Source of the DNA: Sodiomyces alkalinus F11
Lineage: Eukaryota; Ascomycota; Sordariomycetes; Glomerellales; Plectosphaerellaceae
Length of the DNA: 64,000 bases
Direction: 5' to 3'
Assembly: GCF_003711515.1 (NCBI RefSeq)
Contig: NW_021167093.1
Location: forward strand, 608,643-672,642
In this document: one piece after another, positions 1-64,000 of the stretch
How positions within the stretch are numbered: the stretch's first letter is position 1
How the letters are laid out: every line of letters begins with the position of its first letter
Notes under the pieces: model-generated
What the model saw: the letters and a program-made list of their open reading frames with translations, nothing else
The model's database searches: none
What the model was told of the DNA's origin: nothing
Made by a program: the position numbers and the translations under genes

Positions 1-1603
1 TACTAACGCTTAGGGGCGGCGGTAATAGGAGCATTCGAAGCGGGCTACGCAGTAAAGATAGGCTAGGTAGTAGTAGATCTAAAGGCTAATCCAGGGGCAG
101 TAATAGGGGTATTTATTAAAATAGTAGTCGGAGCCGTGGTAACTATAGTAATCGGCCTAGGAGCGGGCGGAGGTAAGGCCGTAGCCCCGATATCGTGGTT
201 CCCCTAATTAGGGGTAGTAGAAGTGGCGGGCGTGAAAATAAGGTGAATAGCCGGCGAGGGAGCCTTATTATCGGAGTCGCTAATAACGATAACGGGGTTA
301 GGCTTATAATACTAAGTCTAAGTATCTATAGTGTTTCAGGTATAAGTACGAGGGGGTAGGCGAATAATAATAATAGGGTTAGGGCGTTTAGGGAAAGGTT
401 CTTCGAATTAATTATTTAGCGAGAAGATCCTATAGGTATTCTAGATACTAGTTAGGTTAGTATATATATTATCTTATCTTAATAAAAGTAATAAAGTCTT
501 TAATAAAAGGGTAATAATAGTCCTAGATTTCGCTCTATAATATTTATTTTCGGGGTCTAGCTTTTTTAACTTACTTTAAGGGAAGAGGCCCCCTATAATT
601 AGGAGATTACCTATTTGTAAAGGGGCTATACTCACAGATATTAATATTAGTAATATTACGCGCTAAGTCTTACGAAGAAGTGTTATAACTTGCTTACAGG
701 GTCCGTAAAGGTCTTTACTAGATTATTGGGTCCTTTTATAAGGTATTATTATTTTACTCCTATACTTAGTATTAGCTTTTTATTAGGTCTGCTAGGGGTT
801 AGTTACCCTAATCCGGGTAAGCTGCTTTTAGCGGTTTTTTCTTTTCTTCGCTATCGTGTAAGAGTCTATCTTAATTAGTAGTAAGGGTTATAAGCCCCTT
901 ATCGAGTCTATCCTATTTCCGGAATCTACTCTATCGCGATCTAATCGGTTTCTTCTATTCTTATAGTTACTACCTCTGCGGTAGCGGGTCTTATAATCAA
1001 AAGTGCTAAAGGTGCTTCTTATCTTACCTATATAGTCGTTTCTTTTTCTAAATCTATTAGGGTTAATCTCCCCTCGGTCTTAAAGCGTTAAATCCTTCCT
1101 TAGTCGTTATCTTTATATCTTTTAGGGGTCGTTAACTAATAGTCCGTTTAGGAGGGCGGGAACCTCTCTTAAGCGCCTCCGTTACTCTAAGTAGGGTTAG
1201 AATACTTTAGGGACGCCGAATAAATCCGCCTCTAAGCACTATATTATAACTAGATAAAGACGTAGTAGCACTAGATCGTGAAGATAAAGATTAAATAAAG
1301 AGGTTAGTCTAGCTAACCCACGATATATAACTAAAATATAACTAACACCGCTATAATCTTTAGCGAAGAAGTAGATCGGTAGTCATTATTCTGATTAGGG
1401 TAATATAAGTTAAACTAGAAAGATACCTTAAACGTGGAATAAGTAATTATATAAGAGGATAATAATTAAATGATAGTCCCTCGTCGGGGATATCCTACGT
1501 GTGTCCCTTACTATATATATAGGATATAGATCTAGCAGCCTCGAAAAGGGGGTTATATAACCGGCTACCAACACCACACTAACGCCGTATCTGCGCGGTT
1601 ATA
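1..1603 (-). mobile_element. Gypsy-type LTR family A, 5' end of an inverted copy, cut by the window edge
   Basis: Reverse complement of the start of the large element at 17584-40280. It holds a 5' LTR (1240-1603), a leader (about 450-1239) and the first part of gag (1 to about 440). The leader and gag match 17947-18459 and 25692-26100 of the other copy, and they run without the 7.2-kb element B that interrupts that copy. This gives the empty-site reference for that insertion. CpA and TpG are nearly absent and gag is full of TAA/TAG, so it is dead. The rest of the element lies outside the window. A short open stretch near 690-878 lies in the non-coding leader and is not a gene. Confidence 0.85.
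1240..1603 (-). repeat. LTR of family A (inverted copy)
   Basis: About 364 bp, matching in reverse complement the LTRs at 17584-17946 and 39916-40280. The outer end reads TATAACCGCG on the minus strand, a RIP-altered TG start. It abuts a LINE-3 tail fragment at 1604, so the element inserted into that repeat. Confidence 0.8.
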
Positions 1604-2075
1604 CTGCCTGATATAATAGGCATTTACCCCCTAAGGGACGCAGGAACGCTTACCTTACCTTTTCTTTTTATTAATTAAGTAAAAGGAATAATAGGAATAG
1701 TCCCCGGGGATATAGGGAGGCCGAAGGTAGCGTGCCGTGGCCGTTATACGGCGGAGACGCCGCGGTACCCTTTTAGCCCCCCGCCCCCTCGCTAATAACT
1801 AGCCTAGGTTATCCCGAACTATAGCCTACTACCCTTCCCGTTAGCTATTAGCTTAAAAGTATAATCTAGATATATAGAGGGAAGAACCGGGGCTATATTA
1901 GTCCCGTAGCGGTATTACTCTCCCTAAGGATAAGTATAAAGGTTTTCCCCGGGATCCCGGGTTTTCCTTTTTATAGCTATCTAAGAAGGACTATATAGTT
2001 TAAATTAGGCTCCTATAGGTTAGATAGGATAGTAGAGTAAAAAGAAGAAGAAGAATAATAATAATAATAGTATCC
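1604..2075 (+). repeat. LINE-3 3'-end fragment (repeat R), copy 1
   Basis: Matches 46120-46620 and the reverse complement of 52905-53370. It includes the GC-rich block CCCCGGGATCCCGGG and the end GGATAGTAGAGTAA, followed by a (TAA)n-like tail. In the copy at 44665-46640 the same sequence lies behind LINE coding sequence, so I read it as the 3' UTR and tail of a LINE, present here as a 5'-truncated insertion. The LTR at 1240-1603 removed or displaced its left end. Confidence 0.7.
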
Positions 2076-2123
2076 TAGGAGGGAGGCGGTAATTATAATC
2101 GCTATCTTAGTAGTTTTATTAAT

Positions 2124-2545
2124 TTTACTTTTATTACGCGCCTATAGTTAATAGGCGTATTGTTTTTAAATAACTATAAAGATAAGTAGTTCCCGGGGAT
2201 ATAAGGAGGCTAAGGTTAGGAAACCGCGGCCGCCGTACTACGGAAGCACCGCGGTACCCTCTTAGCTCTTTACTCGCTTACTAGCGATTAGCCTAGGCTA
2301 GTCTAAGCCCTAGCCTACTAGCCTAAGAGTATAATCGAGATATATAGCAGAGATAAACCAAGGCTATATCGGCCCCGTAACGGTATTACTCTACCTAAGG
2401 AAGAGTATAGAGGTTTTTCCCGGGGTTACCCCGGGTTTTCCCCTTTATAGCTACCCGAGAAGAACCGTATAACCTAAATAAGCTCCTACAGATTAGATAG
2501 GATAGCGGAGTAAGATAGATAATAATAATATTATTATTAATATTA
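2124..2545 (+). repeat. LINE-3 3'-end fragment (repeat R), copy 2
   Basis: Second tandem-like copy in the same orientation as copy 1, ending GGATAGCGGAGTAAGA and then a TAA/ATT-rich tail. Its 5' part (GCCTATAGTTAATAGGCG) differs from copy 1 but matches 17556-17583 in reverse complement, which suggests two subfamilies. Confidence 0.7.
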
Positions 2546-2744
2546 CCTATAATATTCTATAATATATATATAAGTATAGTATCTATATAGCGTAGTAGTA
2601 GTAATATATCTCTACTAAAAGATCACGTATAGTCTTAATATTAAAATATAAGGTCCCCGTATTAAGTTCCTATATTTATTAGACATTTATATTAGGTACT
2701 TATTAGCTATTAAAGGGGGGCAAAGCTCGGGGGAGAGACCTATT
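2546..2744. other. AT-rich RIP-altered spacer
   Basis: TA-rich sequence with almost no CpA or TpG. No coding frame and no recognisable repeat. It forms the left edge of the SUMO island. Confidence 0.5.
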
Positions 2745-2887
2745 GTCTTCAGTAACTCGGATTTAGGACCGGTATTAGAATATAGGCGTCTCGATGAATC
2801 TCATGGATATCGCCAAACCAAAGAAATAGTAGTATGCCCGACATATGTTTATTTTCCCTAAAGTAATCCAATGGACGTCGCATATCA

Positions 2888-3281
2888 CTACGCGCCCCCC
2901 ACTTGCTCTTGGTACACTTCCAACGTATCTCCGTCCTGCATCTCCAGCTAGGTACAGTCAGCCGTAAGAACATGAAAGATCTGAACAACGAGGTGTGTGT
3001 GCAATGTTGCTGAGAAGGGATGGAATTGGGGTTAATATTCTTACAGCAGCAGGTGTGTCTGTTGGCTGTACTCGTTGTCCCTCAAACACGAAACGGACAG
3101 TGTTCAAGGCCTTGCCTTGACGTTCGCAGAATGCATTCATGAGCTTCTCCAGTTTCGTAGACTTCTTGATTTTGAAGAAAACCTCATTGTTGTTATCGGT
3201 GACCTTGATGTTCAAATGCTCAACCACTTCATGGTCAGGCGCAGCCGCAGAGGGACTGCCATTCTCTTGGTCGGCGGGCAT
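2888..3281 (-). CDS. smt3: SUMO (small ubiquitin-like modifier, Smt3 type), two exons
   Basis: Ubiquitin-like modifier attached to lysines of target proteins through an E1/E2 cascade, mainly nuclear. Exon 1 is 3281 to 3045 (79 codons). A 97-nt intron (3044 to 2948) has a GTAAG donor, a CTGAC branch-like motif and a TAG acceptor in phase 0. Exon 2 is 2947 to 2888 (20 codons with stop). The 98-residue product is normal SUMO length. A charged N-tail is followed by the beta-grasp core with the signatures IKVTDNNNEVFFKIK and VRFVFEGQR, then LEMQDGDTLEV. It ends QVGGA, so a Ulp1-type protease must remove one Ala to expose Gly-Gly. The start has A at -3. The reading frame is intact and CpA/TpG content is normal, in sharp contrast to the flanking RIP-altered repeats. 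Both exons are needed: reading through the intron gives a nonsense tail. Whether it is the only SUMO gene cannot be told here. Confidence 0.93.
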
Positions 3282-3720
3282 TGTGGGAGATGCAAATCTG
3301 GATCGATACTCAGCTCAAGTTACGTAAGAAAAACATAAGTTCTCGGGGCCTAACAGATCTCGCGGGTGTATTTGAGATCTTTTGCGCCTACCAGTATTGT
3401 CACTACTAGCTTCCCACCAGGGTAGCGGGGCACGCTGTTTAGTGCAACGAGGTAGATGATGCCGTGCAGAGGAGAATAGACGGGAGGTTTGTGCAACCCC
3501 TTGAATCTCTGGCTGTCTGCTCTGTCCAAAGATAGGAGAATGGGAGATGTGCTGGGTGAAAGTGGGCAATTGAGATGGGAGTATTGGCCTTAGCAGGATA
3601 GCAGCTGTTGGTGGGGTACTATAAAATAACAGAAGGGTGGGGTTAGTCCGACTAGGGCACTTGGTTATTCCGACTAGGGTAGGACTGACAGAACCTGACG
3701 CCAGTCGCCACTAACTGTTT
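3282..3720 (-). promoter_or_regulatory. Upstream region of the SUMO gene
   Basis: Non-RIP sequence upstream of the SUMO start. On the minus strand an ATTTTATA box lies near 3611-3618, about 330 bp from the ATG. A short direct repeat with core CCGACTAGGG occurs twice near 3648 and 3670. Open frames here overlap on both strands and lack family features, so I do not call a gene. The island ends near 3720, where CpA disappears. Confidence 0.4.
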
Positions 3721-4124
3721 TTAGTACCTGGATATATCCGGAAATATATACCTACTATTATATACGATTACTTAGCCGATATCTGTTTATTTAATTAGGG
3801 TAATTATAAAAAGCACCTATGTCTAGCTATATAGCACCTAAAAGAGTAGGATATAATCTACTATATAGCCACCCGAGAAGGACCGTATAGTCTAAATTAG
3901 GCTCCTATAGATTGAATAGGATAGCGGAGTAAGAATAATAAGAATAATAGTAATAATCCACTATAATATATTACCGGAATATCCTATAAATATATATATT
4001 TTCAAGGGCGGTATAAATACAGAGACATTTATAATATACGTTAAGTAAGCACCGCCTACTTTATATTACCTACTTTCTATATATTAGTATTATTGATTAC
4101 TCTGCTCTCGCTTAGCTAAGCTAG
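3721..4124. other. RIP-altered spacer with a short LINE-3 tail fragment
   Basis: A stretch at about 3850-3962 matches the last ~85 bp of repeat R on the plus strand (CACCCGAGAAGGACCGTATA, then GGATAGCGGAGTAAG and a TAA-rich tail). The rest (3721-3849 and 3963-4124) is TA-rich, with no gene or known repeat that I can see. Confidence 0.55.
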
Positions 4125-4133
4125 GCTAGCCAC

Positions 4134-4797
4134 CTAGGTAATAGTCCTTCTCTAATTTTCGAGCCGAAACCGTTAATAGATAAAAGCCCCTACGCTCTTA
4201 TTATATAAGGAAGTTTATCGTGCGTGGCCGTTATAGTATCACTCCGCGGCCCTATTTTTATAGCTATTCGAAAACCGGATCTTACTTCCGGGCTAATAGC
4301 TAACAGGGGTTAGCTAGTTAGTTTAGTAGGTGCCGTGTTAGGTCGCACGCGCCCTCGGTGCGTTACCCCTATAGTTACTCGCCGCCGTCCTTTCTTTTAT
4401 TCCGGATCCGGCGAGGTTATTATCCCCTTGCCGTAGCACCCTTTATACCCTCCCTCCCTTTTATAAGGGCGGGGGCGCGCCTACCCCCCTTACTCCTTCC
4501 TTTATTTATTATTTATTCCTAAACCTTTATTATATACCTGCTATTTATAATAGCCCTTATATAGATATATACCTCCTTTTCTCGCGCTATATAGGCTTTC
4601 CGGGGTAGGTGCTATAGTAGGCCGGGCGTGGCTACTATTCTTTAGAAGGTATAGTAACTTATAGGGCTAATCTACTATCCCCTTTTCTTATAAACCTCCC
4701 TTTTTTCCTCTTCTTTTCCTCCTTTCCTTTTTTCTCTTTTTAAACTATCGTTCTTAAGGTAAGTTTTACGTGGTCGGTACGGTATAAGTACAGCCCT
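4134..4797 (-). mobile_element. LINE-2, distal 3' UTR (left part of an interrupted element)
   Basis: The 3' end of a minus-strand LINE whose remainder continues at 11281-17480. The two parts join without loss once LINE-1 is removed. Proof comes from 27613-28617, where the matching sequence runs unbroken across the junction. It is GC-rich with pyrimidine-rich blocks (4690-4740) and has no coding frame. The left boundary follows the 9-mer GCTAGCCAC at 4125-4133. Confidence 0.75.
4786..4797 (+). repeat. Target-site duplication of LINE-1 (left copy)
   Basis: AAGTACAGCCCT, repeated exactly at 11281-11292. Twelve bases fits a target-primed LINE insertion. The empty site in the truncated LINE-2 copy near 28263 reads AAGTACGGCCCT. 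Confidence 0.9.
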
Positions 4798-4945
4798 TAT
4801 CCTTCTTATAACTCACGTGGGGGGACCTACGTGTTACCCACAAACGCTCTAAACCACTCGAAACCTATATTAATCGATAGCTCTTTTCAAGCTCTATACG
4901 CCCATTTATAGTCCTGTATCGTGCAGGCGCTAGTTTAGGCGTATT

Positions 4946-6712
4946 ATGAGTGCGAAAATGCATGGAAAAGGGCCTGCAGCTCCTCTGCGTACAGGGGAAA
5001 AGTCTAACATGGCCTGTGCGCCCACGCTAACAAAGCAGCAGGCCTAGCCACGCAGAGCCGCACCCCCGACCTCTACCCAGCCATAACGCTATAAACAAGA
5101 ACCCACTAGCCATAACGCTAGCTATAATAACGCCCTTAACACCCCTAATACCCCTAACGCCCCTAACACCCCTAACGCCCCTAACACCCCTAACGCCCCT
5201 AACGCCCCTACCCCTAAGGCCCCTATAACTATAGAGGGCCTAGGGGAGGTGGATATAGGTAATACCTCTGAAAATATAGAGGATTTAACCCTCGCTACGC
5301 CTCTAAACTCGAAAAGGCATCTTAGCCCTTCTACACTAACCCCTAGACGTTTTTCTAGGACCCGAATCGAATCCCCCTCAGGCTCGGAAGCCGAAGGGGC
5401 TTTCGAAACGCCCTCTAGAGCCCCCCCTGCTTCTAGGCCCCCCCCTACTAAAAGACCGAGCCTTTTAGGCTCTAAATAGGCTAAAAGGGCGCCTAGAACA
5501 GCTAGAGCCCCCGGAGAAACCTCGGCTAAGCCCCAGAAGTCGACTAGTTCGGCTAGTAAGGTATAGGCTAAGGAACTACTCTAACAGGCTCTTCAGCTGC
5601 TTTAATAGGCCTATACCCTCGACCCTATCCCTTAGATTAAAACCCTAACCACAGGGCTTAAATCTACTATCGACGGAACCCTAAGCCCCTAGCCTCCTAT
5701 ACTCGAATAGAAGGTCGACGAGCTAGCTTAGGCAATTCGCAGGCTTATAGAATAGCCTAGACCCCTTTATAGCGAGGCTATAAAGGGGAAAAAAGACCCT
5801 ATAGCACCCTAGGCCCCTATTTCAGGGGCTTTAGTACCCTTAGCCCCCACCCCCACCTCTATAACCCCGGCACCCCTCCTAATAGACCCTAAAAAGGTCC
5901 CTAAGATTATTCTACAACCTACGGCAGGGGCAGAGATTCCAAGGGAAAACTTTCACCCCCTCGCGCTTCGGAATAAGCTTAATAAGGCCCTAAAATTCCC
6001 TGTAGTTACGGCTATTAGCCGGTCGACTAACAGGAACCTTATTTTAACCCCGAGGGCGAGTTATAGCGTTTAATAGCTCCTAGACTCGTAGAATTAGTGG
6101 TTTAAAGAGCTAAACCTCCCTCTCTAGCCCCCCTAGCCTATAGGCGACTAGTTTAAACTTATTATTAAATAGGTGCCTTCTAGAGCCTTTAGAGCTAGGG
6201 GTAGCGATACCCCTCTACCCGACCGTTCCGAGCCGCGGTAAAAGGCCCTAAACCGAAGCCTATAACAGGGCCTAGGTCTATAGGACCTAGCCACTGAAAT
6301 CAGTACCTTTAACCCTATTAGGGTAGTAGGGAAGCCTTAGTGGCTAGGGGTTCTAAACGCGTTTTACTATATAGTGGTTATTTTTATGCCCTCCACTAAA
6401 GAATAGAAGTACTGCCTAAAATAGGGACTTTATATAGCTGGCCAGTGGCTAAAGGTCTATAAATATAGGCCTATAACCCCTAGAACCTAGTGCTCTAAGT
6501 GCTAGAAGTTCGGGTATACCCGGGGGACCTGTAAATACCTAGTTACCTGCCTTATCTGTGCCGTTAAAGGCGATAGGGAGGAATACCACTACTGTAACGA
6601 GTATAAAGAATACGGAGACTACGAGTATAAGACCTATAAATGCTATAACTACGAGGGAGATTACCCTCCTTTTAGCAGGAACTATAAGGTCTTTCGAGCT
6701 ATAAAACCCTAA
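4946..6712 (+). pseudogene. LINE-1 ORF1, gag-like protein with CCHC zinc knuckles
   Basis: Nucleic-acid chaperone/RNP protein of Tad-like LINEs. The ATG at 4946 is in frame with the whole ORF and lies in the least mutated stretch. The N-terminal part carries an Asn-Thr/Ala-Pro repeat (about 5138-5212, unit AACACCCCT or AACGCCCCT), then a Ser/Pro/Arg-rich low-complexity region. At 6491 a CX2C-X4-H-X4-C-like knuckle reads CSKCQKFGYTRGTC, where the Gln codon is now TAG and the Tyr codon was probably His. It is followed by CLICA and a further Cys/His cluster to about 6700. It is broken by in-frame TAG/TAA of CAG/CAA type. The last in-frame TAA codons (6710 onward) could be RIP products, so the end may be nearer 6810. 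Confidence 0.75.
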
Positions 6713-6744
6713 ATTCTATAAATAAAGGGCCTTTTAGTTCGAAA

Positions 6745-9700
6745 GATATCCGGTTTATTTAACACAACGTCGATAAACAGGCCCTGGCGTAAAAGGCTAT
6801 CCTGGAATAGGCTTTAAAGGCTTCGGCTAATATAGGCCTTATTCAGGAACCAGCCTGCGTCTTAATACTAGAAGGGTGGCTTATTCGGAACCACCCTACT
6901 TTCTATACCGTCACACTTATATCCTAAAAAACTCAATTTTCCCCTATAAAGCCTAGGGTCATTACTTCTATAAGAAAGGGCTCTAGTATCGACTTCTCAC
7001 ACCGCGACAACCTTCTAGACGATATAAACGCGCAGATTATAGAGGTTTATTATCTATAGACCTTCTATATTCTACACGTTTATAATCAGATAGAACAGGA
7101 CCCCGACATAATAGGCCGAGGGCAGCCCCCTAGCCCTACCCCTTCTACCTCTTCCACTTCTACCTCTTCCACTTCTACCTCTTCCACTTCTANNNNNNNN
7201 NNNNNNNNNNNNNNNNNNNNNNNNNNNNNNNNNNNNNNNNNNNNNNNNNNNNNNNNNNNNNNCTCTTCCACTTCTACCTCTTCCACTTCTACCTCTTCCA
7301 CTTCTACCTCTTCCACTTCTACCTCTTCCACTTCTACCTCTTCCACTTCTTGTTCTTCTTTTCCCTCGTTTTTAGGCTCTAAAAGCCGGCCCTGGACCGA
7401 GGATCGAGTGCTTTAGGGCCTATAGGTCCCTAAGCCTACCCTTATTATAGGGGACTTTAATAGAAACCACTAGTAGTGGAACGGAGCTACTATTAACTAG
7501 GCTTCTATTAAGTCCTAGGCCTTAGTAGACTAGTTAGATAGCCTCGGAGCTACCTATTTAGTGGATTCGGAAGAAGTTAACCTAAATAGGGGGATCCTTT
7601 TTAGGTCTAATCATCGTTAAGAGTCGGTTATAGACCTAGCCTTTTACACGCCCGGTTTCGATCGTCTCCGCTTCGATAAGTACGAATATATCGAAAACAC
7701 TACCTCTTTATACCACGGTATCCTCCTTTCGGCTGTAGTTTTAGGCCCTAAAGGTCCTATAAATCGGTCCCTCCCGCCGGCTTATAACTATAAGCTAGTA
7801 GATTAGGACCTTTTTGCCCGGACCTTATAAAGCCTAGAACCTAGCCTTAACTAGTACCTTTAATAGGCTAATAACGTCTTAGACTGGGATTCTTTAGCCC
7901 GCTGTCTTTCGGATACTATTACCCTAGCGCTTAAGGCGTTAGTGTCTGAGTTACGGGTAGTAGAGCGTTCGAAGCCGTGGTGGACTAAAGAGCTAAAAGC
8001 CCTGCGACAATTAGCTAGCAGGGTCTTTAGGGCGTTTCGAAATGGAAAGGGAGCCTTAGCTACTTAAGCGTCCTTAGAAGCCTCCTAGAAAGAAGCTCGA
8101 AACGTTTAATATCGAGTAGTTAAAACAGTAAAAAACGACTACTAGGAGACCTTCCTAGCCTACGCCGAAGGCCCCGAGATTTTTAAGGCCTATATCTATA
8201 CGAAGAGCGGCCTTAACGCGGAAGTCCCACCGATTTAAACGCCTACGAAGCAGAAGGCCTACGCCTTCGAAGATAAATACAACGCCCTACTTCAGACCCT
8301 TTTTCTAGTACCCTCTACTACCGCCACCGACGCCCCCGAAGCCCCTATATTTATAGGCCCTTCGGGGGGCCTAAACCCCTCCTACCCCTCTAAGGGCCCC
8401 TAGAGCCTGACTAGATCACGTAGTAAGGGTCTTAGAAGACCGTGAGAGTGGCCTAGCTTATAGGCTATAGAGCTATAATACGCGGCTTTCGAAGCCGCTA
8501 AAGGGAAGGCCTCTGGACCTAATAGGATAGATTTAAAACCCATCTAATAGGCCTATAAGGCTATCCCTGGGTCCTTTTTATAGGCTTACTTAGTATTCTT
8601 TTCCGTAGAGTACTACCCTACCTACTAGAAAGAAGCCCTCGGGGTTATTCTACCAAAGCCAGGGAAGAAGGATTACTTAGATCCTAAGTCTTATAGGATT
8701 ATAGCCCTTCTAAACTGCCTAGGTAAAGTACTCGAACGGGTTACAGCTAGTAGGCTTAGCTTTATAGCTAATACCCGCGACGACCTTCTATATCCTAGTT
8801 AAATAGGAGGTAGAAGATAACGCTCTACTATCGATATAGCCCTTCTCCTCCTCTATTATATCGAAGAATAGCGTAAATCACGCTAAAATCCTGTCACTTC
8901 TACGTTATTTTTGGATATTAAAGGAGCCTTCGATTATATCGCCCGTCCCTAGCTACTTAGGACCCTTTAAGACCTCTAACTACCCCCGAACCTAGTTAAA
9001 TAGGTAGCCTCTTTTATAGAAAACAGGGGTATCTAACTAGCTTTTAAGGAGCAGGTCTAGCAGCCTACCCCCCTAAATATAGGGGTTCTATAAGGCTCTC
9101 CGGTTTCCCCTATCCTATTCCTAATTTATATTAGGAAGGTTATAGTAAAACCGGATTTTCGGGGGCTTTAGCTATCCTATATCAACGATTTTCAGCTATC
9201 TATAGCGTCCACGTCGACTAGGAAAAACTATAAAACCCTAGAAAAAGCCGTAACCTCCCTTTTCGACGCAGTAAAAGTAAACTAAGTCCTTTTCGACCAC
9301 CGAAAAACAGAGCTTATTCACTTTTATCGAAGACGCTCTATAGAAGACACTCCGGTTATTATAGGGGGGTACCTAGTTAAACCCGCGCTAGGAGCTATTA
9401 GGTGGCTAGGGGTCTGGTTTAATCCTAAGCTATCCTTTAAACCCCACGTCGAAAAACGCCTTAACTTAGCTTTAGGGGTCCTAAATAGGCTATATAGGCT
9501 TGCTAGCCTATAGAAGGGCCTTTCCTTTAAGGCTCTATAGCAGCTATATATAGCCTGTATAGCCTCCTTAGCGGATTTTGGCTCGTAGCTCTGGTGGGAC
9601 CCTAAATTACCAAAAAAAACACCTAGTAGACCGCCTAGAACGCTTACCGTACGGCGCTTTAGTCCGGGCCCTAGGAGTCTTTAGGTGGGCCCCTTTACGG

Positions 9701-11073
9701 CCTTTATAACTCGAAGTAGTAGTCCTCCTGGTAGCGGTTAGGTTAACCAGGTCTAATAGGCTATATGCCTTTAGGACCTTAAAATTCCTACCGAATTATA
9801 CTATTAAACGCTAGCTCCTAGCTAGCGTTTAAAGGCAGCCGGGGGACGAAACCCTAAGCCCCGCCCTCCTTTAGAACCTATAGCCTACTATATAGCTATA
9901 TAGGCTAGGCCTAGAAATAGTGGCTTTGGTAGGTTAGTCTTAGGATATTAAGGGTCCTTCGGCTAGGTAGGAGGCCCCCTAGGCTTCGGAACCTATAGCG
10001 GACCTAAGACCCTTTTTCCCCCTTAAAGACCGACCTAAAGCATATACCGACCCTGACCCTGGCCTTGGCCCCGAAAACCTTAATTAGAAAATAGCCTACC
10101 TCGAAGCCCTCGCTAAAATATAATATAACCTAGGCGAATAGGCCGCTGTTTTCTATACCAACGGCTTCCTAGGCCACCCTACTAGGCCCCCTACAGGACC
10201 CTCGCAGGCTATAGCTACTATAATATAGTAGACTAGTATCGGAAGGCCCTGTAAAGCTGTAGGTTTTAACCTTAGGGCCGCTGCCGAAGTCGCGGACGCT
10301 GAATTATACGCTATTTTTCAGGCCCTCTACGCTACCCTAGAGTAGATATCTAGGCCCCTAGAGTGCTATATTTTTAGCGATTCATAAGCGGCTATTTAGA
10401 AGCTTTAGCGCACGTTATAGTAGGCGATAGAAGCTAAAGACCTTATTTCACGTCTTAAATAACTAGGCATTTCGGTTTCTGTGTAGTGGTGCCCCTCGCA
10501 CGTGGGGATAGAAGGGAATAAGCTAATGGATAAAGTGGCTAAAGGGGCGTTAAACCCCGAAAAAGCTACTAAATCCGTTAGGTTAGTTACCTTTAGCCAC
10601 CTAAAACGCCGGGTAAATACAGCCCTTATTTAAGACTGGAAGACCCTATAGAATAACGAAGAGGAGGTGGAAAAAAGAGGTAAATCGGTTTGGTTAGGCC
10701 TCCTATATATATAGGCGCCTAGTCCGCGATAACCTCCGTTTCTCCCGAAAACCACTACTCATATAAGGCCCTAGGTGGGTAAAATCGGCTTTTACACAGT
10801 TAAAAACCGGCTTTGGTTACCTAAAAACCCACTCAAAAAGGGCCTAAAACTGCGCTAACGACCGCTATTCGTATCCCGGCTCCCCTATACAGGATATAGC
10901 ACACCTTATTCTTTCCTGCCCTTTTTATAAAAACGAACAAAAAGCCCTGCGGGAAGCTCTAGCAGGCCTCCTGCTATCTCTGCCACTATTATTCGGTACT
11001 AAAAGAGGGACACAGGCCTTACAGGCATATCTTTTAGCTACTAAAATAGCCTCGGCAGAGTGGTATAGGACGT
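6745..11073 (+). pseudogene. LINE-1 ORF2: AP endonuclease, reverse transcriptase, RNase H
   Basis: Target-primed reverse transcription enzyme. The endonuclease begins near 6770 (GLIQEP at about 6835). Its GDFN motif is at about 7453 and its SNH(R) motif at about 7608. The RT spans about 8490-9400, with a QGSPVSPILF block near 9090 and an active site SYINDF near 9180 that was YVDD-like before RIP. RNase H spans about 10150-10570, with FYTNG (from YTDG), AELYAI, FSDSQAAI and CPSHVGIEGNKL. A Cys/His end region (about 10850-10925) has HLILSCPFY. Frame shifts occur after the A8 run at 9612-9619 and again between about 10570 and 10800. The endonuclease contains a 15-bp minisatellite with an assembly gap. 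There are many RIP stops. Confidence 0.85.
7144..7350 (+). repeat. 15-bp minisatellite inside the LINE-1 endonuclease, with an assembly gap
   Basis: Unit TCTACCTCTTCCACT, encoding Ser-Thr-Ser-Ser-Thr in the ORF2 frame. Eight complete units and two partial ones are visible. Positions 7193-7262 are 70 N. Reading frame is kept across the gap but repeat phase is not (unit starts at 7189 and 7258 differ by 69, not a multiple of 15), so the true gap length is not 70. The reverse strand would read an acidic Glu-Val repeat, which is only a shadow. Confidence 0.9.
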
Positions 11074-11280
11074 AAACCTCGAATCCTGCGGTCTAGTTTT
11101 ATTGCTTTGGTTGTTTACCTATTAGGTTTATTAGGCAGGTTGTTACGGAGGATTTCCTTTGTTTATTCCTACTACGCTTTAATTTACTGTATCTAGCTCC
11201 TATTAGTCTAAAGCCCTTAGGGCGATAGACGCCGCGCTATAGCTTTAGGGCTAGATACGCGTAATAAATCAAAAAAGAAA
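11074..11280 (+). other. 3' UTR and A-rich tail of LINE-1
   Basis: About 200 bp after ORF2, ending AATCAAAAAAGAAA and joining directly to the right target duplication. The same sequence, in reverse complement, precedes the poly-T of the truncated copy at 44354-44664, which confirms the 3' end. Confidence 0.8.
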
Positions 11281-12529
11281 AAGTACAGCCCTAGAACTCC
11301 TATACGGGATCCCCCGGTACTATTCGGCTATAGTAAAGGGGACCTTATACGGTCCCGGGTCGTATTATCCCCGCGCCGCCCCCGCTCCGCCCCTATAACG
11401 CCCGCCTCGGTCTAACTCTCCTACTTATCCAGATACCTAGTAATAAAACCTTAACCGCTAAAGGGGGAGCCGGTTCTAGCGCCTATACGGGTAAAGGACC
11501 GGCTACCCCCTAGCCCTTAACTATAAGTCCCCCGCGCCTTTATCGTAGCGCCCGCTCTATGCCCTCGCTTCGTGTTCTAATCTAGTATAGTCCGAGCCTA
11601 CCCTTTACTTATCCCCCTATACCTTATATATTATATCGTTAGCCCGGGATTACCGGGCCGTGCCCTACTAAAACCCGCCCGGTAAATAGTCCCGCCGCGT
11701 TTACGTTATACCCCCGTTTCGCCCCTGCTTTATACTATATTCTGCTAACCTAACTTAGGAGCCGGGGCCCGATATATAAAGTATATTAATAATAACCGTA
11801 GCATTTAGGACTATACCCTGGTATATCCCCGTTACGCCCCTACTACGCCCTTATACCGCTAATCCTCCTATTAAATGCCCTCCTCCTACTATAATACCGC
11901 TACCGCCCTTATCGCCGCCGCCGCCGCCGCCTAAGACTCGCTAACGCCCTTTATAGGTTTTCCTTATTCTCCGTTATACTATATACATTACGTCCTTATT
12001 ACTAACCCTGTTATAGTATATCTATAAGTATTAGTAAGCCGCTACGTGCTAGACCCGCGCTTTCTGTGCGTACCGCGCCGCCCTTTACTAGGCTAGTAAT
12101 ATTAGTATAGTTACTATCGCTACTCTTTTATAGCGTTATAGTGGTTACGCTTAGAACGGCGAGATATTAGAGGGTATCCTGGCTTACCTTATAAGTTACC
12201 CCGCGCCTCCTCTATATCGACCCCGCTACTAACACGTATTATAGAATATCCCTATCCTATTATCGGGGGACCCTACGGCCTCTACTACTAAGGATAAAGG
12301 TACAGGCGAGGATAAGGTTATTCTAGTAGATAGTAAAGTAATTAGCTCCGATAACGATAATAACTCCAATAAATATCTAGATAATAAGGAGTAAATAAAG
12401 GGGTTATAGCGCGGCTATAGTATAGCCGTATAATAGCTATTAATAAATATCTTACTCTCCCTCTACTTATCCCCTTTATAGCTATCTCTGCCTCCCCGTA
12501 TATATACCCGAGGTTCTAGCGTTACGGGG

Positions 12530-15500
12530 GCTCTACTACGCCTCCGATTCCAGTTATCGTACTAGTTAGAAGTCTAGGAGGCGCCTGGTTCATAGGAACT
12601 ACTTCGCGACCTTCCCCGTAATCTCCTTACTCTGGAGCGCTAGGAGCTAATCCTATTTTATTAGTAGGCGCGCGCCTATATGGGCCACGAGACGATCTTA
12701 TATCTCTCCTAATATATCCTGGCACTATAACGCGATATATTCCGCTATCTCCGGCCCTCTGTTAGCGTACCGGTAGCGTGGCGTCGCCGTGTCCGGCACG
12801 CCTTTTATAAAAAGGAAGTAATAAAGGCCTATCTTCTTTCTTTAGATCTAGGTAAGAATAAAACTCTATAGTTTTATAAAGCCCTTATACTTTCTAAGCG
12901 TTACGTAATTGAATTAGAGTATCCACGCTATAGCTACGCTACTATATTAGTATAGCGAGGTACGCTTTTACCGGTACGCCTATTCCTCCTAAAAGCGCTA
13001 GGCTAGCTCCCTTCTAAGGAGCTAGGACTCGACTTCCTACTTTTAAGCCCCCTAGGACCTTAGGTAGGGCCTAACCCCTCCCCTATATCTTCTACGCTAT
13101 ATAGCCGTTTCGGCTACTTATTATACCTAAAGTATCGCTTACTTTATCCAGGTGCCGTTTACCCGTAGCAACGTTTACGTAGTTAGGGCGTTATAGTATG
13201 AGTTAAAGGGGGGGACCCCCGCCTTTATCTTTATTACCTTTATAGCTATAGCCCGATATACGCCGGTAATAATATATAAGTATTACGCCTGCTTATTAGC
13301 TAGTCCTTTTAGTACTCTGCTTAGTGTCTCTCCTTTCCCTGTTATTATATAGAAGACTAGGGCCGCGTAGAGTATAACGCTCCGGACTATTATTTAGTAT
13401 AGTTTACGTGCGTCCCCGATACGGGAGCCCTATACTAACACTATAAGGCGTATAAGGGCGTATTTCTAGGTAAGGAGTTTAGCTTTAAGTTTCCAGATAT
13501 AGGGGCGGAATATAAGCTTCTAGTCAAGGATAACCCCTAGGACCTTTATCTCTCTAACTTACAGCGCCGGTATACCCTTGAGGCGTAACTAAAACGGTAG
13601 CGGGTCGTGTTTTCTTATAAAGTAAAGAAGCTTATACTTCCGTGGCTTAAATCGTAGTCTGCTTCTTTATATCTAGCTTTAGTAGACTTACTACGCCCGT
13701 TTAAGGTACGCTTATAGCGTAGCCTTATTATATCCGAAGGCTATAATACTTATATTATTAGTAAAGCCGATTACCACGACCCGCGGTATCCGGATTAGTT
13801 CTTAATACAACGTCCTAATAAATAGTATAAAGAGGATTAAGGAAAGGGGTAATCCTTAGAGGACTCCTACCTAAATATCTACTTAGTAGGCCATATCGCC
13901 GTTAAAGCATAGGCGTACCGTGCACGCTATAAGGTATAACTAGGTCTATTTTATAGCCTAGTCCGGGAAGCTATACTAGGTAAGGACTTTAAGGAGTTTT
14001 TAGTATAGTACCGTATTAAAAGCGCCCTAGATATTAAGCTTTAATTATATTATAGCCCCGCTATACTCCTATATAGCCTATACACCCTTTATAATACCCC
14101 TAACTATAACTATTATATCACGGTATCTTTAATTACCTATCTATCCGGCGGAGAGGAGTTAGTGCTCCTCCGCTACGGTTATAATTCTCCCCGCTATTAT
14201 CTTCTTAAGGATTTTCCCTATAACGCTTAGGAGTAATATCAGTTATTACCCCGAGGCTATTATATAAGCTTTTTTTAGTTTACCCGGTTTCTTAAGCACT
14301 ATTACCTTTACGGTATAGTATCGTTACGGGAAATATACGGCCTTAAGGCTCGCGGAGAAAAGCTATACTAATCGCCTATAAAATAGTTAGCTATAAGCGA
14401 GTAGGACTCCGTTTAGTAGGCTATCCTCTCCGGGTACCTTTTATTTTACTATTTATTATATAACCTACTAAACCTCTCCTTCTATAACCTTTTATATAAG
14501 TAGTATTATCTTTATCCTTATCGTACCGCCGATACGCCTGCTTTCTATAGGGTATAGTAGGTGGAAGAACTTCGCTATAAGGATTATCGCTTTTCCGTTA
14601 TATATTATCATAACCGGTCCGCCCGCGCTACGCTATAGGGGCGGGATAGATAGGAGGTCTAGGGGTAAGTAGCTTACTATCTAAGCCTAGCGTTATAGTA
14701 TCTAAAGCTCTTCTAGTCTACTACTATTATATTAACGGCGCCGCGCTAGCTCTTCTGCTTCTTTATTCTAACTAGTATATTATAATATTTTTCTGCTTCC
14801 CTAAGTTCGTCCTACCTACTACGCGACCTCCGTCTATAATAGCGTCTTATTAGCCTTATTAACTCCTTAGTCGTCTTTACTATCTCCTATATCTACTATA
14901 ATAGTTTATCGCGGAAGGCGGCCGGCTCGCCTCGCGGCGCTATAGCGTCCGCGATATTAATCAGGTCCTATAGTATTTAGCTTATAGACTAGTCGATTAC
15001 TTCTAGGGTAAGGGGTATTTCTTTATAGTCTAGCCTCTAAGCCTCTCTTTAGGCCGTTTCGTAGTCTAGCTTTCTTTACCTTTATCCTTTATTAGCGATA
15101 CGCGAGCGCGGCTATACTATATCGATATTAATTACCTAGGCTATATAGTCTAAGCCTATTAGGTCTAGATTATCCCCTTAGTATATATAGATTAGGTCCG
15201 CCGAAACCTAGGTAAGGTTAAGCGTACTATACTATCGATTAGTATCGGCTAAGGCCCTAGTAATATATCCTTTTAGGGTTATAAGGTCGAGTTACTACTA
15301 GTACGCGAGCGTAATAAGGTCTTCCGAGTATCTTTCGTATTTATTATATCCGTCCTAAAAGGGGTTCTTTAGGTTAAAGTCTCCTATAAGGACGGTATAT
15401 TACCGCTCCGCTTCCACTATAAGACTATATATTAGGGTCTCCTACTCTCCTCCCTTTTAGTATAGCGAGTATACTAACTATATACTTATCTCCTACTATT

Positions 15501-15830
15501 ATATCCTAACTCTAATTATAGCCTAGGCCTAATCCTCGCCCGTATACTATATGAATATAGCGGCCTTATATCGCTTATATATATAGAGCATGGGTATATC
15601 CACTCCCCTATACTATTCTATAACTATATCCCCTTAGGTAAATCGGGTTCTTCCTCTTATCTAACCCAGGCTTTATGACCATTATTACATTATACCCGCT
15701 ACGGTTATAGAGCGCCTACTATACTCTATCCCGCTATCTCCTTATATTCTACTAAACGATTCTAATTATTTATCTTAGGCGGCTATGCCACGCTTACTTT
15801 GCTTTATAGTGATATCTTAGGTATAGCCCC
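12530..15830 (-). pseudogene. LINE-2 ORF2: AP endonuclease and reverse transcriptase
   Basis: The minus strand shows an endonuclease GDFNLKNPF motif near 15375 and a GLDH motif (GSDH before RIP) near 15150. The connector is rich in Arg and coiled-coil-like near 14850. Further on, a segment near 13360-13250 reads YIITGVYRAIAIKVIKI, typical of the region after RT in fungal Tad-type LINEs. A Cys/His end motif (EYIALQC) lies near 12745. I did not locate the YVDD box base by base, and I see no clear RNase H. The plus strand of 12300-14800 also lacks TGA, but TGA is depleted everywhere here by loss of TpG, so I treat that as a shadow. Confidence 0.75.
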
Positions 15831-15899
15831 GGGGTAAGGGGTAAGGCTTTAAAGGGGCTAGAAGGTAGTATTAAAGCCGAGGAACCTCGTAATCGGGTT

Positions 15900-17400
15900 A
15901 TTATCCTAAGTAGGCGTAGGGAGGGCGGTAAGCGATCTAAGGAGGATATTCCGTGACCTTAAGGGGCGTCCTTTTTATTTTCTTCTTTTCTTAGGCGGCT
16001 TAGGGATTACTATTATTTCTTATAACGCTACGAAGACGCTATACTCCCGCTCCGTCTTATATTTCTCGAGTTAGCTACGGTCGATTCCCTTTACCCTATT
16101 AGTATATACCTCCTTAGTCTATACCCTTTCCTTTATTTTATTCGGGTATATTTTATTAAACACTATATATAGCCCTTTATAGGTAGCGTAACGCTATTTC
16201 TACGGGTCCGCCTTAGCTTTATACGCTACAAAGCCTCCTTAATACGCTGACTCTACGCCGCTATAATATCCGTATAGCGCTTTTATCGCCTAGTACTAGC
16301 TTACTTTATATCCGAAGTCGAGGTACTTAAAATACCGTTATCGGGAGATCTCGGGGTTATAGGGTTTATTATTATAGTGTTTATAGTTAAAGAAAACTCC
16401 CTCCTTTATTAGTCGCTCTATATCCTTAGGGCGGGCGGCCTCAATAATTAGTAGCGCTATCCGCGCTATTTTATTCCTAGGTTTCCTAGCCTTAATCCGG
16501 GTAATCGCCACGTTATTCTATAGTCAAAGTTCTTATAATTCCGCGTCGGGGTTATAAGCTAGTAGCTACGCGATCGGTATTTCTTTTACTATAACTTAGT
16601 ATATTTTCTCTTATATTATAGCTCCGGTGCCGAATACGCCTTTAACCTAGTTATTCGCGTTCGCTATCTATTACTTATTCGTATACTTAAACGTAATAAT
16701 TATATTACCGCTCGGGAGTTATCGCGCGGCTATTATATCTACGCGGTAGGTAACTTAGTTAACCGCCTTAGTAATCTCTTATAGGGTTCGGCTTTTAAGG
16801 TTAGTCTTAGTATACCTATATCGGACTATTAATTCTTAGGCGTATTAGGTAAGTATAACCTTCGCCGGTACTATCTTAATATGTTAGCGCTATACGGACG
16901 TGCTCTCTATTACCTAGGCGTAGGTCTTAGGTCCTACTACCCCGAGTAGTTCTTTTAGTATACCCTTAATCGCTTATTAAATCGTGTTACTAAGCCCTTT
17001 AGTTATAAGGGGGGGTATATCGCTACCGGGTTATTAGCGTAGCGGCTTCCCTATAATAGTCTTATAATATTACGTTTGAAGGATCTTCTATATAAGCTTT
17101 AGCGCCTTATGGGCGCTTACCCTATTGGCTAGTAATCCGGAAAATTAGGTACGTAGTTTATATAATACGCTTTCGGTACGCCCGCTTAGTACCTAGGATT
17201 TTAGGGGCTCCCTTAGGGCTATACGCCCCGGGTTAATACTAGTTATCGTATTCTAGGCACTCTATAGTAGTATACTAGTATCGCGTTCGGTTAGTCTTAT
17301 AGACTATCCTATAGCGTATAACACACCGCGCCCTTTACGGCCTCGCTACGATATCGGTCTCCGGTGCTTATAAAGGCGTAGAATCCGAATCAGATATTAG
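15900..17400 (-). pseudogene. LINE-2 ORF1, gag-like, probable
   Basis: Minus-strand frame broken only by TAA/TAG, upstream of ORF2 where LINE ORF1 is expected. The protein is very rich in Arg, Lys and Gln (former CAG/CAA codons), with a highly basic C-terminal part at about 16250-15950. No zinc knuckle was recognised. Function is inferred from position and composition only. Confidence 0.5.
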
Positions 17401-17504
17401 AATTGATTTTATCGATAATACGGTACCTTAGGGTCACTTTTGGCTTGACGATGCTTCTTTTGCGAGATTATAGCTTACTTTATATATAATAAGCTACTAA
17501 GTAT

Positions 17505-17583
17505 TATTATTATTATTTTTAATATTATTCCGCTATCCTATTTAGTCTATAAAAAACGCCTATTAACTACAGGCACGTAATAA
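17505..17583 (-). repeat. LINE-3 3'-end fragment (repeat R), internally deleted
   Basis: The reverse complement ends GGATAGCGGAATAATATT with a TAA-rich tail. The other end matches the 5' part of copy 2 at 2124-2152. The middle of the repeat is missing. It abuts the 5' LTR of element A at 17584. Confidence 0.6.
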
Positions 17584-17946
17584 TATAACCGCGTAGATAC
17601 GGCTTTAGTGTGGTGTCGGCAGCCGATTATATAACCCCCTTTTTAAGGCTGCGGGATCCACCTCCTATATATAGATTAAGGATAGGCTCTAGATATCCCT
17701 ATCAAGGGACGATTATTTAATTATTATCCTCGTTTATAATTACTTATTTCACGTTTAAGGTATCTTTCTAGTTTAATGTATATTACCCTAATTAGAATAG
17801 TGACTACCGATTTACTTTTTCGCTAAAGGTTATAGTAGTATTAGTTATATTTTAGTTATCTATCGTGGTTTTACTAGACTAACCTCTTTATCTAATCTTT
17901 ATCTGAACGATTTAGTACTACTATATCTTTATCTAGTTATAATATA
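17584..17946 (+). repeat. 5' LTR of element A
   Basis: 363 bp, aligning end to end with 39916-40280. It starts TATAACCGCG (TG altered to TA) and ends TTATAATATA (CA altered to TA). Nearly every CpA/TpG is lost, more than in the 3' LTR. Confidence 0.85.
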
Positions 17947-18459
17947 ATACTCGGAGGCGGATTTATTCGGCGTCTATAAAGTATTCTAACCCTAATTAGA
18001 GTAATAGAGGCGCTTAAGGGAGGTTCTGGCCCTCCTAAACGGACTAACCGTTAATAACCCCTAAAGGATATAAAGATAATGACCGAGGAGGGGATTAACG
18101 CTTTAAGACCGAGGGGAGATTTACCTTAATAGATTTAGAAAAAGAAACGACTATACACGTAAGATAGAAAGCACCCTTAGCACTTTTAATTATAAGACCC
18201 ACCGCCGCGGAGGTAGTAATTATAGGAATAGAAGAAACCGATTAGATCGCGATAGAGTTAGATTCCTGATATAGAATAGACTTAATAGGGGGCTTATAAC
18301 CCCTACTACTAATTACAATAGACTCTTATATAATAGCGAAGAAAAGATAAGACCGCTAAGAGTAGCTTACCCGGATTAGGGTAACTAACCCTTAGTAGAC
18401 CTAATAAAAAGCTAATACCGAGTATAGGAGCGAAATAACGATACCTTATATAAAGACCC
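17947..18459 (+). other. Leader of element A (first part)
   Basis: Non-coding region between the LTR and the element B insertion, matching the reverse complement of about 725-1239. It starts with a probable primer-binding region (ATACTCGGAGGCGG here, AGTGCTTAGAGGCGG in the other copy). No gene. Confidence 0.65.
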
Positions 18460-18464
18460 GATAG
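18460..18464 (+). repeat. Target-site duplication of element B (left copy)
   Basis: GATAG, repeated at 25687-25691. The other copy of element A shows a single version of this site in reverse complement near 734, which confirms the empty site. Confidence 0.85.
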
Positions 18465-18678
18465 TGTGAACGACTAGTTATAGGTCGTGGCACTAAGTAA
18501 GGTCGTAATAATAGATTATCTATAACTAAGGAAGGAAGAAAAAAAACGAGAAAAGTCTATAGCGCTAGGCTAGCTATAAGGTAGCGATAACTTAGCGATA
18601 TAGGTCCGTTAACTAAGCGCATATTTAGGAAGATCCGGAGTATAGCCGGATCCTCTATATCGGGGTTAACCTGTAATA
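18465..18678 (-). repeat. 3' LTR of element B
   Basis: 214 bp, matching 25473-25686. Most differences are CpA/TpG-to-TpA changes, for example TGTGAACGAC here against TATAAATAAC in the other LTR. Confidence 0.9.
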
Positions 18679-19257
18679 TTATCCCCCCACTCTCCCTCCG
18701 GGGGTTACGTGACCGTGTATTACCGTTATAGTTTAGCTCCCCTTTACGTTGCGGTGATAAAGGAATAGTCGTGTCCCTTTATCCTACCTCGCCCTTACCT
18801 TAATATTAAAGAAATCTTAGGTAGCCTATTAACCTTTATTTATATACCCGAAATAGTAATATAGGCCACCCTTATATAAATACTTCCGTAGATATATCGG
18901 CCCCGTTTTCCTTATAGGCCCTCTTTTCCTTTATTCCCCTCCTTACCTTTAATAATAATAATAATAGTAATAGCGGTTATATATATACTTATTCTTCCTT
19001 ATAGCGACGATTCCTTTAATATCGCCTATCCTTAGATAATAATTATAATACTCGGTTAGTTTAAGAGTTCCCTATCTAAGGTAAGGCGTCTCTCGCTCGC
19101 GATCTTTTTATTAGGAACTCTTCGCTCACTTATATCGTTTTTATAGATAGCGCTAGCCCCTAGTAATAATAGGGGTAATAATAGTAATAAGCGTACCGCT
19201 AATAACGATATAGGTATAATGCTTTTACGTCTTAAGGCGATACTAACCGTATGATAG

Positions 19258-20412
19258 TTCGCGTTAACGCCCACGCCGCCGCCTAAGCAGACGAAATCGG
19301 CGGGTAGTCGGCCTCCTAAATACCCTCCCGGTAATATTCGTGCTAAGCTATACCTCCCTTATACGCGCGATATCGCTAATAAGAAGTATAAGCGCCTTTA
19401 TCATAGCTAGATTAATCAGGGGAAGAAATACTACGTGTGCTTTACGAAGATATACCGGTATACTCCTCTCCTAGCGTACCTTAAAGGCCACGCATAGAGG
19501 TTATTTAAGACGGTTACCCTTATTAGCGACGATAATAAGAACGCCCCTATAAGACTTCCTCCCCCTTAAGAGGTCGCGATAGTATCGCTAACTCTTCTCC
19601 TAGGAGTAGGAACCGTATCTTAACGCTTACGCCGCGTTCTAGGATACCCTTATAGCTAGGGAAGCGATAACAGCGATATTACCTATAGCTATATATCCCG
19701 CGGAGGCTCCTGGTATAGTAATCGCGCTAGCCTTTTCTCCTCCCTAAAAGGTCTACGAAATAGTAGCACCGTAATTAGCCTTATTACCTTTTCCTAAGGT
19801 TATTAATAAGGTAGCTAAACTAGCCTTATTTCCTCCGGTAATAAAGGTCGCTAATAAGGTGGTTACGCTAGTCTTTTGTCCTTCTTTAGAGGTTATAAAA
19901 AAGATAGTATCGGGACTAAACGTATCGCCTTTAAAGGAGGTTATTATTAGGGCAGAATAGCTAGGCTTATCTCCTCCTATAAGGTTATAGGTAAGGTAGT
20001 AGTTTCGGGCCTAATCCCTCCTAATATCGTAGCGGAAAAAAACGCCTATCCTATTACTCCTACTCCTTTATCGGGGTTAACGTTATTGGATAAAGACTTT
20101 AGACGCCTTAGTCTTATAGAGCTAAGGGAGTATACTCGGTTATTTAGGGAGATACTTATACTTAGTCGCGCTAATATTATAATCTCCGAATTCTAATAAT
20201 ACGCGGAGTATAGACGGGCTTTTACGTTTACGGGTATAGCTATCGCTAGCGCGGTCGTAATCCCTAATAACGGCGATAATAAAGATAATAATAAGATTAA
20301 GGAGACGGACTCTATCCTATAACGGGGTAATAAGGGTAAGACTTTTACGGAAGTCGATAATCCCGAGGATAGCGATTTTAAGGCCGAGAATATTAATCTA
20401 GGCTTATATTAA
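19258..20412 (+). pseudogene. Possible antisense frame between pol and LTR of element B
   Basis: Plus-strand frame with TAA/TAG but no TGA over about 385 codons, opposite to gag-pol of its element. The N-part is Pro/Lys-rich. Around 19381-19490 there is a Cys/His-containing stretch (YYVCFTKIYRYTPLL) in which several Tyr codons could have been His or Cys before RIP, so a zinc finger is possible. Near 20101-20200 a Leu/Arg/Glu-rich stretch could be helical. Because TGA is scarce in all frames here, an open frame is weak evidence. I do not recognise the product. Confidence 0.3.
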
Positions 20413-20449
20413 GCGTAGCTAAGGCGCGGGGCCTATCCGGCCTAAACTA

Positions 20450-23400
20450 AATCCGACTCTTACTCCTTTCTATTTATCGTGATATAATCGCTTATATATT
20501 GGTTCCTATATTATAATAGCGCGAAGGTATTTAACGGGCTATCGTTTATTACTACTAAGCCGAATTTCTATTTAAACTCGTTAAATACCCGTGTTTACGC
20601 TAATAGTTCTAGAGGTTCTTATATAGGCTTATAGTATCCTACCTATTATATTAGTACTTTACGTCTTAATGCACTACCTCGCCTCTTTATCCTCGCGTAA
20701 AGGATTTCCTTAACTTCCTATTCTCTACTATTAGTTATTTATCGAATAGGCGGTAGTTAAGGGTTATCTACTACCTATCCCGGAAAGGGGTTATCGCCCG
20801 CGCGATATAATAAGTCTACGTAGAATTAAGGATAGATTTACGATAGCACGGCGAGCTTAACTATATATAGGCTAATTACCTTTATAACTCGGTATTTACG
20901 ATAAAGCTAGCTAAGCTTTCGTGATAGTCGCGGAGTTAAACAATTAGCTAATAATAGCTAGACTAAGTCGTTAACCTTAAAACGCTTAGCCGGTATACGA
21001 TATTAGTTAGTAGACTCCTTATTTCTAAGCTATATTAACACGATCGCGGCTTAGGCAAACTCGGTTATTTTCTATAAGCGGTATAGTAGGTTATAGGCCG
21101 TTAATACTCTAGGTTCTAAAAGGGGCTCCTTAATTATCTAGATCGGATTAACGTAGTAGCTATATTCTAAGAAGAAGGGACTAAACCCCGTCGCGGAGCT
21201 CTCGCGGTTATTTAGGGCTAGTTATACTATGGGTAATAGGCGATCCTAGTTATCCTAAGCGTAATAGATAAAGGCTGATAAATAAGCTTATACTTCTTAG
21301 TTTATACGCTCTATTACTTTATCGGTTTAGGGGTAGTATACTATACTAAGCTTACGCGATATCCCTGCGAGCTTATAAAAGTACTTCTGAAACCTACTTA
21401 TCTAGTTTAAGCCTTAGTTATTAATAATCGCCCTAGGTATTCCGTAGAACCGGAAATAATAGTATAGGAACTATTCCGCGTAATCTTCGGCTTTTATTAT
21501 CTTTATCGTTTCTAATATTACCGCCTTAGTTAAACGGTCTATAATAACCTAGAGGTAGCGCGCCTTTTTCTTACCGGCTAGTAGTAGGTCCGTTATAAAA
21601 TCTATCGATAGGTCGCTCTGTATTTATTCTAGTACCGGGAGGGGGCGTAAAAGGCCTTATTTCGTATTTCTCCATATATACTCCTTTCTGTAAACGTCGT
21701 AGTTCCGGATAAATCGTCGGATATCCTTATATATCCTCGGCTAAAAAAAGCGATACGCTATTAAGGCGATAGTATTTTTATATCCAGGGTATCCTCTAAT
21801 TACTAAACCGTGAATTAACTAGACGATCCGCCCTTATGATATTAATTCTTTAATAGACCCGGGCACCTAAATTCGGTCGCGGAATAGTAATAACCTAATT
21901 GTAAAGACTAAATACTCGGCTATTTATAGCTTGAATTCTAATAATAGTAAGAACTATTATTCTTCTTTAGTAACCGTAGATAAGGCTTTTTAATATTATT
22001 TATCGGTTATAAGCGTTTTATTCTATAATCGCTATAGCTCTTAGTCCGCCTCGAAGATCGATTAACTACTATTAATATAGCGAATACTAGGTAGAATCGC
22101 AGTATCGGGAATTAATTAAATATAATAAGATTACTCCCGTTTATGTATGATATTTTAAGGCTTATCTTACTATTAACGCGAGAGGGCGTCCGTTATCGCG
22201 TTATCTTTTCCTTTCCGATACTCGAGTATAAAGTCGAATTATATAAGCTTGCTAGTCTATCGGCTTTATCGCTTAGTAAGTATTCGCTTTATTATAAAGT
22301 ATTTAAAGGCTTTATAGTCGGAGAGGACTCTAAACTACTTATAACTAATAAGCTCGGCCCGCTATATCGTTAAATAACTTATAATCGCTAGTATTTCCTT
22401 ATCGTGGATTAAGTAGTTATATTCCGCTTTATTAAGTTTATAAAAGTAGTATACGACCACGTAGCGATTTCCGTCCGCGTCTTCTTATATTAGGCTACCC
22501 CTAAGGGTAAACCCCGAGTAGTCCGTCTTAATAAATATCTTATTTACTAGGTCCTATTATCGTAGTATCGGTCTTTCTTAGAACCTTATTTTTAGCTCGT
22601 AAAAGGCCGTTTTTTCCTCGGGACCTTATTAAAAGGTATAGTCTTTCTTAGTTAATACTATTAATAGGGCTAAGATCCCCGAAAAATCCTTAATAAAGAT
22701 TCGGTAATAATTCGTAAACCTTAGGAAGCTTCGTACGCCCTTAACCGTTATAGGCGTTTCCTACTCGCGAATAGCTCGGAACTTCTTTAGGTCGTAAAAT
22801 ACGCCATTCCCCGCGGTAATTATGAATGCTAGGTACTTTACGGTCTTTACGCTAAAATGGTACTTTAACGGATTTAGGTTTAGGCTAACGTCCGCGAGTA
22901 CGCGGAGTACCTATTTTACCTTCGCCATATAGTCGGCCTAACTCTTATTAAAGTAAATTAGGATATTATTAATATAAGCGGTAATAAAGTCGTTTAGGAA
23001 GCACTATAGTATCTTATTAATATATCCCTAGAAAGTAGCGGGAGCCCTACTTAGGCCGAATAGGTAGATAAGCTATTTAAAAAGCCTAAACCGAGTTCGG
23101 AATATAGTCTTATATTTATGTCCTAAGGCTATCCTAATCTTATAGAAGGCGGCGACTATATTAAGCTTCATAAACTATTTTACTTAGCTTAGGTTTTATA
23201 GTATTTTAGCGATTAGGGGAAATAAATAATAATCTCGCTTAGTAATCGCGTTTAACGCTTAATAGTTATAATAAAATTAAAGTCCTCCGCCTAGCTTTCT
23301 TATAAAGAGGATAGGAGCCGCGGCTTCCGAACTATTAGCACGGATAAATCCCTTATCTATTAGGTTAGTAAATATTTTCCGTAATACTAAGAGTTCTTCT

Positions 23401-24250
23401 CTTAATATATTATAAAGCGGCTTGTAGGAAAGCGATAATTCCTTACCGTTACGTCCGGGTATAAGGTTTACTATATAGTCGACTCCTAATCGGTATAACG
23501 GTAATTAATTAGCCTTATCGGGCGCCAATAGGTCGCCGAATTCTTATAGTAACTCTTCGGGTATAAAGTCCTTCGGGTCTACTAGTTATTTCTTATATAA
23601 CGCTTTTTTAATATCCTTTAGGCTTACTCCCTAGATTAAGACTTCCTTACCCTTCTATTATAGTCGTCGAATAATACCCGCGAATATAGATTCTATAACT
23701 AAATAGGCGTTACGGATAGCTTATACTCTAGTAGGTTCCTTTTTGTGATAAAGTCGTATATTTAATCCGGCTACTCCGTAGTAAAGCCGTTTATCTTTAG
23801 CGTAGTATATTACGTTATTTTATTCTATTTAGGGCTTCCCGAGGAATACGTCTTAATTAAGCCCGGGTATTATATAAATGAATATCCTTTACAGGTAACC
23901 GCCGATCTTAAGGTTATAAACGGCGATCCCCGTGCTATTAATTGTCCTAATAGCTTCTAAGAAGCTATTTAGTAGTCGATTCGTTTTATGAATTAACGGT
24001 AATTAAAGTCTTTAGGTAAACTATTTACTTATAGCGGTATAGTGATTATAACTAGTATTAATAAGGGCGAGGATACGCTATTGATTTACTCTAGCTACTA
24101 TACATACCGGGTTATTACTAGTATACACTTTAAACGCCTCTTACTCCCGCTATATCGCGGCTATCGGCTTTAATGCCCGTTTTCGCATTAAAGCTACTCT
24201 TTTTCCGAGTTATCCTTATTAGTCGACTTATCCCTGCTCTTATCGCGATA
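20450..24250 (-). pseudogene. Element B pol: protease, RT, RNase H, integrase
   Basis: Reverse transcription and integration enzymes of a Gypsy-type element. On the minus strand the RT active site reads FITAYINNILIY at about 22985-22955 (YIDD before RIP, both Asp now Asn). RNase H lies near 22400-22100. The integrase C-terminal domain shows RFKVNDLV near 20965 and KYRVIKVI near 20890. A chromodomain was sought at 20650-20450 but not convincingly seen. Broken by many RIP stops. Confidence 0.8.
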
Positions 24251-25450
24251 TTTCGTGCGAGTCTCCTTAACTTTCTAGACTGTATCTTAGTTTTCCTTTA
24301 GCTTTTTATAATTCCGCGCGATATACCCTTTCTTATTATAGTCATAGTATATCCGAGTCTTTTACTTCGCTTTCCTATCGCTAACACGGTTTACTCCGCC
24401 TATCTTCGTATCGCTATTAGTATCCTTCTTCGCAGTTATATAGTCTTAAGCTTGTTATCGTAGTTTTATTCGAATTAGTAGCCTTTAAGTTTCCTAGCAA
24501 TCTCTTACACGCCGTTAACCTATATAGTATAGTAGTTAATAGGGATTCGGGTGGAGATAAGTTTATCCCTAAGTCGTAAAGTAATTACTCCTTTAAGAAA
24601 TAAAATCTATACGGTGGCTTCCTATTCGGTACTACCTATAAGGGCGATCTGTTTTTTAAAATAGGGTGGGAAGGCGGTAAACGACTTATCGGTTCGTTAA
24701 CAAATTATACGTAAGGCTTAGGCGGCACGTGATTATTCTATAGGGTTAAGGTAGGTACGATCGAGATACGCTCTAAAGTTATTAGGGTTTATAAGCTTAC
24801 CCGGCCTATCGCTTTTATAAAAGGCTAATATAACCTATTATACTTCGGGCCCTAGGTAATTATAGATCGTGTACTAAGCTTATCTATTATTCTAGAATAA
24901 GTCGCTATCGATTATAAGCTTCTACTATATCCTATAGGCCTTCGCGCTATAGTATACTCGCTTCCCTAAGAACTTTACTGGGCTATCAATAGTCTTACGG
25001 GGTATCGCCGTTAAGGTCGGGGCGACTATTATTATTATCGGCTATAGCGTAGGCGATAGAACCGGTAATAGGGTAGACTTTACTAGTATAAGGATTATCG
25101 GGGTCTATAAAGGAGCCGGAATATTTAGGTTAAGCCCTATTAGGTTCTACGGGGCGGGCGATCCTAGGAGCCGGGCTATAAGCTATTCGACTAACTAGCG
25201 TTATTACTTATCGGCTTCTTCTCTCGCGCGTTATCGGTCTATAAACTAGCGTATTTCCGAGTAATATTCTTATATCGGAGCGAACCTTAAGTTAATATCG
25301 GTATATTATTTATAGAGAGGGCCTAGCCTTACGTTTAGGGCTTAGTTATTTTCTTCAAACCGTTATTTCGTCTACTCTATAACCTATTTAATTCTAATAG
25401 GTTATTAGGCGGTAGCGTTAGGATCCTAATCTATTGCTAGCGTAACGCGT
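24250..25450 (-). pseudogene. Element B gag with CCHC zinc knuckle
   Basis: Capsid/nucleocapsid protein. Near 24350-24305 the minus strand reads YYDYNKKGYIARNYKKLK. Each Tyr at the expected knuckle positions is one RIP change from Cys (TGC/TGT) or His (CAT), so it restores to a CX2CX4HX4C knuckle. The upstream capsid region is not recognisable in detail. Confidence 0.7.
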
Positions 25451-25472
25451 GGGTATCGCTAAGTTCTAGATA

Positions 25473-25686
25473 TATAAATAACTGGTTATAGGTCGTGGCA
25501 CTAAGTGAGGTCGTAATAATAGATTATCTAGAACTAAGGAAGGAAGAAGAAAAAGAAGAAAAGTCTATAGCGCTAGGCTAGCTATAAGGTAGCGATAACT
25601 TAGCGATATAAGTCCGTTAACTAAGCGCGTAGTCAGGAAGATCCGGAGTATAGCCGGATCCTCTATATCGGGGTCAACCCGTAATA
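25473..25686 (-). repeat. 5' LTR of element B
   Basis: Reads on the minus strand from 25686, starting TATTACGGGTTGACC. Matches the LTR at 18465-18678 over its whole length and is followed on the plus strand by the right copy of GATAG at 25687-25691. Confidence 0.9.
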
Positions 25687-25929
25687 GATAGTCTAGTAAA
25701 GACCTTTACGGACCCTATAAGTAAGTTATAATACTTATTCGTAAGACTTAGCGCGTAATATTACTAATATTAATATCCGTGAGTATAGCCCCTTTACTAA
25801 TAGGTAACCTCCTAATTATAGGGGGCCTTTTCCTTTAAGGTGAGTAAGAAAAGCTAGACCCCGAAAATAAATATCACGGAGCGAAATCTAAGACCGCTAC
25901 TACCCTTTTATTAAAGACTTTATTACTCT

Positions 25930-27603
25930 TATTAAGATAAGATAATATATATAATAACCTGGCTAGTATCTAGAACACCTAGAGGATCTTCTCGCTAAAC
26001 GATTAGTTCGAAGAACCTTTCCCTAAATACCCTAAACGCCCTAACCCTATTATTATTATTCGCCTACCCCCTCGCACTTATACCTAAAATACTATAGTTA
26101 CTTAGATTTAGTATCGCGAGCCTACCCCTATTATCGTCGTTAGCGACTTCGACGATAAGGCTCTCTTACCGGCTATTCCCCCTATTTTTACGCCCGCTAC
26201 TTCTACTACCCCTAATTAGGGGAACTATAATATCGGGGCTACGGCTTTACCTCTGCCCGCTTCTAGGCCGACTACTATTACGATATCTGCCCCTAAAACT
26301 ACCCCTAGTACCGCTACTACTCCTAAATCGACTATTACCCCTACTTAGTCTATCTTTACTACCTAGCCTACCCCTAAACGTTAATAGCCCTATACTACCA
26401 CCGAAGACCTAATTAAGCTACTATAGGCCCTAATAAGCCGTGACCGAGAGAGTACTATCGCCGAGGTCGTTAGAGTACTACCCCCTACCACTACCACGTT
26501 AAAAGCACTCCTAAATCCCCTTACTACTAAAGCTCCCCGCTTTAGTAGTAAGTCCCTCTCTACGTTCCTTCAATAGTACGATAACTATACTAAGCTTAAC
26601 CGCCTTAGTAAAGCCGATAAGATCACCTACGTTAATCTATACACGGATATAGCTATTCGTCCTACTATTAAACGCGTAGTTAGAGAGGTTTAAACCGCTA
26701 AAGGTAGTTAGTCTAATCTAGTCGAGAAGCTTATTAAAGAGTACTCTTATCTGGATCCTAACTACTAACTTAACTTCTCTTATGAGGTTTATTAGCTTCG
26801 GGTAAAATATAAGACGTATGAGATTAATAGCGTTTATTAAGTTAAGGACTTACTATAGTAAATCACTATCTAGAAAGCTAAGGCCGAGCGGGTTTAAGGC
26901 ACTTTTATTAAGGACTCCGAGCTTCATAGTATCGTCCTTACTATTCTATATAGAGATATCTATATATTTATCGCTAATAAGCTTAAGATTCGAGGAATTA
27001 ATCTAAGAAAGATAGTTAAAAGCTATAGGCTACTTTCGGACCTATTATGCCAGTAGTCTACGGATATCTAGGAAGTAAAGGATAAGCCTATAGATAAGGA
27101 CGTTATACTAGGTATAGCTAAGTCTTATTAGCCTAATAGTACCGCTTTCTAGCCTATAATCTTAAGGCGGCCTACTATAGTCTAGCAGTTTATAGCCTCT
27201 TAATCGGATATAGATAAGCTCGCTAACCTCCTCGAGAAGTATACTATTTCCCTTATCTATAATAGACCTAAAGGCGTTAGGGGTATTACTACCTAAGTGC
27301 TCGCTCTATCTAAGAGGATAGGCACGGAAAAGGTCTAAGCCCTCCTCGCTATAAAGTCTAACCTAAAGAACGCCTTTTATACCGTCCTTAAGTATCCCCG
27401 TTAGCCTACGATAACTGCTTTAGTGCACTTCGCCGCCCCTAATCAGGCTAATAGTGCCGCTTACTAGCCTAATAACGCCTAGTACACTAAGGAGATCTAC
27501 TATAGAGGACCGCGCCCTAGATACAATAATAACCGATATAATAATAACCGCCTAACCTAATAACACGATAACCGCCTAGGATAACAAGAAGCTTAGAATA
27601 ACG
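25930..27603 (+). pseudogene. Element A gag, N-terminal part
   Basis: Continuous frame, broken only by TAA/TAG, from the end of the leader. A Pro/Thr-rich N-terminal region (to about 26400) is followed by a helical-looking capsid-like region (about 26560-27100). An Asn/Arg/Tyr-rich tail at 27500-27600 takes the place of a clear zinc knuckle. The frame continues after the truncated LINE-2 at 28627, which shows the LINE split a coding region. Identification as gag is by position in the element. Confidence 0.65.
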
Positions 27604-27612
27604 GCTAGCCAC

Positions 27613-28617
27613 TTAGGTAATAGTCCTTCTCTAATTCTTAAGGGGAAACCGATAATAGATAAAAACCCCTACGCTCTTATTATATAAGCAGTTCTATTAT
27701 ACGTGGCCGCTACGGTATCGCTCCGCGGCCCTGTTTTTATCGCTATTCGAACCCCGGATCTTACCTCTAGACTAATAGCTAATAGGGGTCGGCTAGTTAG
27801 TTTAAGAAGTGCTATATCGGTCGTACGCGCCCTTAATACGCTATCGCCACGGTCCCTCGCCGCCGTCCTTTCCTTTATTCCGGATCTAACGAGGCTATTC
27901 TCCCCTCGCCGCGGTACCCTTTATACCCTCCCTCCCTTCTATAAGGGGGGGGCGCGCCTACCCCCCCCTTACTCCTTTCTTTATATATTATTTATTCTAA
28001 AACCTCCTTTATATACCTGTTATTTATAATAGCCCTTATTTAGTTATATACCTCCCTTACTCGCGCTGCGTAGGCTCTCCGGGGTAGGCGCTATAGTATA
28101 GGCCGGGCGTAGCTTCCGTTCCCTAGAAGGCGTGGTGACTCGTAGAGCTAATCCGCCGCTCCCTTATCTAATAACCCTCCCTCTTTTCCTCTCTTTTCCT
28201 CCTTTCCTCTTTTCCTTCTTTAAGCTATCGTTCTTAAGGTAAGTTTTACGTAGTCGGTATAATATAAGTACGGCCCTAGAACTCCCGTGCAGGATCCCCG
28301 GTACCGTTCGGCTATATAGTAGGGGATCTAATAGGGTCCCGGGTCGCGCTGTCCTCCCGCCGCCCCCGCTCCGCTCCCGTAACGCCCGCCTCGGTCTAAC
28401 TCTCCTACCCTTTTAGATACCCAGTAATAAGACCTCTATCACCAAAGGGGGAGCCGGTGCCAGCGCTTATAAGGGTAAAGGGCCGGTTACCCCTTAGCCT
28501 TTTACTATAAATTCCCCGCTTTATTATCGTCGCGCCCGCTTTACACCCCCGTTTTATATTCTAACCCGGTATAGTCCGCTATTACCCCTACTATCCGCTC
28601 TTCCTTATACTATATTA
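27613..28617 (-). mobile_element. 5'-truncated LINE-2 copy inside element A
   Basis: 1,005 bp matching 4134-4797 joined to 11293-about 11645, so only the 3' end of LINE-2. It is flanked by the 9-bp repeat GCTAGCCAC (27604-27612 and 28618-28626). Removing the insert and one 9-mer restores the gag frame. Open frames inside, such as 27703-28029, are non-coding LINE 3' UTR. Confidence 0.88.
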
Positions 28618-28626
28618 GCTAGCCAC

Positions 28627-29650
28627 TAGGCTTTATAGCCGATTTAAGGACCTCGTAAACCTCTATATTAAGACCTTCTAGCCCGTTACCCTCCCCTATA
28701 AGACTAAAAAGACTAATAGGCTTATAATTAAGTATATAGTTAAGCAGGTATAGAAGTAGTAGGCCGGTTAGAGTAGTTAGGCTAACTAAGCCACTTAAGT
28801 CTTAAGAGTTACTAAGGTTATGGGATCTATTAATTTTATTACTACTAGAGTATATACTATGTTTATATCTCGATATACTTTAACTAACCCCTAAAACCCT
28901 CTTCGTACTACTAGAAGCGAGAGAATTAGTAAACCCACGCTAAAAGTAGCTAGTTCCCCTAATTAGGCTATTTAATAGACCCTATCGACTCCGGAAAGCT
29001 CCATAAAGAGTTATAGAAATAGTTAATAACGCCGATATAGAAGACGGACTAGTCCCTGATTTAATAGCCACTATATCTAGACCCGCTATTACCTTAACTA
29101 TTACCCGGCCTACCTCGCGAGCCTTAGCGTAGAAAGATACCCTTAATTTATTTAACTAAGAGGCTATTATATAAAAGGTCCGCGAGAAGAGCCTAAAGTA
29201 CCTTGTAGAAATAGAGGTTAAGGTTCCCATAGTTTACCTCCTCTTTACTAATAGAGCTGTCCTCGCGGACTACAAGGAGATACTAAAGTCGATCAGTAAC
29301 TAAGTAAAGCCTTATAAAGTTATCCGCTTAACCCCTAAAGAGGCCTTTTTTATAGACTCCTTACCCCTTAGACCCGAACGCCCTATATAGTTTACGAATA
29401 CCACGACTATAGCCCCTACGCTTAACGGTGCCTTATCTATTATGCCTGCCCCGATAATTAATAAACTAAAGCCTCCTACTATTTACGCTAAGTATATAAC
29501 GATACGGGTTAGCCTAACTAAGCGAATAGCTAAGATCTACCCTATAAAGGACCGTTTTAACGTAGTTATTAATATAAGAGTTATCTTTAATACTATTCGA
29601 CTAGACCTTAGTGGAAAAGCTAGGGTTATAAGGCCGTATAGGAAAAAGTA
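28627..29650 (+). pseudogene. Element A gag-pol continuation, gag C-terminus to protease linker
   Basis: Continues the frame of 25930-27603. It includes an unbroken stretch from 29442 to 29650 (69 codons, ending RVIRPYRKK) that is part of this polyprotein rather than a separate gene. Low complexity in places. I see no motif that fixes the exact gag/protease border. Confidence 0.5.
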
Positions 29651-32600
29651 ATATTATAATTCAAGGGATTAACGACATAGATAGGGTAAACTATACGGGA
29701 TATCTAGAAAAGCACCTTTAGGTCGAGGACTAGTATAGGAAGGTCTATTTTATCGTAATCGAGGGAATAAGGCCCGAGATACTTCTTAGCCTGCTATTAT
29801 TACTTAATAGTCACGCCTTTTTTACCTATAAAGATAAATAAATCGATATAGACTTTATTTACGGGGATACCCGTATTATTATCCCTATTACTAGCAGGGA
29901 ATAAGTCGATAACCGCCCTTATAAATAAAGCTAGCCTAAGTTTAAAGAGGAGGAGAGGCACTAAAAAGAGGAGGATTTAATTAATCTAAGTATCGGATAG
30001 TAAAGGGAGGATAGCGTCCTTTATAGTTAGTCTAGGGCCGCTACTTTAATATCGAGTAATAATAGGATTAATGGTTCGCCCGATTAGGGGGCGGAAAAGG
30101 CGGAGGAGATAAGAGAGAGGAGGATGGAGGAGAAGGAGGAGGAGAAAAAGAAAAGCGATAACGATAGTTTCTTTAATTTAGATAATAAGAATATTACTAC
30201 TTCAGTCGCCTTCCTATTTACGGAGGAGGTAAAGCCCTTAACGTAAAGAATATATATAGCCTTGAGGGCGATACCACGAAATTAGGGCCGAGGATATAAG
30301 AGGTGTATCGCAGAGGATCCCTATATAATAACTACGACTATATAATAATAACTAATTTATACTAACCACTTATCTTTTTCGACTTTTCTATACTACTATT
30401 AGCCTAATCACGCTAATAGCCTTTCGGTCTTATATTTTCGGAAGGACCAGATAATATAGGATAATTCCTAGATAAGAGCGCTTAAGGCTTTAAAGAAAGA
30501 GGAGGATAGTATTACTAGTATAGCCACGGTTATAACGAAGAAGCCATAATAGCCTATGAGGAGGAAGCCCTAAGATCTTATTAAAGAAGCGCATTATTCC
30601 CCTGATCTCGGAGGCGTCTTTACTATATAGAAGCCTAAGGCTTTTAAAGTTTACCCTTTTAACGATATTCTAACTAATAGAAGTGTCCTTAATAGAGACC
30701 CCTATTAAAAGAAGAATATCCTCGAAGAAATTAAAGAGGAAGACTAAGAACTAGAAGATAAGCGGTTTATTAGCCTAATTATACCGAAGTTTTCTAAAAT
30801 TATATCTTATTCGCGCCTTATACCCGAAAGACTCAACACTATTCTAAAGACCGTTAACCACTTAACCCCTAAGGAATAGGAGCTCCTAATAAAGGTCCTC
30901 CTAAACCGCGAGGTAGCTATTATATAGGATTAGACTAAGTACGGCCGCTTTAACGAACGGGTAGCCCCTTTATAAAAGATTTAGGCGGTTCCCTATAAGG
31001 CGTAGCAGGCGAAGGGGATCCTTATCCTTAAAGCTTTAGAGTCTATAATCGTGTAGATAATAAAGGACCGCCTTAAGAAAGGTATAATAAAGGAAAGCTA
31101 TATAGCCTACTATAACCCCTAATTCCCCCTTAAGAAGAAGGACGGTACTATACGGCTTATTAACTTAGCCACTAAGATTAATATAGTAACCCTATAAGAT
31201 ACCTTTATACCGTCTAAGGCCGACGAGTTCTCCGAGGATTTTACTATATATAAGCTTATATCCCTTTTAGACCTTTTCTCTGGTTATAATTAGGTTACCC
31301 TTAACGAGGAGTCTTAAGATCTAACTACCTTTACGACTATTATTAGACTCTTTAGGATATATACCCTTCCCTAAGGGGCCACTAATTTAGTAGTCTAGTT
31401 TATACGTATTATAAACCGTATCCTTTACGACCTTATCCCCTAATACTATAGACCCTTTGTTAACGATATTATAGTAAAAGGACTAATAACTACCTATAAC
31501 GATACCCTAATCAGACCTAGAATTCGCCGTTTTATAGCCGAGTACATCGCTAATATCGATAGAGTCCTTCTTAACGTGGAGCTAGCTAAAGGTATTATCG
31601 TAGGTATTAAAAGCTAGTAGTATTAGAAAGTAGCTACTATTATAGGCTATATCTACGGTACTAATAGTCGTTCCCTTAAGTAGGCTAAGATTATAAAGGT
31701 CCAAGAGTAGGAAAGGTATAATACGGTCTTTAATATTCGTTCATTCCTCGGTCTTATTACCTTTTACCGAGTTTAGGTTTATAAGTTCGCTAATATTACT
31801 AAACCCTAACCGACCTATTATGGAAGAATACTGCCTTTAAGTAGAATGAGCCTTAATAACACGCTATAGACGCCTTTAAGAAAGTCCTAACTATTACCCC
31901 GGTCCTGATTACTATTTAGTACGGCGAAGGCATAGGAGTTATCTATGTTATCGTCGACGCTAGTATAGATAGATAGGGTAGAATCCACGGTTAGTACGTT
32001 AAGGATAAAAGAGCTATAGTATAATATAAAAGCGGTCGTTAGTCTCCTATAAAGAGGGTCTATGATATTAGTAAGCTAGAACTAAGGGGAGCCTTAAAGA
32101 CCCTTCGGCGCCTACGTAACTATCTTTATAGGGTTTACTTTATCCTTAAGACTAATACCTAAGCCCTCTTATCCTAGTTGAAAGGATCTACTACTAACCT
32201 CCTTAATGCCCTAATTACCCGATAGCTCGCCTAGATCCGGCTTTTCAACTTCGACGTTAAGTATATTAAAGGATCTAAGAATATTATAGCCGATAGACTC
32301 TCTTGGATACTAGGAATACCCTTTAATTAGACTAATAATAATACCGAAGGAGACCTAGACGACTTCGTGGATAATAGAATCTTCTTTATAGAAGCCGAGG
32401 AGTAGTTTAACGACCCTACCCTAGCTAATAATATCCTCGATAAGGACCTTATTTAGAGTTAGTTTTCCCGATAAATAACCACCTTTTTAACGAACTTTCG
32501 GGTACTTAGAGACATAGATCCTAAGGAAGCCCTTAGAGTTAAAGATAGGGCTACCCGTGTATTCCTTAAGAATAGACTACTATAGACCCGAGTAACTAAG

Positions 32601-33960
32601 GCCGATTCGACCCCTAAGCGCTGGATTAACGATAAGGATACCTAGGTTAACCTAATTAAGAGAGCCTATAATAAATCCGGATACCGAGGAAGGCAGGGTA
32701 TTTATTATCGCCTCGCCGCTAACTATATTTAGGATAGTATCTATAAGAGCGTCTAGAGGTTTATTAAGTCCTATTCCGAATACTAGGCCCGCGGTAGCCG
32801 TTCCTAAGAGAATCCTCTAATCTTAATAAGCCTGCCCGAAACCGCCCTCCGTTTTACTTAGGTTAGCCTAAATATTTTATATCTTTAAGGGTAGTATCTT
32901 ATAAAGGCCCGCTATATATTTATAGGTTAGGTTAAGGCTCGACTACTAAAGAAAAACACGTCTAAGGCTATTACTTTATTCCTATAGGAAGATATAATTT
33001 ATAGGTATAAACTTTATATAATCCTCTTTATAGATAGAGGTCCCGAGAATAAGGGTTATATAATCGAGCTAAACCGTTATTATAGGATTACTCGAAAGCT
33101 TGCCTTAGCCTATTACCCCCGCGCTAATAGCCTTAATAAGGTTAGGTATAAGGCTATTACCCACGCTTTATCTATCTAGTTAGAGCTTTACCCTAAAGCC
33201 TTTCACGAGATCCTCCTAATAGTCCTTTTCGCTAACCGTATAACGGTAAGAGCTTTTACTAGCCGTACTCCTTTCTTCCTTCTACACGGCTATAAGGCTA
33301 TTACCCCGATTAAGACGACTTACCGAACTTAGAGAGTACTTGACTAGGGCCGCGTTAAAACCCCTAAGGATAAGATAATACTTCGGTTAAGAGCTTTTAC
33401 CTAGCTTAATACTAACCGATATAGTACTATTACTATAATTACTAAATAATAAGGGCGACGGATAGCCTATATTAACGCTAGCCGTGCCCGAGTACTCTAT
33501 AAGTAAAGGCTATAAGTTAAAGATCTTATATTAGTTTATGATACTAAGAAAGCTATCGATATAAGCCGTAAGGCTAAGCTTAACTACTAATAGAATAGCC
33601 TATATCGTTTACGGAAGGCTAATCACGATAATAAGTCCTTTATCCTTAAGACTCTTACTACGGAAGAATTAAAAGGGATTACTTTTACCGATAACGACCT
33701 AAAGAAGTTTATCTAAAACGACGATAGGCACTAGGAGCCTAAGGACTAAACTATACTTAAATAAGGCTATAAGGAGGAGCTTAAGATTATATACCCTGCT
33801 CGAGGAGCGCTTATTACCGAAGAAGTTATTAAAGCACCCCTTTTACCTAATAAGGACCCGGAGGAAGATATTAGGGCTAAGGATAATATTAACTCCCCTA
33901 ATTATACTATTAATAGTTTGTTATATTACTCGGAGAGACTAAGAGAGTTATTGGGGGAGT
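29651..33960 (+). pseudogene. Element A pol: protease, RT, RNase H, integrase
   Basis: A retropepsin-like region is probable at about 29650-29900, but its catalytic Asp motif is not certain. RT is at about 31070-31700, with PLKKKDGTIRLIN, LLDLFSGYNQVTL and TLPQGATNLV. The active site FVND (FVDD before RIP) is at 31456-31467. The GxKxxxYQKVATIIGYIY region follows near 31630. RNase H is about 31850-32300. The integrase is about 32460-33450, with a zinc-binding-like start (SGYRGRQGIYYRLAANY near 32680) and the GPENKGYIIELNRYY region near 33040. Heavily broken by RIP stops. The RT places it in Ty3/Gypsy-like fungal elements. Confidence 0.8.
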
Positions 33961-34983
33961 ATTATAAGAAGCTAGAGGAAGAGTTAAAAAAGGTAAGGGA
34001 GTCTAGTACCGTTAAGGTATAGATTCTATAGCGCCTAGATTTTAACCTAAGCAAGTATAAGGATTATACTAGCGAGCTGTATTTTATTCCTTATTATTAT
34101 TTGCCTTACTTTCCTTTATTTGTGAAGCCTATACTCGCTAGGAGGCTAGCGTGCAGTTTTAGGGCTAAGAGTAAATAAAGCTAAGTCTCTTATCTACCTA
34201 GAGTCGCGATATACGCCGGTATAAAGGGCATAAACCTATAAATAATCTTCCTAACTATTACCCTACTCTGTTTCTTTTTTAAACTTTTCCTTTATTACCC
34301 TAATTAGAAGCACTATAAACCTATCCGGACTTATTTCCCGATTAGAAGACTTTTCCCTATATTTATTATTTATTATATTTATAAGTAAGCCTAACTACGT
34401 AGACGTTATTAAGATATACCACTATACACTCTCTTTTCTATAATAAGTACAGGTTTCTTTTATTATAATCTCGAATTCTTTACTTCTATTCCCCTAATCA
34501 CCGTATAATTTATCGGACCTAAGCTAAATTATACTTAGTTTAATATAAGCTGTCTATTCTACGAAAGGGAATTATAGTCGGGAATAACTAGTATAAAGAT
34601 AGTTACTAAGAGTATAATATAATCGAGAGAAATGCCGTTAAAGACTATAAGCCGTAAACCGTAAATCCCTCCTTTACTAACCCTAGTACTAATAACTTAC
34701 TAAGTTATTACGTTAATCTTAAAGGCCTGATTTTAGAAGTATAAGAGCCCTCTCCTTTCCACTACTTAAAGCCCCTTTTCCTGATCTCTATTACTAATCG
34801 CTCTCCCTATTACTAATATTATACCCCTATTCCCCTAACCACGCCTATATATATTACCCTTAACCCTACTATACGTAAGTTCCTCGTCCGGAAAGAAAAG
34901 ACTAACACTATACCTATCACCAGAAGAGTAAGTTTAAGATAGTAAGTTAACGGCGTTAAGAGCCCCGCCAGAAAAACCTCTGA
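33961..34983 (+). other. Spacer between pol and the extra genes of element A
   Basis: Mixed low-complexity sequence. The motif CCCCTAATCACCG and relatives recur (near 34493, 34833 and again at 35400). No gene recognised; a TGA stop at 34981 bounds the next frame. Confidence 0.4.
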
Positions 34984-36880
34984 AAAAGAAAAACGTAATA
35001 CTATAACGGCGACGGCGATAATAATAATAAAAACCAGAAAATCCGGGGGTTCCCTAGCCTTATTAGCCTAATTAAGCGATTACCGGCCGCTACCCATGAA
35101 TCTTATTCTTCTTATAAGGGCTTTATCAGTAGATAGGCCCGTGGAGTCTACTCGTGTAGAGTAGAAAACGGATTATTATAAAGAAAAGAAAAAGAGAAGA
35201 AGATAAGCCACGACGAAGACCTCCTTTTATACCTATATTTCCCCTAATCTTATTACCCTACCTTACTTTTTTATATAATAGCTCTTTCTTCCCCTAAGTA
35301 CGCGGGCGACTTAGGCTTAGAAGCTTATTTCGTTATAATTCACTACCCACTAGTTAATCTAGCCCTAACTACTTTATTTAGCTATAGCTACGCCTCTATT
35401 CCCCTAATCACCGTAAAAGATACCTATTCTCCCCTTTTTTCACTCCTGAACCGGTCCTTTCTTATAGTCCTTATATTCGGGGACGTACACCTTAATCTCC
35501 TTACGCTAGATATAAGCCCTTACGGGAAAAGAGATCCGATAATACTTAATAGTCTCCCCCTTCTCATACTAAGCTTTATCCTTAACCCTCTAGTAGTGGC
35601 TACCTAGTTTAGTCTAATACCGATATATTAAAGCTAGAATTATAGCTGGAATACTATCTCGAGCTAGGAGATCTTATCCTCCCGAAGTATCGCGTTACTA
35701 ATAAGCCACCTATTAATAAATAGCCTTTATATTAATGATATAAACGCCACGCCGAGGGGACTATAAAGGTCGGTGGCTATCGTTATAAATCGACTAAGGT
35801 AGCACTATACTCTACTTAAGAGAAGGATTAAGGTGGCTAATACTAGGATACTTATCGTCTAGCTAAGAGACCTCCTAATTACCCTATTAAAACTATCTTC
35901 GAAGGGTATCGTCACGATACGTATAGACGGACTTATAAAATTAGTAGTGAGTATAGTCCGGGAACTCCTTACTCCCCTAAATTAACACGTACTCGAAAAA
36001 GGGGTATAGAATCTTATTATTAATCCGATTAGTTATAGCTATCTAATATTCCTTATAGTATTAGCAGGGAACCTTATTAACGGTGCCGTATACCTAGATT
36101 AAAAGTGCCCTAGTAGTATAAGGCCGCGAGACGATCTTTATAAGATACTCCCTCTAAGGGCTAGCTATATCCTTCGCTATAAAGACCCGATAACGGAAGA
36201 GAGGCGAGCCGTTACTAGCCTTTATCCTTATAAACAGACTAACCTCGATATCTCTAAGATTAAGAAGAGTATCCTAAACCCGTCTAGCGACTACCGCCTT
36301 ACTTTCTCCGGGGATTAGCAATTATAGGAAGTCTAGCTCGATATATAATAAGCCACCCTTACTACCCACCTTATATTAGCCGAGGTAGGAGTTTACCTAT
36401 AAATTATTAGCCTCTTTATAACCTAATTAGGGTATCCTATATATAGAATTAATAAAACCCTACTACTATATCTACTAGGGTTACCCTAAAGGAGTATTCC
36501 TTATAAGCTTTAAGAGATAAACGAGTTATAGGCTAGAACTAAGGAGTCGGCTTAATAGACTACTAACGGCCGACTACCTTCTTTCTTTTATAAGACTCGG
36601 TCTTATTAAGTATACTAATTAGCCGTTTAGTCGCTATTATTACTATTATTAGTAATTATAAGTATAGGTAATAGATATATTCGTATCTGCCTTAATACTA
36701 TAGTAGGAAAACAAGAAGAAGAGGAGGAGGGATACCGCTAAAAGGCTCGCCTTTTATACTTAAAGGATCGAGCGTTTAAGGGAGGTTATAAGCCTCGTCG
36801 CTACTATAAATTATAAAGACGACTATTTAGTTAAAGTAGTTATAAAGGGGCCTTTATCTGCTACGGCTTAAGGGAGGGGT
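34984..36880 (+). pseudogene. Unrecognised long frame of element A (orfX)
   Basis: About 630 codons broken only by TAA/TAG, between TGA at 34981 and TGA at 36880, in the same direction as gag-pol. It starts with a Lys/Arg/Gln-rich stretch. The middle (35460-36600) looks protein-like, with alternating hydrophobic and charged residues. Segments such as GIVTIRIDGLIKLVVSIV near 35920 and RPRDDLYKILPLRASYIL near 36120 can be seen. I recognise no domain. Its end runs into the 291-bp tandem repeat, so the last ~150 bases may not be coding. It sits where envelope-like or captured genes lie in other LTR elements. Depletion of TGA weakens the open-frame argument. Confidence 0.4.
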
Positions 36881-37312
36881 GATTTACTGTTTCCCCTTTT
36901 AGATCCCTTATTCCTAAGTCACGGCTACGCCTATAACTAAATAACGCAGGAGCTATTTCGTCTAATCTTTTCGACTAATTAGAGCCCGGATTTTAACGTC
37001 TTTTTTCTAATCGGGAACTTAGATACCGTTAGAAAGCTCGCCTTTTATACTCGAAGGATTAAGCGATTAAGGGAGGTTATAAGCCTTATTACTACTATGA
37101 ATTATAAAGATAACTATTCAGTTAAAGCAGTTATAAAGGGGCCTTTACCTGCTACGGCTTAAGGGAGGGGTAATTCACTATTTCCCCTTTTAGATCCTTT
37201 ATTCCTAAGTCATAGCTACGCCTATAACTAAATAACGCAGGAGCCATTTCGTCTAATCTTTTCGACTAATCAGAGCCCGGATTTTAACATCTTTTTCCTA
37301 ATCAGGAACTTT
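36731..37312 (+). repeat. Two tandem copies of a 291-bp unit in element A
   Basis: Units 36731-37021 and 37022-37312, each starting GATACCG followed by AAAGGCTCGCC or GAAAGCTCGCC. They are near-identical apart from RIP-type changes. The unit contains GGAGGTTATAAGCC and GGAACTT blocks and no gene. It separates orfX from the protease gene. It may be a regulatory or packaging region, but that is a guess. Confidence 0.85.
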
Positions 37313-37764
37313 CCCGCCGGGTAAAAAAAGTCATTATTATAATGACTAAGGGACGCTTCCTTTAACTAACCGAAAAAGACTCTTTTATAGGTAGTAGCTA
37401 AATAGTAACGCCTCCTATAAAGGAACCCTTAAGGAGAAGACTATCACGGAAGAAGGCACTTTCGAGCTTATTAGAGGAGGATAAATATCCCTCGACCTTA
37501 AGTTCTAAGGATCTCTTTTCCTCTCTCTTCTACTCCTTAGTTTTTGACTAGGCCTTCGCTCTCGGATATTACCCGTAACTACTAACCTCTATTTTATATA
37601 TAATAACTTTTCCTTTTTCTTTTTAACTTTCTTTAACGCCTCTAGACCCAATTAGGCTAACCTGCCGTAGTTTATACTTATATTAGGTCTTATTTCCCCT
37701 TAGTATCCCTTTTTTTTCCCTTACTCCCCTTTTTTCTCTCGCGTTAAACGTATAATCCCTTAAT
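37313..37764 (+). other. Spacer before the Ulp1-like gene
   Basis: T- and pyrimidine-rich in parts (37610-37740) with no recognisable gene. It could be the promoter or 5' leader of the downstream protease gene if that gene had its own transcript. Confidence 0.35.
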
Positions 37765-39894
37765 ATAACTAACTATTAGGCTACTACTCTAGTAGAAGAT
37801 TTACTTAAGCGGCACGTTTACCCTAAGGCACGCGTAGTCGTTAAAACTTATACTAGGAGCCGTATAGAGTACGTCCTTAAGAAAAGTATATAGGCTTTCC
37901 CTTTAACTAGCCTCCCCTACCGCCTATTTAACGTATCCGATAATAACCCCTTTTTTTTTAGGTTTACCGTAAATAGCGAGGAGGATTAATAAGCTATTTA
38001 ATAACTCTTAGGAATAATAGAAGGAGAGTATATAGGCGGGGAAGTCGTAGATAAAATAACCCTATTAACCCCCCTAGTAAAGATTTATAGGGATAGTATT
38101 ATTTCTACCCGTATAGCTTTACTAGCTATATAAAGGGTGTATAGTAACCTTTTTAAGGGTAAGTAGTTAGAAAAGTCCACTATAGAAGACCTGATTAGGA
38201 TAATAATTACTAGATAGATCGGAGATACTAGGCCTAAGGCCTAGATTAATAACGTCGACTTATAGGGCTATAACGCTAAGAAGAGGAAGTTTAACTACTT
38301 AGACGTAAGCGAGAGGGACCTCTTTAGGATTATAACGTCCCGGCTAATTCCTTTTATATACCACGTTAAAGGTAACCACTTTATTAGCCTAATCTTAGAT
38401 TAGGAGACTTAGGTTATATACGTATACGATAATATATAGCACGACGGAGGAGCTAAGAAGCGTTTATTAGAAAGCTTCTAAGGAGTTATAAGTTAGCTAT
38501 AGTATATTAGAGCCCCTAAAAAGGGTATAGATAGCCTGGTTAGGAAATTCTATATCGTCCTAGGCTCTTAGTAAGAGGATAAGTATTCGTGTAGTCTATT
38601 TATTAGTGAATAGATCCGTTACGTTATTTAGGAGGGGTACTTATTCCCTGCCTTATCCCGACTATACCGCCTATAAGATAGCCGCTACTACATTAATAAC
38701 GCTACTAGCTATACTAAGTATATTAGATATAGCTAGTTAAGCTATATAGGCGAACTCTTCGGCTTCGGCCACCGACCTAAGCGAGCTCTTAGATAGTCTA
38801 CCCTATTCCCTAACCCCGCTCCTACCACCGCTCCCGTTATAACCCCCTCCTATAATCCGCCTAAGATAACTGGTTTTAAGTCTATTAATAAGAAGTGGAC
38901 GCCCGTTACCCCGCTAAAAGGACTAAAAACGCCTAAGGCACCTAAGACCTCTTAAGCGACTAAGTAGAAGTCTCTTTCCCCTAATTAGGGACTAACTAAA
39001 GTCCCGGCGTTCGAAAATAATAATAGCGGCGCGTTCCTAGAGCTAGGCAACCTTAAGCTTACCACCCCTAAGTATAAGAAGGTTACTAAGGAAAGCACGC
39101 CCCTAGCTACTAAACCCTCTCCCATTATAATACCGTCTAAGTCTCCGGAGGACTAAGCCCCTATTAGTTCCCCTAATCCGAAAAAGGTTAAGCTAAAGGA
39201 GTAGTCGAAGCCGTAGATATAATAACCGTAGCCCGCCCTTATTAATATTAGTTCGGCTACTAGCTACTACACGTAGAAGGGAGAGGACCCTATTAATTTT
39301 ACTATAGGAACCGATATATAGAGTAAGTAGGAGAAGGATTAGGCGTACTAAGGTCGTGGTCTAGAGATATCTCGTAGCCTATTATTCTATAGGCTAATTA
39401 AGATAAGGAACGTACTATTTAGACTAAGTAATTATAGCCGGGAGGATTAGGTCTAGTTATTTAATCACCCTTATAGAGCCGCTTTATAGGATACTGCTAC
39501 TAATAATAATGAGTATCTTCCGCTATCGCGAGTAGTAGAGTAAGGAGGCTAGCGCCGTTATAATACCGCTATCGAATAGGAGGCAGATAAGGCTACCGCT
39601 AATTAAAAGACTAGGAAGGCTAATAAGCCTAACTATATAGTCGGAGGAAGGACTTTACGAAAGCGTAAATAAAGGTATATATAAAGGATTAGATAAGCGG
39701 CGTCTTAAGGGTACGGTTAGTAAAGATAGTAAGGGAACGGTATATAAGGAGGAACTAGAACTAAGAGGATCCCTAATTAGGTATACGTAGAGGATAGGGT
39801 GATTAGAGAAATAAGGGTACGCGATAGCTCTTTACTTAGTTTATTTACTTATATCTACTTATTTTTAGGAGTTATCTACGCTATAAGGGCGTAA
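37765..39894 (+). pseudogene. Ulp1/C48-type cysteine protease gene carried by element A
   Basis: One frame of 710 codons with no TGA; its stops are TAA/TAG of the CAA/CAG (RIP) type, apart from the terminal TAA. The probable start is ATA at 37765 (an ATG hit by RIP). The protease core (about 38300-38650) has His at 38377 (NHFISLIL), Asp at 38428 (VYDN), a Gln pair at 38569-38574 now TAG TAA, and Cys at 38590 followed by Ser (Gly before a TG-to-TA change). Spacings are H to D 17 residues, Q to C 6 and D to C 54. Yeast Ulp1 has H514, D531, Q574, C580, that is 17, 6 and 49. Ulp1 enzymes cleave the SUMO C-terminus and remove SUMO from targets. The following ~380 residues are Pro/Lys/Ser-rich, then Gln-rich. 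The last ~20 (LLSLFTYIYLFLGVIYAIRA) are hydrophobic and could be a tail anchor. The stop lies 21 bp before the 3' LTR. A viral-type C48 relative is the alternative. Confidence 0.75.
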
Positions 39895-39915
39895 ACAAGC
39901 TAATTAGGGCCGTAT

Positions 39916-40280
39916 TATAACCGCGTAGATACGGCGTTAGTATATTATCGGCAGCCCGTTATATAACCCCCCCTTTTTAAGGCTACGGGATCCGCCTCCC
40001 ACTTATATATTAAGGATAGGCTCTAGATATCCCTATCAACGGACGATTATTTAATTATTATCCTCTTGTACAATTACTTATTCTACGATTAAGGTATCTT
40101 TCCAGTTTAACTTATATTACCCTGATTAGAATAATAACTACCGATCTACTTCTTCGGTAAAGGTTATAGCGGTGTTAGTGATATTTTGGTTATGTATCGT
40201 GGTTTTGCTGGACTAACCTCTTTATCTGATCTTTGTCTTGACGATCTGGTGCCACTATATCTTTATCCAGTTATAATATA
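39916..40280 (+). repeat. 3' LTR of element A
   Basis: 365 bp, matching 17584-17946. Its distal third (about 40160-40270) keeps many TpG and CpA sites that are TpA in the 5' LTR, for example TGATCTTTGTCTTGACGATC. A purine-rich AATTAGGG before it may be the polypurine tract. Confidence 0.85.
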
Positions 40281-43200
40281 TATCCAGGCAATCCCGGAAC
40301 CGATAGAATATATTCTAGGAAGCGGAGTGGTGCCGAGATAAGGCCGTGGCGGTAGCGAAACGACTATACTAATTACACCTACTTTACTCGACTAAGAAGA
40401 ATTGAAAAAACATTTAGCGATTATAGAAATAGATATAAATTAAGGGGGGAGTACCGCTAGACCCCTTATTAGTACCGCTACTATACTGGGATAATAATAA
40501 GACCCTAGCTACTATACACGTAGAGAAAGCTAAAGTTACTAACCGGAAGTTCTTCCCTCCCTCCCCCTCCTTACCGCCCTTAGGCCTTTAAGCGCGGAGT
40601 CTCCCCCTAGATAAGATATCCGCCGCGATATTACCGTAACGGATATATAGGGGCGTCTTAAGAAGACTAGGCCCTAAACGGCTTTAAGGCCTAATAGGCT
40701 CTTAGTAGGGCTCCTAAAAGTATATAGACCCCTTTTATACTAAAGACTAAGTGCTATTTTTATAGCGTGCCTCGAAGTAGACTATTACCCGAAAAGGTAC
40801 CGTTACGCTATTATAGTAATCCTTAAGAAGGAAGGTCGGCCGCCGGCCGATTATAAAATAGTAAAGAGTTAGCGACTGATATTACTCCTTAGTATAATAG
40901 ATAAAGTCCCTAACGGAATACTAGCTAACCGTATCGCCGCTATAACGGACGAGTATCGGCTCCTCCTAGAGGGATAAATAAGTAACCGGACCGGATAAAG
41001 TATAAAGACGGTACTATAAAGAGTCACGGAGGCCGTAAAGGCGAGCTAGAACTATAGCGGCACCGCTTTAATACTCTAACTAAATATAAAAAGCGCTTTT
41101 ACTACTATCTTTTACTCTTACCTCCTAAAGGTACTTAAAAGGAAAGGCTTCCCCTGGTAGCTTATTACCCTAATTAGTAGCTTCCTCTAAGACCGTATAG
41201 CCTAGCTATTACTTAATAATAAAATAGCCCCCCCGCGGTATCTTTACGGGGGTATACTATAAGGCTCCCCGACCTCTCCTATTCTTTTTATTTTCTATAT
41301 CTTTACCCTTTATAAGGAGCTAAAAAGAATCCTTAAAACGATAGTAGTAAGATTTACTAATAACACGAATATTATCGCCTTTAGTATAATAAAGGTATAA
41401 ATACGGTACCGCCTCGCCGCTACGTAGCGGACTTACTTAGACTAGGAGATAGTAAGCGGACTATAATTTAAACTAATTAAGTATATTTATATCCCTTTCA
41501 CGAAGTCACGCTAACCCTTACTTACCCCGCTCCCCCTTAACGCTACCTCGGTTCTAGTAACGGAGGCGATAAGGCTCCTAGGCGTCTAGCTTAATAGGAA
41601 ACTTAACTTCTAATAACACGCTAAAAAGGTAAAAAGCCACCTTACTACCTAAGTATATACCCTTTAAAGGCTTAGTATAGCGGTATATGGGTATAGCTTT
41701 ATAGATATAAGGAGACTATACTTTATAGTTATCCGACTAGTAATAGCCTATTACGCTTAAGCCGTTTTTAGGATTAAAGTAGGCCCCTAGTAAGGCCCCG
41801 TAATAGTATTTATAGCGGTATAGAACCGGTGCCTTAGACTCGTGGCGGGAGCCTATAAGGCTATACCTATTAGAGTCCTCGAAAGCAGACCTTTATCTCC
41901 CCCCTTAACCTTTACATTTCGAGCCTTACTACCCGAAAAGTCCTCCGGATATAGGAAAAGCGTATAGAAGATAAGATACTAAAGGGGGTAGCTGCCACGG
42001 CGAGAGCCTTAGTGGCACCGAATTAGTATTATAAAGTCTACGCTACCCTCGCGTAGACTACCTAACTAACCGGCTTAATATTCTAGGCAGGGGCTACCCC
42101 CTAAGGAAAGCCTTTATAAAGGTATGGGGCAGAACCTAGACAGAGATAAGGCGGTCTTATACGTATACCGTAGCGGTGCTAAGCCGCCCCCTAATATAAC
42201 GTACCCTCCCGAAATATAAGGGCCTTCTTAAGCTATAAAGTTCCGTACTTACTTAGATTAGATTAGAAAAACTAGGTTTATAGGCTTTCCTAGCTAAGGC
42301 GGGGGTACTAGGGCTCCTATGAGCACGGTGCCCCTATAGCGACGGAAGGGCAGAGATAGCGGAGCACGTAGTGCTTTAGTGCTAGGATATAGCCGAGGAG
42401 GAGTGTAAAAGTCTTTTTAGTACTATAAGGAGACCGCCTATAACCCGGGGAGACTTATACGACGCACTAGAATATAATACTAAAGCCGGAATAATAGCTA
42501 AGTAGTTCCTATAACGGAAAAGACTTAACGATTTCCGGCTAGCTATTAAAGTCACGGACGCCTATAAAAACGCGGTAATACTATAGCGGGGTAAAAAGAA
42601 TATAGCGGTTCTTTATAATTAAATAGGGGCCCTATAAGCCGGGACCCTAGCGGCACCGAAGCGACTGCTCCTTATCGTTATCTCCCTCCTCCTTACCCCC
42701 CTCGGAGGCACTAACCCCGCTCTTAATATACTTAAGGCCCTAGGATAGCTAGCCGACTTAGTACCGCACGGAGGCCGTAAGGAGACCTTATTAAGGCTAT
42801 TTATATAATAGTCTAATAGAATACCCGCTATATCCTTAACGCGCCAAAGACGGCGTAATACCTCCTATAACTTTACCGATAAGGTACCGCCGTGGCCGTG
42901 ACCTAAAGCTAACGCCCGAGAGATAGCCTATCTAAAGGATAAAGCCGCCGTCTTTAGGCGCTCCTTAGCCTACAGAATACTAGCTATTAGCATAGCACCA
43001 CTAAGATACCGAAAAGAGACTACTTACTATAATAATACCTACGCTACTAGCGGCCTTAGCTGTTATATACGCCTAATAGACCTCTATAAGACGCTACTAC
43101 TGCTTTTTAGTAGTAGGGGGGACCTAAAAACCTATTAAGCCTACCCGCCCCGGCACCCTAATAGCACCCGTACGGTAAAGGGACGACTTATATCCTTACA

Positions 43201-43551
43201 CGGACACCCGCTATTAGTATACTAGAAGTATACGGCACCCATACCCGTGGTATTAGAATAGGCTTCGATATTATTAGGGTATAACCCTAAGCGCTTACTA
43301 TAATATAGGCACCTACTATATATTAACCGACACGATACTATCTTGATACTATGAGGATATATATACGGTATAACGCGGGTTATACTACGCTTATAGCGAT
43401 AATTAGTACTAGGAGAAGGTATCTACGGCAATTAGTATACTACTACTAAGGCGTTACCACGATATAAAGACACTTGTATTACGATATTAATCGGGGTTAT
43501 TAGTATATTTATTATTACTTAATACTATTATACTACCTAGTTAACCCCGTG
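40281..43551 (+). mobile_element. LINE-3, Tad-like LINE, copy 1 (5'-truncated)
   Basis: Plus-strand LINE starting without an endonuclease just after the LTR of element A. It holds RT, a C-terminal domain and part of the 3' UTR up to CTACCTAGTTAACCCCG. It is then interrupted by an inverted LINE-3 tail. It is 5' truncated either on insertion or by loss at the junction. Confidence 0.7.
40560..43100 (+). pseudogene. LINE-3 ORF2 fragment: reverse transcriptase and C-terminal domain
   Basis: RT motifs in order: KKEGRPPADYKIVK near 40830, LNIKSAFTTIFYSYLL near 41075 (DIKGAFD before RIP), GGILQGSPTSPILFIFYI near 41250, and the active site RFTNNTNIIAF near 41352 (GFADDTN before RIP). Then LLGVQLNRKLNF near 41578 and a Cys/His end region (AEHVVLQCQDI near 42365). 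Compare 44690, where the second copy has AEYIILQY. I see no RNase H. The order and the GSP/ADD boxes fit fungal Tad-clade LINEs. Confidence 0.8.
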
Positions 43552-43830
43552 TTACTATTTTATTATTATAATTCTTGTTACTCCGCTATCCTATCTAATC
43601 TAATCTATAGGAGCCTAGTCTAGACTATACGGTCCTTCTCGGGTAGCTATAAAGGGGAAAACCCGGGATCCCGGGGAAAACCTTTATACTCTTCGTTAGT
43701 TAGAGTAGTACCGTCGCGGGGCCGATATAGCCCCGGTTCGTTTTTTCTATATATCTGGATTATACTTTTAGGCTAGTGGCTAATAGGAAGGGTAGTAGGC
43801 TATAGTTCGGGTTTATTAAGGGATAGGCTA
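43552..43830 (-). repeat. LINE-3 3'-end fragment (repeat R), inverted
   Basis: Reverse complement of the last ~270 bp of LINE-3, with its tail visible as TTATTATTATAATTCTTG at the left. It includes CCCGGGATCCCGGGG. It was inserted into the 3' UTR of LINE-3 copy 1 and is truncated at about 43830. Confidence 0.7.
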
Positions 43831-44343
43831 TAATACTAGGGAAAAGATACACCGTAACGGATAATACTATTCGGACTTAATAGTCGTATATTATAAAGAC
43901 TTTAACTTCAGGAGAAAAAAAGAGACTTTTCTCCTTTTACGCTAATATAGTAATTTAGTCTCGCCGAGTGCTTAGCGGTCCGAGCGTATCTCCGATTCTA
44001 TATAATGCTAATCCATAGTGCTATTTAGTTCCTTACACTATCCCCTCTTTAACGGGGCTAGTCCTTTAGGCCTGTTCTATCCCCCCTTACCGGGCAGAAC
44101 GTGTATATAACTCTAGCCTTATACGAACTCCGCCGTCCGGTTAACGCTTATAATTAGTCGGCACCGGTAAGGCTATATACCTCTTTCTAAATATCACGAC
44201 TTCTTTCCACGTATTATTAGGTAATCGGTAAACTGTTAGCGGTAATTATATAGCCGACTCGCTTACTAATTAGTATTCTCTTTTTAGCGTCCCGCGTAAT
44301 AGCCGGCGATTACTCGCCGCGTTTTATAACCTTACGCTTATCG
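43831..44343. other. Unassigned RIP-altered sequence
   Basis: About 510 bp with no gene. It does not align with the LINE-3 parts on either side as far as I can tell. It contains a CG-rich block near 44050-44110. Origin unknown. Confidence 0.4.
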
Positions 44344-44353
44344 CTATACCTTC

Positions 44354-44664
44354 CTTTTTTTTTTTTTTTTTTTTTATACATTTCGCGCATACAGCCCTAA
44401 AGCTATAGCGCGGCGCCTTTTGCCCTATAGGTTGAAGGCTAGAATAAACTATAGTAAGGAGTAGAGTGGAGTAGTGATAAATAAAGGAAGTCCTCAGTAA
44501 TAGTCTGCCTAATATACCGAGAAATAGGTAAAAAACCAAAACAGAAAACTAGGCCGTAGGATCCGAGGTTTACGCCCTATACTACTCTGCCGAGGCTATT
44601 TTAGTAGCTAAAAGATAGGCCTCTAAGGCCTGTATACCTCTTTTAGTACTAAATAATAGCGGTA
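44354..44664 (-). mobile_element. 5'-truncated LINE-1 copy with poly-A tail (poly-T on the plus strand)
   Basis: The reverse complement matches LINE-1 from about 10970 to its 3' end: the last ORF2 codons, then the 3' UTR, then about 22 A. The poly-T lies at about 44354-44376. The open frame 44324-44539 is this 3' UTR and not a gene. Flanking duplications are not clear. Confidence 0.85.
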
Positions 44665-46640
44665 GGGATAGTAATAGGGGGGCAGAAATAGCCGAGTATA
44701 TAATACTCTAATACTAGGATATAACCGAGGAAGAGCGTAAAGAGCTCTTCGGTGCTATAGGGAGACTACTTACGACTAGAGGGGATTTATACGACATACT
44801 AGACCACGATACGGAAGCCGGGGTAGTTATAAGGCAGTTTCTATAACGGAAGAGACTTAAGGACTTCCGCCTCGCCCTTAAAGTTATAAAGGCCTATAAA
44901 AATACCCGCGATACCGAAAAGGGACTATACCGGGGATAAGGCGGCACGATAACTAATTAATTATTAGGATAAGGGCCCTATAAGCTAGGACCCCGGCGGT
45001 ATCGATATAGTATTATTACGGCACTAATTAGCTTTTATTATTATTACCTCCCTTAGAGATATTAGTACTGTTTTCGATATACTTAAGGCCCTATTAGGCT
45101 AGTTAGATAATACCGCTAGGGAGCCGTAGCGGGATTAAGGGGGAGCTATTTATATAGTATTCTAGGATTAAATCTATTTTACCTTCTAAACGTTTTATCT
45201 AATAAGATAACTCCTATACCTTTACGGATACGGTGCCGCTATAACCGTAACCGGAAGGTAACGCCCGGTTTAGGGCCCGGCTAAAAGACCGGGACGCCGT
45301 CCCTAAGCGCTCCTTAGCCTATAACTTATTAGCGTAGAACCGCTATAGCACGGAAAAGGGGTATTTATAGTAGCGATACCCGCGCTACTAGCGGCCTTAG
45401 CCGCCACGTATACCTAGTAGATATCTATAAGGCGTTACTACTACTTCTTAATAGCGGAGGGGACCTATTAAACTATTAGCTATATCCACCCCGATATATA
45501 TATAATACTACTACGGCACTAAGGCGACTTATATCCTTATGTAGACGGCGACTATTAGTATACTAATAATAGGCTACGCCTATTCCCGTAGTATTAGCGT
45601 AAGCTTTTATATTATCGGGGTAAATACCTAAACGCTTACTGTAATAAATATAACTACCCTATATTAGCGCTACGATACTACTCCGATACTACGAAAGGCT
45701 ATATACGGTATAATATACACTATACCGCGCTTATAGCGGCGGTTATTATTATTAGTATTAGTATTATTAAAAGACGATATCTACGACTATTAGCACGTTA
45801 CTACTAAGACACCGCTACGCTATAAAAAGAACTTATATTACGCTACTACTTTAGATTACTTATTTATATATATAAATCGCTACTATACTACCTAGTTAAC
45901 CCTATACCACTACGCTACCGCGATACTACCTATAAAACACCTATAATCAAAATATAATAGGAATATAATAAGAAAACTAAAAGGGTTTACTAGTTAGTAT
46001 AAGCTGTAACGATACACCTATAAGACTATAAGCGGGAATAGACCGGGGAAAACCTATAATAAACTTATTAGTGTTATAGGAGGAAGAGGGACGATTAAGG
46101 TATAAAGGCCTCGGGGGATATTAACTCTCTAATTCTTATAATAGGGTAAGGCCTTATTCCCCTTACCTACCGCCGGATATAGTAGGAACCTACCCTAAGA
46201 AGGTAGGAGGCGCTTACCTCCCCTACTCTCTTTATTAACCGAACGGAAGGAATAAAGGCACGATCCTCGAGGGACGTAGGGAGCCCGAGGAGGGGGAGCC
46301 GTAGCTACCGTATAGCGGAAGCGTGGTAGCGCCCCCTTAGCCCCCGTCCTACTAATAAAGATTAGCTTAGGCTAACCCATATAACTACTAGCCTACCACA
46401 CTTCCCGTTAGCCACCGGCCTACAGGTAAGATCTAGATACGCAATAAGGATAAACCGGGGCTATATCGGCCCCGTAGCGGCACCTCTCCACCTAAGGAAG
46501 TGTATAGAAGTTTTCCCCGGGTTTTACCTAGGTTTTCCCCTCTATAAGCCACCCGAGAAGGACTGTATAGCCTAGAAAGGCTCCTATAGATAGATTAGTG
46601 AGATAGCGGAGTAAGATTAATAATAATAATAATAAGATTA
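44665..46640 (+). mobile_element. LINE-3 copy 2, 5'-truncated, with complete 3' end
   Basis: Aligns with 42340-43545 of copy 1, starting at the Cys/His end motif of ORF2. It then continues through the full 3' UTR (about 45905-46620) to a (TAA)n tail at 46619-46640. This copy links the coding part of LINE-3 to the R repeat family and shows that R is its 3' UTR. Confidence 0.75.
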
Positions 46641-46659
46641 CTGCTAGGATACCGTAAAC

Positions 46660-49600
46660 GATACTATTTCTAGCTCCGCTAATAACCGGCCTATCTATAA
46701 GCTACTAGATATCCACGGCTAGTATATAATCGAGCGCGCGGAAGCCACGGCCGTTACCGCGTTCGCGGTCTTAGTAAGGCACCCCCGCGATAACTAGTAT
46801 AGAAGATCACGATAACCGCGGTAACTGTAAAAGACCACGGTATAATAATAGTATAAACGCCTTAGCCACTACGGTACCGATACTCTTATAAAGATCGTCG
46901 ACGCTACTTAGGGGGTAAAGATAAAAGGACTACGTATAACGGACTATAACGCGTATAGGTAATCGTAAGTGCCTACGTAAATCCGGCGGATACTATCCCT
47001 TTACCCGTTAAAGTCCGGAGAGGCCCTAGCTATTAATTTTCACGATTTAGAAGAGTCGAAATCGCTAAGCGGCCTATATAAGTCTATTATATTCGTTATA
47101 GACGTGTATATAGGCTATACGTAGGATTACTACTTATAGAAGAGAGACTAAGGCTTTATCCTGCACGTATTAAAGGACGTTTTTACCCTACTTAAGACCT
47201 AATTCGATACTAGGCCACGCGTTCTACGGGCCGATTCCGAGATATTTTAGCACCTAGACGTCGTTGCTTTCCTCGCTACTAAGGGGGTAGAAGGTTAGCC
47301 GTCGGCACTATATTTATAGAATTAAAACGGCGTTATAGAACGGATTAGAGGTATCGTTAAAAGGAGGGCAAGGGCTATCAGGATTAAGGCTAATCTGCCT
47401 ACGTTTATTTAGCCTAAGATCTTTAAGACTACTATATATCTATATAATAGAATACCACGATATATTAACGACTAGAATACACTATACGAAGGCCTATATA
47501 GCCGTTAACCTAACCTTACATATCTATAAGTATACGACTATAAAGTCTTTATAATAACGTGCGATACCTAAGCTAAAAGGAACCACCTATAAAGGCTAAA
47601 ACCGAAGGTATAGATCGGATATTATATTAGATACTATTCCTCGAATAGCTTCCGCGTATAGCTACTATATCTAACGGATATTATTACTATAAAAGACGCG
47701 ATCTTTAATAAAGATAAGACCTTTAACGGTAGGATTAAAACGCTATAAGCTATAGCTTCCGCCAGGGAAATCAGGGAATACCTATAATCTATCCGTATCA
47801 CCTAATCTAACGATATCACGACCGCGAATAGGCTGCTATTAAGGGGTATAGCCGTAGACGTATTAGATCTTAAGTTAGAAGACTCTAACGCCACCGCTAT
47901 TACTACGGATAAAGGTAAGGCCGTTATTATTACGAGAGAGGCTACCGCTATTATTATAGGTACCGCTATTACTACGGAAAAAAATACCGCTATTAGTACG
48001 GATACTCCACGGTTTACTACTACGAGGTTTAAACCATTTCCTACGCCTCTAATATCCCTAGAAGATCCTGCGCGCGCGTTCCTTATAGCGTTAGCGGTAG
48101 TTAAGGGCGTTAAGGTAGAAGGAGACGATAACTATTAACGGGTAGCCGCGGATACCCCTAAAGGGTGCCTATCGGCTATATGCTTATCGGCTGCGCGTCT
48201 ATTACCCGCGCGCCTATCTATTATAAGAACTATTATAAGTACCTATAAGACCGAGAAAGTATAGAACGATAACGCCTAGAAGGCGTTCTTTAACGCTAGA
48301 AGGACTTATAACTCTATACGTGTAAGGAAGTAAGTTATTAATAACGGCGATATCGGTACTATAAATCCCTCTCCCTCCAACGCCTCCTAGCCGCTATCGC
48401 GCCTAACCCGCGAGGATCTCCCGCCTCCGCTAAACCACTACCACGATATACGGCTCTACCCGTTATAGGAGCAGTAATTATAGGCCGAGGGGGAATGCCT
48501 TAAGGGTTACCGATAGATAGGCTACTAATAGGAGGTAGGTAGTAATTAGGCTAATAAGTAATAAGTCCTCGCCTATAGATAGGTATACACCTATGAATTT
48601 AATAAGGAGGGCACCCTCCTTAAGTATAAGGCACGCCTTATAGTATAAGGAGATTAATAAAAATAGTTAGAGACTAAAGATAACTACGCCGCTATATTAG
48701 CCTCGCGGTCCTTCCGTATACTAATAGCGATCGCCGCCCGATTTAATATAGAAATAAGGTAGTTCGATGCTATTAACGCGTTCGTTAATGCTAGCCTTAA
48801 GGAGGAAGTATTTATAAAGATACTATAAGGCTACGAAGTGCCAGGTAAGGTACTACTACTATACAAAGCCCTCTTCGGTTTAAGGGTATTATTACTACTA
48901 TAGTAAGAGGAATTTAGCGGCACGCTATAGAAGATAGGATTTACGGCTATACCTAATAACCCCTATATTATAATCCGCGACGGTTTAATCCTATTCTTCT
49001 ATATCGATAATATCGGTTTTATATACTATAAAGACTATAAGACTAACGCCGATAACCTTAAGGCCGCCCTTAAGCGAAGCTATAGGTTATTAGGAGGCGA
49101 AGAAATCCGTTAGTTCCTAGGAATTAAGGTCCTAAGGGATAGAGCCACCCGTAGGTTATAGCTATTATAATCCTCTTACGTGGAGAAGATCGGGTTAAAT
49201 ACTACGTAGATATAGTTTACCGAAAACCACTAAAGGTCCTATTATCTATAAAGCTATTAATACTATACGATAGTATACGCCCGTTAATTCCCGAGGTTTA
49301 TTAGTATTAGGGTATAATCGGTTGTATCATGTATACCGCTATCGTGATAAGACCCGATATCGTGTTCGCCTATTTAAAGCTTTCCTAATATAATGTTAAC
49401 CCCTCCTCTAACCACCTTAAGAGGGCTTAATAAGTGCTACTATTCTTATACTATATAAGGCACTACTACCTGGAATTCGGTGGGGATAGACTCTTCCTAA
49501 CCGTAAGCGACGCGTCCTTCGGGGATAATCTAAACCGTAAAAGCTCCTAAGGATACACGATAAAGCTTTTCGGCGGTATTATTAACTAGAAAGCGGGTAA

Positions 49601-49960
49601 ATAACCAATAATTACGATGTTATTAATAGAGTTAGAACTACTTACTCTTATAAAGGCCGTTAAGGAGACGTTATTTATTAGTCGGATATTAAGGGATCTA
49701 AAGCTTCGGTTAGATTAATAATAACTATAGCTATACTACGATAATTAGTAGACTATTAACCTTATTAATAAGAAGGTATAACAGCTACGAATAAGGCTAC
49801 GGTATATCGATATTTATAACTAGTAGGCGCGCTAGTTAGAATAATAAGGTCTATTTAAGGTTATATATATTAATATAAGGGATATAATCACGGACGGCTT
49901 AATAAAGGTATTACCGGAGGCGGGGATTAAATAACTATAATAATAGCTTAATTTAACAGA
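46660..49960 (+). pseudogene. Copia 1 pol: integrase, reverse transcriptase, RNase H
   Basis: Integrase core with D at 47101 (FVIDVYIGYT), D at 47233 (RADSE) and E at 47338 (NGVIERIRG), the last two 35 codons apart, so DD35E is intact. RT active site YIDN at 49000-49011 (YVDD before RIP), followed by RQFLGIKV near 49110. The RNase H/C-terminal region about 49330-49925 has RPDIVFAY, VSDASFGDN and RKSSQGYTIKLFGG, then DIITDGLIKVLP near 49875. Between integrase and RT (about 47730-48480) is a Thr/Ala/Pro-rich linker. Many in-frame TAG/TAA. Confidence 0.85.
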
Positions 49961-50524
49961 TTAAATGGATCGTATCGAGTAGTTAAAATCACTATACGAA
50001 GAGATCGAACACGCTAAAGCTATAATAATAATAAGGGCCCCTAAGGGCGTAGTAGATCTAATAGATATAGATCCGATTAAGTAGATCCGGCTAATTAGGT
50101 TTAAGGAACTAATTAAGATAGATATAAATTAAACGGTTAAATAAGGCGGATTTAGATCCCTTTTATAAGGGCGTTTTTTCCCTTAACTATTAATTTTACG
50201 ATAGAAAAGTTAAGAGTATTTAGTTTAAACCGAAGCCTCTGATTAGTTAGTTAACCTAGAAAGACCTACCTTAACTAAGTATAGGCAGGATCACGACGTG
50301 GTCTATAGGGGATCTAGGGGGGATCTACTCCCTAACTAAGGGCTTCGGACCTCGAGTATCAGGATATAACAGGGGCGGATACCGGAAAAGACCGGATAGG
50401 ATCTAAATGATATAGTACCTATAACAGAGTCTTCACCACCTAAATTAAGGGTATAAGAGACTTACACGGATATAACTTAATATAATACACACACACGAGA
50501 TTTCTGCTCTACTAAGTTAATCAT
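49961..50524 (+). other. 3' non-coding region of Copia 1, possible 3' LTR
   Basis: Includes a short inverted pair (CCCTTTTATAAGGG near 50159) and a CA-rich run ACACACACA near 50490. RIP density falls toward the right, where the Myb island begins. No gene. Confidence 0.4.
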
Positions 50525-50575
50525 TTAAGTGCCTATTTGACGTGCGACAACGGTCTAACACAGTTACAATTGTAC

Positions 50576-50638
50576 ACAATTGCCTCAATCAATTTTGACC
50601 TATTTTGTGATGATTTTGACTACGCTTTATCTAATAGT
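50576..50638 (+). repeat. 62-bp segment shared with 56184-56246
   Basis: Both contain AACCTATTTTGTGA or GACCTATTTTGTGA and end GCTTTATCTAATA. About 84% identical by eye. Most differences are CpA/TpG-to-TpA in the 56-kb copy. It lies at the left edge of the Myb island. Confidence 0.75.
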
Positions 50639-51528
50639 AACCACTTTATCTCCTACCTCTCCCGGTGTTATTGCATCTGCCACCTCCTTTCCCATCCCTC
50701 TGCCTTTGATGCACCAACCATCATTTCCCCCACCATGCGTGCTCAAATCACTGGCAGCCATTGCCGCAATGCGTCGCCCACCTCTGATTTCCCGTGTTAT
50801 TATATACCACTTGAAGCGATTAATGCTATGCTCGGAGCATCGTCACGGCGCCACATTGCGTTAACACAAGACTAGGACAACCCAGATGGCGCCCGCCAGC
50901 TCAAGTTTTCGCCTTCCTCTGTGCTTAAGTACCAATTGTCCAGAGGGTTGTCAGATGGATTTATTTAGCATTGTGGCGCGCCAACCTCGCTCTATCAGGA
51001 AGTTAAATGTGGCATCATGGACGACTCCATTATGTCCGGCGAATGCCTGTCACGCTTTAGTCCCCAGATAATGGACGGACGGACGGTAGCTCCACCCTCC
51101 CGTCAGATGGGCGTTTCTTCTCCTGTTGCGTATTTGATACGTCCCCTCTTGCTCACTTCTGGCTTGGAGCCACGCCTAACCTTGTTCACTTTCATCTTGA
51201 CGTATAGGGCAACTGAGCCAGCCTTTCCACTTGGCTCGCCAAAACCTACGACATGTCCGCGTTCCCCTGCCAAGCCACGTCAAAGTTTGACACAAATCCT
51301 CATATGGGTGTAGCTACATATAAGCCCCAACTTGGTGCCCTGAGCCCCTTCGACCGTCTTCGTCGATCATCCTGCTCATGTTCATGATTTCGGGCTACAT
51401 AAGTCGCAGCACCGTACCACTTTACCCCCGTTTGACTGGAGCGTCGGCCCCAAACCGTTAGAGGCTATTTTGTCTCCTGTCTCGAATCATCACTTCCTCG
51501 TCTCTCGAATCAACATTTCAGACTGATC
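50639..51528 (+). promoter_or_regulatory. Upstream region and 5' UTR of the Myb gene
   Basis: Normal dinucleotide content. A CATATAAG TATA-like box lies at about 51317-51324. A pyrimidine-rich TCTCC/TCTCGAATCA stretch (51470-51520), repeated twice, precedes the ATG and fits a fungal 5' UTR. The ATG has A at -3. Open frames at 50537-51313 overlap in several phases and show no family features, so I regard them as chance or possible uORFs. Confidence 0.45.
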
Positions 51529-52440
51529 ATGACGCACCGAAGAGGGCCGTGGACACAACAAGAAGACGCCTGTCTGATGCGACTAGTCGGCGATCCGGGC
51601 CCTTTGAACTGGGTCCGCATCTCGAATACATTGGGCACGCGGACTCCCAAGCAGTGCAGGGAACGCTATCACCAGAATCTCAAACCATCGTTAAATCACG
51701 AGCCGATAACCCCCGAAGAGGGCAGGCAAATCGAAATGCTCGTCAACGCCATTGGTAAGAGGTGGGCCGAGATTGCACGTAAACTCAATGGGCGGAGCGA
51801 CAACGCCGTGAAGAATTGGTGGAACGGCAATCAGAACCGCAGAAGGCGACATGATCGGAGAAGAGCCCATCATGCAACATATGGCTTTAAATATGAGAAC
51901 AGCTCATATTCTCATTGCAGCTCTCTCCAGGGGTCCTTGTTCCCCCCTAGTCCCATCTCGAATAGGCTCCCGTATCCGAACCACCGCAACTCATCCCCAA
52001 ATCATCTGTCCATCCTCGGCAATGCATACGCCGGATATCACTGCGTTTCGAATCTACCATCCCCCTCTTCAACGGCCTCACCAAGGAGTGATATACTAGA
52101 CGTCGACCCGACATGTCTTTCTGATTCGGGGTCATGCTACACAACATCCTCGCATGAAATCTATATGCGTGTTTCACCGCCAGTTCAACTGCCTCCCCTT
52201 CGAAACGTTGCCACTTCGGATTCCGTACCACGCTCTCTTCCGGGTGTTGGCTCATTACTCCATTCCAGTGGCCACCCGACGGAGACCGTTGGCAGTCGTC
52301 AGCCACCTACTCCCAGCAACCCTTTTCTCCCCCTGGATAATCAGTTTGTATCTGAGTCTTCGCAGTTCTCGGGTGCCAGTTTTCATGCGTCTGGGAACAG
52401 GGACGCGAGGATGGCTGTTCAACAGTTGGTGAACCAATGA
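51529..52440 (+). CDS. flbD-like: R2R3 Myb-type transcription factor, FlbD-like
   Basis: Nuclear DNA-binding regulator, 303 residues, single exon. The first Myb repeat (about residues 4-54) has W8, W28 and Y47 in the tryptophan positions, with GPW and NWVRIS. The recognition-helix region reads RTPKQCRERYHQNLKPSL. The second repeat (about 57-107) has W79 and W97-W98 and the very conserved RSDNAVKNWWNG, then a basic run RRRR. This matches the Aspergillus FlbD / Neurospora Rca-1 group, which controls conidiation. The remaining ~195 residues are Ser/Pro-rich and disordered, with no domain, as is usual. No in-frame break, no intron needed, normal codon use. It stands alone between a Copia element and a LINE tail, so any neighbour relation is lost. 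A species-specific FlbD paralogue is possible instead of the orthologue. Confidence 0.9.
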   Translation: MTHRRGPWTQQEDACLMRLVGDPGPLNWVRISNTLGTRTPKQCRERYHQNLKPSLNHEPITPEEGRQIEMLVNAIGKRWAEIARKLNGRSDNAVKNWWNGNQNRRRRHDRRRAHHATYGFKYENSSYSHCSSLQGSLFPPSPISNRLPYPNHRNSSPNHLSILGNAYAGYHCVSNLPSPSSTASPRSDILDVDPTCLSDSGSCYTTSSHEIYMRVSPPVQLPPLRNVATSDSVPRSLPGVGSLLHSSGHPTETVGSRQPPTPSNPFLPLDNQFVSESSQFSGASFHASGNRDARMAVQQLVNQ

Positions 52441-52808
52441 TTGGGGCGACTTTTGCGTACATTAAACATCACGTCTCGGCTCCAGGGACGTCGAATTACG
52501 AGGATTGGAATAGGGAAACAGTTGGTTCATTATGCAGACATGGAGTTATGTCATGTCCTGCCGATCAATTTGTAATTGCTACTCTGACAGCGGGAAAGAA
52601 AAGATGAATTCCAGCGGTTGTGCTCAGATCAGTTTTCGATACAGATAAAATCCAAAGGGCGTACTCACTCTACGCTACTAGAATGGCACTGAGGAAGCAA
52701 AGGCTGTTCTAGGGAGACAGTTTGGAATACTATTCTATAGCGCCGTGACTATAGCCTTGAACTCCCTGGGTGCCGTATTGAATTTGTCCGTATAGAAGGT
52801 ACGGAATC

Positions 52809-52809
<1 letters not shown>
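52441..52809 (+). other. 3' flank of the Myb gene
   Basis: Non-RIP sequence, probably 3' UTR and terminator region, with no gene. The island ends at the TTA microsatellite. Confidence 0.5.

Positions 52810-52904
<95 letters not shown>
52810..52904. repeat. (TTA)n microsatellite, about 31 units
   Basis: Uninterrupted TTA/ATT run of 95 bp. It is the tail of the inverted LINE-3 fragment that follows, read on the plus strand, and is much longer than the tails of other copies. Confidence 0.95.
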
Positions 52905-52905
<1 letters not shown>

Positions 52906-53690
52906 TTACTCCGCTTTACTATCTAGTCTATAAGAGCCTAATTTAGACTATACGATCCTTCTTAGGTAGCTATAAAGGGGAAAACCCGAGATCCCGGGAA
53001 AAACCTTTATACTTATCCTTAGTTAGAGTAATACCGCTATAAGGCCGATATAGCCCCGGTTCGTCTCCTTGATATATCTAGATTATACCTTTAGGCTAGT
53101 AGCTAATAGGAAGGGTAGTAGGCTATAGTTCGGGTTAGCCTAGGCCGGTTATTATTAGTAAGGGAGCGGGGGGCTAAAAGGGTACCGCGGCGTCTTCGCT
53201 ATATAGCGGCCGCGGTACGCTATCTCCGGCCTCCTTATATCCCCGGGGACTATTCTTATTATCCTTTCTATTTAATGAATAAAAAGGAAAGGTAAGGCAG
53301 GCGTTTCTGCTTCTCTTGGGGGGGGTAGGTGCCTGCTATATCCGGCGGTAGGCAGAAAGAGTAAGGCTCCGCCTATACCCGTAAAAATAGTAGATAGTCA
53401 ATAGAAGATAAGGTTCTCTTCCTTTTCCTCTTTTCCTTTCTATAACGTTATAAAGCTTATTATAGGTTTTTCTTATTACGTTCCCGTTTACGGTCTTATA
53501 GGCTTACCGTTGCCGTATCGTACTAACTAGTAATATCTTTTTAGTTCTCTGTTATTATTTTCCTATATAATTATAGTACGTGGTTTGTAGCTTATAGGTA
53601 GATAATGTTATAGTACCGCGGGGTTAACTAGGTAGTATAATAGTATTAAGTACTAATAAATATAATAGAGGCCAGTTATTTAGACTATAC
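52905..53690 (-). repeat. LINE-3 3'-end fragment (repeat R), longest inverted copy
   Basis: Reverse complement of about 800 bp of LINE-3, from the segment TACTACCTAGTTAACCCCG (near 53630) through the GC-rich block to the (TAA)n tail. It aligns with 43500-43551 and 45890-46620. 5'-truncated at about 53690. It ends at the 3' flank of the Myb gene. Confidence 0.75.
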
Positions 53691-55365
53691 TAATTGGTTA
53701 TTCCGATTGTAGTTTGATTGTGGACCTACTTTTCTAACTTAATAAAATTTAAGATCCAGTTTACCACCTATAGCCTCTATTGTTAATTCGACTAAACCAC
53801 CTACCTATCTTTATAACCTTAATCTATTAGGTAATTTACGTATTAGTTAATTTACCTATTAGTTAAGTTATCTATTAGTTAATTAATCTATTAGTTAATT
53901 AATCTAGTAGTCGATTAGCTAATTACACGGCGATAGCGTTTCTACCGCCTATCTTCTTTACCTTAGGCTACGAAGATTTTAACGATCTTTTAGTATCCGT
54001 AAATAACTACGTAAAGGAATACGGATCCGCTATTATAATCCGACGATCTTCTAATAAGGATACAAGCGGCCGATACCGACGGAAGGAGCTTTACTACGAT
54101 CGCGGCGATAGCGAGCGTGAATCCTAAGCTATTAGCGCTCGCCTAAACACGACCTTAAGGAAGGTTTGATATCCTTTTACTATAGTTATAACCTTTAAGG
54201 ATAATCGCTAGTTTATAGATATCTCGAACTCCGAATATAACCACGATACCACCCTCGATATAGCCTTTTATCTAATCTATCGTAAGAGGACCTAGTCCTT
54301 AGATTAACGTAATAAGATACATTAACACTTTAAGACTAGCCTTACCTCCGCCCGAGATATTACGGCGATTATAAGGGAGAAATACCCGAACTAGATCTAG
54401 GTACGTGCCGATATCTATAACGAGATATCCAAAGGTTGAAAGGAGTCTCTTATAGGGTATACACCTATATAAGCCCTTATCTTAAGTTCTATAATCGTGG
54501 TATTAAGTACTTTATACCCTAGTTAGGTGGCCGTATTATAGGAATCCTTTAGACGATACTATAATACGAAGAGATATAGAAACGTAACCCTAAGATTATT
54601 TTTATAGATAATATATATAAAACTAACCGCTTTAATATACTACTAATAGATATCTATAGGACCCCGAATGTCGGGTTTATATTTAATATCGGATTTACCT
54701 TAGTTAATAGGGAAGATAAGGAGATATATATATACTTAATACAACGTCTTACAGAGCTACGTTACTAACCAATACTCCCGCGCCTATACGTTATTATTAT
54801 TAACCTGAATCGCGCTTTAAAGAAGGCTATCACGACTATATAGGACGACGTGTATTAATAGATCTGCTTATAGTACATTAATAAGAACCTTACTAGTAAA
54901 GTTAAGGATAGATAGTATTAGGACGGCGATCTCCAAGAATAATAACAGTAACGGCAGGCGTTTAAGGCTTAAAACGCGCCTTTTTTTAGCGGGCTTACTC
55001 TTATAGACTAGGAAGTAATCTAGCACGTTACCCTCCTAAGAGGAGCGGAGATTATATGTAACCCTCGCGGCTTCTAAATAATATAGAATAAGGACAATCA
55101 CCACGTCTATTAACCACGGGCGCGTAACGAGAGTAAAATCGATAAAATAACTAAGATAGCGACTGTAACTACCGCCTCCCTTCCGGGATACTATTATAGC
55201 GGCACCGTAATATCGGCGCTACGGTACGACTAGAGGAATTAATAGATAGCGTTATCCCAACTTCGAACACGTATAATTCTTAACGGACCCACTTTTCGTA
55301 CTATAGACGCGCCCCCCCCCTTAGGGCAGGATACCGCGCGGAACTGATATAAGACTAAAAGGGGA
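53691..55365 (+). mobile_element. MULE-type DNA transposon remnant
   Basis: Contains a MULE transposase with a FAR1-like N-terminus. 53820-53925 holds about five loose tandem copies of CTATTAGTTAATTAAT, which may be subterminal repeats. I could not identify a matching terminal inverted repeat on the right side. RIP-altered. Confidence 0.65.
53950..55320 (+). pseudogene. MULE transposase with FAR1-type DNA-binding domain
   Basis: Cut-and-paste transposase of the Mutator superfamily. The FAR1/WRKY-GCM1-like zinc region shows RRSSNKDTSGRYRRKEL near 54040 and, further on, DISNSEYNHDTT near 54220, typical of HNH/NHD in FAR1. The core begins near 54595 with the first catalytic Asp (IFIDNIYKTNRFN, D(C/G)TYKTN before RIP), followed by VGFIFNIGFTFVNRED and YLIQRL. 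The second Asp (NLNRALKKAI, from D/N) is near 54815. Broken by RIP stops. Confidence 0.75.
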
Positions 55366-56055
55366 CCACCGCGCCCCCTAAAACCGAGAGTAGCTAAAAT
55401 TAAGGCAGAAATTCAGGCCTTACTAGCTAATAGGACTACGATTAAATAGGTTATTAAGCTAGTAGAGAAACTAATTACGATATATAGTATCCGTAATAAC
55501 GCCGGTATAATACCGCTAGTATACCTATACGCTTCCGTCTACTAAGTTATCTAAGAGGAACTCTCAAAAGATATAAGCGGTATAAAAGAGACCTAGGCTA
55601 ATATTATAGCCCGGGCTCCCGCGGCGGTACCGCTATAGGACCCCGCCCCCTTTAAAGTAATCCCCGCTAAATATTACTGGGAACTAATCGTCCGCTAAGG
55701 AACCCTCCCCGAGGACTAGCCCCTTAAAGCTAGCACACTAAAGGAAATTATCTAAGCTATAAACGCTATAATTACCTGATACGATACCGTAGCAGTATAG
55801 AAGCTACCTAGCGGAGATATCTACTTTACCTTTACCGAAAGGGTATAGTAGTAGGCCACCTATAAGGAGTAATAGATTAAGAAAGCCTGTAGTAAAGGAG
55901 CCGCCCTAGCCGCACGCACCTACCCTACGCTTTACTAAGGCTATCCCTTAAAAGGTCCTTAGTGCCCTATCCGAAAAAGACCTACTAGTATCTTTAGTAA
56001 GGCCTGAATTTCTGCCTTAATTTTAGCTATTCTCGATTCTAGGGGGCGCGGTGGT
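55366..56055. mobile_element. 690-bp unit bounded by ~58-bp inverted repeats
   Basis: Arms at about 55366-55423 and 55999-56055 are reverse complements (ACCACCGCGCCCCCTA and its complement at the outer ends, CAGAAATTCAGGCCTTAC inner) with only a few mismatches. Between them a plus-strand frame broken by RIP stops reads KLPSGDIYFTFTERV near 55800, resembling the gag-like ORF1 of fungal LINEs. The left arm is itself the beginning of that frame. It may be a foldback/non-autonomous element or a head-to-head rearrangement of one sequence. Confidence 0.55.
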
Positions 56056-56260
56056 CTCTGTCAAACAGACCATAGTTTTTTTCGGTTACGTAATAATCCG
56101 GGTGGATACCTGCAGAATCTTTACCACTAATATTACAGTGGCAGGAATTCTCTAACAGTCCTCACACAGTGATAATAGGACATAATTACCTTAATTAATT
56201 TCAACCTATTTTGTGACGTTTTTGACCATGCTTTATCTAATAATTAAGAGTCTTACTTAC
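56056..56260. other. Weakly mutated segment, partly shared with the Myb island
   Basis: Retains CpA and TpG (for example CAAACAGACC and CTCACACAGTG). 56184-56246 aligns with 50576-50638. No gene. Possible LTR edge of Copia 2 or a relic of host sequence. Confidence 0.5.
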
Positions 56261-56399
56261 TAATTGAAAATCTACCCTTTACCCTTATAACTACCGATTA
56301 AAAAGCTATCTAGCCGTGCTAGTATAGCGTATTAATCTATAACTATTAAGATATCGGAGTATAAGCCTATACCTATAAAATCTATCGCGATTAGAAGCT

Positions 56400-58790
56400 C
56401 TAGCATAGCCACTACGAATCTACGGCCGTTAATAACGAAGTCTAGGAATATCTACGCTCTAACGATTCTATTTCCCCTCCTTAAAAGCCTATTTTACCCT
56501 CCTACGCTAACTTCTAGCCTTCGCACGTAACCCTATAAGCAGAAGCTATGCCCTTATAGTGGTTAGATCTAACACCTACTAGGCAGCGCGTCTACGATTC
56601 GGCGATATAACGCTAGAAGATATAAAGGGATAACTATACTAAGTACGTTAAGGATATTAGGACTATTTTAAGCTAGCAGACTAATACTATCGACTAAAGC
56701 TGCAAGCTACTACTATGTAACGCCACGCCTAAAGAGGTGTTTAAAGCCGTCCGCCGCGATACTGCTTACAATATAACTCCCCGCCGCGTTAATACCTATG
56801 AAGAGTATAACGAACACGTTTATACGTACTATTAACTCTTAAAACGTTATAGGAGTAGTTATCGAGATAGCAGGAGCTGCTATAACGCCTTAAGAAGGTT
56901 AATTCGAAGCTCGTAACATATATCTAGGTAGCAGACTTCTTTAGAGGCGTGTGTATAATAACTAGGCGTAACTGGACCGAAGCCGAGGGACGCTTGTTAG
57001 ATAAGAAAGTAATACTCTCCAAGGACCTTTATACCCTTAGTTGGAAATATATCGAGACTAGACTAAAGACTAAGGAAAACGCGGTAGCCACCGCACTATA
57101 GTATTCCTTATACTATATACTAAAAGCGAAAAGGGCGATAATACCTTAGATACCACGGCTGAGCCTAAGAAGGGTAGCAGTAGGACGAATAAAGCTAAAA
57201 TTCCTGTAGCTATATCTTTTACTACTTTAGCTAACCGTTCTTCTTCTAAGCGTTGTTAATCTACCCTATAAAGAGGGTAGATATACCGCGTATACGCTAT
57301 ACCTAGTCACGATATTAACGCCTGCTTCTATCTATTCCCGGAAACGATATATAACGACTAGTCTCCTTTCAAGAGCACTAAAATAATAGTCTAACGGATC
57401 CTTAAATATAACCCCGCGATACGCGCGGAAGTAGAAGAACTACGCGTTATAAAAAAGGTAAAGAAGGATACTAGTCGGGACTCTATATAGCTTAAAAAGG
57501 CGTGACTCGCTCTTAGTAGTATTTCCTACGCCGCTAGCTTTATCATAGGAGCCGCTATTACTAGCTACCCTCTTCGAGCCTTTACTATCCTTAATTTCAG
57601 CGGTATAATCTATATCTTTAGCGATTTCCCCCGCTTTTCTAATTTTACCTTAGCCACGCAGGGAGACTACCTAGTTATAGGTAGCTTGTCGTTACCTATT
57701 AAAGGTTACTGTAACGTAACCGTAAGAATAAACAGACTAATAGAATGCCTTAATTTTAGACTATTAAACGTTTTATACTACGAAGATTTTACCCATAATT
57801 TAATCTTAAAATAACGGTTATAACTACGAGGATATTAGTAGGATTAGAAGCCACTAAATAATAACTGCCTTTGCTATGCCGACGGATCTATACTATGCTA
57901 GCTAAGTTATCACTTCGATTAGACCGTTATTAAGTACGTGCCCTGCGATTCTAACTAATGTACGGCTACTTTTCTAGGCTTTTCTTCTACCCGAAAATCG
58001 ACGATATAATATCTAAGCACTATAGAGGGTATCTTATAGTATCTACGGCTAGGGCACGCTGGCTCTAAGCCGCTTAGGCACCTAGAAGAGTAGACGTAGA
58101 GGGTTAAGATTAAGGCACTAATAATCATCGACTACGTGGCCTATAAGCTCGTAAAGATAAAACGGTATATTAGTAGGCACCCTTACACGGTACTAACCTA
58201 TATAGGGGAATGGTAGGCAATTAATTTTACGGATGTTAAACGAATATCCGATAAGAATTCGCGGTTTATATATTTTACCGACCGTTATAGTGGCTTTACG
58301 GCTACCTATATTATAAAGAGTAAAATAGTAGCGGATATCCTCGTAATAATTAAGGAATTCCTCGCCTAGATAGACCGTTAATTAGACTATAAGGTGCGCG
58401 TTTTCGAAGCTAATAATAAGCTAACTTAATCCTATGATATTATCTAATTTCTGCGCTAAGAGGGTATCCTTTTAAAGGTATCTGCTGCCAATACTTAAGC
58501 GTAGAATAGGGGTGCCGAACGTGTTACTACTGTGGTGCTTTCGAAGGGTTATATAATAAATATCCACGTAAAGCTCCCGCCGTTTATATAGCCTAAGGCT
58601 ATTCCTATAGCTATATACGTCTATAATCGTAAACCGCGAAGGTAGTAAAAGGATTAGAAAACGCTATACGAGATTCTCTTTAAAAGGAAGCCGATTTTAT
58701 TATATCTTCGAGCCTATAGTAATAAGGCGTACGTAGTAAATAAGGACGTCTAAAAGGGCACTAATAATCTATCAAATTGTATTGCTCCTC
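56400..58790 (+). pseudogene. Copia 2 gag and integrase part of the polyprotein
   Basis: The gag region (about 56590-56930) has the Arg/Tyr-rich helical pattern of Copia gag. The pre-integrase part shows LRLGHAGSKPLRHLEE near 58045. Integrase D at 58232 (NFTDVKR), D at 58412 (now AAT, FEANNKL) and E at 58517 (NRGAERV). The last two are 35 codons apart, a DD35E arrangement. The second Asp is now Asn by RIP. Frameshifts between gag and integrase are likely, as the frame changes near 56900-57200. Confidence 0.75.
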
Positions 58791-58792
58791 GT
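58788..58792 (+). repeat. Probable left target-site duplication of the chromovirus
   Basis: CTCGT just before the LTR start TATTACGGG. The right copy lies outside the window, so this is a prediction. Confidence 0.4.
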
Positions 58793-58998
58793 TATTACGG
58801 GCTATAGCCCGCAGAATAGTCCCTAGCAGTGGCCGGGACTAAGAAGCACAGACCTCCTAGCAAGGTCCGTGCAATTCTATACGTACTTAGCCGTCTATAT
58901 ACCGCGTAGACTTTTCCCTTCCTCTTTTCCTTCCTTAGTTTAAATAATCTATATTCTCGGCCTTAATACGTGAATAACTTTTAATAAGCCGTTATATA
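58793..58998 (+). repeat. 5' LTR of the chromovirus
   Basis: Starts TATTACGGGCTATAGCCCG, an inverted repeat at the very start and a RIP-altered TG. It ends at about GTTATATA before TTCGAACTCG. About 205 bp, close to the 214 bp of element B, with a similar start. No second copy in the window, so the right edge is approximate. Confidence 0.65.
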
Positions 58999-59239
58999 TT
59001 CGAACTCGTAAGATTATAAGCTTTAACGCTTATATAGAAGGAGGTCCTAGTCATTTCGCCCCGAGTCCACTAAGGGGCTAAGGGTAAATCGCGGGGACCT
59101 TATATAATAATTTCGACGAACGCGTGTTATAACGCGTATAGGAAGCGGTAAGGATATATATCGCCCCTATTTATAATATAATCGCTGGCCTATAAGTAGC
59201 CTTTAAAAGGTCTTAACTTAACCCGTACCTTATACCCAC

Positions 59240-60180
59240 CACGCACCCGATACCTACCCTAATCGTTACGCCCTTGCCTTTACCTAGGCTGCTAGAGGCA
59301 GAGACTACTATACCTATTCCGCTACCGCCGCTAGCACCTATACTTTTATACCGGGTATAGCAGGTCGCTATACCCGTAAAATTTAGTAGAAAACGCACGG
59401 AATACACCGCCTAATCCTAGGCTATACGACTAAAACTTAAACTTAATAGGCCGCTATTCCGTAGTAATAAGGAGGCGTGGTACTTAATTAACGCGTGCTT
59501 AGATACTTAGCCTTAGTAGGTGGTTAGCACCTTCTTCGGTAACGGAGGTATAAATAGTGAATTTAACGCGGAGGAATTTATAGCCTACCTCGACTGTACG
59601 TATAAGGACCGTAACGAATAAGGTCGCGCTATTAACGTCCTTAGAGCGATAAAGTAAAAACCCGACTAGCCGTTCGCGCGCTTCCTACCGACTTCTGAAA
59701 GGAACCTAGCGTAAGTAGGAGACTATAACTAAGTAGACTATATTAAAATATCGTTCCTTGACGGCGCCCTAAACGATAAGCTATATAATAGCCTAGTAAT
59801 AGCCGACCTCCTCGATACCTACTCTAAGTGGGTCGATAAAGTATAGACGATCGCGTAGAGATAGGAAGGCGTTAGTAAGTCGTACCGACTAATTCCTATC
59901 GCCCGTAAACTAGCTAAGAACCTAACGGCGATATCGCTATAAGTAGAGTTAATAAGGTCGGTAAGTCTAAGGGGACTTAATAAAAACCTAACCGCTACGC
60001 GAATATCACGTGCTAGAACTATTAGAAGAAGGGCTACGTCTAACGGTACTATAAGAGTAAGAAGGATACGGTAGCCCGAATATCCCCTTAAGAGGAGGAA
60101 CCCGAAGACGTTCCCGAGGATACCGAAGACTCGGAAAAAGAGTAACTCTAGTACGAAATTAGGTATTAGAGCCGACGGTG
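59240..60180 (+). pseudogene. Chromovirus gag
   Basis: Capsid-type protein. Starts in a Pro/Ala/Thr-rich region (59240-59400), then a Ty3-type capsid core, with AWYLINACLDTQP-like pattern near 59480, TFFGNGGINSEFNAEEFI near 59530, and LNDKLYNSLVIADLLDTY near 59770. A zinc knuckle is not clear in the basic tail. Frame broken by TAA/TAG only in most of it. The short minus-strand open stretch at 59213-59407 is a shadow. Confidence 0.65.
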
Positions 60181-63100
60181 CGAGAGTAATATATGTAGGA
60201 GGAGTTTAAACCGCTATTACGGAGTAAGTTAGTATTAATCTAAGTAAGAGTTAATAGTAGCGGGTTAATAAACGCTTTTATAGATATAGGTTATAACTAC
60301 TATACCGCTATAAATAAGAAGTTTACTCGAAAAATACGCTTACTATTAGTCGATAAAAAGAAACGACTACTAAAAGGCTTCTCGGAGGAGACTAAACCGG
60401 CTAATAGCGCCGGTATCGTAGTCTTTACGCTAGATATATAAGGGTATACTAAGCGCGTTTTTGTGTATATAGTGCTAAGTCTAGACTAGGACCTCTTCCT
60501 TGGGCTTCTATAGATAGAATATAACGATATAGTCCTCCACGCTAAAGAATAAAGGCTCCGCCACAGAGTAGCTAATATCGATATCCGACTTTAGGGCGAA
60601 AAGAAGCTAAAGGTAGTATAAGAGATCCGTATTATAGTACTAGTAACGGGGTCTGTGTTTATAGGATTATATAGACGACTATAGCACCAGAAGGGAAAAA
60701 GATAGGAAGAGGGTTTACTGACTATATCGCTAAAAGATATCGAAAAGGCCTTAAGTATAAAGGAATTAGTAGACCCGCGAGAATACGTCCTTAAGAGTGT
60801 TATATAAGAGTTCGGCGACTTATTTACGCCCTCGTACTCTATACGCCTACCCCTATACCGACCTAGTGCTAACTATAAGGTCTATTTATAAAAGGATAGT
60901 AGTAGTAACGAATAAGCCTTACCGTAGGGCCTACTCTATAATATATTACGTAAAGAGCTCCTCGTGTTATAGAAGACGATAACGGATCTAATACATAAGG
61001 GATTTATTCGTGCGAGTAGCTTAGCTGTCTCCGCGCCCGTTCTATTCGTAAAGAAGCCGGGAGGCGGCCTCTGATTTTACTACGATTACCGCGCCCTGAA
61101 TACGATTACTTAGTAAGACCGCTACCTACTCCCCCTAATTATAGAGACCCTATATAACTTAGCTAAAACAAAGTGGTTTACTAAATTAAACGTTATCGCC
61201 GCCTTCTATAAGATACGGATAGTACCCGGGTATAAGTATAAGACTATATTCCGTACTCGGTTTAGACTATTTAAATAGCTAGTATACCCTTTTAGGTTAA
61301 CCGGCGTGCCTACGATATTCTAATAATATATTAACTTATCGCTACGGGAGTTCCTTAACGATTTCGTCTCCGCGTATATAAATAATATCCTAGTCTACTT
61401 AGACGGATCTTATAAGGACTATAAGGAGAAGGTACGGCGAGTACTTAGTGCCCTTGTAGATACTAGGCTAAACCTTAACCCGAAGAAGTGCGAGTTTAGC
61501 ATTAAGACGGTTAAATACCTAGGGTTTATCGTTACGGTAGAAAAAGGGGTATTTTACGACCCCGAGAAACTAAAGGCTATCGTAGAATAGGAAGCGCTAG
61601 TCTCTACGACTAGAGTACAAAGTTTCCTAGGGTTCGCTAACTTTTATAGGATATTTATCCGCGATTTCGTAGCTATTACGGCGCTATTTACGGCCCTAAT
61701 AAAGAAGAATACCCCGTTCTACTAGGGCCCCCTATAAAAGGCAGCCTTTAAGGAACTAAAATAGAGGTTTCAGGAAAAGCCTTACCTTTAATAATAGTAA
61801 CCCGGAAGGAAGACCTGGCCAAAAACGGATTACTTAGGGTTCGTGTTAGGCGGTGTATTCCTATAGGAAGATAAATAAGGATATAGGTACGTTATTATAT
61901 ACTACTTACGCTAACTTAACTCCGCCGAGTATAATTACCCGATTCACGATAAGGAGATACTAATAATTATAGACTACCTATAGGCTTAGAAAGCTAAGCT
62001 TATAGGCAGCGGCCGGTCCTAGATTTACTCCGATTATAAAGCGCTTAAATACTTTATAATAAAGAGGGCCCTAACCGAGCGCTAGAGTTATTAGGCTACT
62101 AAGCTCGCTTAGTATAACTTCGTGTTAGAGTATAGGCGAGGGGCCGATAACATCGTAGCTAACGCGCTTTTACGTTAAGAGTAGAATATACCTAAGGATT
62201 CTTCTAATATCCGAGAGTAAGGGAGGTATATCTAGATAATCCCCGATACGGCTATCTCCCCCCGGGTATACTTAGCTAGAGTAACGTTACCGGAGCTAAC
62301 TATAGTCTTCGAAGTAGACCCTAACCTATAGCGATTATAGGACGAAGCCAGGGCCACCGATAAGCGTTATTAAGGTGCCTTTACTATAGTAGTAGCGGGA
62401 GAACGGAGTTTTCCCCCTAAGCTAAAGCTTAAAATATAGATCGCCGAGTATAGAGTCGACTAAGGACGGCTAATATTTCGTAACCGCTTATAGGTATTAA
62501 GGGATAGCGAAGGTGGGGTTAGCTATCCGCTATAAGGCCGTCTTATATAAGCGATCTACGACTTAGTAGTAGGCGGATACCTAGGCAGGGATATTACTAT
62601 CGCCTTAGTCGCCCGTTAGTTTTTCTAGCCCGGTATAAATTAAGATACTAGAAGATTCGTGCGGAATTATAATATATACCGAGCTAGCCACGTATAAAGG
62701 GGTACGAAGAGAGGATTACTATGCCTACTTCCTATACTAGAGTAAATCTTCTATAATATCGCGATAGACTTTATAACGGATTTACTACCCACCCGCGAGG
62801 GTAAGTATAGATACTTATAGGTAATCACCGACTAACTCTCGAAATCGGTAACGCTTAAAGCGATAGATACTATAGATACCGAAGTCTATACTAAACGGTT
62901 CTCATTATACTATTATAGGTTCTATAGAATACTAAAGTCTATTGTTAGCGATAGGGGGTTAAATTAGATTAGCCGCTTTTAGCGATACTTTTATAAACTC
63001 GCGGGTATTAAATAGCGACTAAGCACCGTATACTACCCTTAAACGGATAGAAGTCCTAAACGTATTAACTAGGAAGTCTAAGCCTACTTATAGACGTATA

Positions 63101-63945
63101 CCTATTACGCCTAAGACGACTAGAATACGCTGCTACCGGCGGCGTAGCTAGCCTTAAATAACCGGATAAACTTAACGATCTAACTAAGCCCGTTTTTCCT
63201 ATAGCACGGGTACTACGCGGATCCTCTTTAAGTTAATAAGACTATACTAACCGATAAGCGCGAGGCTTCCGCATATAACCTACTAAGTCGCCTTTAAGAA
63301 GCTACTTAATTCGCCTAAGCTACGATAGCCGCTATATAACTATACTAGGAGGAGTTAGTAAGCCGTCGGCGTTACCCTACTAAGAGGTTCGAAAAAGATA
63401 ACCTTATATAGCTAGATATCGGTAATTACTCCTCGCCACGGCCTATAAAGAAACTTACCTAGCTTTACTATAAATATAAAGTTACGAAGGTTATTAACTC
63501 CTATATTATAAAACTAAACGTCCCCTTATAGATCTATAACCGTTTTTACGTGGATCTCCTACGGCGAGCTAACCGCGACCCCCTATTAGGGTAAGCGATA
63601 ATAGACCCCTAGCTATTACCTATCCGTGAAAGGCTAGATAAGGAGGAGGAATAGGTAGTAGAAGAAGTCCTTTACGCCCGTACCCAAAAGCGAGGTCGCG
63701 GTAAGGTCCGGGAAGTATTAGTGCGATAGGAGGGTTATATAGAACTAATATAGGAATTACTCGAAAGCCTATAGGAGATATAAACGCTCGATAAATTCGA
63801 GAAGAAATACGGCCTAGTATAGTCGAATAACGGGCCTTTATAATAGTATATAAAGGAGACACGGACGCGAAAGAAGGCCGACGCGATAGCGAGGAGGATA
63901 AAAACCGAGAGCGAAGTTATATTAGGGATATACCCCCGCCCTACT
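60181..63945 (+). pseudogene. Chromovirus pol: protease, RT, RNase H, integrase, chromodomain
   Basis: The protease active site reads AFIDIGYNYY near 60270 (DTG before RIP). RT runs about 60960-61560, with [13 protein letters not shown] near 61035 and the active site YINN at 61375-61386 (YIDD before RIP). RNase H about 61830-62180. Integrase D at 62767 (AIDFITDL), D at 62950 (VSDRG), and the third acidic residue at 63058 is now Lys (CCT AAA; one TG-to-TA change from GAA). D to E spacing is 36 codons. Near the C-terminus, about 63660-63800, a chromodomain reads VREVLVRQEGYIELIQELLESL, where TAG codons were Trp. Chromodomains steer integration to heterochromatin marks. The minus-strand open stretch at 63620-63862 is a shadow of this domain. 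Confidence 0.88.
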
Positions 63946-64000
63946 TAATTTATAAGTAATAGAAAAATAGTAAAAATAATCTAAAGAACCTATTACTTAA

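What the first reader, a model, noticed from the sequence alone, without database searches (positions are those of the whole stretch)
37765..39894. Ulp1/C48-like protease gene carried by a giant Gypsy-type element
The sequence shows a 710-codon frame between pol and the 3' LTR, with His 38377, Asp 38428, Gln 38572 and Cys 38590 all in one frame. H-to-D (17) and Q-to-C (6) spacings equal those of yeast Ulp1, and D-to-C is 54 against 49. Established knowledge: C48 proteases process and remove SUMO, and Ulp1-like genes are known as cargo in plant Mutator-type DNA transposons. I do not recall one placed as a separate gene inside a fungal LTR element. Inference: the element could have used it to strip SUMO from silencing or repair proteins, or to process its own polyprotein. 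RIP makes this copy inactive.
Basis: partly seen in the sequence, partly recalled or inferred. Interest (0 to 1): 0.82.

Follow-up and report, generated by a model that had tools for sequence, protein, structure and literature searches.

The report
Protease gene in dead fungal retrotransposons
A family of long-dead jumping genes in a soda-lake fungus carried an extra gene for a distant relative of the enzymes that remove the protein tag SUMO, and that gene exists in two very different versions on an otherwise near-identical element, which hints that the element used it against its host.

Summary
Window 37765-39894 is the remnant of a separate third gene (ORF3) between pol and the 3' LTR of a roughly 14.5-kb Ty3/Gypsy-type retrotransposon of Sodiomyces alkalinus F11. 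His38377, Asp38428 and Cys38590 are there; the "Gln" at 38572 is a TAA stop in this copy. ORF3 is a family gene: 27 near-full-length copies of the window's type (A) and 25 of a second type (B), every listed match with RIP-type stops. A profile of 38 copies matches fungal C48 proteases (91% probability, P 9e-7; far above 200 column shuffles) with His, Asp, Gln slot and Cys in register. Pfam C48 stays below its cut-off (best E 0.0027, 3 of 39 copies), so this is a divergent C48-like domain. New here: A and B share one gag-pol backbone (0.8-3.1% transversions in five copies, no split by type), yet ORF3 residues 1-330 differ by about 23.5%. A 4.3-kb block from the end of pol into the ORF3 C-terminus has been exchanged or replaced. 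Most likely ORF3 encoded a SUMO/Ubl protease acting on host silencing factors; the substrate is inference. I found no C48 gene reported in an LTR retrotransposon in the library searched.

The parts
17581..17946 (+). 5' LTR (ends approximate)
   Evidence: 86.7% identical to 39913-40280; 15 transversions and 32 transitions in 366 aligned bases
18473..25686 (.). later nested insertion with 206-bp terminal repeats, not part of the element
   Evidence: 18473-18678 and 25481-25686 are 94% identical; other copies run straight across
25687..27613 (+). gag-side region (gag by position only, no Pfam match)
   Evidence: shared with copies L45, L47, L51, L53 at about 85% DNA identity; no gag family
31243..31473 (+). 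reverse transcriptase
   Evidence: PF00078, weak: E 0.07 in the window, 0.0026 in copy L051
31944..32219 (+). RNase H
   Evidence: PF17917 E 2.2e-5 in the window; PF17919 E 1.4e-8 in copy L054
32646..32780 (+). integrase zinc-binding domain (H2C2)
   Evidence: PF17921 E 0.11 in the window, 1.4e-9 in L046, 7.3e-8 in L052
35257..39514 (+). block that differs between type A and type B elements
   Evidence: DNA matching to B copies stops at 35257 and resumes at 39514 (L52) or 39577 (L54), with only short weak matches between
37765..39894 (+). ORF3, RIPed third gene
   Evidence: 82 matches in the genome; third-codon-position transversions highest; gene start marked by a pyrimidine-rich leader in A copies
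38212..38754 (+). C48-like protease region of ORF3 (residues 150-330)
   Evidence: profile-profile match with catalytic slots in register
39913..40280 (+). 3' LTR (ends approximate)
   Evidence: 18 bases after the ORF3 stop

Best explanation
ORF3 is the third gene of a Ty3/Gypsy-type LTR retrotransposon family and encoded a multidomain protein with a divergent C48-like (Ulp1-type) cysteine protease domain, a Pro/Thr/Lys-rich linker and a conserved C-terminal region. Shown here: the gene, its place, its family-wide presence, the C48-like relationship with the catalytic slots in register, past coding constraint, RIP stops in every listed match, and two deeply diverged versions on one gag-pol backbone. 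Inferred: the protein cleaved SUMO or a related ubiquitin-like tag from host proteins and so relieved silencing of the element or helped integration. Inferred: the block was exchanged by recombination between related elements, for example template switching between co-packaged RNAs, and the two versions may have differed in target.
For: Profile of 38 copies against fungal C48 proteins: probability 91.3%, P 9.4e-7, His, Asp, Gln slot and Cys all in register; 200 column shuffles at most score 23.7 against 47.6; type A alone 45.0, other ORF3 regions 14.2 or less. Pfam C48 in 3 of 39 copies, over the same residues. Third-position excess of transversions in 12 of 12 comparisons. RNase H and integrase H2C2 over cut-off in sister copies, RT weak, in Gypsy order. 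Pol 4.5-7.5 kb upstream of 21 of 27 A and 19 of 25 B genes. Gag-pol and ORF3 histories disagree. In yeast, lowered SUMOylation raises Ty1 RNA (PMC8585004, abstract and one results section read), which makes the inferred role plausible.
Against: No single copy passes the Pfam cut-off, the window copy has no C48 match at all, and a genome-wide PF02902 search found no ORF3 copy. No relative in the PDB or the protein database. Plain profile-to-sequence search against host and other fungal C48 proteins is not significant, best E 0.065. Type B alone barely exceeds its shuffles (20.9 against 19.2) and reads Tyr at both His and Cys slots in 18 of 18 copies. Single-sequence fold failed, pLDDT 33. That A and B are compatible at the catalytic columns is weak evidence, since 120 of 181 columns are. 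Nothing here shows a substrate.
Confidence: 0.55

Rival explanations
1. The C48-like protein was the element's own maturation protease, cutting Gag and Pol, as related proteases of adenoviruses and Polinton-type elements are thought to do (recalled).
For: No aspartic protease family matched in the pol region of five copies, and a simple motif search found none.
Against: A retropepsin-like stretch is visible by eye upstream of RT (judged from memory, not by a profile). A large survey notes that aspartic proteases of fungal LTR elements are often missed (PMC3248453 passages). Two very different versions on one gag-pol backbone are odd for an enzyme that must fit that backbone's cleavage sites (inference).
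Confidence: 0.2
2. ORF3 has the C48-like fold but was not an active protease, at least in type B: a binding protein for ubiquitin-like tags or an env-like accessory protein.
For: Type B reads Tyr at both His and Cys slots in 18 of 18 copies; B's profile match is marginal.
Against: Tyr is the RIP product of both codons; RIP here spares CAC contexts (17-20% kept) over CAT and CAA (2-3%), and type A codons sit mostly in the spared context. Type A keeps His in 15 of 20 and Cys in 17 of 20 copies.
Confidence: 0.15
3. The resemblance to C48 is chance, helped by RIP-skewed composition.
For: Single-sequence and sequence-to-profile searches are weak or negative.
Against: Column shuffles that keep composition, reversal and other ORF3 regions all score as noise, and the four catalytic slots fall in register without being asked for.
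Confidence: 0.06

Closest known systems
Ulp1-bearing Mutator-type and Ginger1 DNA transposons (PMC2836005, passages)
   Same: a Ulp1/C48 domain carried by a mobile element; Ginger1 integrase is Gypsy-like
   Different: DNA transposons; in Ginger1 the Ulp1 domain is fused to the transposase, not a separate gene of an LTR element
Crypton elements of oomycetes with a C48 peptidase (PMC3212892, passages)
   Same: C48 protein in addition to the recombinase, in some as an additional protein
   Different: tyrosine-recombinase DNA elements, no reverse transcriptase; oomycetes
NeSL and Utopia non-LTR retrotransposons (PMC4640811, passages)
   Same: retrotransposons with a Ulp1-like cysteine protease
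   Different: non-LTR; the protease is the N-terminal domain of the single protein; nematodes
LTR retrotransposons with an additional sense ORF between pol and 3' LTR (PMC7264820, PMC6431247, passages)
   Same: position and orientation of the extra gene, kept across the family
   Different: described as env-like or of unknown function; no C48 found in the passages seen
env swapping in endogenous retroviruses (PMC10536682, abstract)
   Same: a 3' accessory gene exchanged by recombination
   Different: an envelope gene of vertebrate retroviruses

Membership tests
Peptidase C48 (PF02902) | match above the Pfam cut-off | tested here: not met
   3 of 39 copies at E 0.0027, 0.02, 0.19, all under 20.7 bits; none of the 4 genome-wide hits is ORF3
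Peptidase C48 (PF02902) | relationship by profile-profile comparison | tested here: met
   score 47.6, shuffles at most 23.7; rests on type A
Peptidase C48 (PF02902) | His, Asp, Gln, Cys in that order | tested here: inconclusive
   in register in type A; Gln slot a stop in 36 of 39; in type B His and Cys read Tyr in 18 of 18
Peptidase C48 (PF02902) | C48 fold | tested here: inconclusive
   single-sequence model pLDDT 33, unusable
Peptidase C48 (PF02902) | cleavage of SUMO or another ubiquitin-like protein | not testable with these tools
   bench assay needed
Ty3/Gypsy LTR retrotransposon | two LTRs | tested here: met
   17581-17946 and 39913-40280, 86.7%
Ty3/Gypsy LTR retrotransposon | pol order RT, RNase H, integrase | tested here: met
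   RT weak, RNase H and integrase H2C2 over cut-off in sister copies, in that order; rve core not detected
Ty3/Gypsy LTR retrotransposon | aspartic protease in pol; target-site duplication | tested here: inconclusive
   protease suspected by eye only; flanks of the window copy give no clear duplication

The most novel reading that the evidence does not exclude
One retrotransposon population kept two deeply diverged versions of a SUMO/Ubl-protease gene in circulation on one gag-pol backbone and exchanged them by recombination, as a specificity polymorphism in an arms race with host silencing: a fungal counterpart of env swapping, with a counter-defence protease as the swapped gene.
Probability: 0.25. 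Interest if true: 0.82.

Novelty: new variant of a known kind. Interest (0 to 1): 0.62.

Why it matters
C48 proteases are known cargo of several DNA transposons and of non-LTR elements, but I found none reported as a gene of an LTR retrotransposon. Yeast Ty1 is held down by SUMOylation (PMC8585004), so an LTR element with its own candidate SUMO protease would make anti-silencing by desumoylation testable. The two versions on one backbone are a natural record of how such a gene is exchanged and diversified.

Tried and rejected
Pfam on the window copy: no C48; genome-wide PF02902: 4 places, no ORF3 copy. PDB by profile: none; by one copy: two irrelevant capsid matches at E 2.2. Protein database with the 39-row alignment (7991 candidates scored, none at E 1 or less) and with one copy's domain (254 candidates, none at E 10 or less); words broken by RIP and the length limits make this a weak negative. 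Single-sequence structure: unusable, so no fold search was run. Plain profile search against 4 host and 120 other C48 sequences: best E 0.065, to a host C48 pseudogene. I first read copy L49/L50 as having a different pol; its upstream shows no similarity to the element pol even in protein, so it may simply be truncated, and I dropped the claim. Copies that match only the ORF3 C-terminus looked like a third type; of 21 that I looked up by eye, 20 lie in or directly beside a type B match, and C2:2567219 only near one. Alignment A1 had nine copies on the wrong strand and was replaced by A2. Conservation of the triad column by column proved weak evidence. C7:2299332-2303777 looked like two ORF3 genes in tandem; I take it, by reasoning only, as a B element end next to a truncated A copy; that A copy is still among the 21. 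L042 was left out of the profile crops and codon counts (38 of 39 rows used) because its frame breaks inside the domain. One search was given 80 of the 88 pol rows; the last 8, short fragments, were left out.

Papers: seen as listings; passages of PMC2836005, PMC3212892, PMC6431247, PMC6338049, PMC7264820, PMC4640811, PMC3248453, PMC10175614; abstract and section 8 of PMC8585004; abstract of PMC10536682. The claim that no LTR retrotransposon with C48 is in print rests on searches of an open-access library, of which 10 to 25 titles each were listed.

Full report
Setting. The window lies at C15:608643-672642 of a 43.4-Mb genome in 22 contigs. A host gene product is 100% identical, over 77% of the query, to "cysteine proteinase [Sodiomyces alkalinus F11]" on a contig of 6,539,281 bases, exactly the length of C2; the host is therefore taken as S. 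alkalinus F11, Sordariomycetes, Plectosphaerellaceae. The repeats are strongly RIPed: CpA and TpG at 0.13 and 0.10 of expectation in the ORF, against 1.15 and 1.06 in the one long intact ORF of the window.

Element. Repeats at 17581-17946 and 39913-40280 are 86.7% identical. A 7.2-kb insertion with 206-bp terminal repeats sits at 18473-25686, and the window carries about 0.8 kb extra near 27613-28603 compared with L45, L47 and L51. Without these the element is about 14.5 kb; copies L45 and L51 measure 14.3 and 14.2 kb between their outer matches. Pol shows RT (weak), RNase H and the integrase zinc-binding domain in Gypsy order; the rve core was not detected.

ORF3. The frame 37765-39894 holds 55 stops, all TAG or TAA. 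The genome search gave 82 matching stretches, each with in-frame stops (63 of 153 candidates scored). 27 are near-full-length at 62% identity or more: type A. A second group, at about 40% identity in the first two thirds and 63-71% in the last third, is type B; a search with a B copy gave 83 matches, 25 of them near-full-length at 72% or more. In type A the gene start follows a pyrimidine-rich leader that differs between copies; of 20 A copies shown, RIP has hit the start codon in 17, one keeps it, and two (L018 truncated, L020 out of register) cannot be judged (9 B copies also shown). The stop lies 18 bases before the 3' LTR match. Residues 345-500 are rich in Pro, Thr and Lys; the C-terminal 200 residues are the best conserved and match no Pfam family.

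C48 test. Alone, the window copy has no Pfam C48 match; 3 of 39 copies do, at E 0.0027, 0.02 and 0.19, all below the cut-off, and a genome-wide search with PF02902 rang at 4 places, none an ORF3 copy. The profile of 38 copies (residues 100-345, X at stops) against an alignment of 4 host C48 sequences and 20 of 120 listed NEDP1-type homologues scores 47.6, probability 91.3%, P 9.4e-7, and sets His205, Asp222, the double stop at 269-270 and Cys276 on host His45, Asp62, Gln-Gln and Cys105. 200 column shuffles reached at most 23.7, reversal 11.5. Type A alone scores 45.0 (100 shuffles at most 23.8), type B alone 20.9 (100 shuffles at most 19.2); ORF3 regions 1-150, 345-590 and 465-709 score 13.9, 14.2 and 11.8. 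So the relation rests on type A, and B follows through its homology to A. Plain HMMER does not see it, and the host's C48 genes are not close relatives, which speaks against a recent capture of one of them.

Catalytic columns over 39 copies: His 16, Tyr 23; Asp 20, Asn 18, Lys 1 (L040); Gln slot stop 36, Gln 2, gap 1; Cys 17, Tyr 21, Leu 1 (L042). Tyr and Asn are RIP-type products. RIP here keeps 17-20% of CAC but 2-3% of CAT and CAA. In type A the His codon and the Cys codon sit mostly in the spared context (His CAC in 15 of 20; Cys preceded by G in 18 of 20), whereas the B Cys slot is preceded by A in 17 of 18. The A/B asymmetry therefore needs no loss of function, but 18 of 18 B copies read Tyr at both slots, so B's activity is not shown. 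Compatibility of a column with one ancestral residue is common (120 of 181 columns), so triad conservation by itself is weak evidence.

Coding constraint. RIP makes only transitions, so I counted transversions by codon position. Between A and B in the protease region the rates are 0.198, 0.185, 0.296; within A 0.033, 0.031, 0.053; the third position is highest in 12 of 12 comparisons. Along the element the third position of the ORF3 frame is highest in all 7 bins of 300 bases from 37900 to 39999 and not in the next, LTR bin. Pairs are not independent; no test value is claimed.

Two versions, one backbone. Pol lies 4.5-7.5 kb upstream on the same strand for 21 of 27 A and 19 of 25 B genes, mostly at 5.55-5.74 kb, with median identity to the window pol of 79% and 80% (given 80 of 88 pol rows; one of the 21, at C7, stands behind a B gene). 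In the five copies read in full (window, L45, L47 of type A; L51, L53 of type B) transversions in gag-pol are 0.8-3.1% with no split by type; the closest pair in all three segments is an A and a B copy (L47-L51: 0.8, 0.8, 1.2%; L45-L47, A-A: 1.6, 1.4, 1.7%; L51-L53, B-B: 2.3, 2.5, 2.3%). ORF3 residues 1-330 differ by 23.2-23.8% between types and 1.7-4.9% within; residues 511-709 by 10-12% between types. Strong DNA matching to B stops at 35257 and resumes at 39514 or 39577, with short weak matches between, so the block is homologous but long diverged. This is an exchange or replacement of a 4.3-kb block on a shared element. Whether it happened once or often was not tested: too few pol sequences could be read.

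Mechanism. Shown: a C48-like gene, conserved, exchanged, now dead in every listed match. Inferred: SUMO or other Ubl cleavage from host proteins. Support is by analogy: lowered SUMOylation raises Ty1 RNA in yeast (PMC8585004, abstract and section 8), and Ulp1 domains recur in transposons with proposed roles in host ubiquitin and SUMO pathways (PMC2836005, passages). The rival that it matured Gag-Pol stays open because no aspartic protease was confirmed.

Novelty. C48 or Ulp1 cargo is known in Mutator-type, Ginger1 and Crypton DNA elements and in NeSL and Utopia non-LTR elements. I found no LTR retrotransposon with it in searches. I rate it a new variant of a known kind.

Noticed in passing
36731-37311: A 290-bp tandem duplication between pol and ORF3; Tandem Repeats Finder finds it in the window copy and not in copies L046 or L052.
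   Followed up: partly
18473-25686: A 7.2-kb nested element with 206-bp terminal repeats, 94% identical, inside the family A element.
   Followed up: no
35257-37764: A long stretch between pol and ORF3 that is diverged between types A and B; no coding frame could be settled.
   Followed up: partly
L044:1500-2800, minus strand (C11 of the host): A C48 gene remnant with frame-breaking stops in the host, Pfam C48 E 1.5e-6, the best though weak sequence match to the ORF3 domain.
   Followed up: partly
L045-L054 and window, ORF3 copies: RIP context preference: CAC is spared about six-fold over CAT and CAA.
   Followed up: yes
29007-31674: The same change of reading frame between two pol segments near 29608 in the window, L47 and L51; programmed frameshift or shared damage not decided.
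   Followed up: no
C15:466945, C4:2542648, C3:2670709, C8:1687791 of the host: Copies matching the ORF3 C-terminus without a type B match; not examined for a third version.
   Followed up: no
51529-52440: The one long intact, unRIPed ORF of the window, a Myb-like DNA-binding protein.
   Followed up: no
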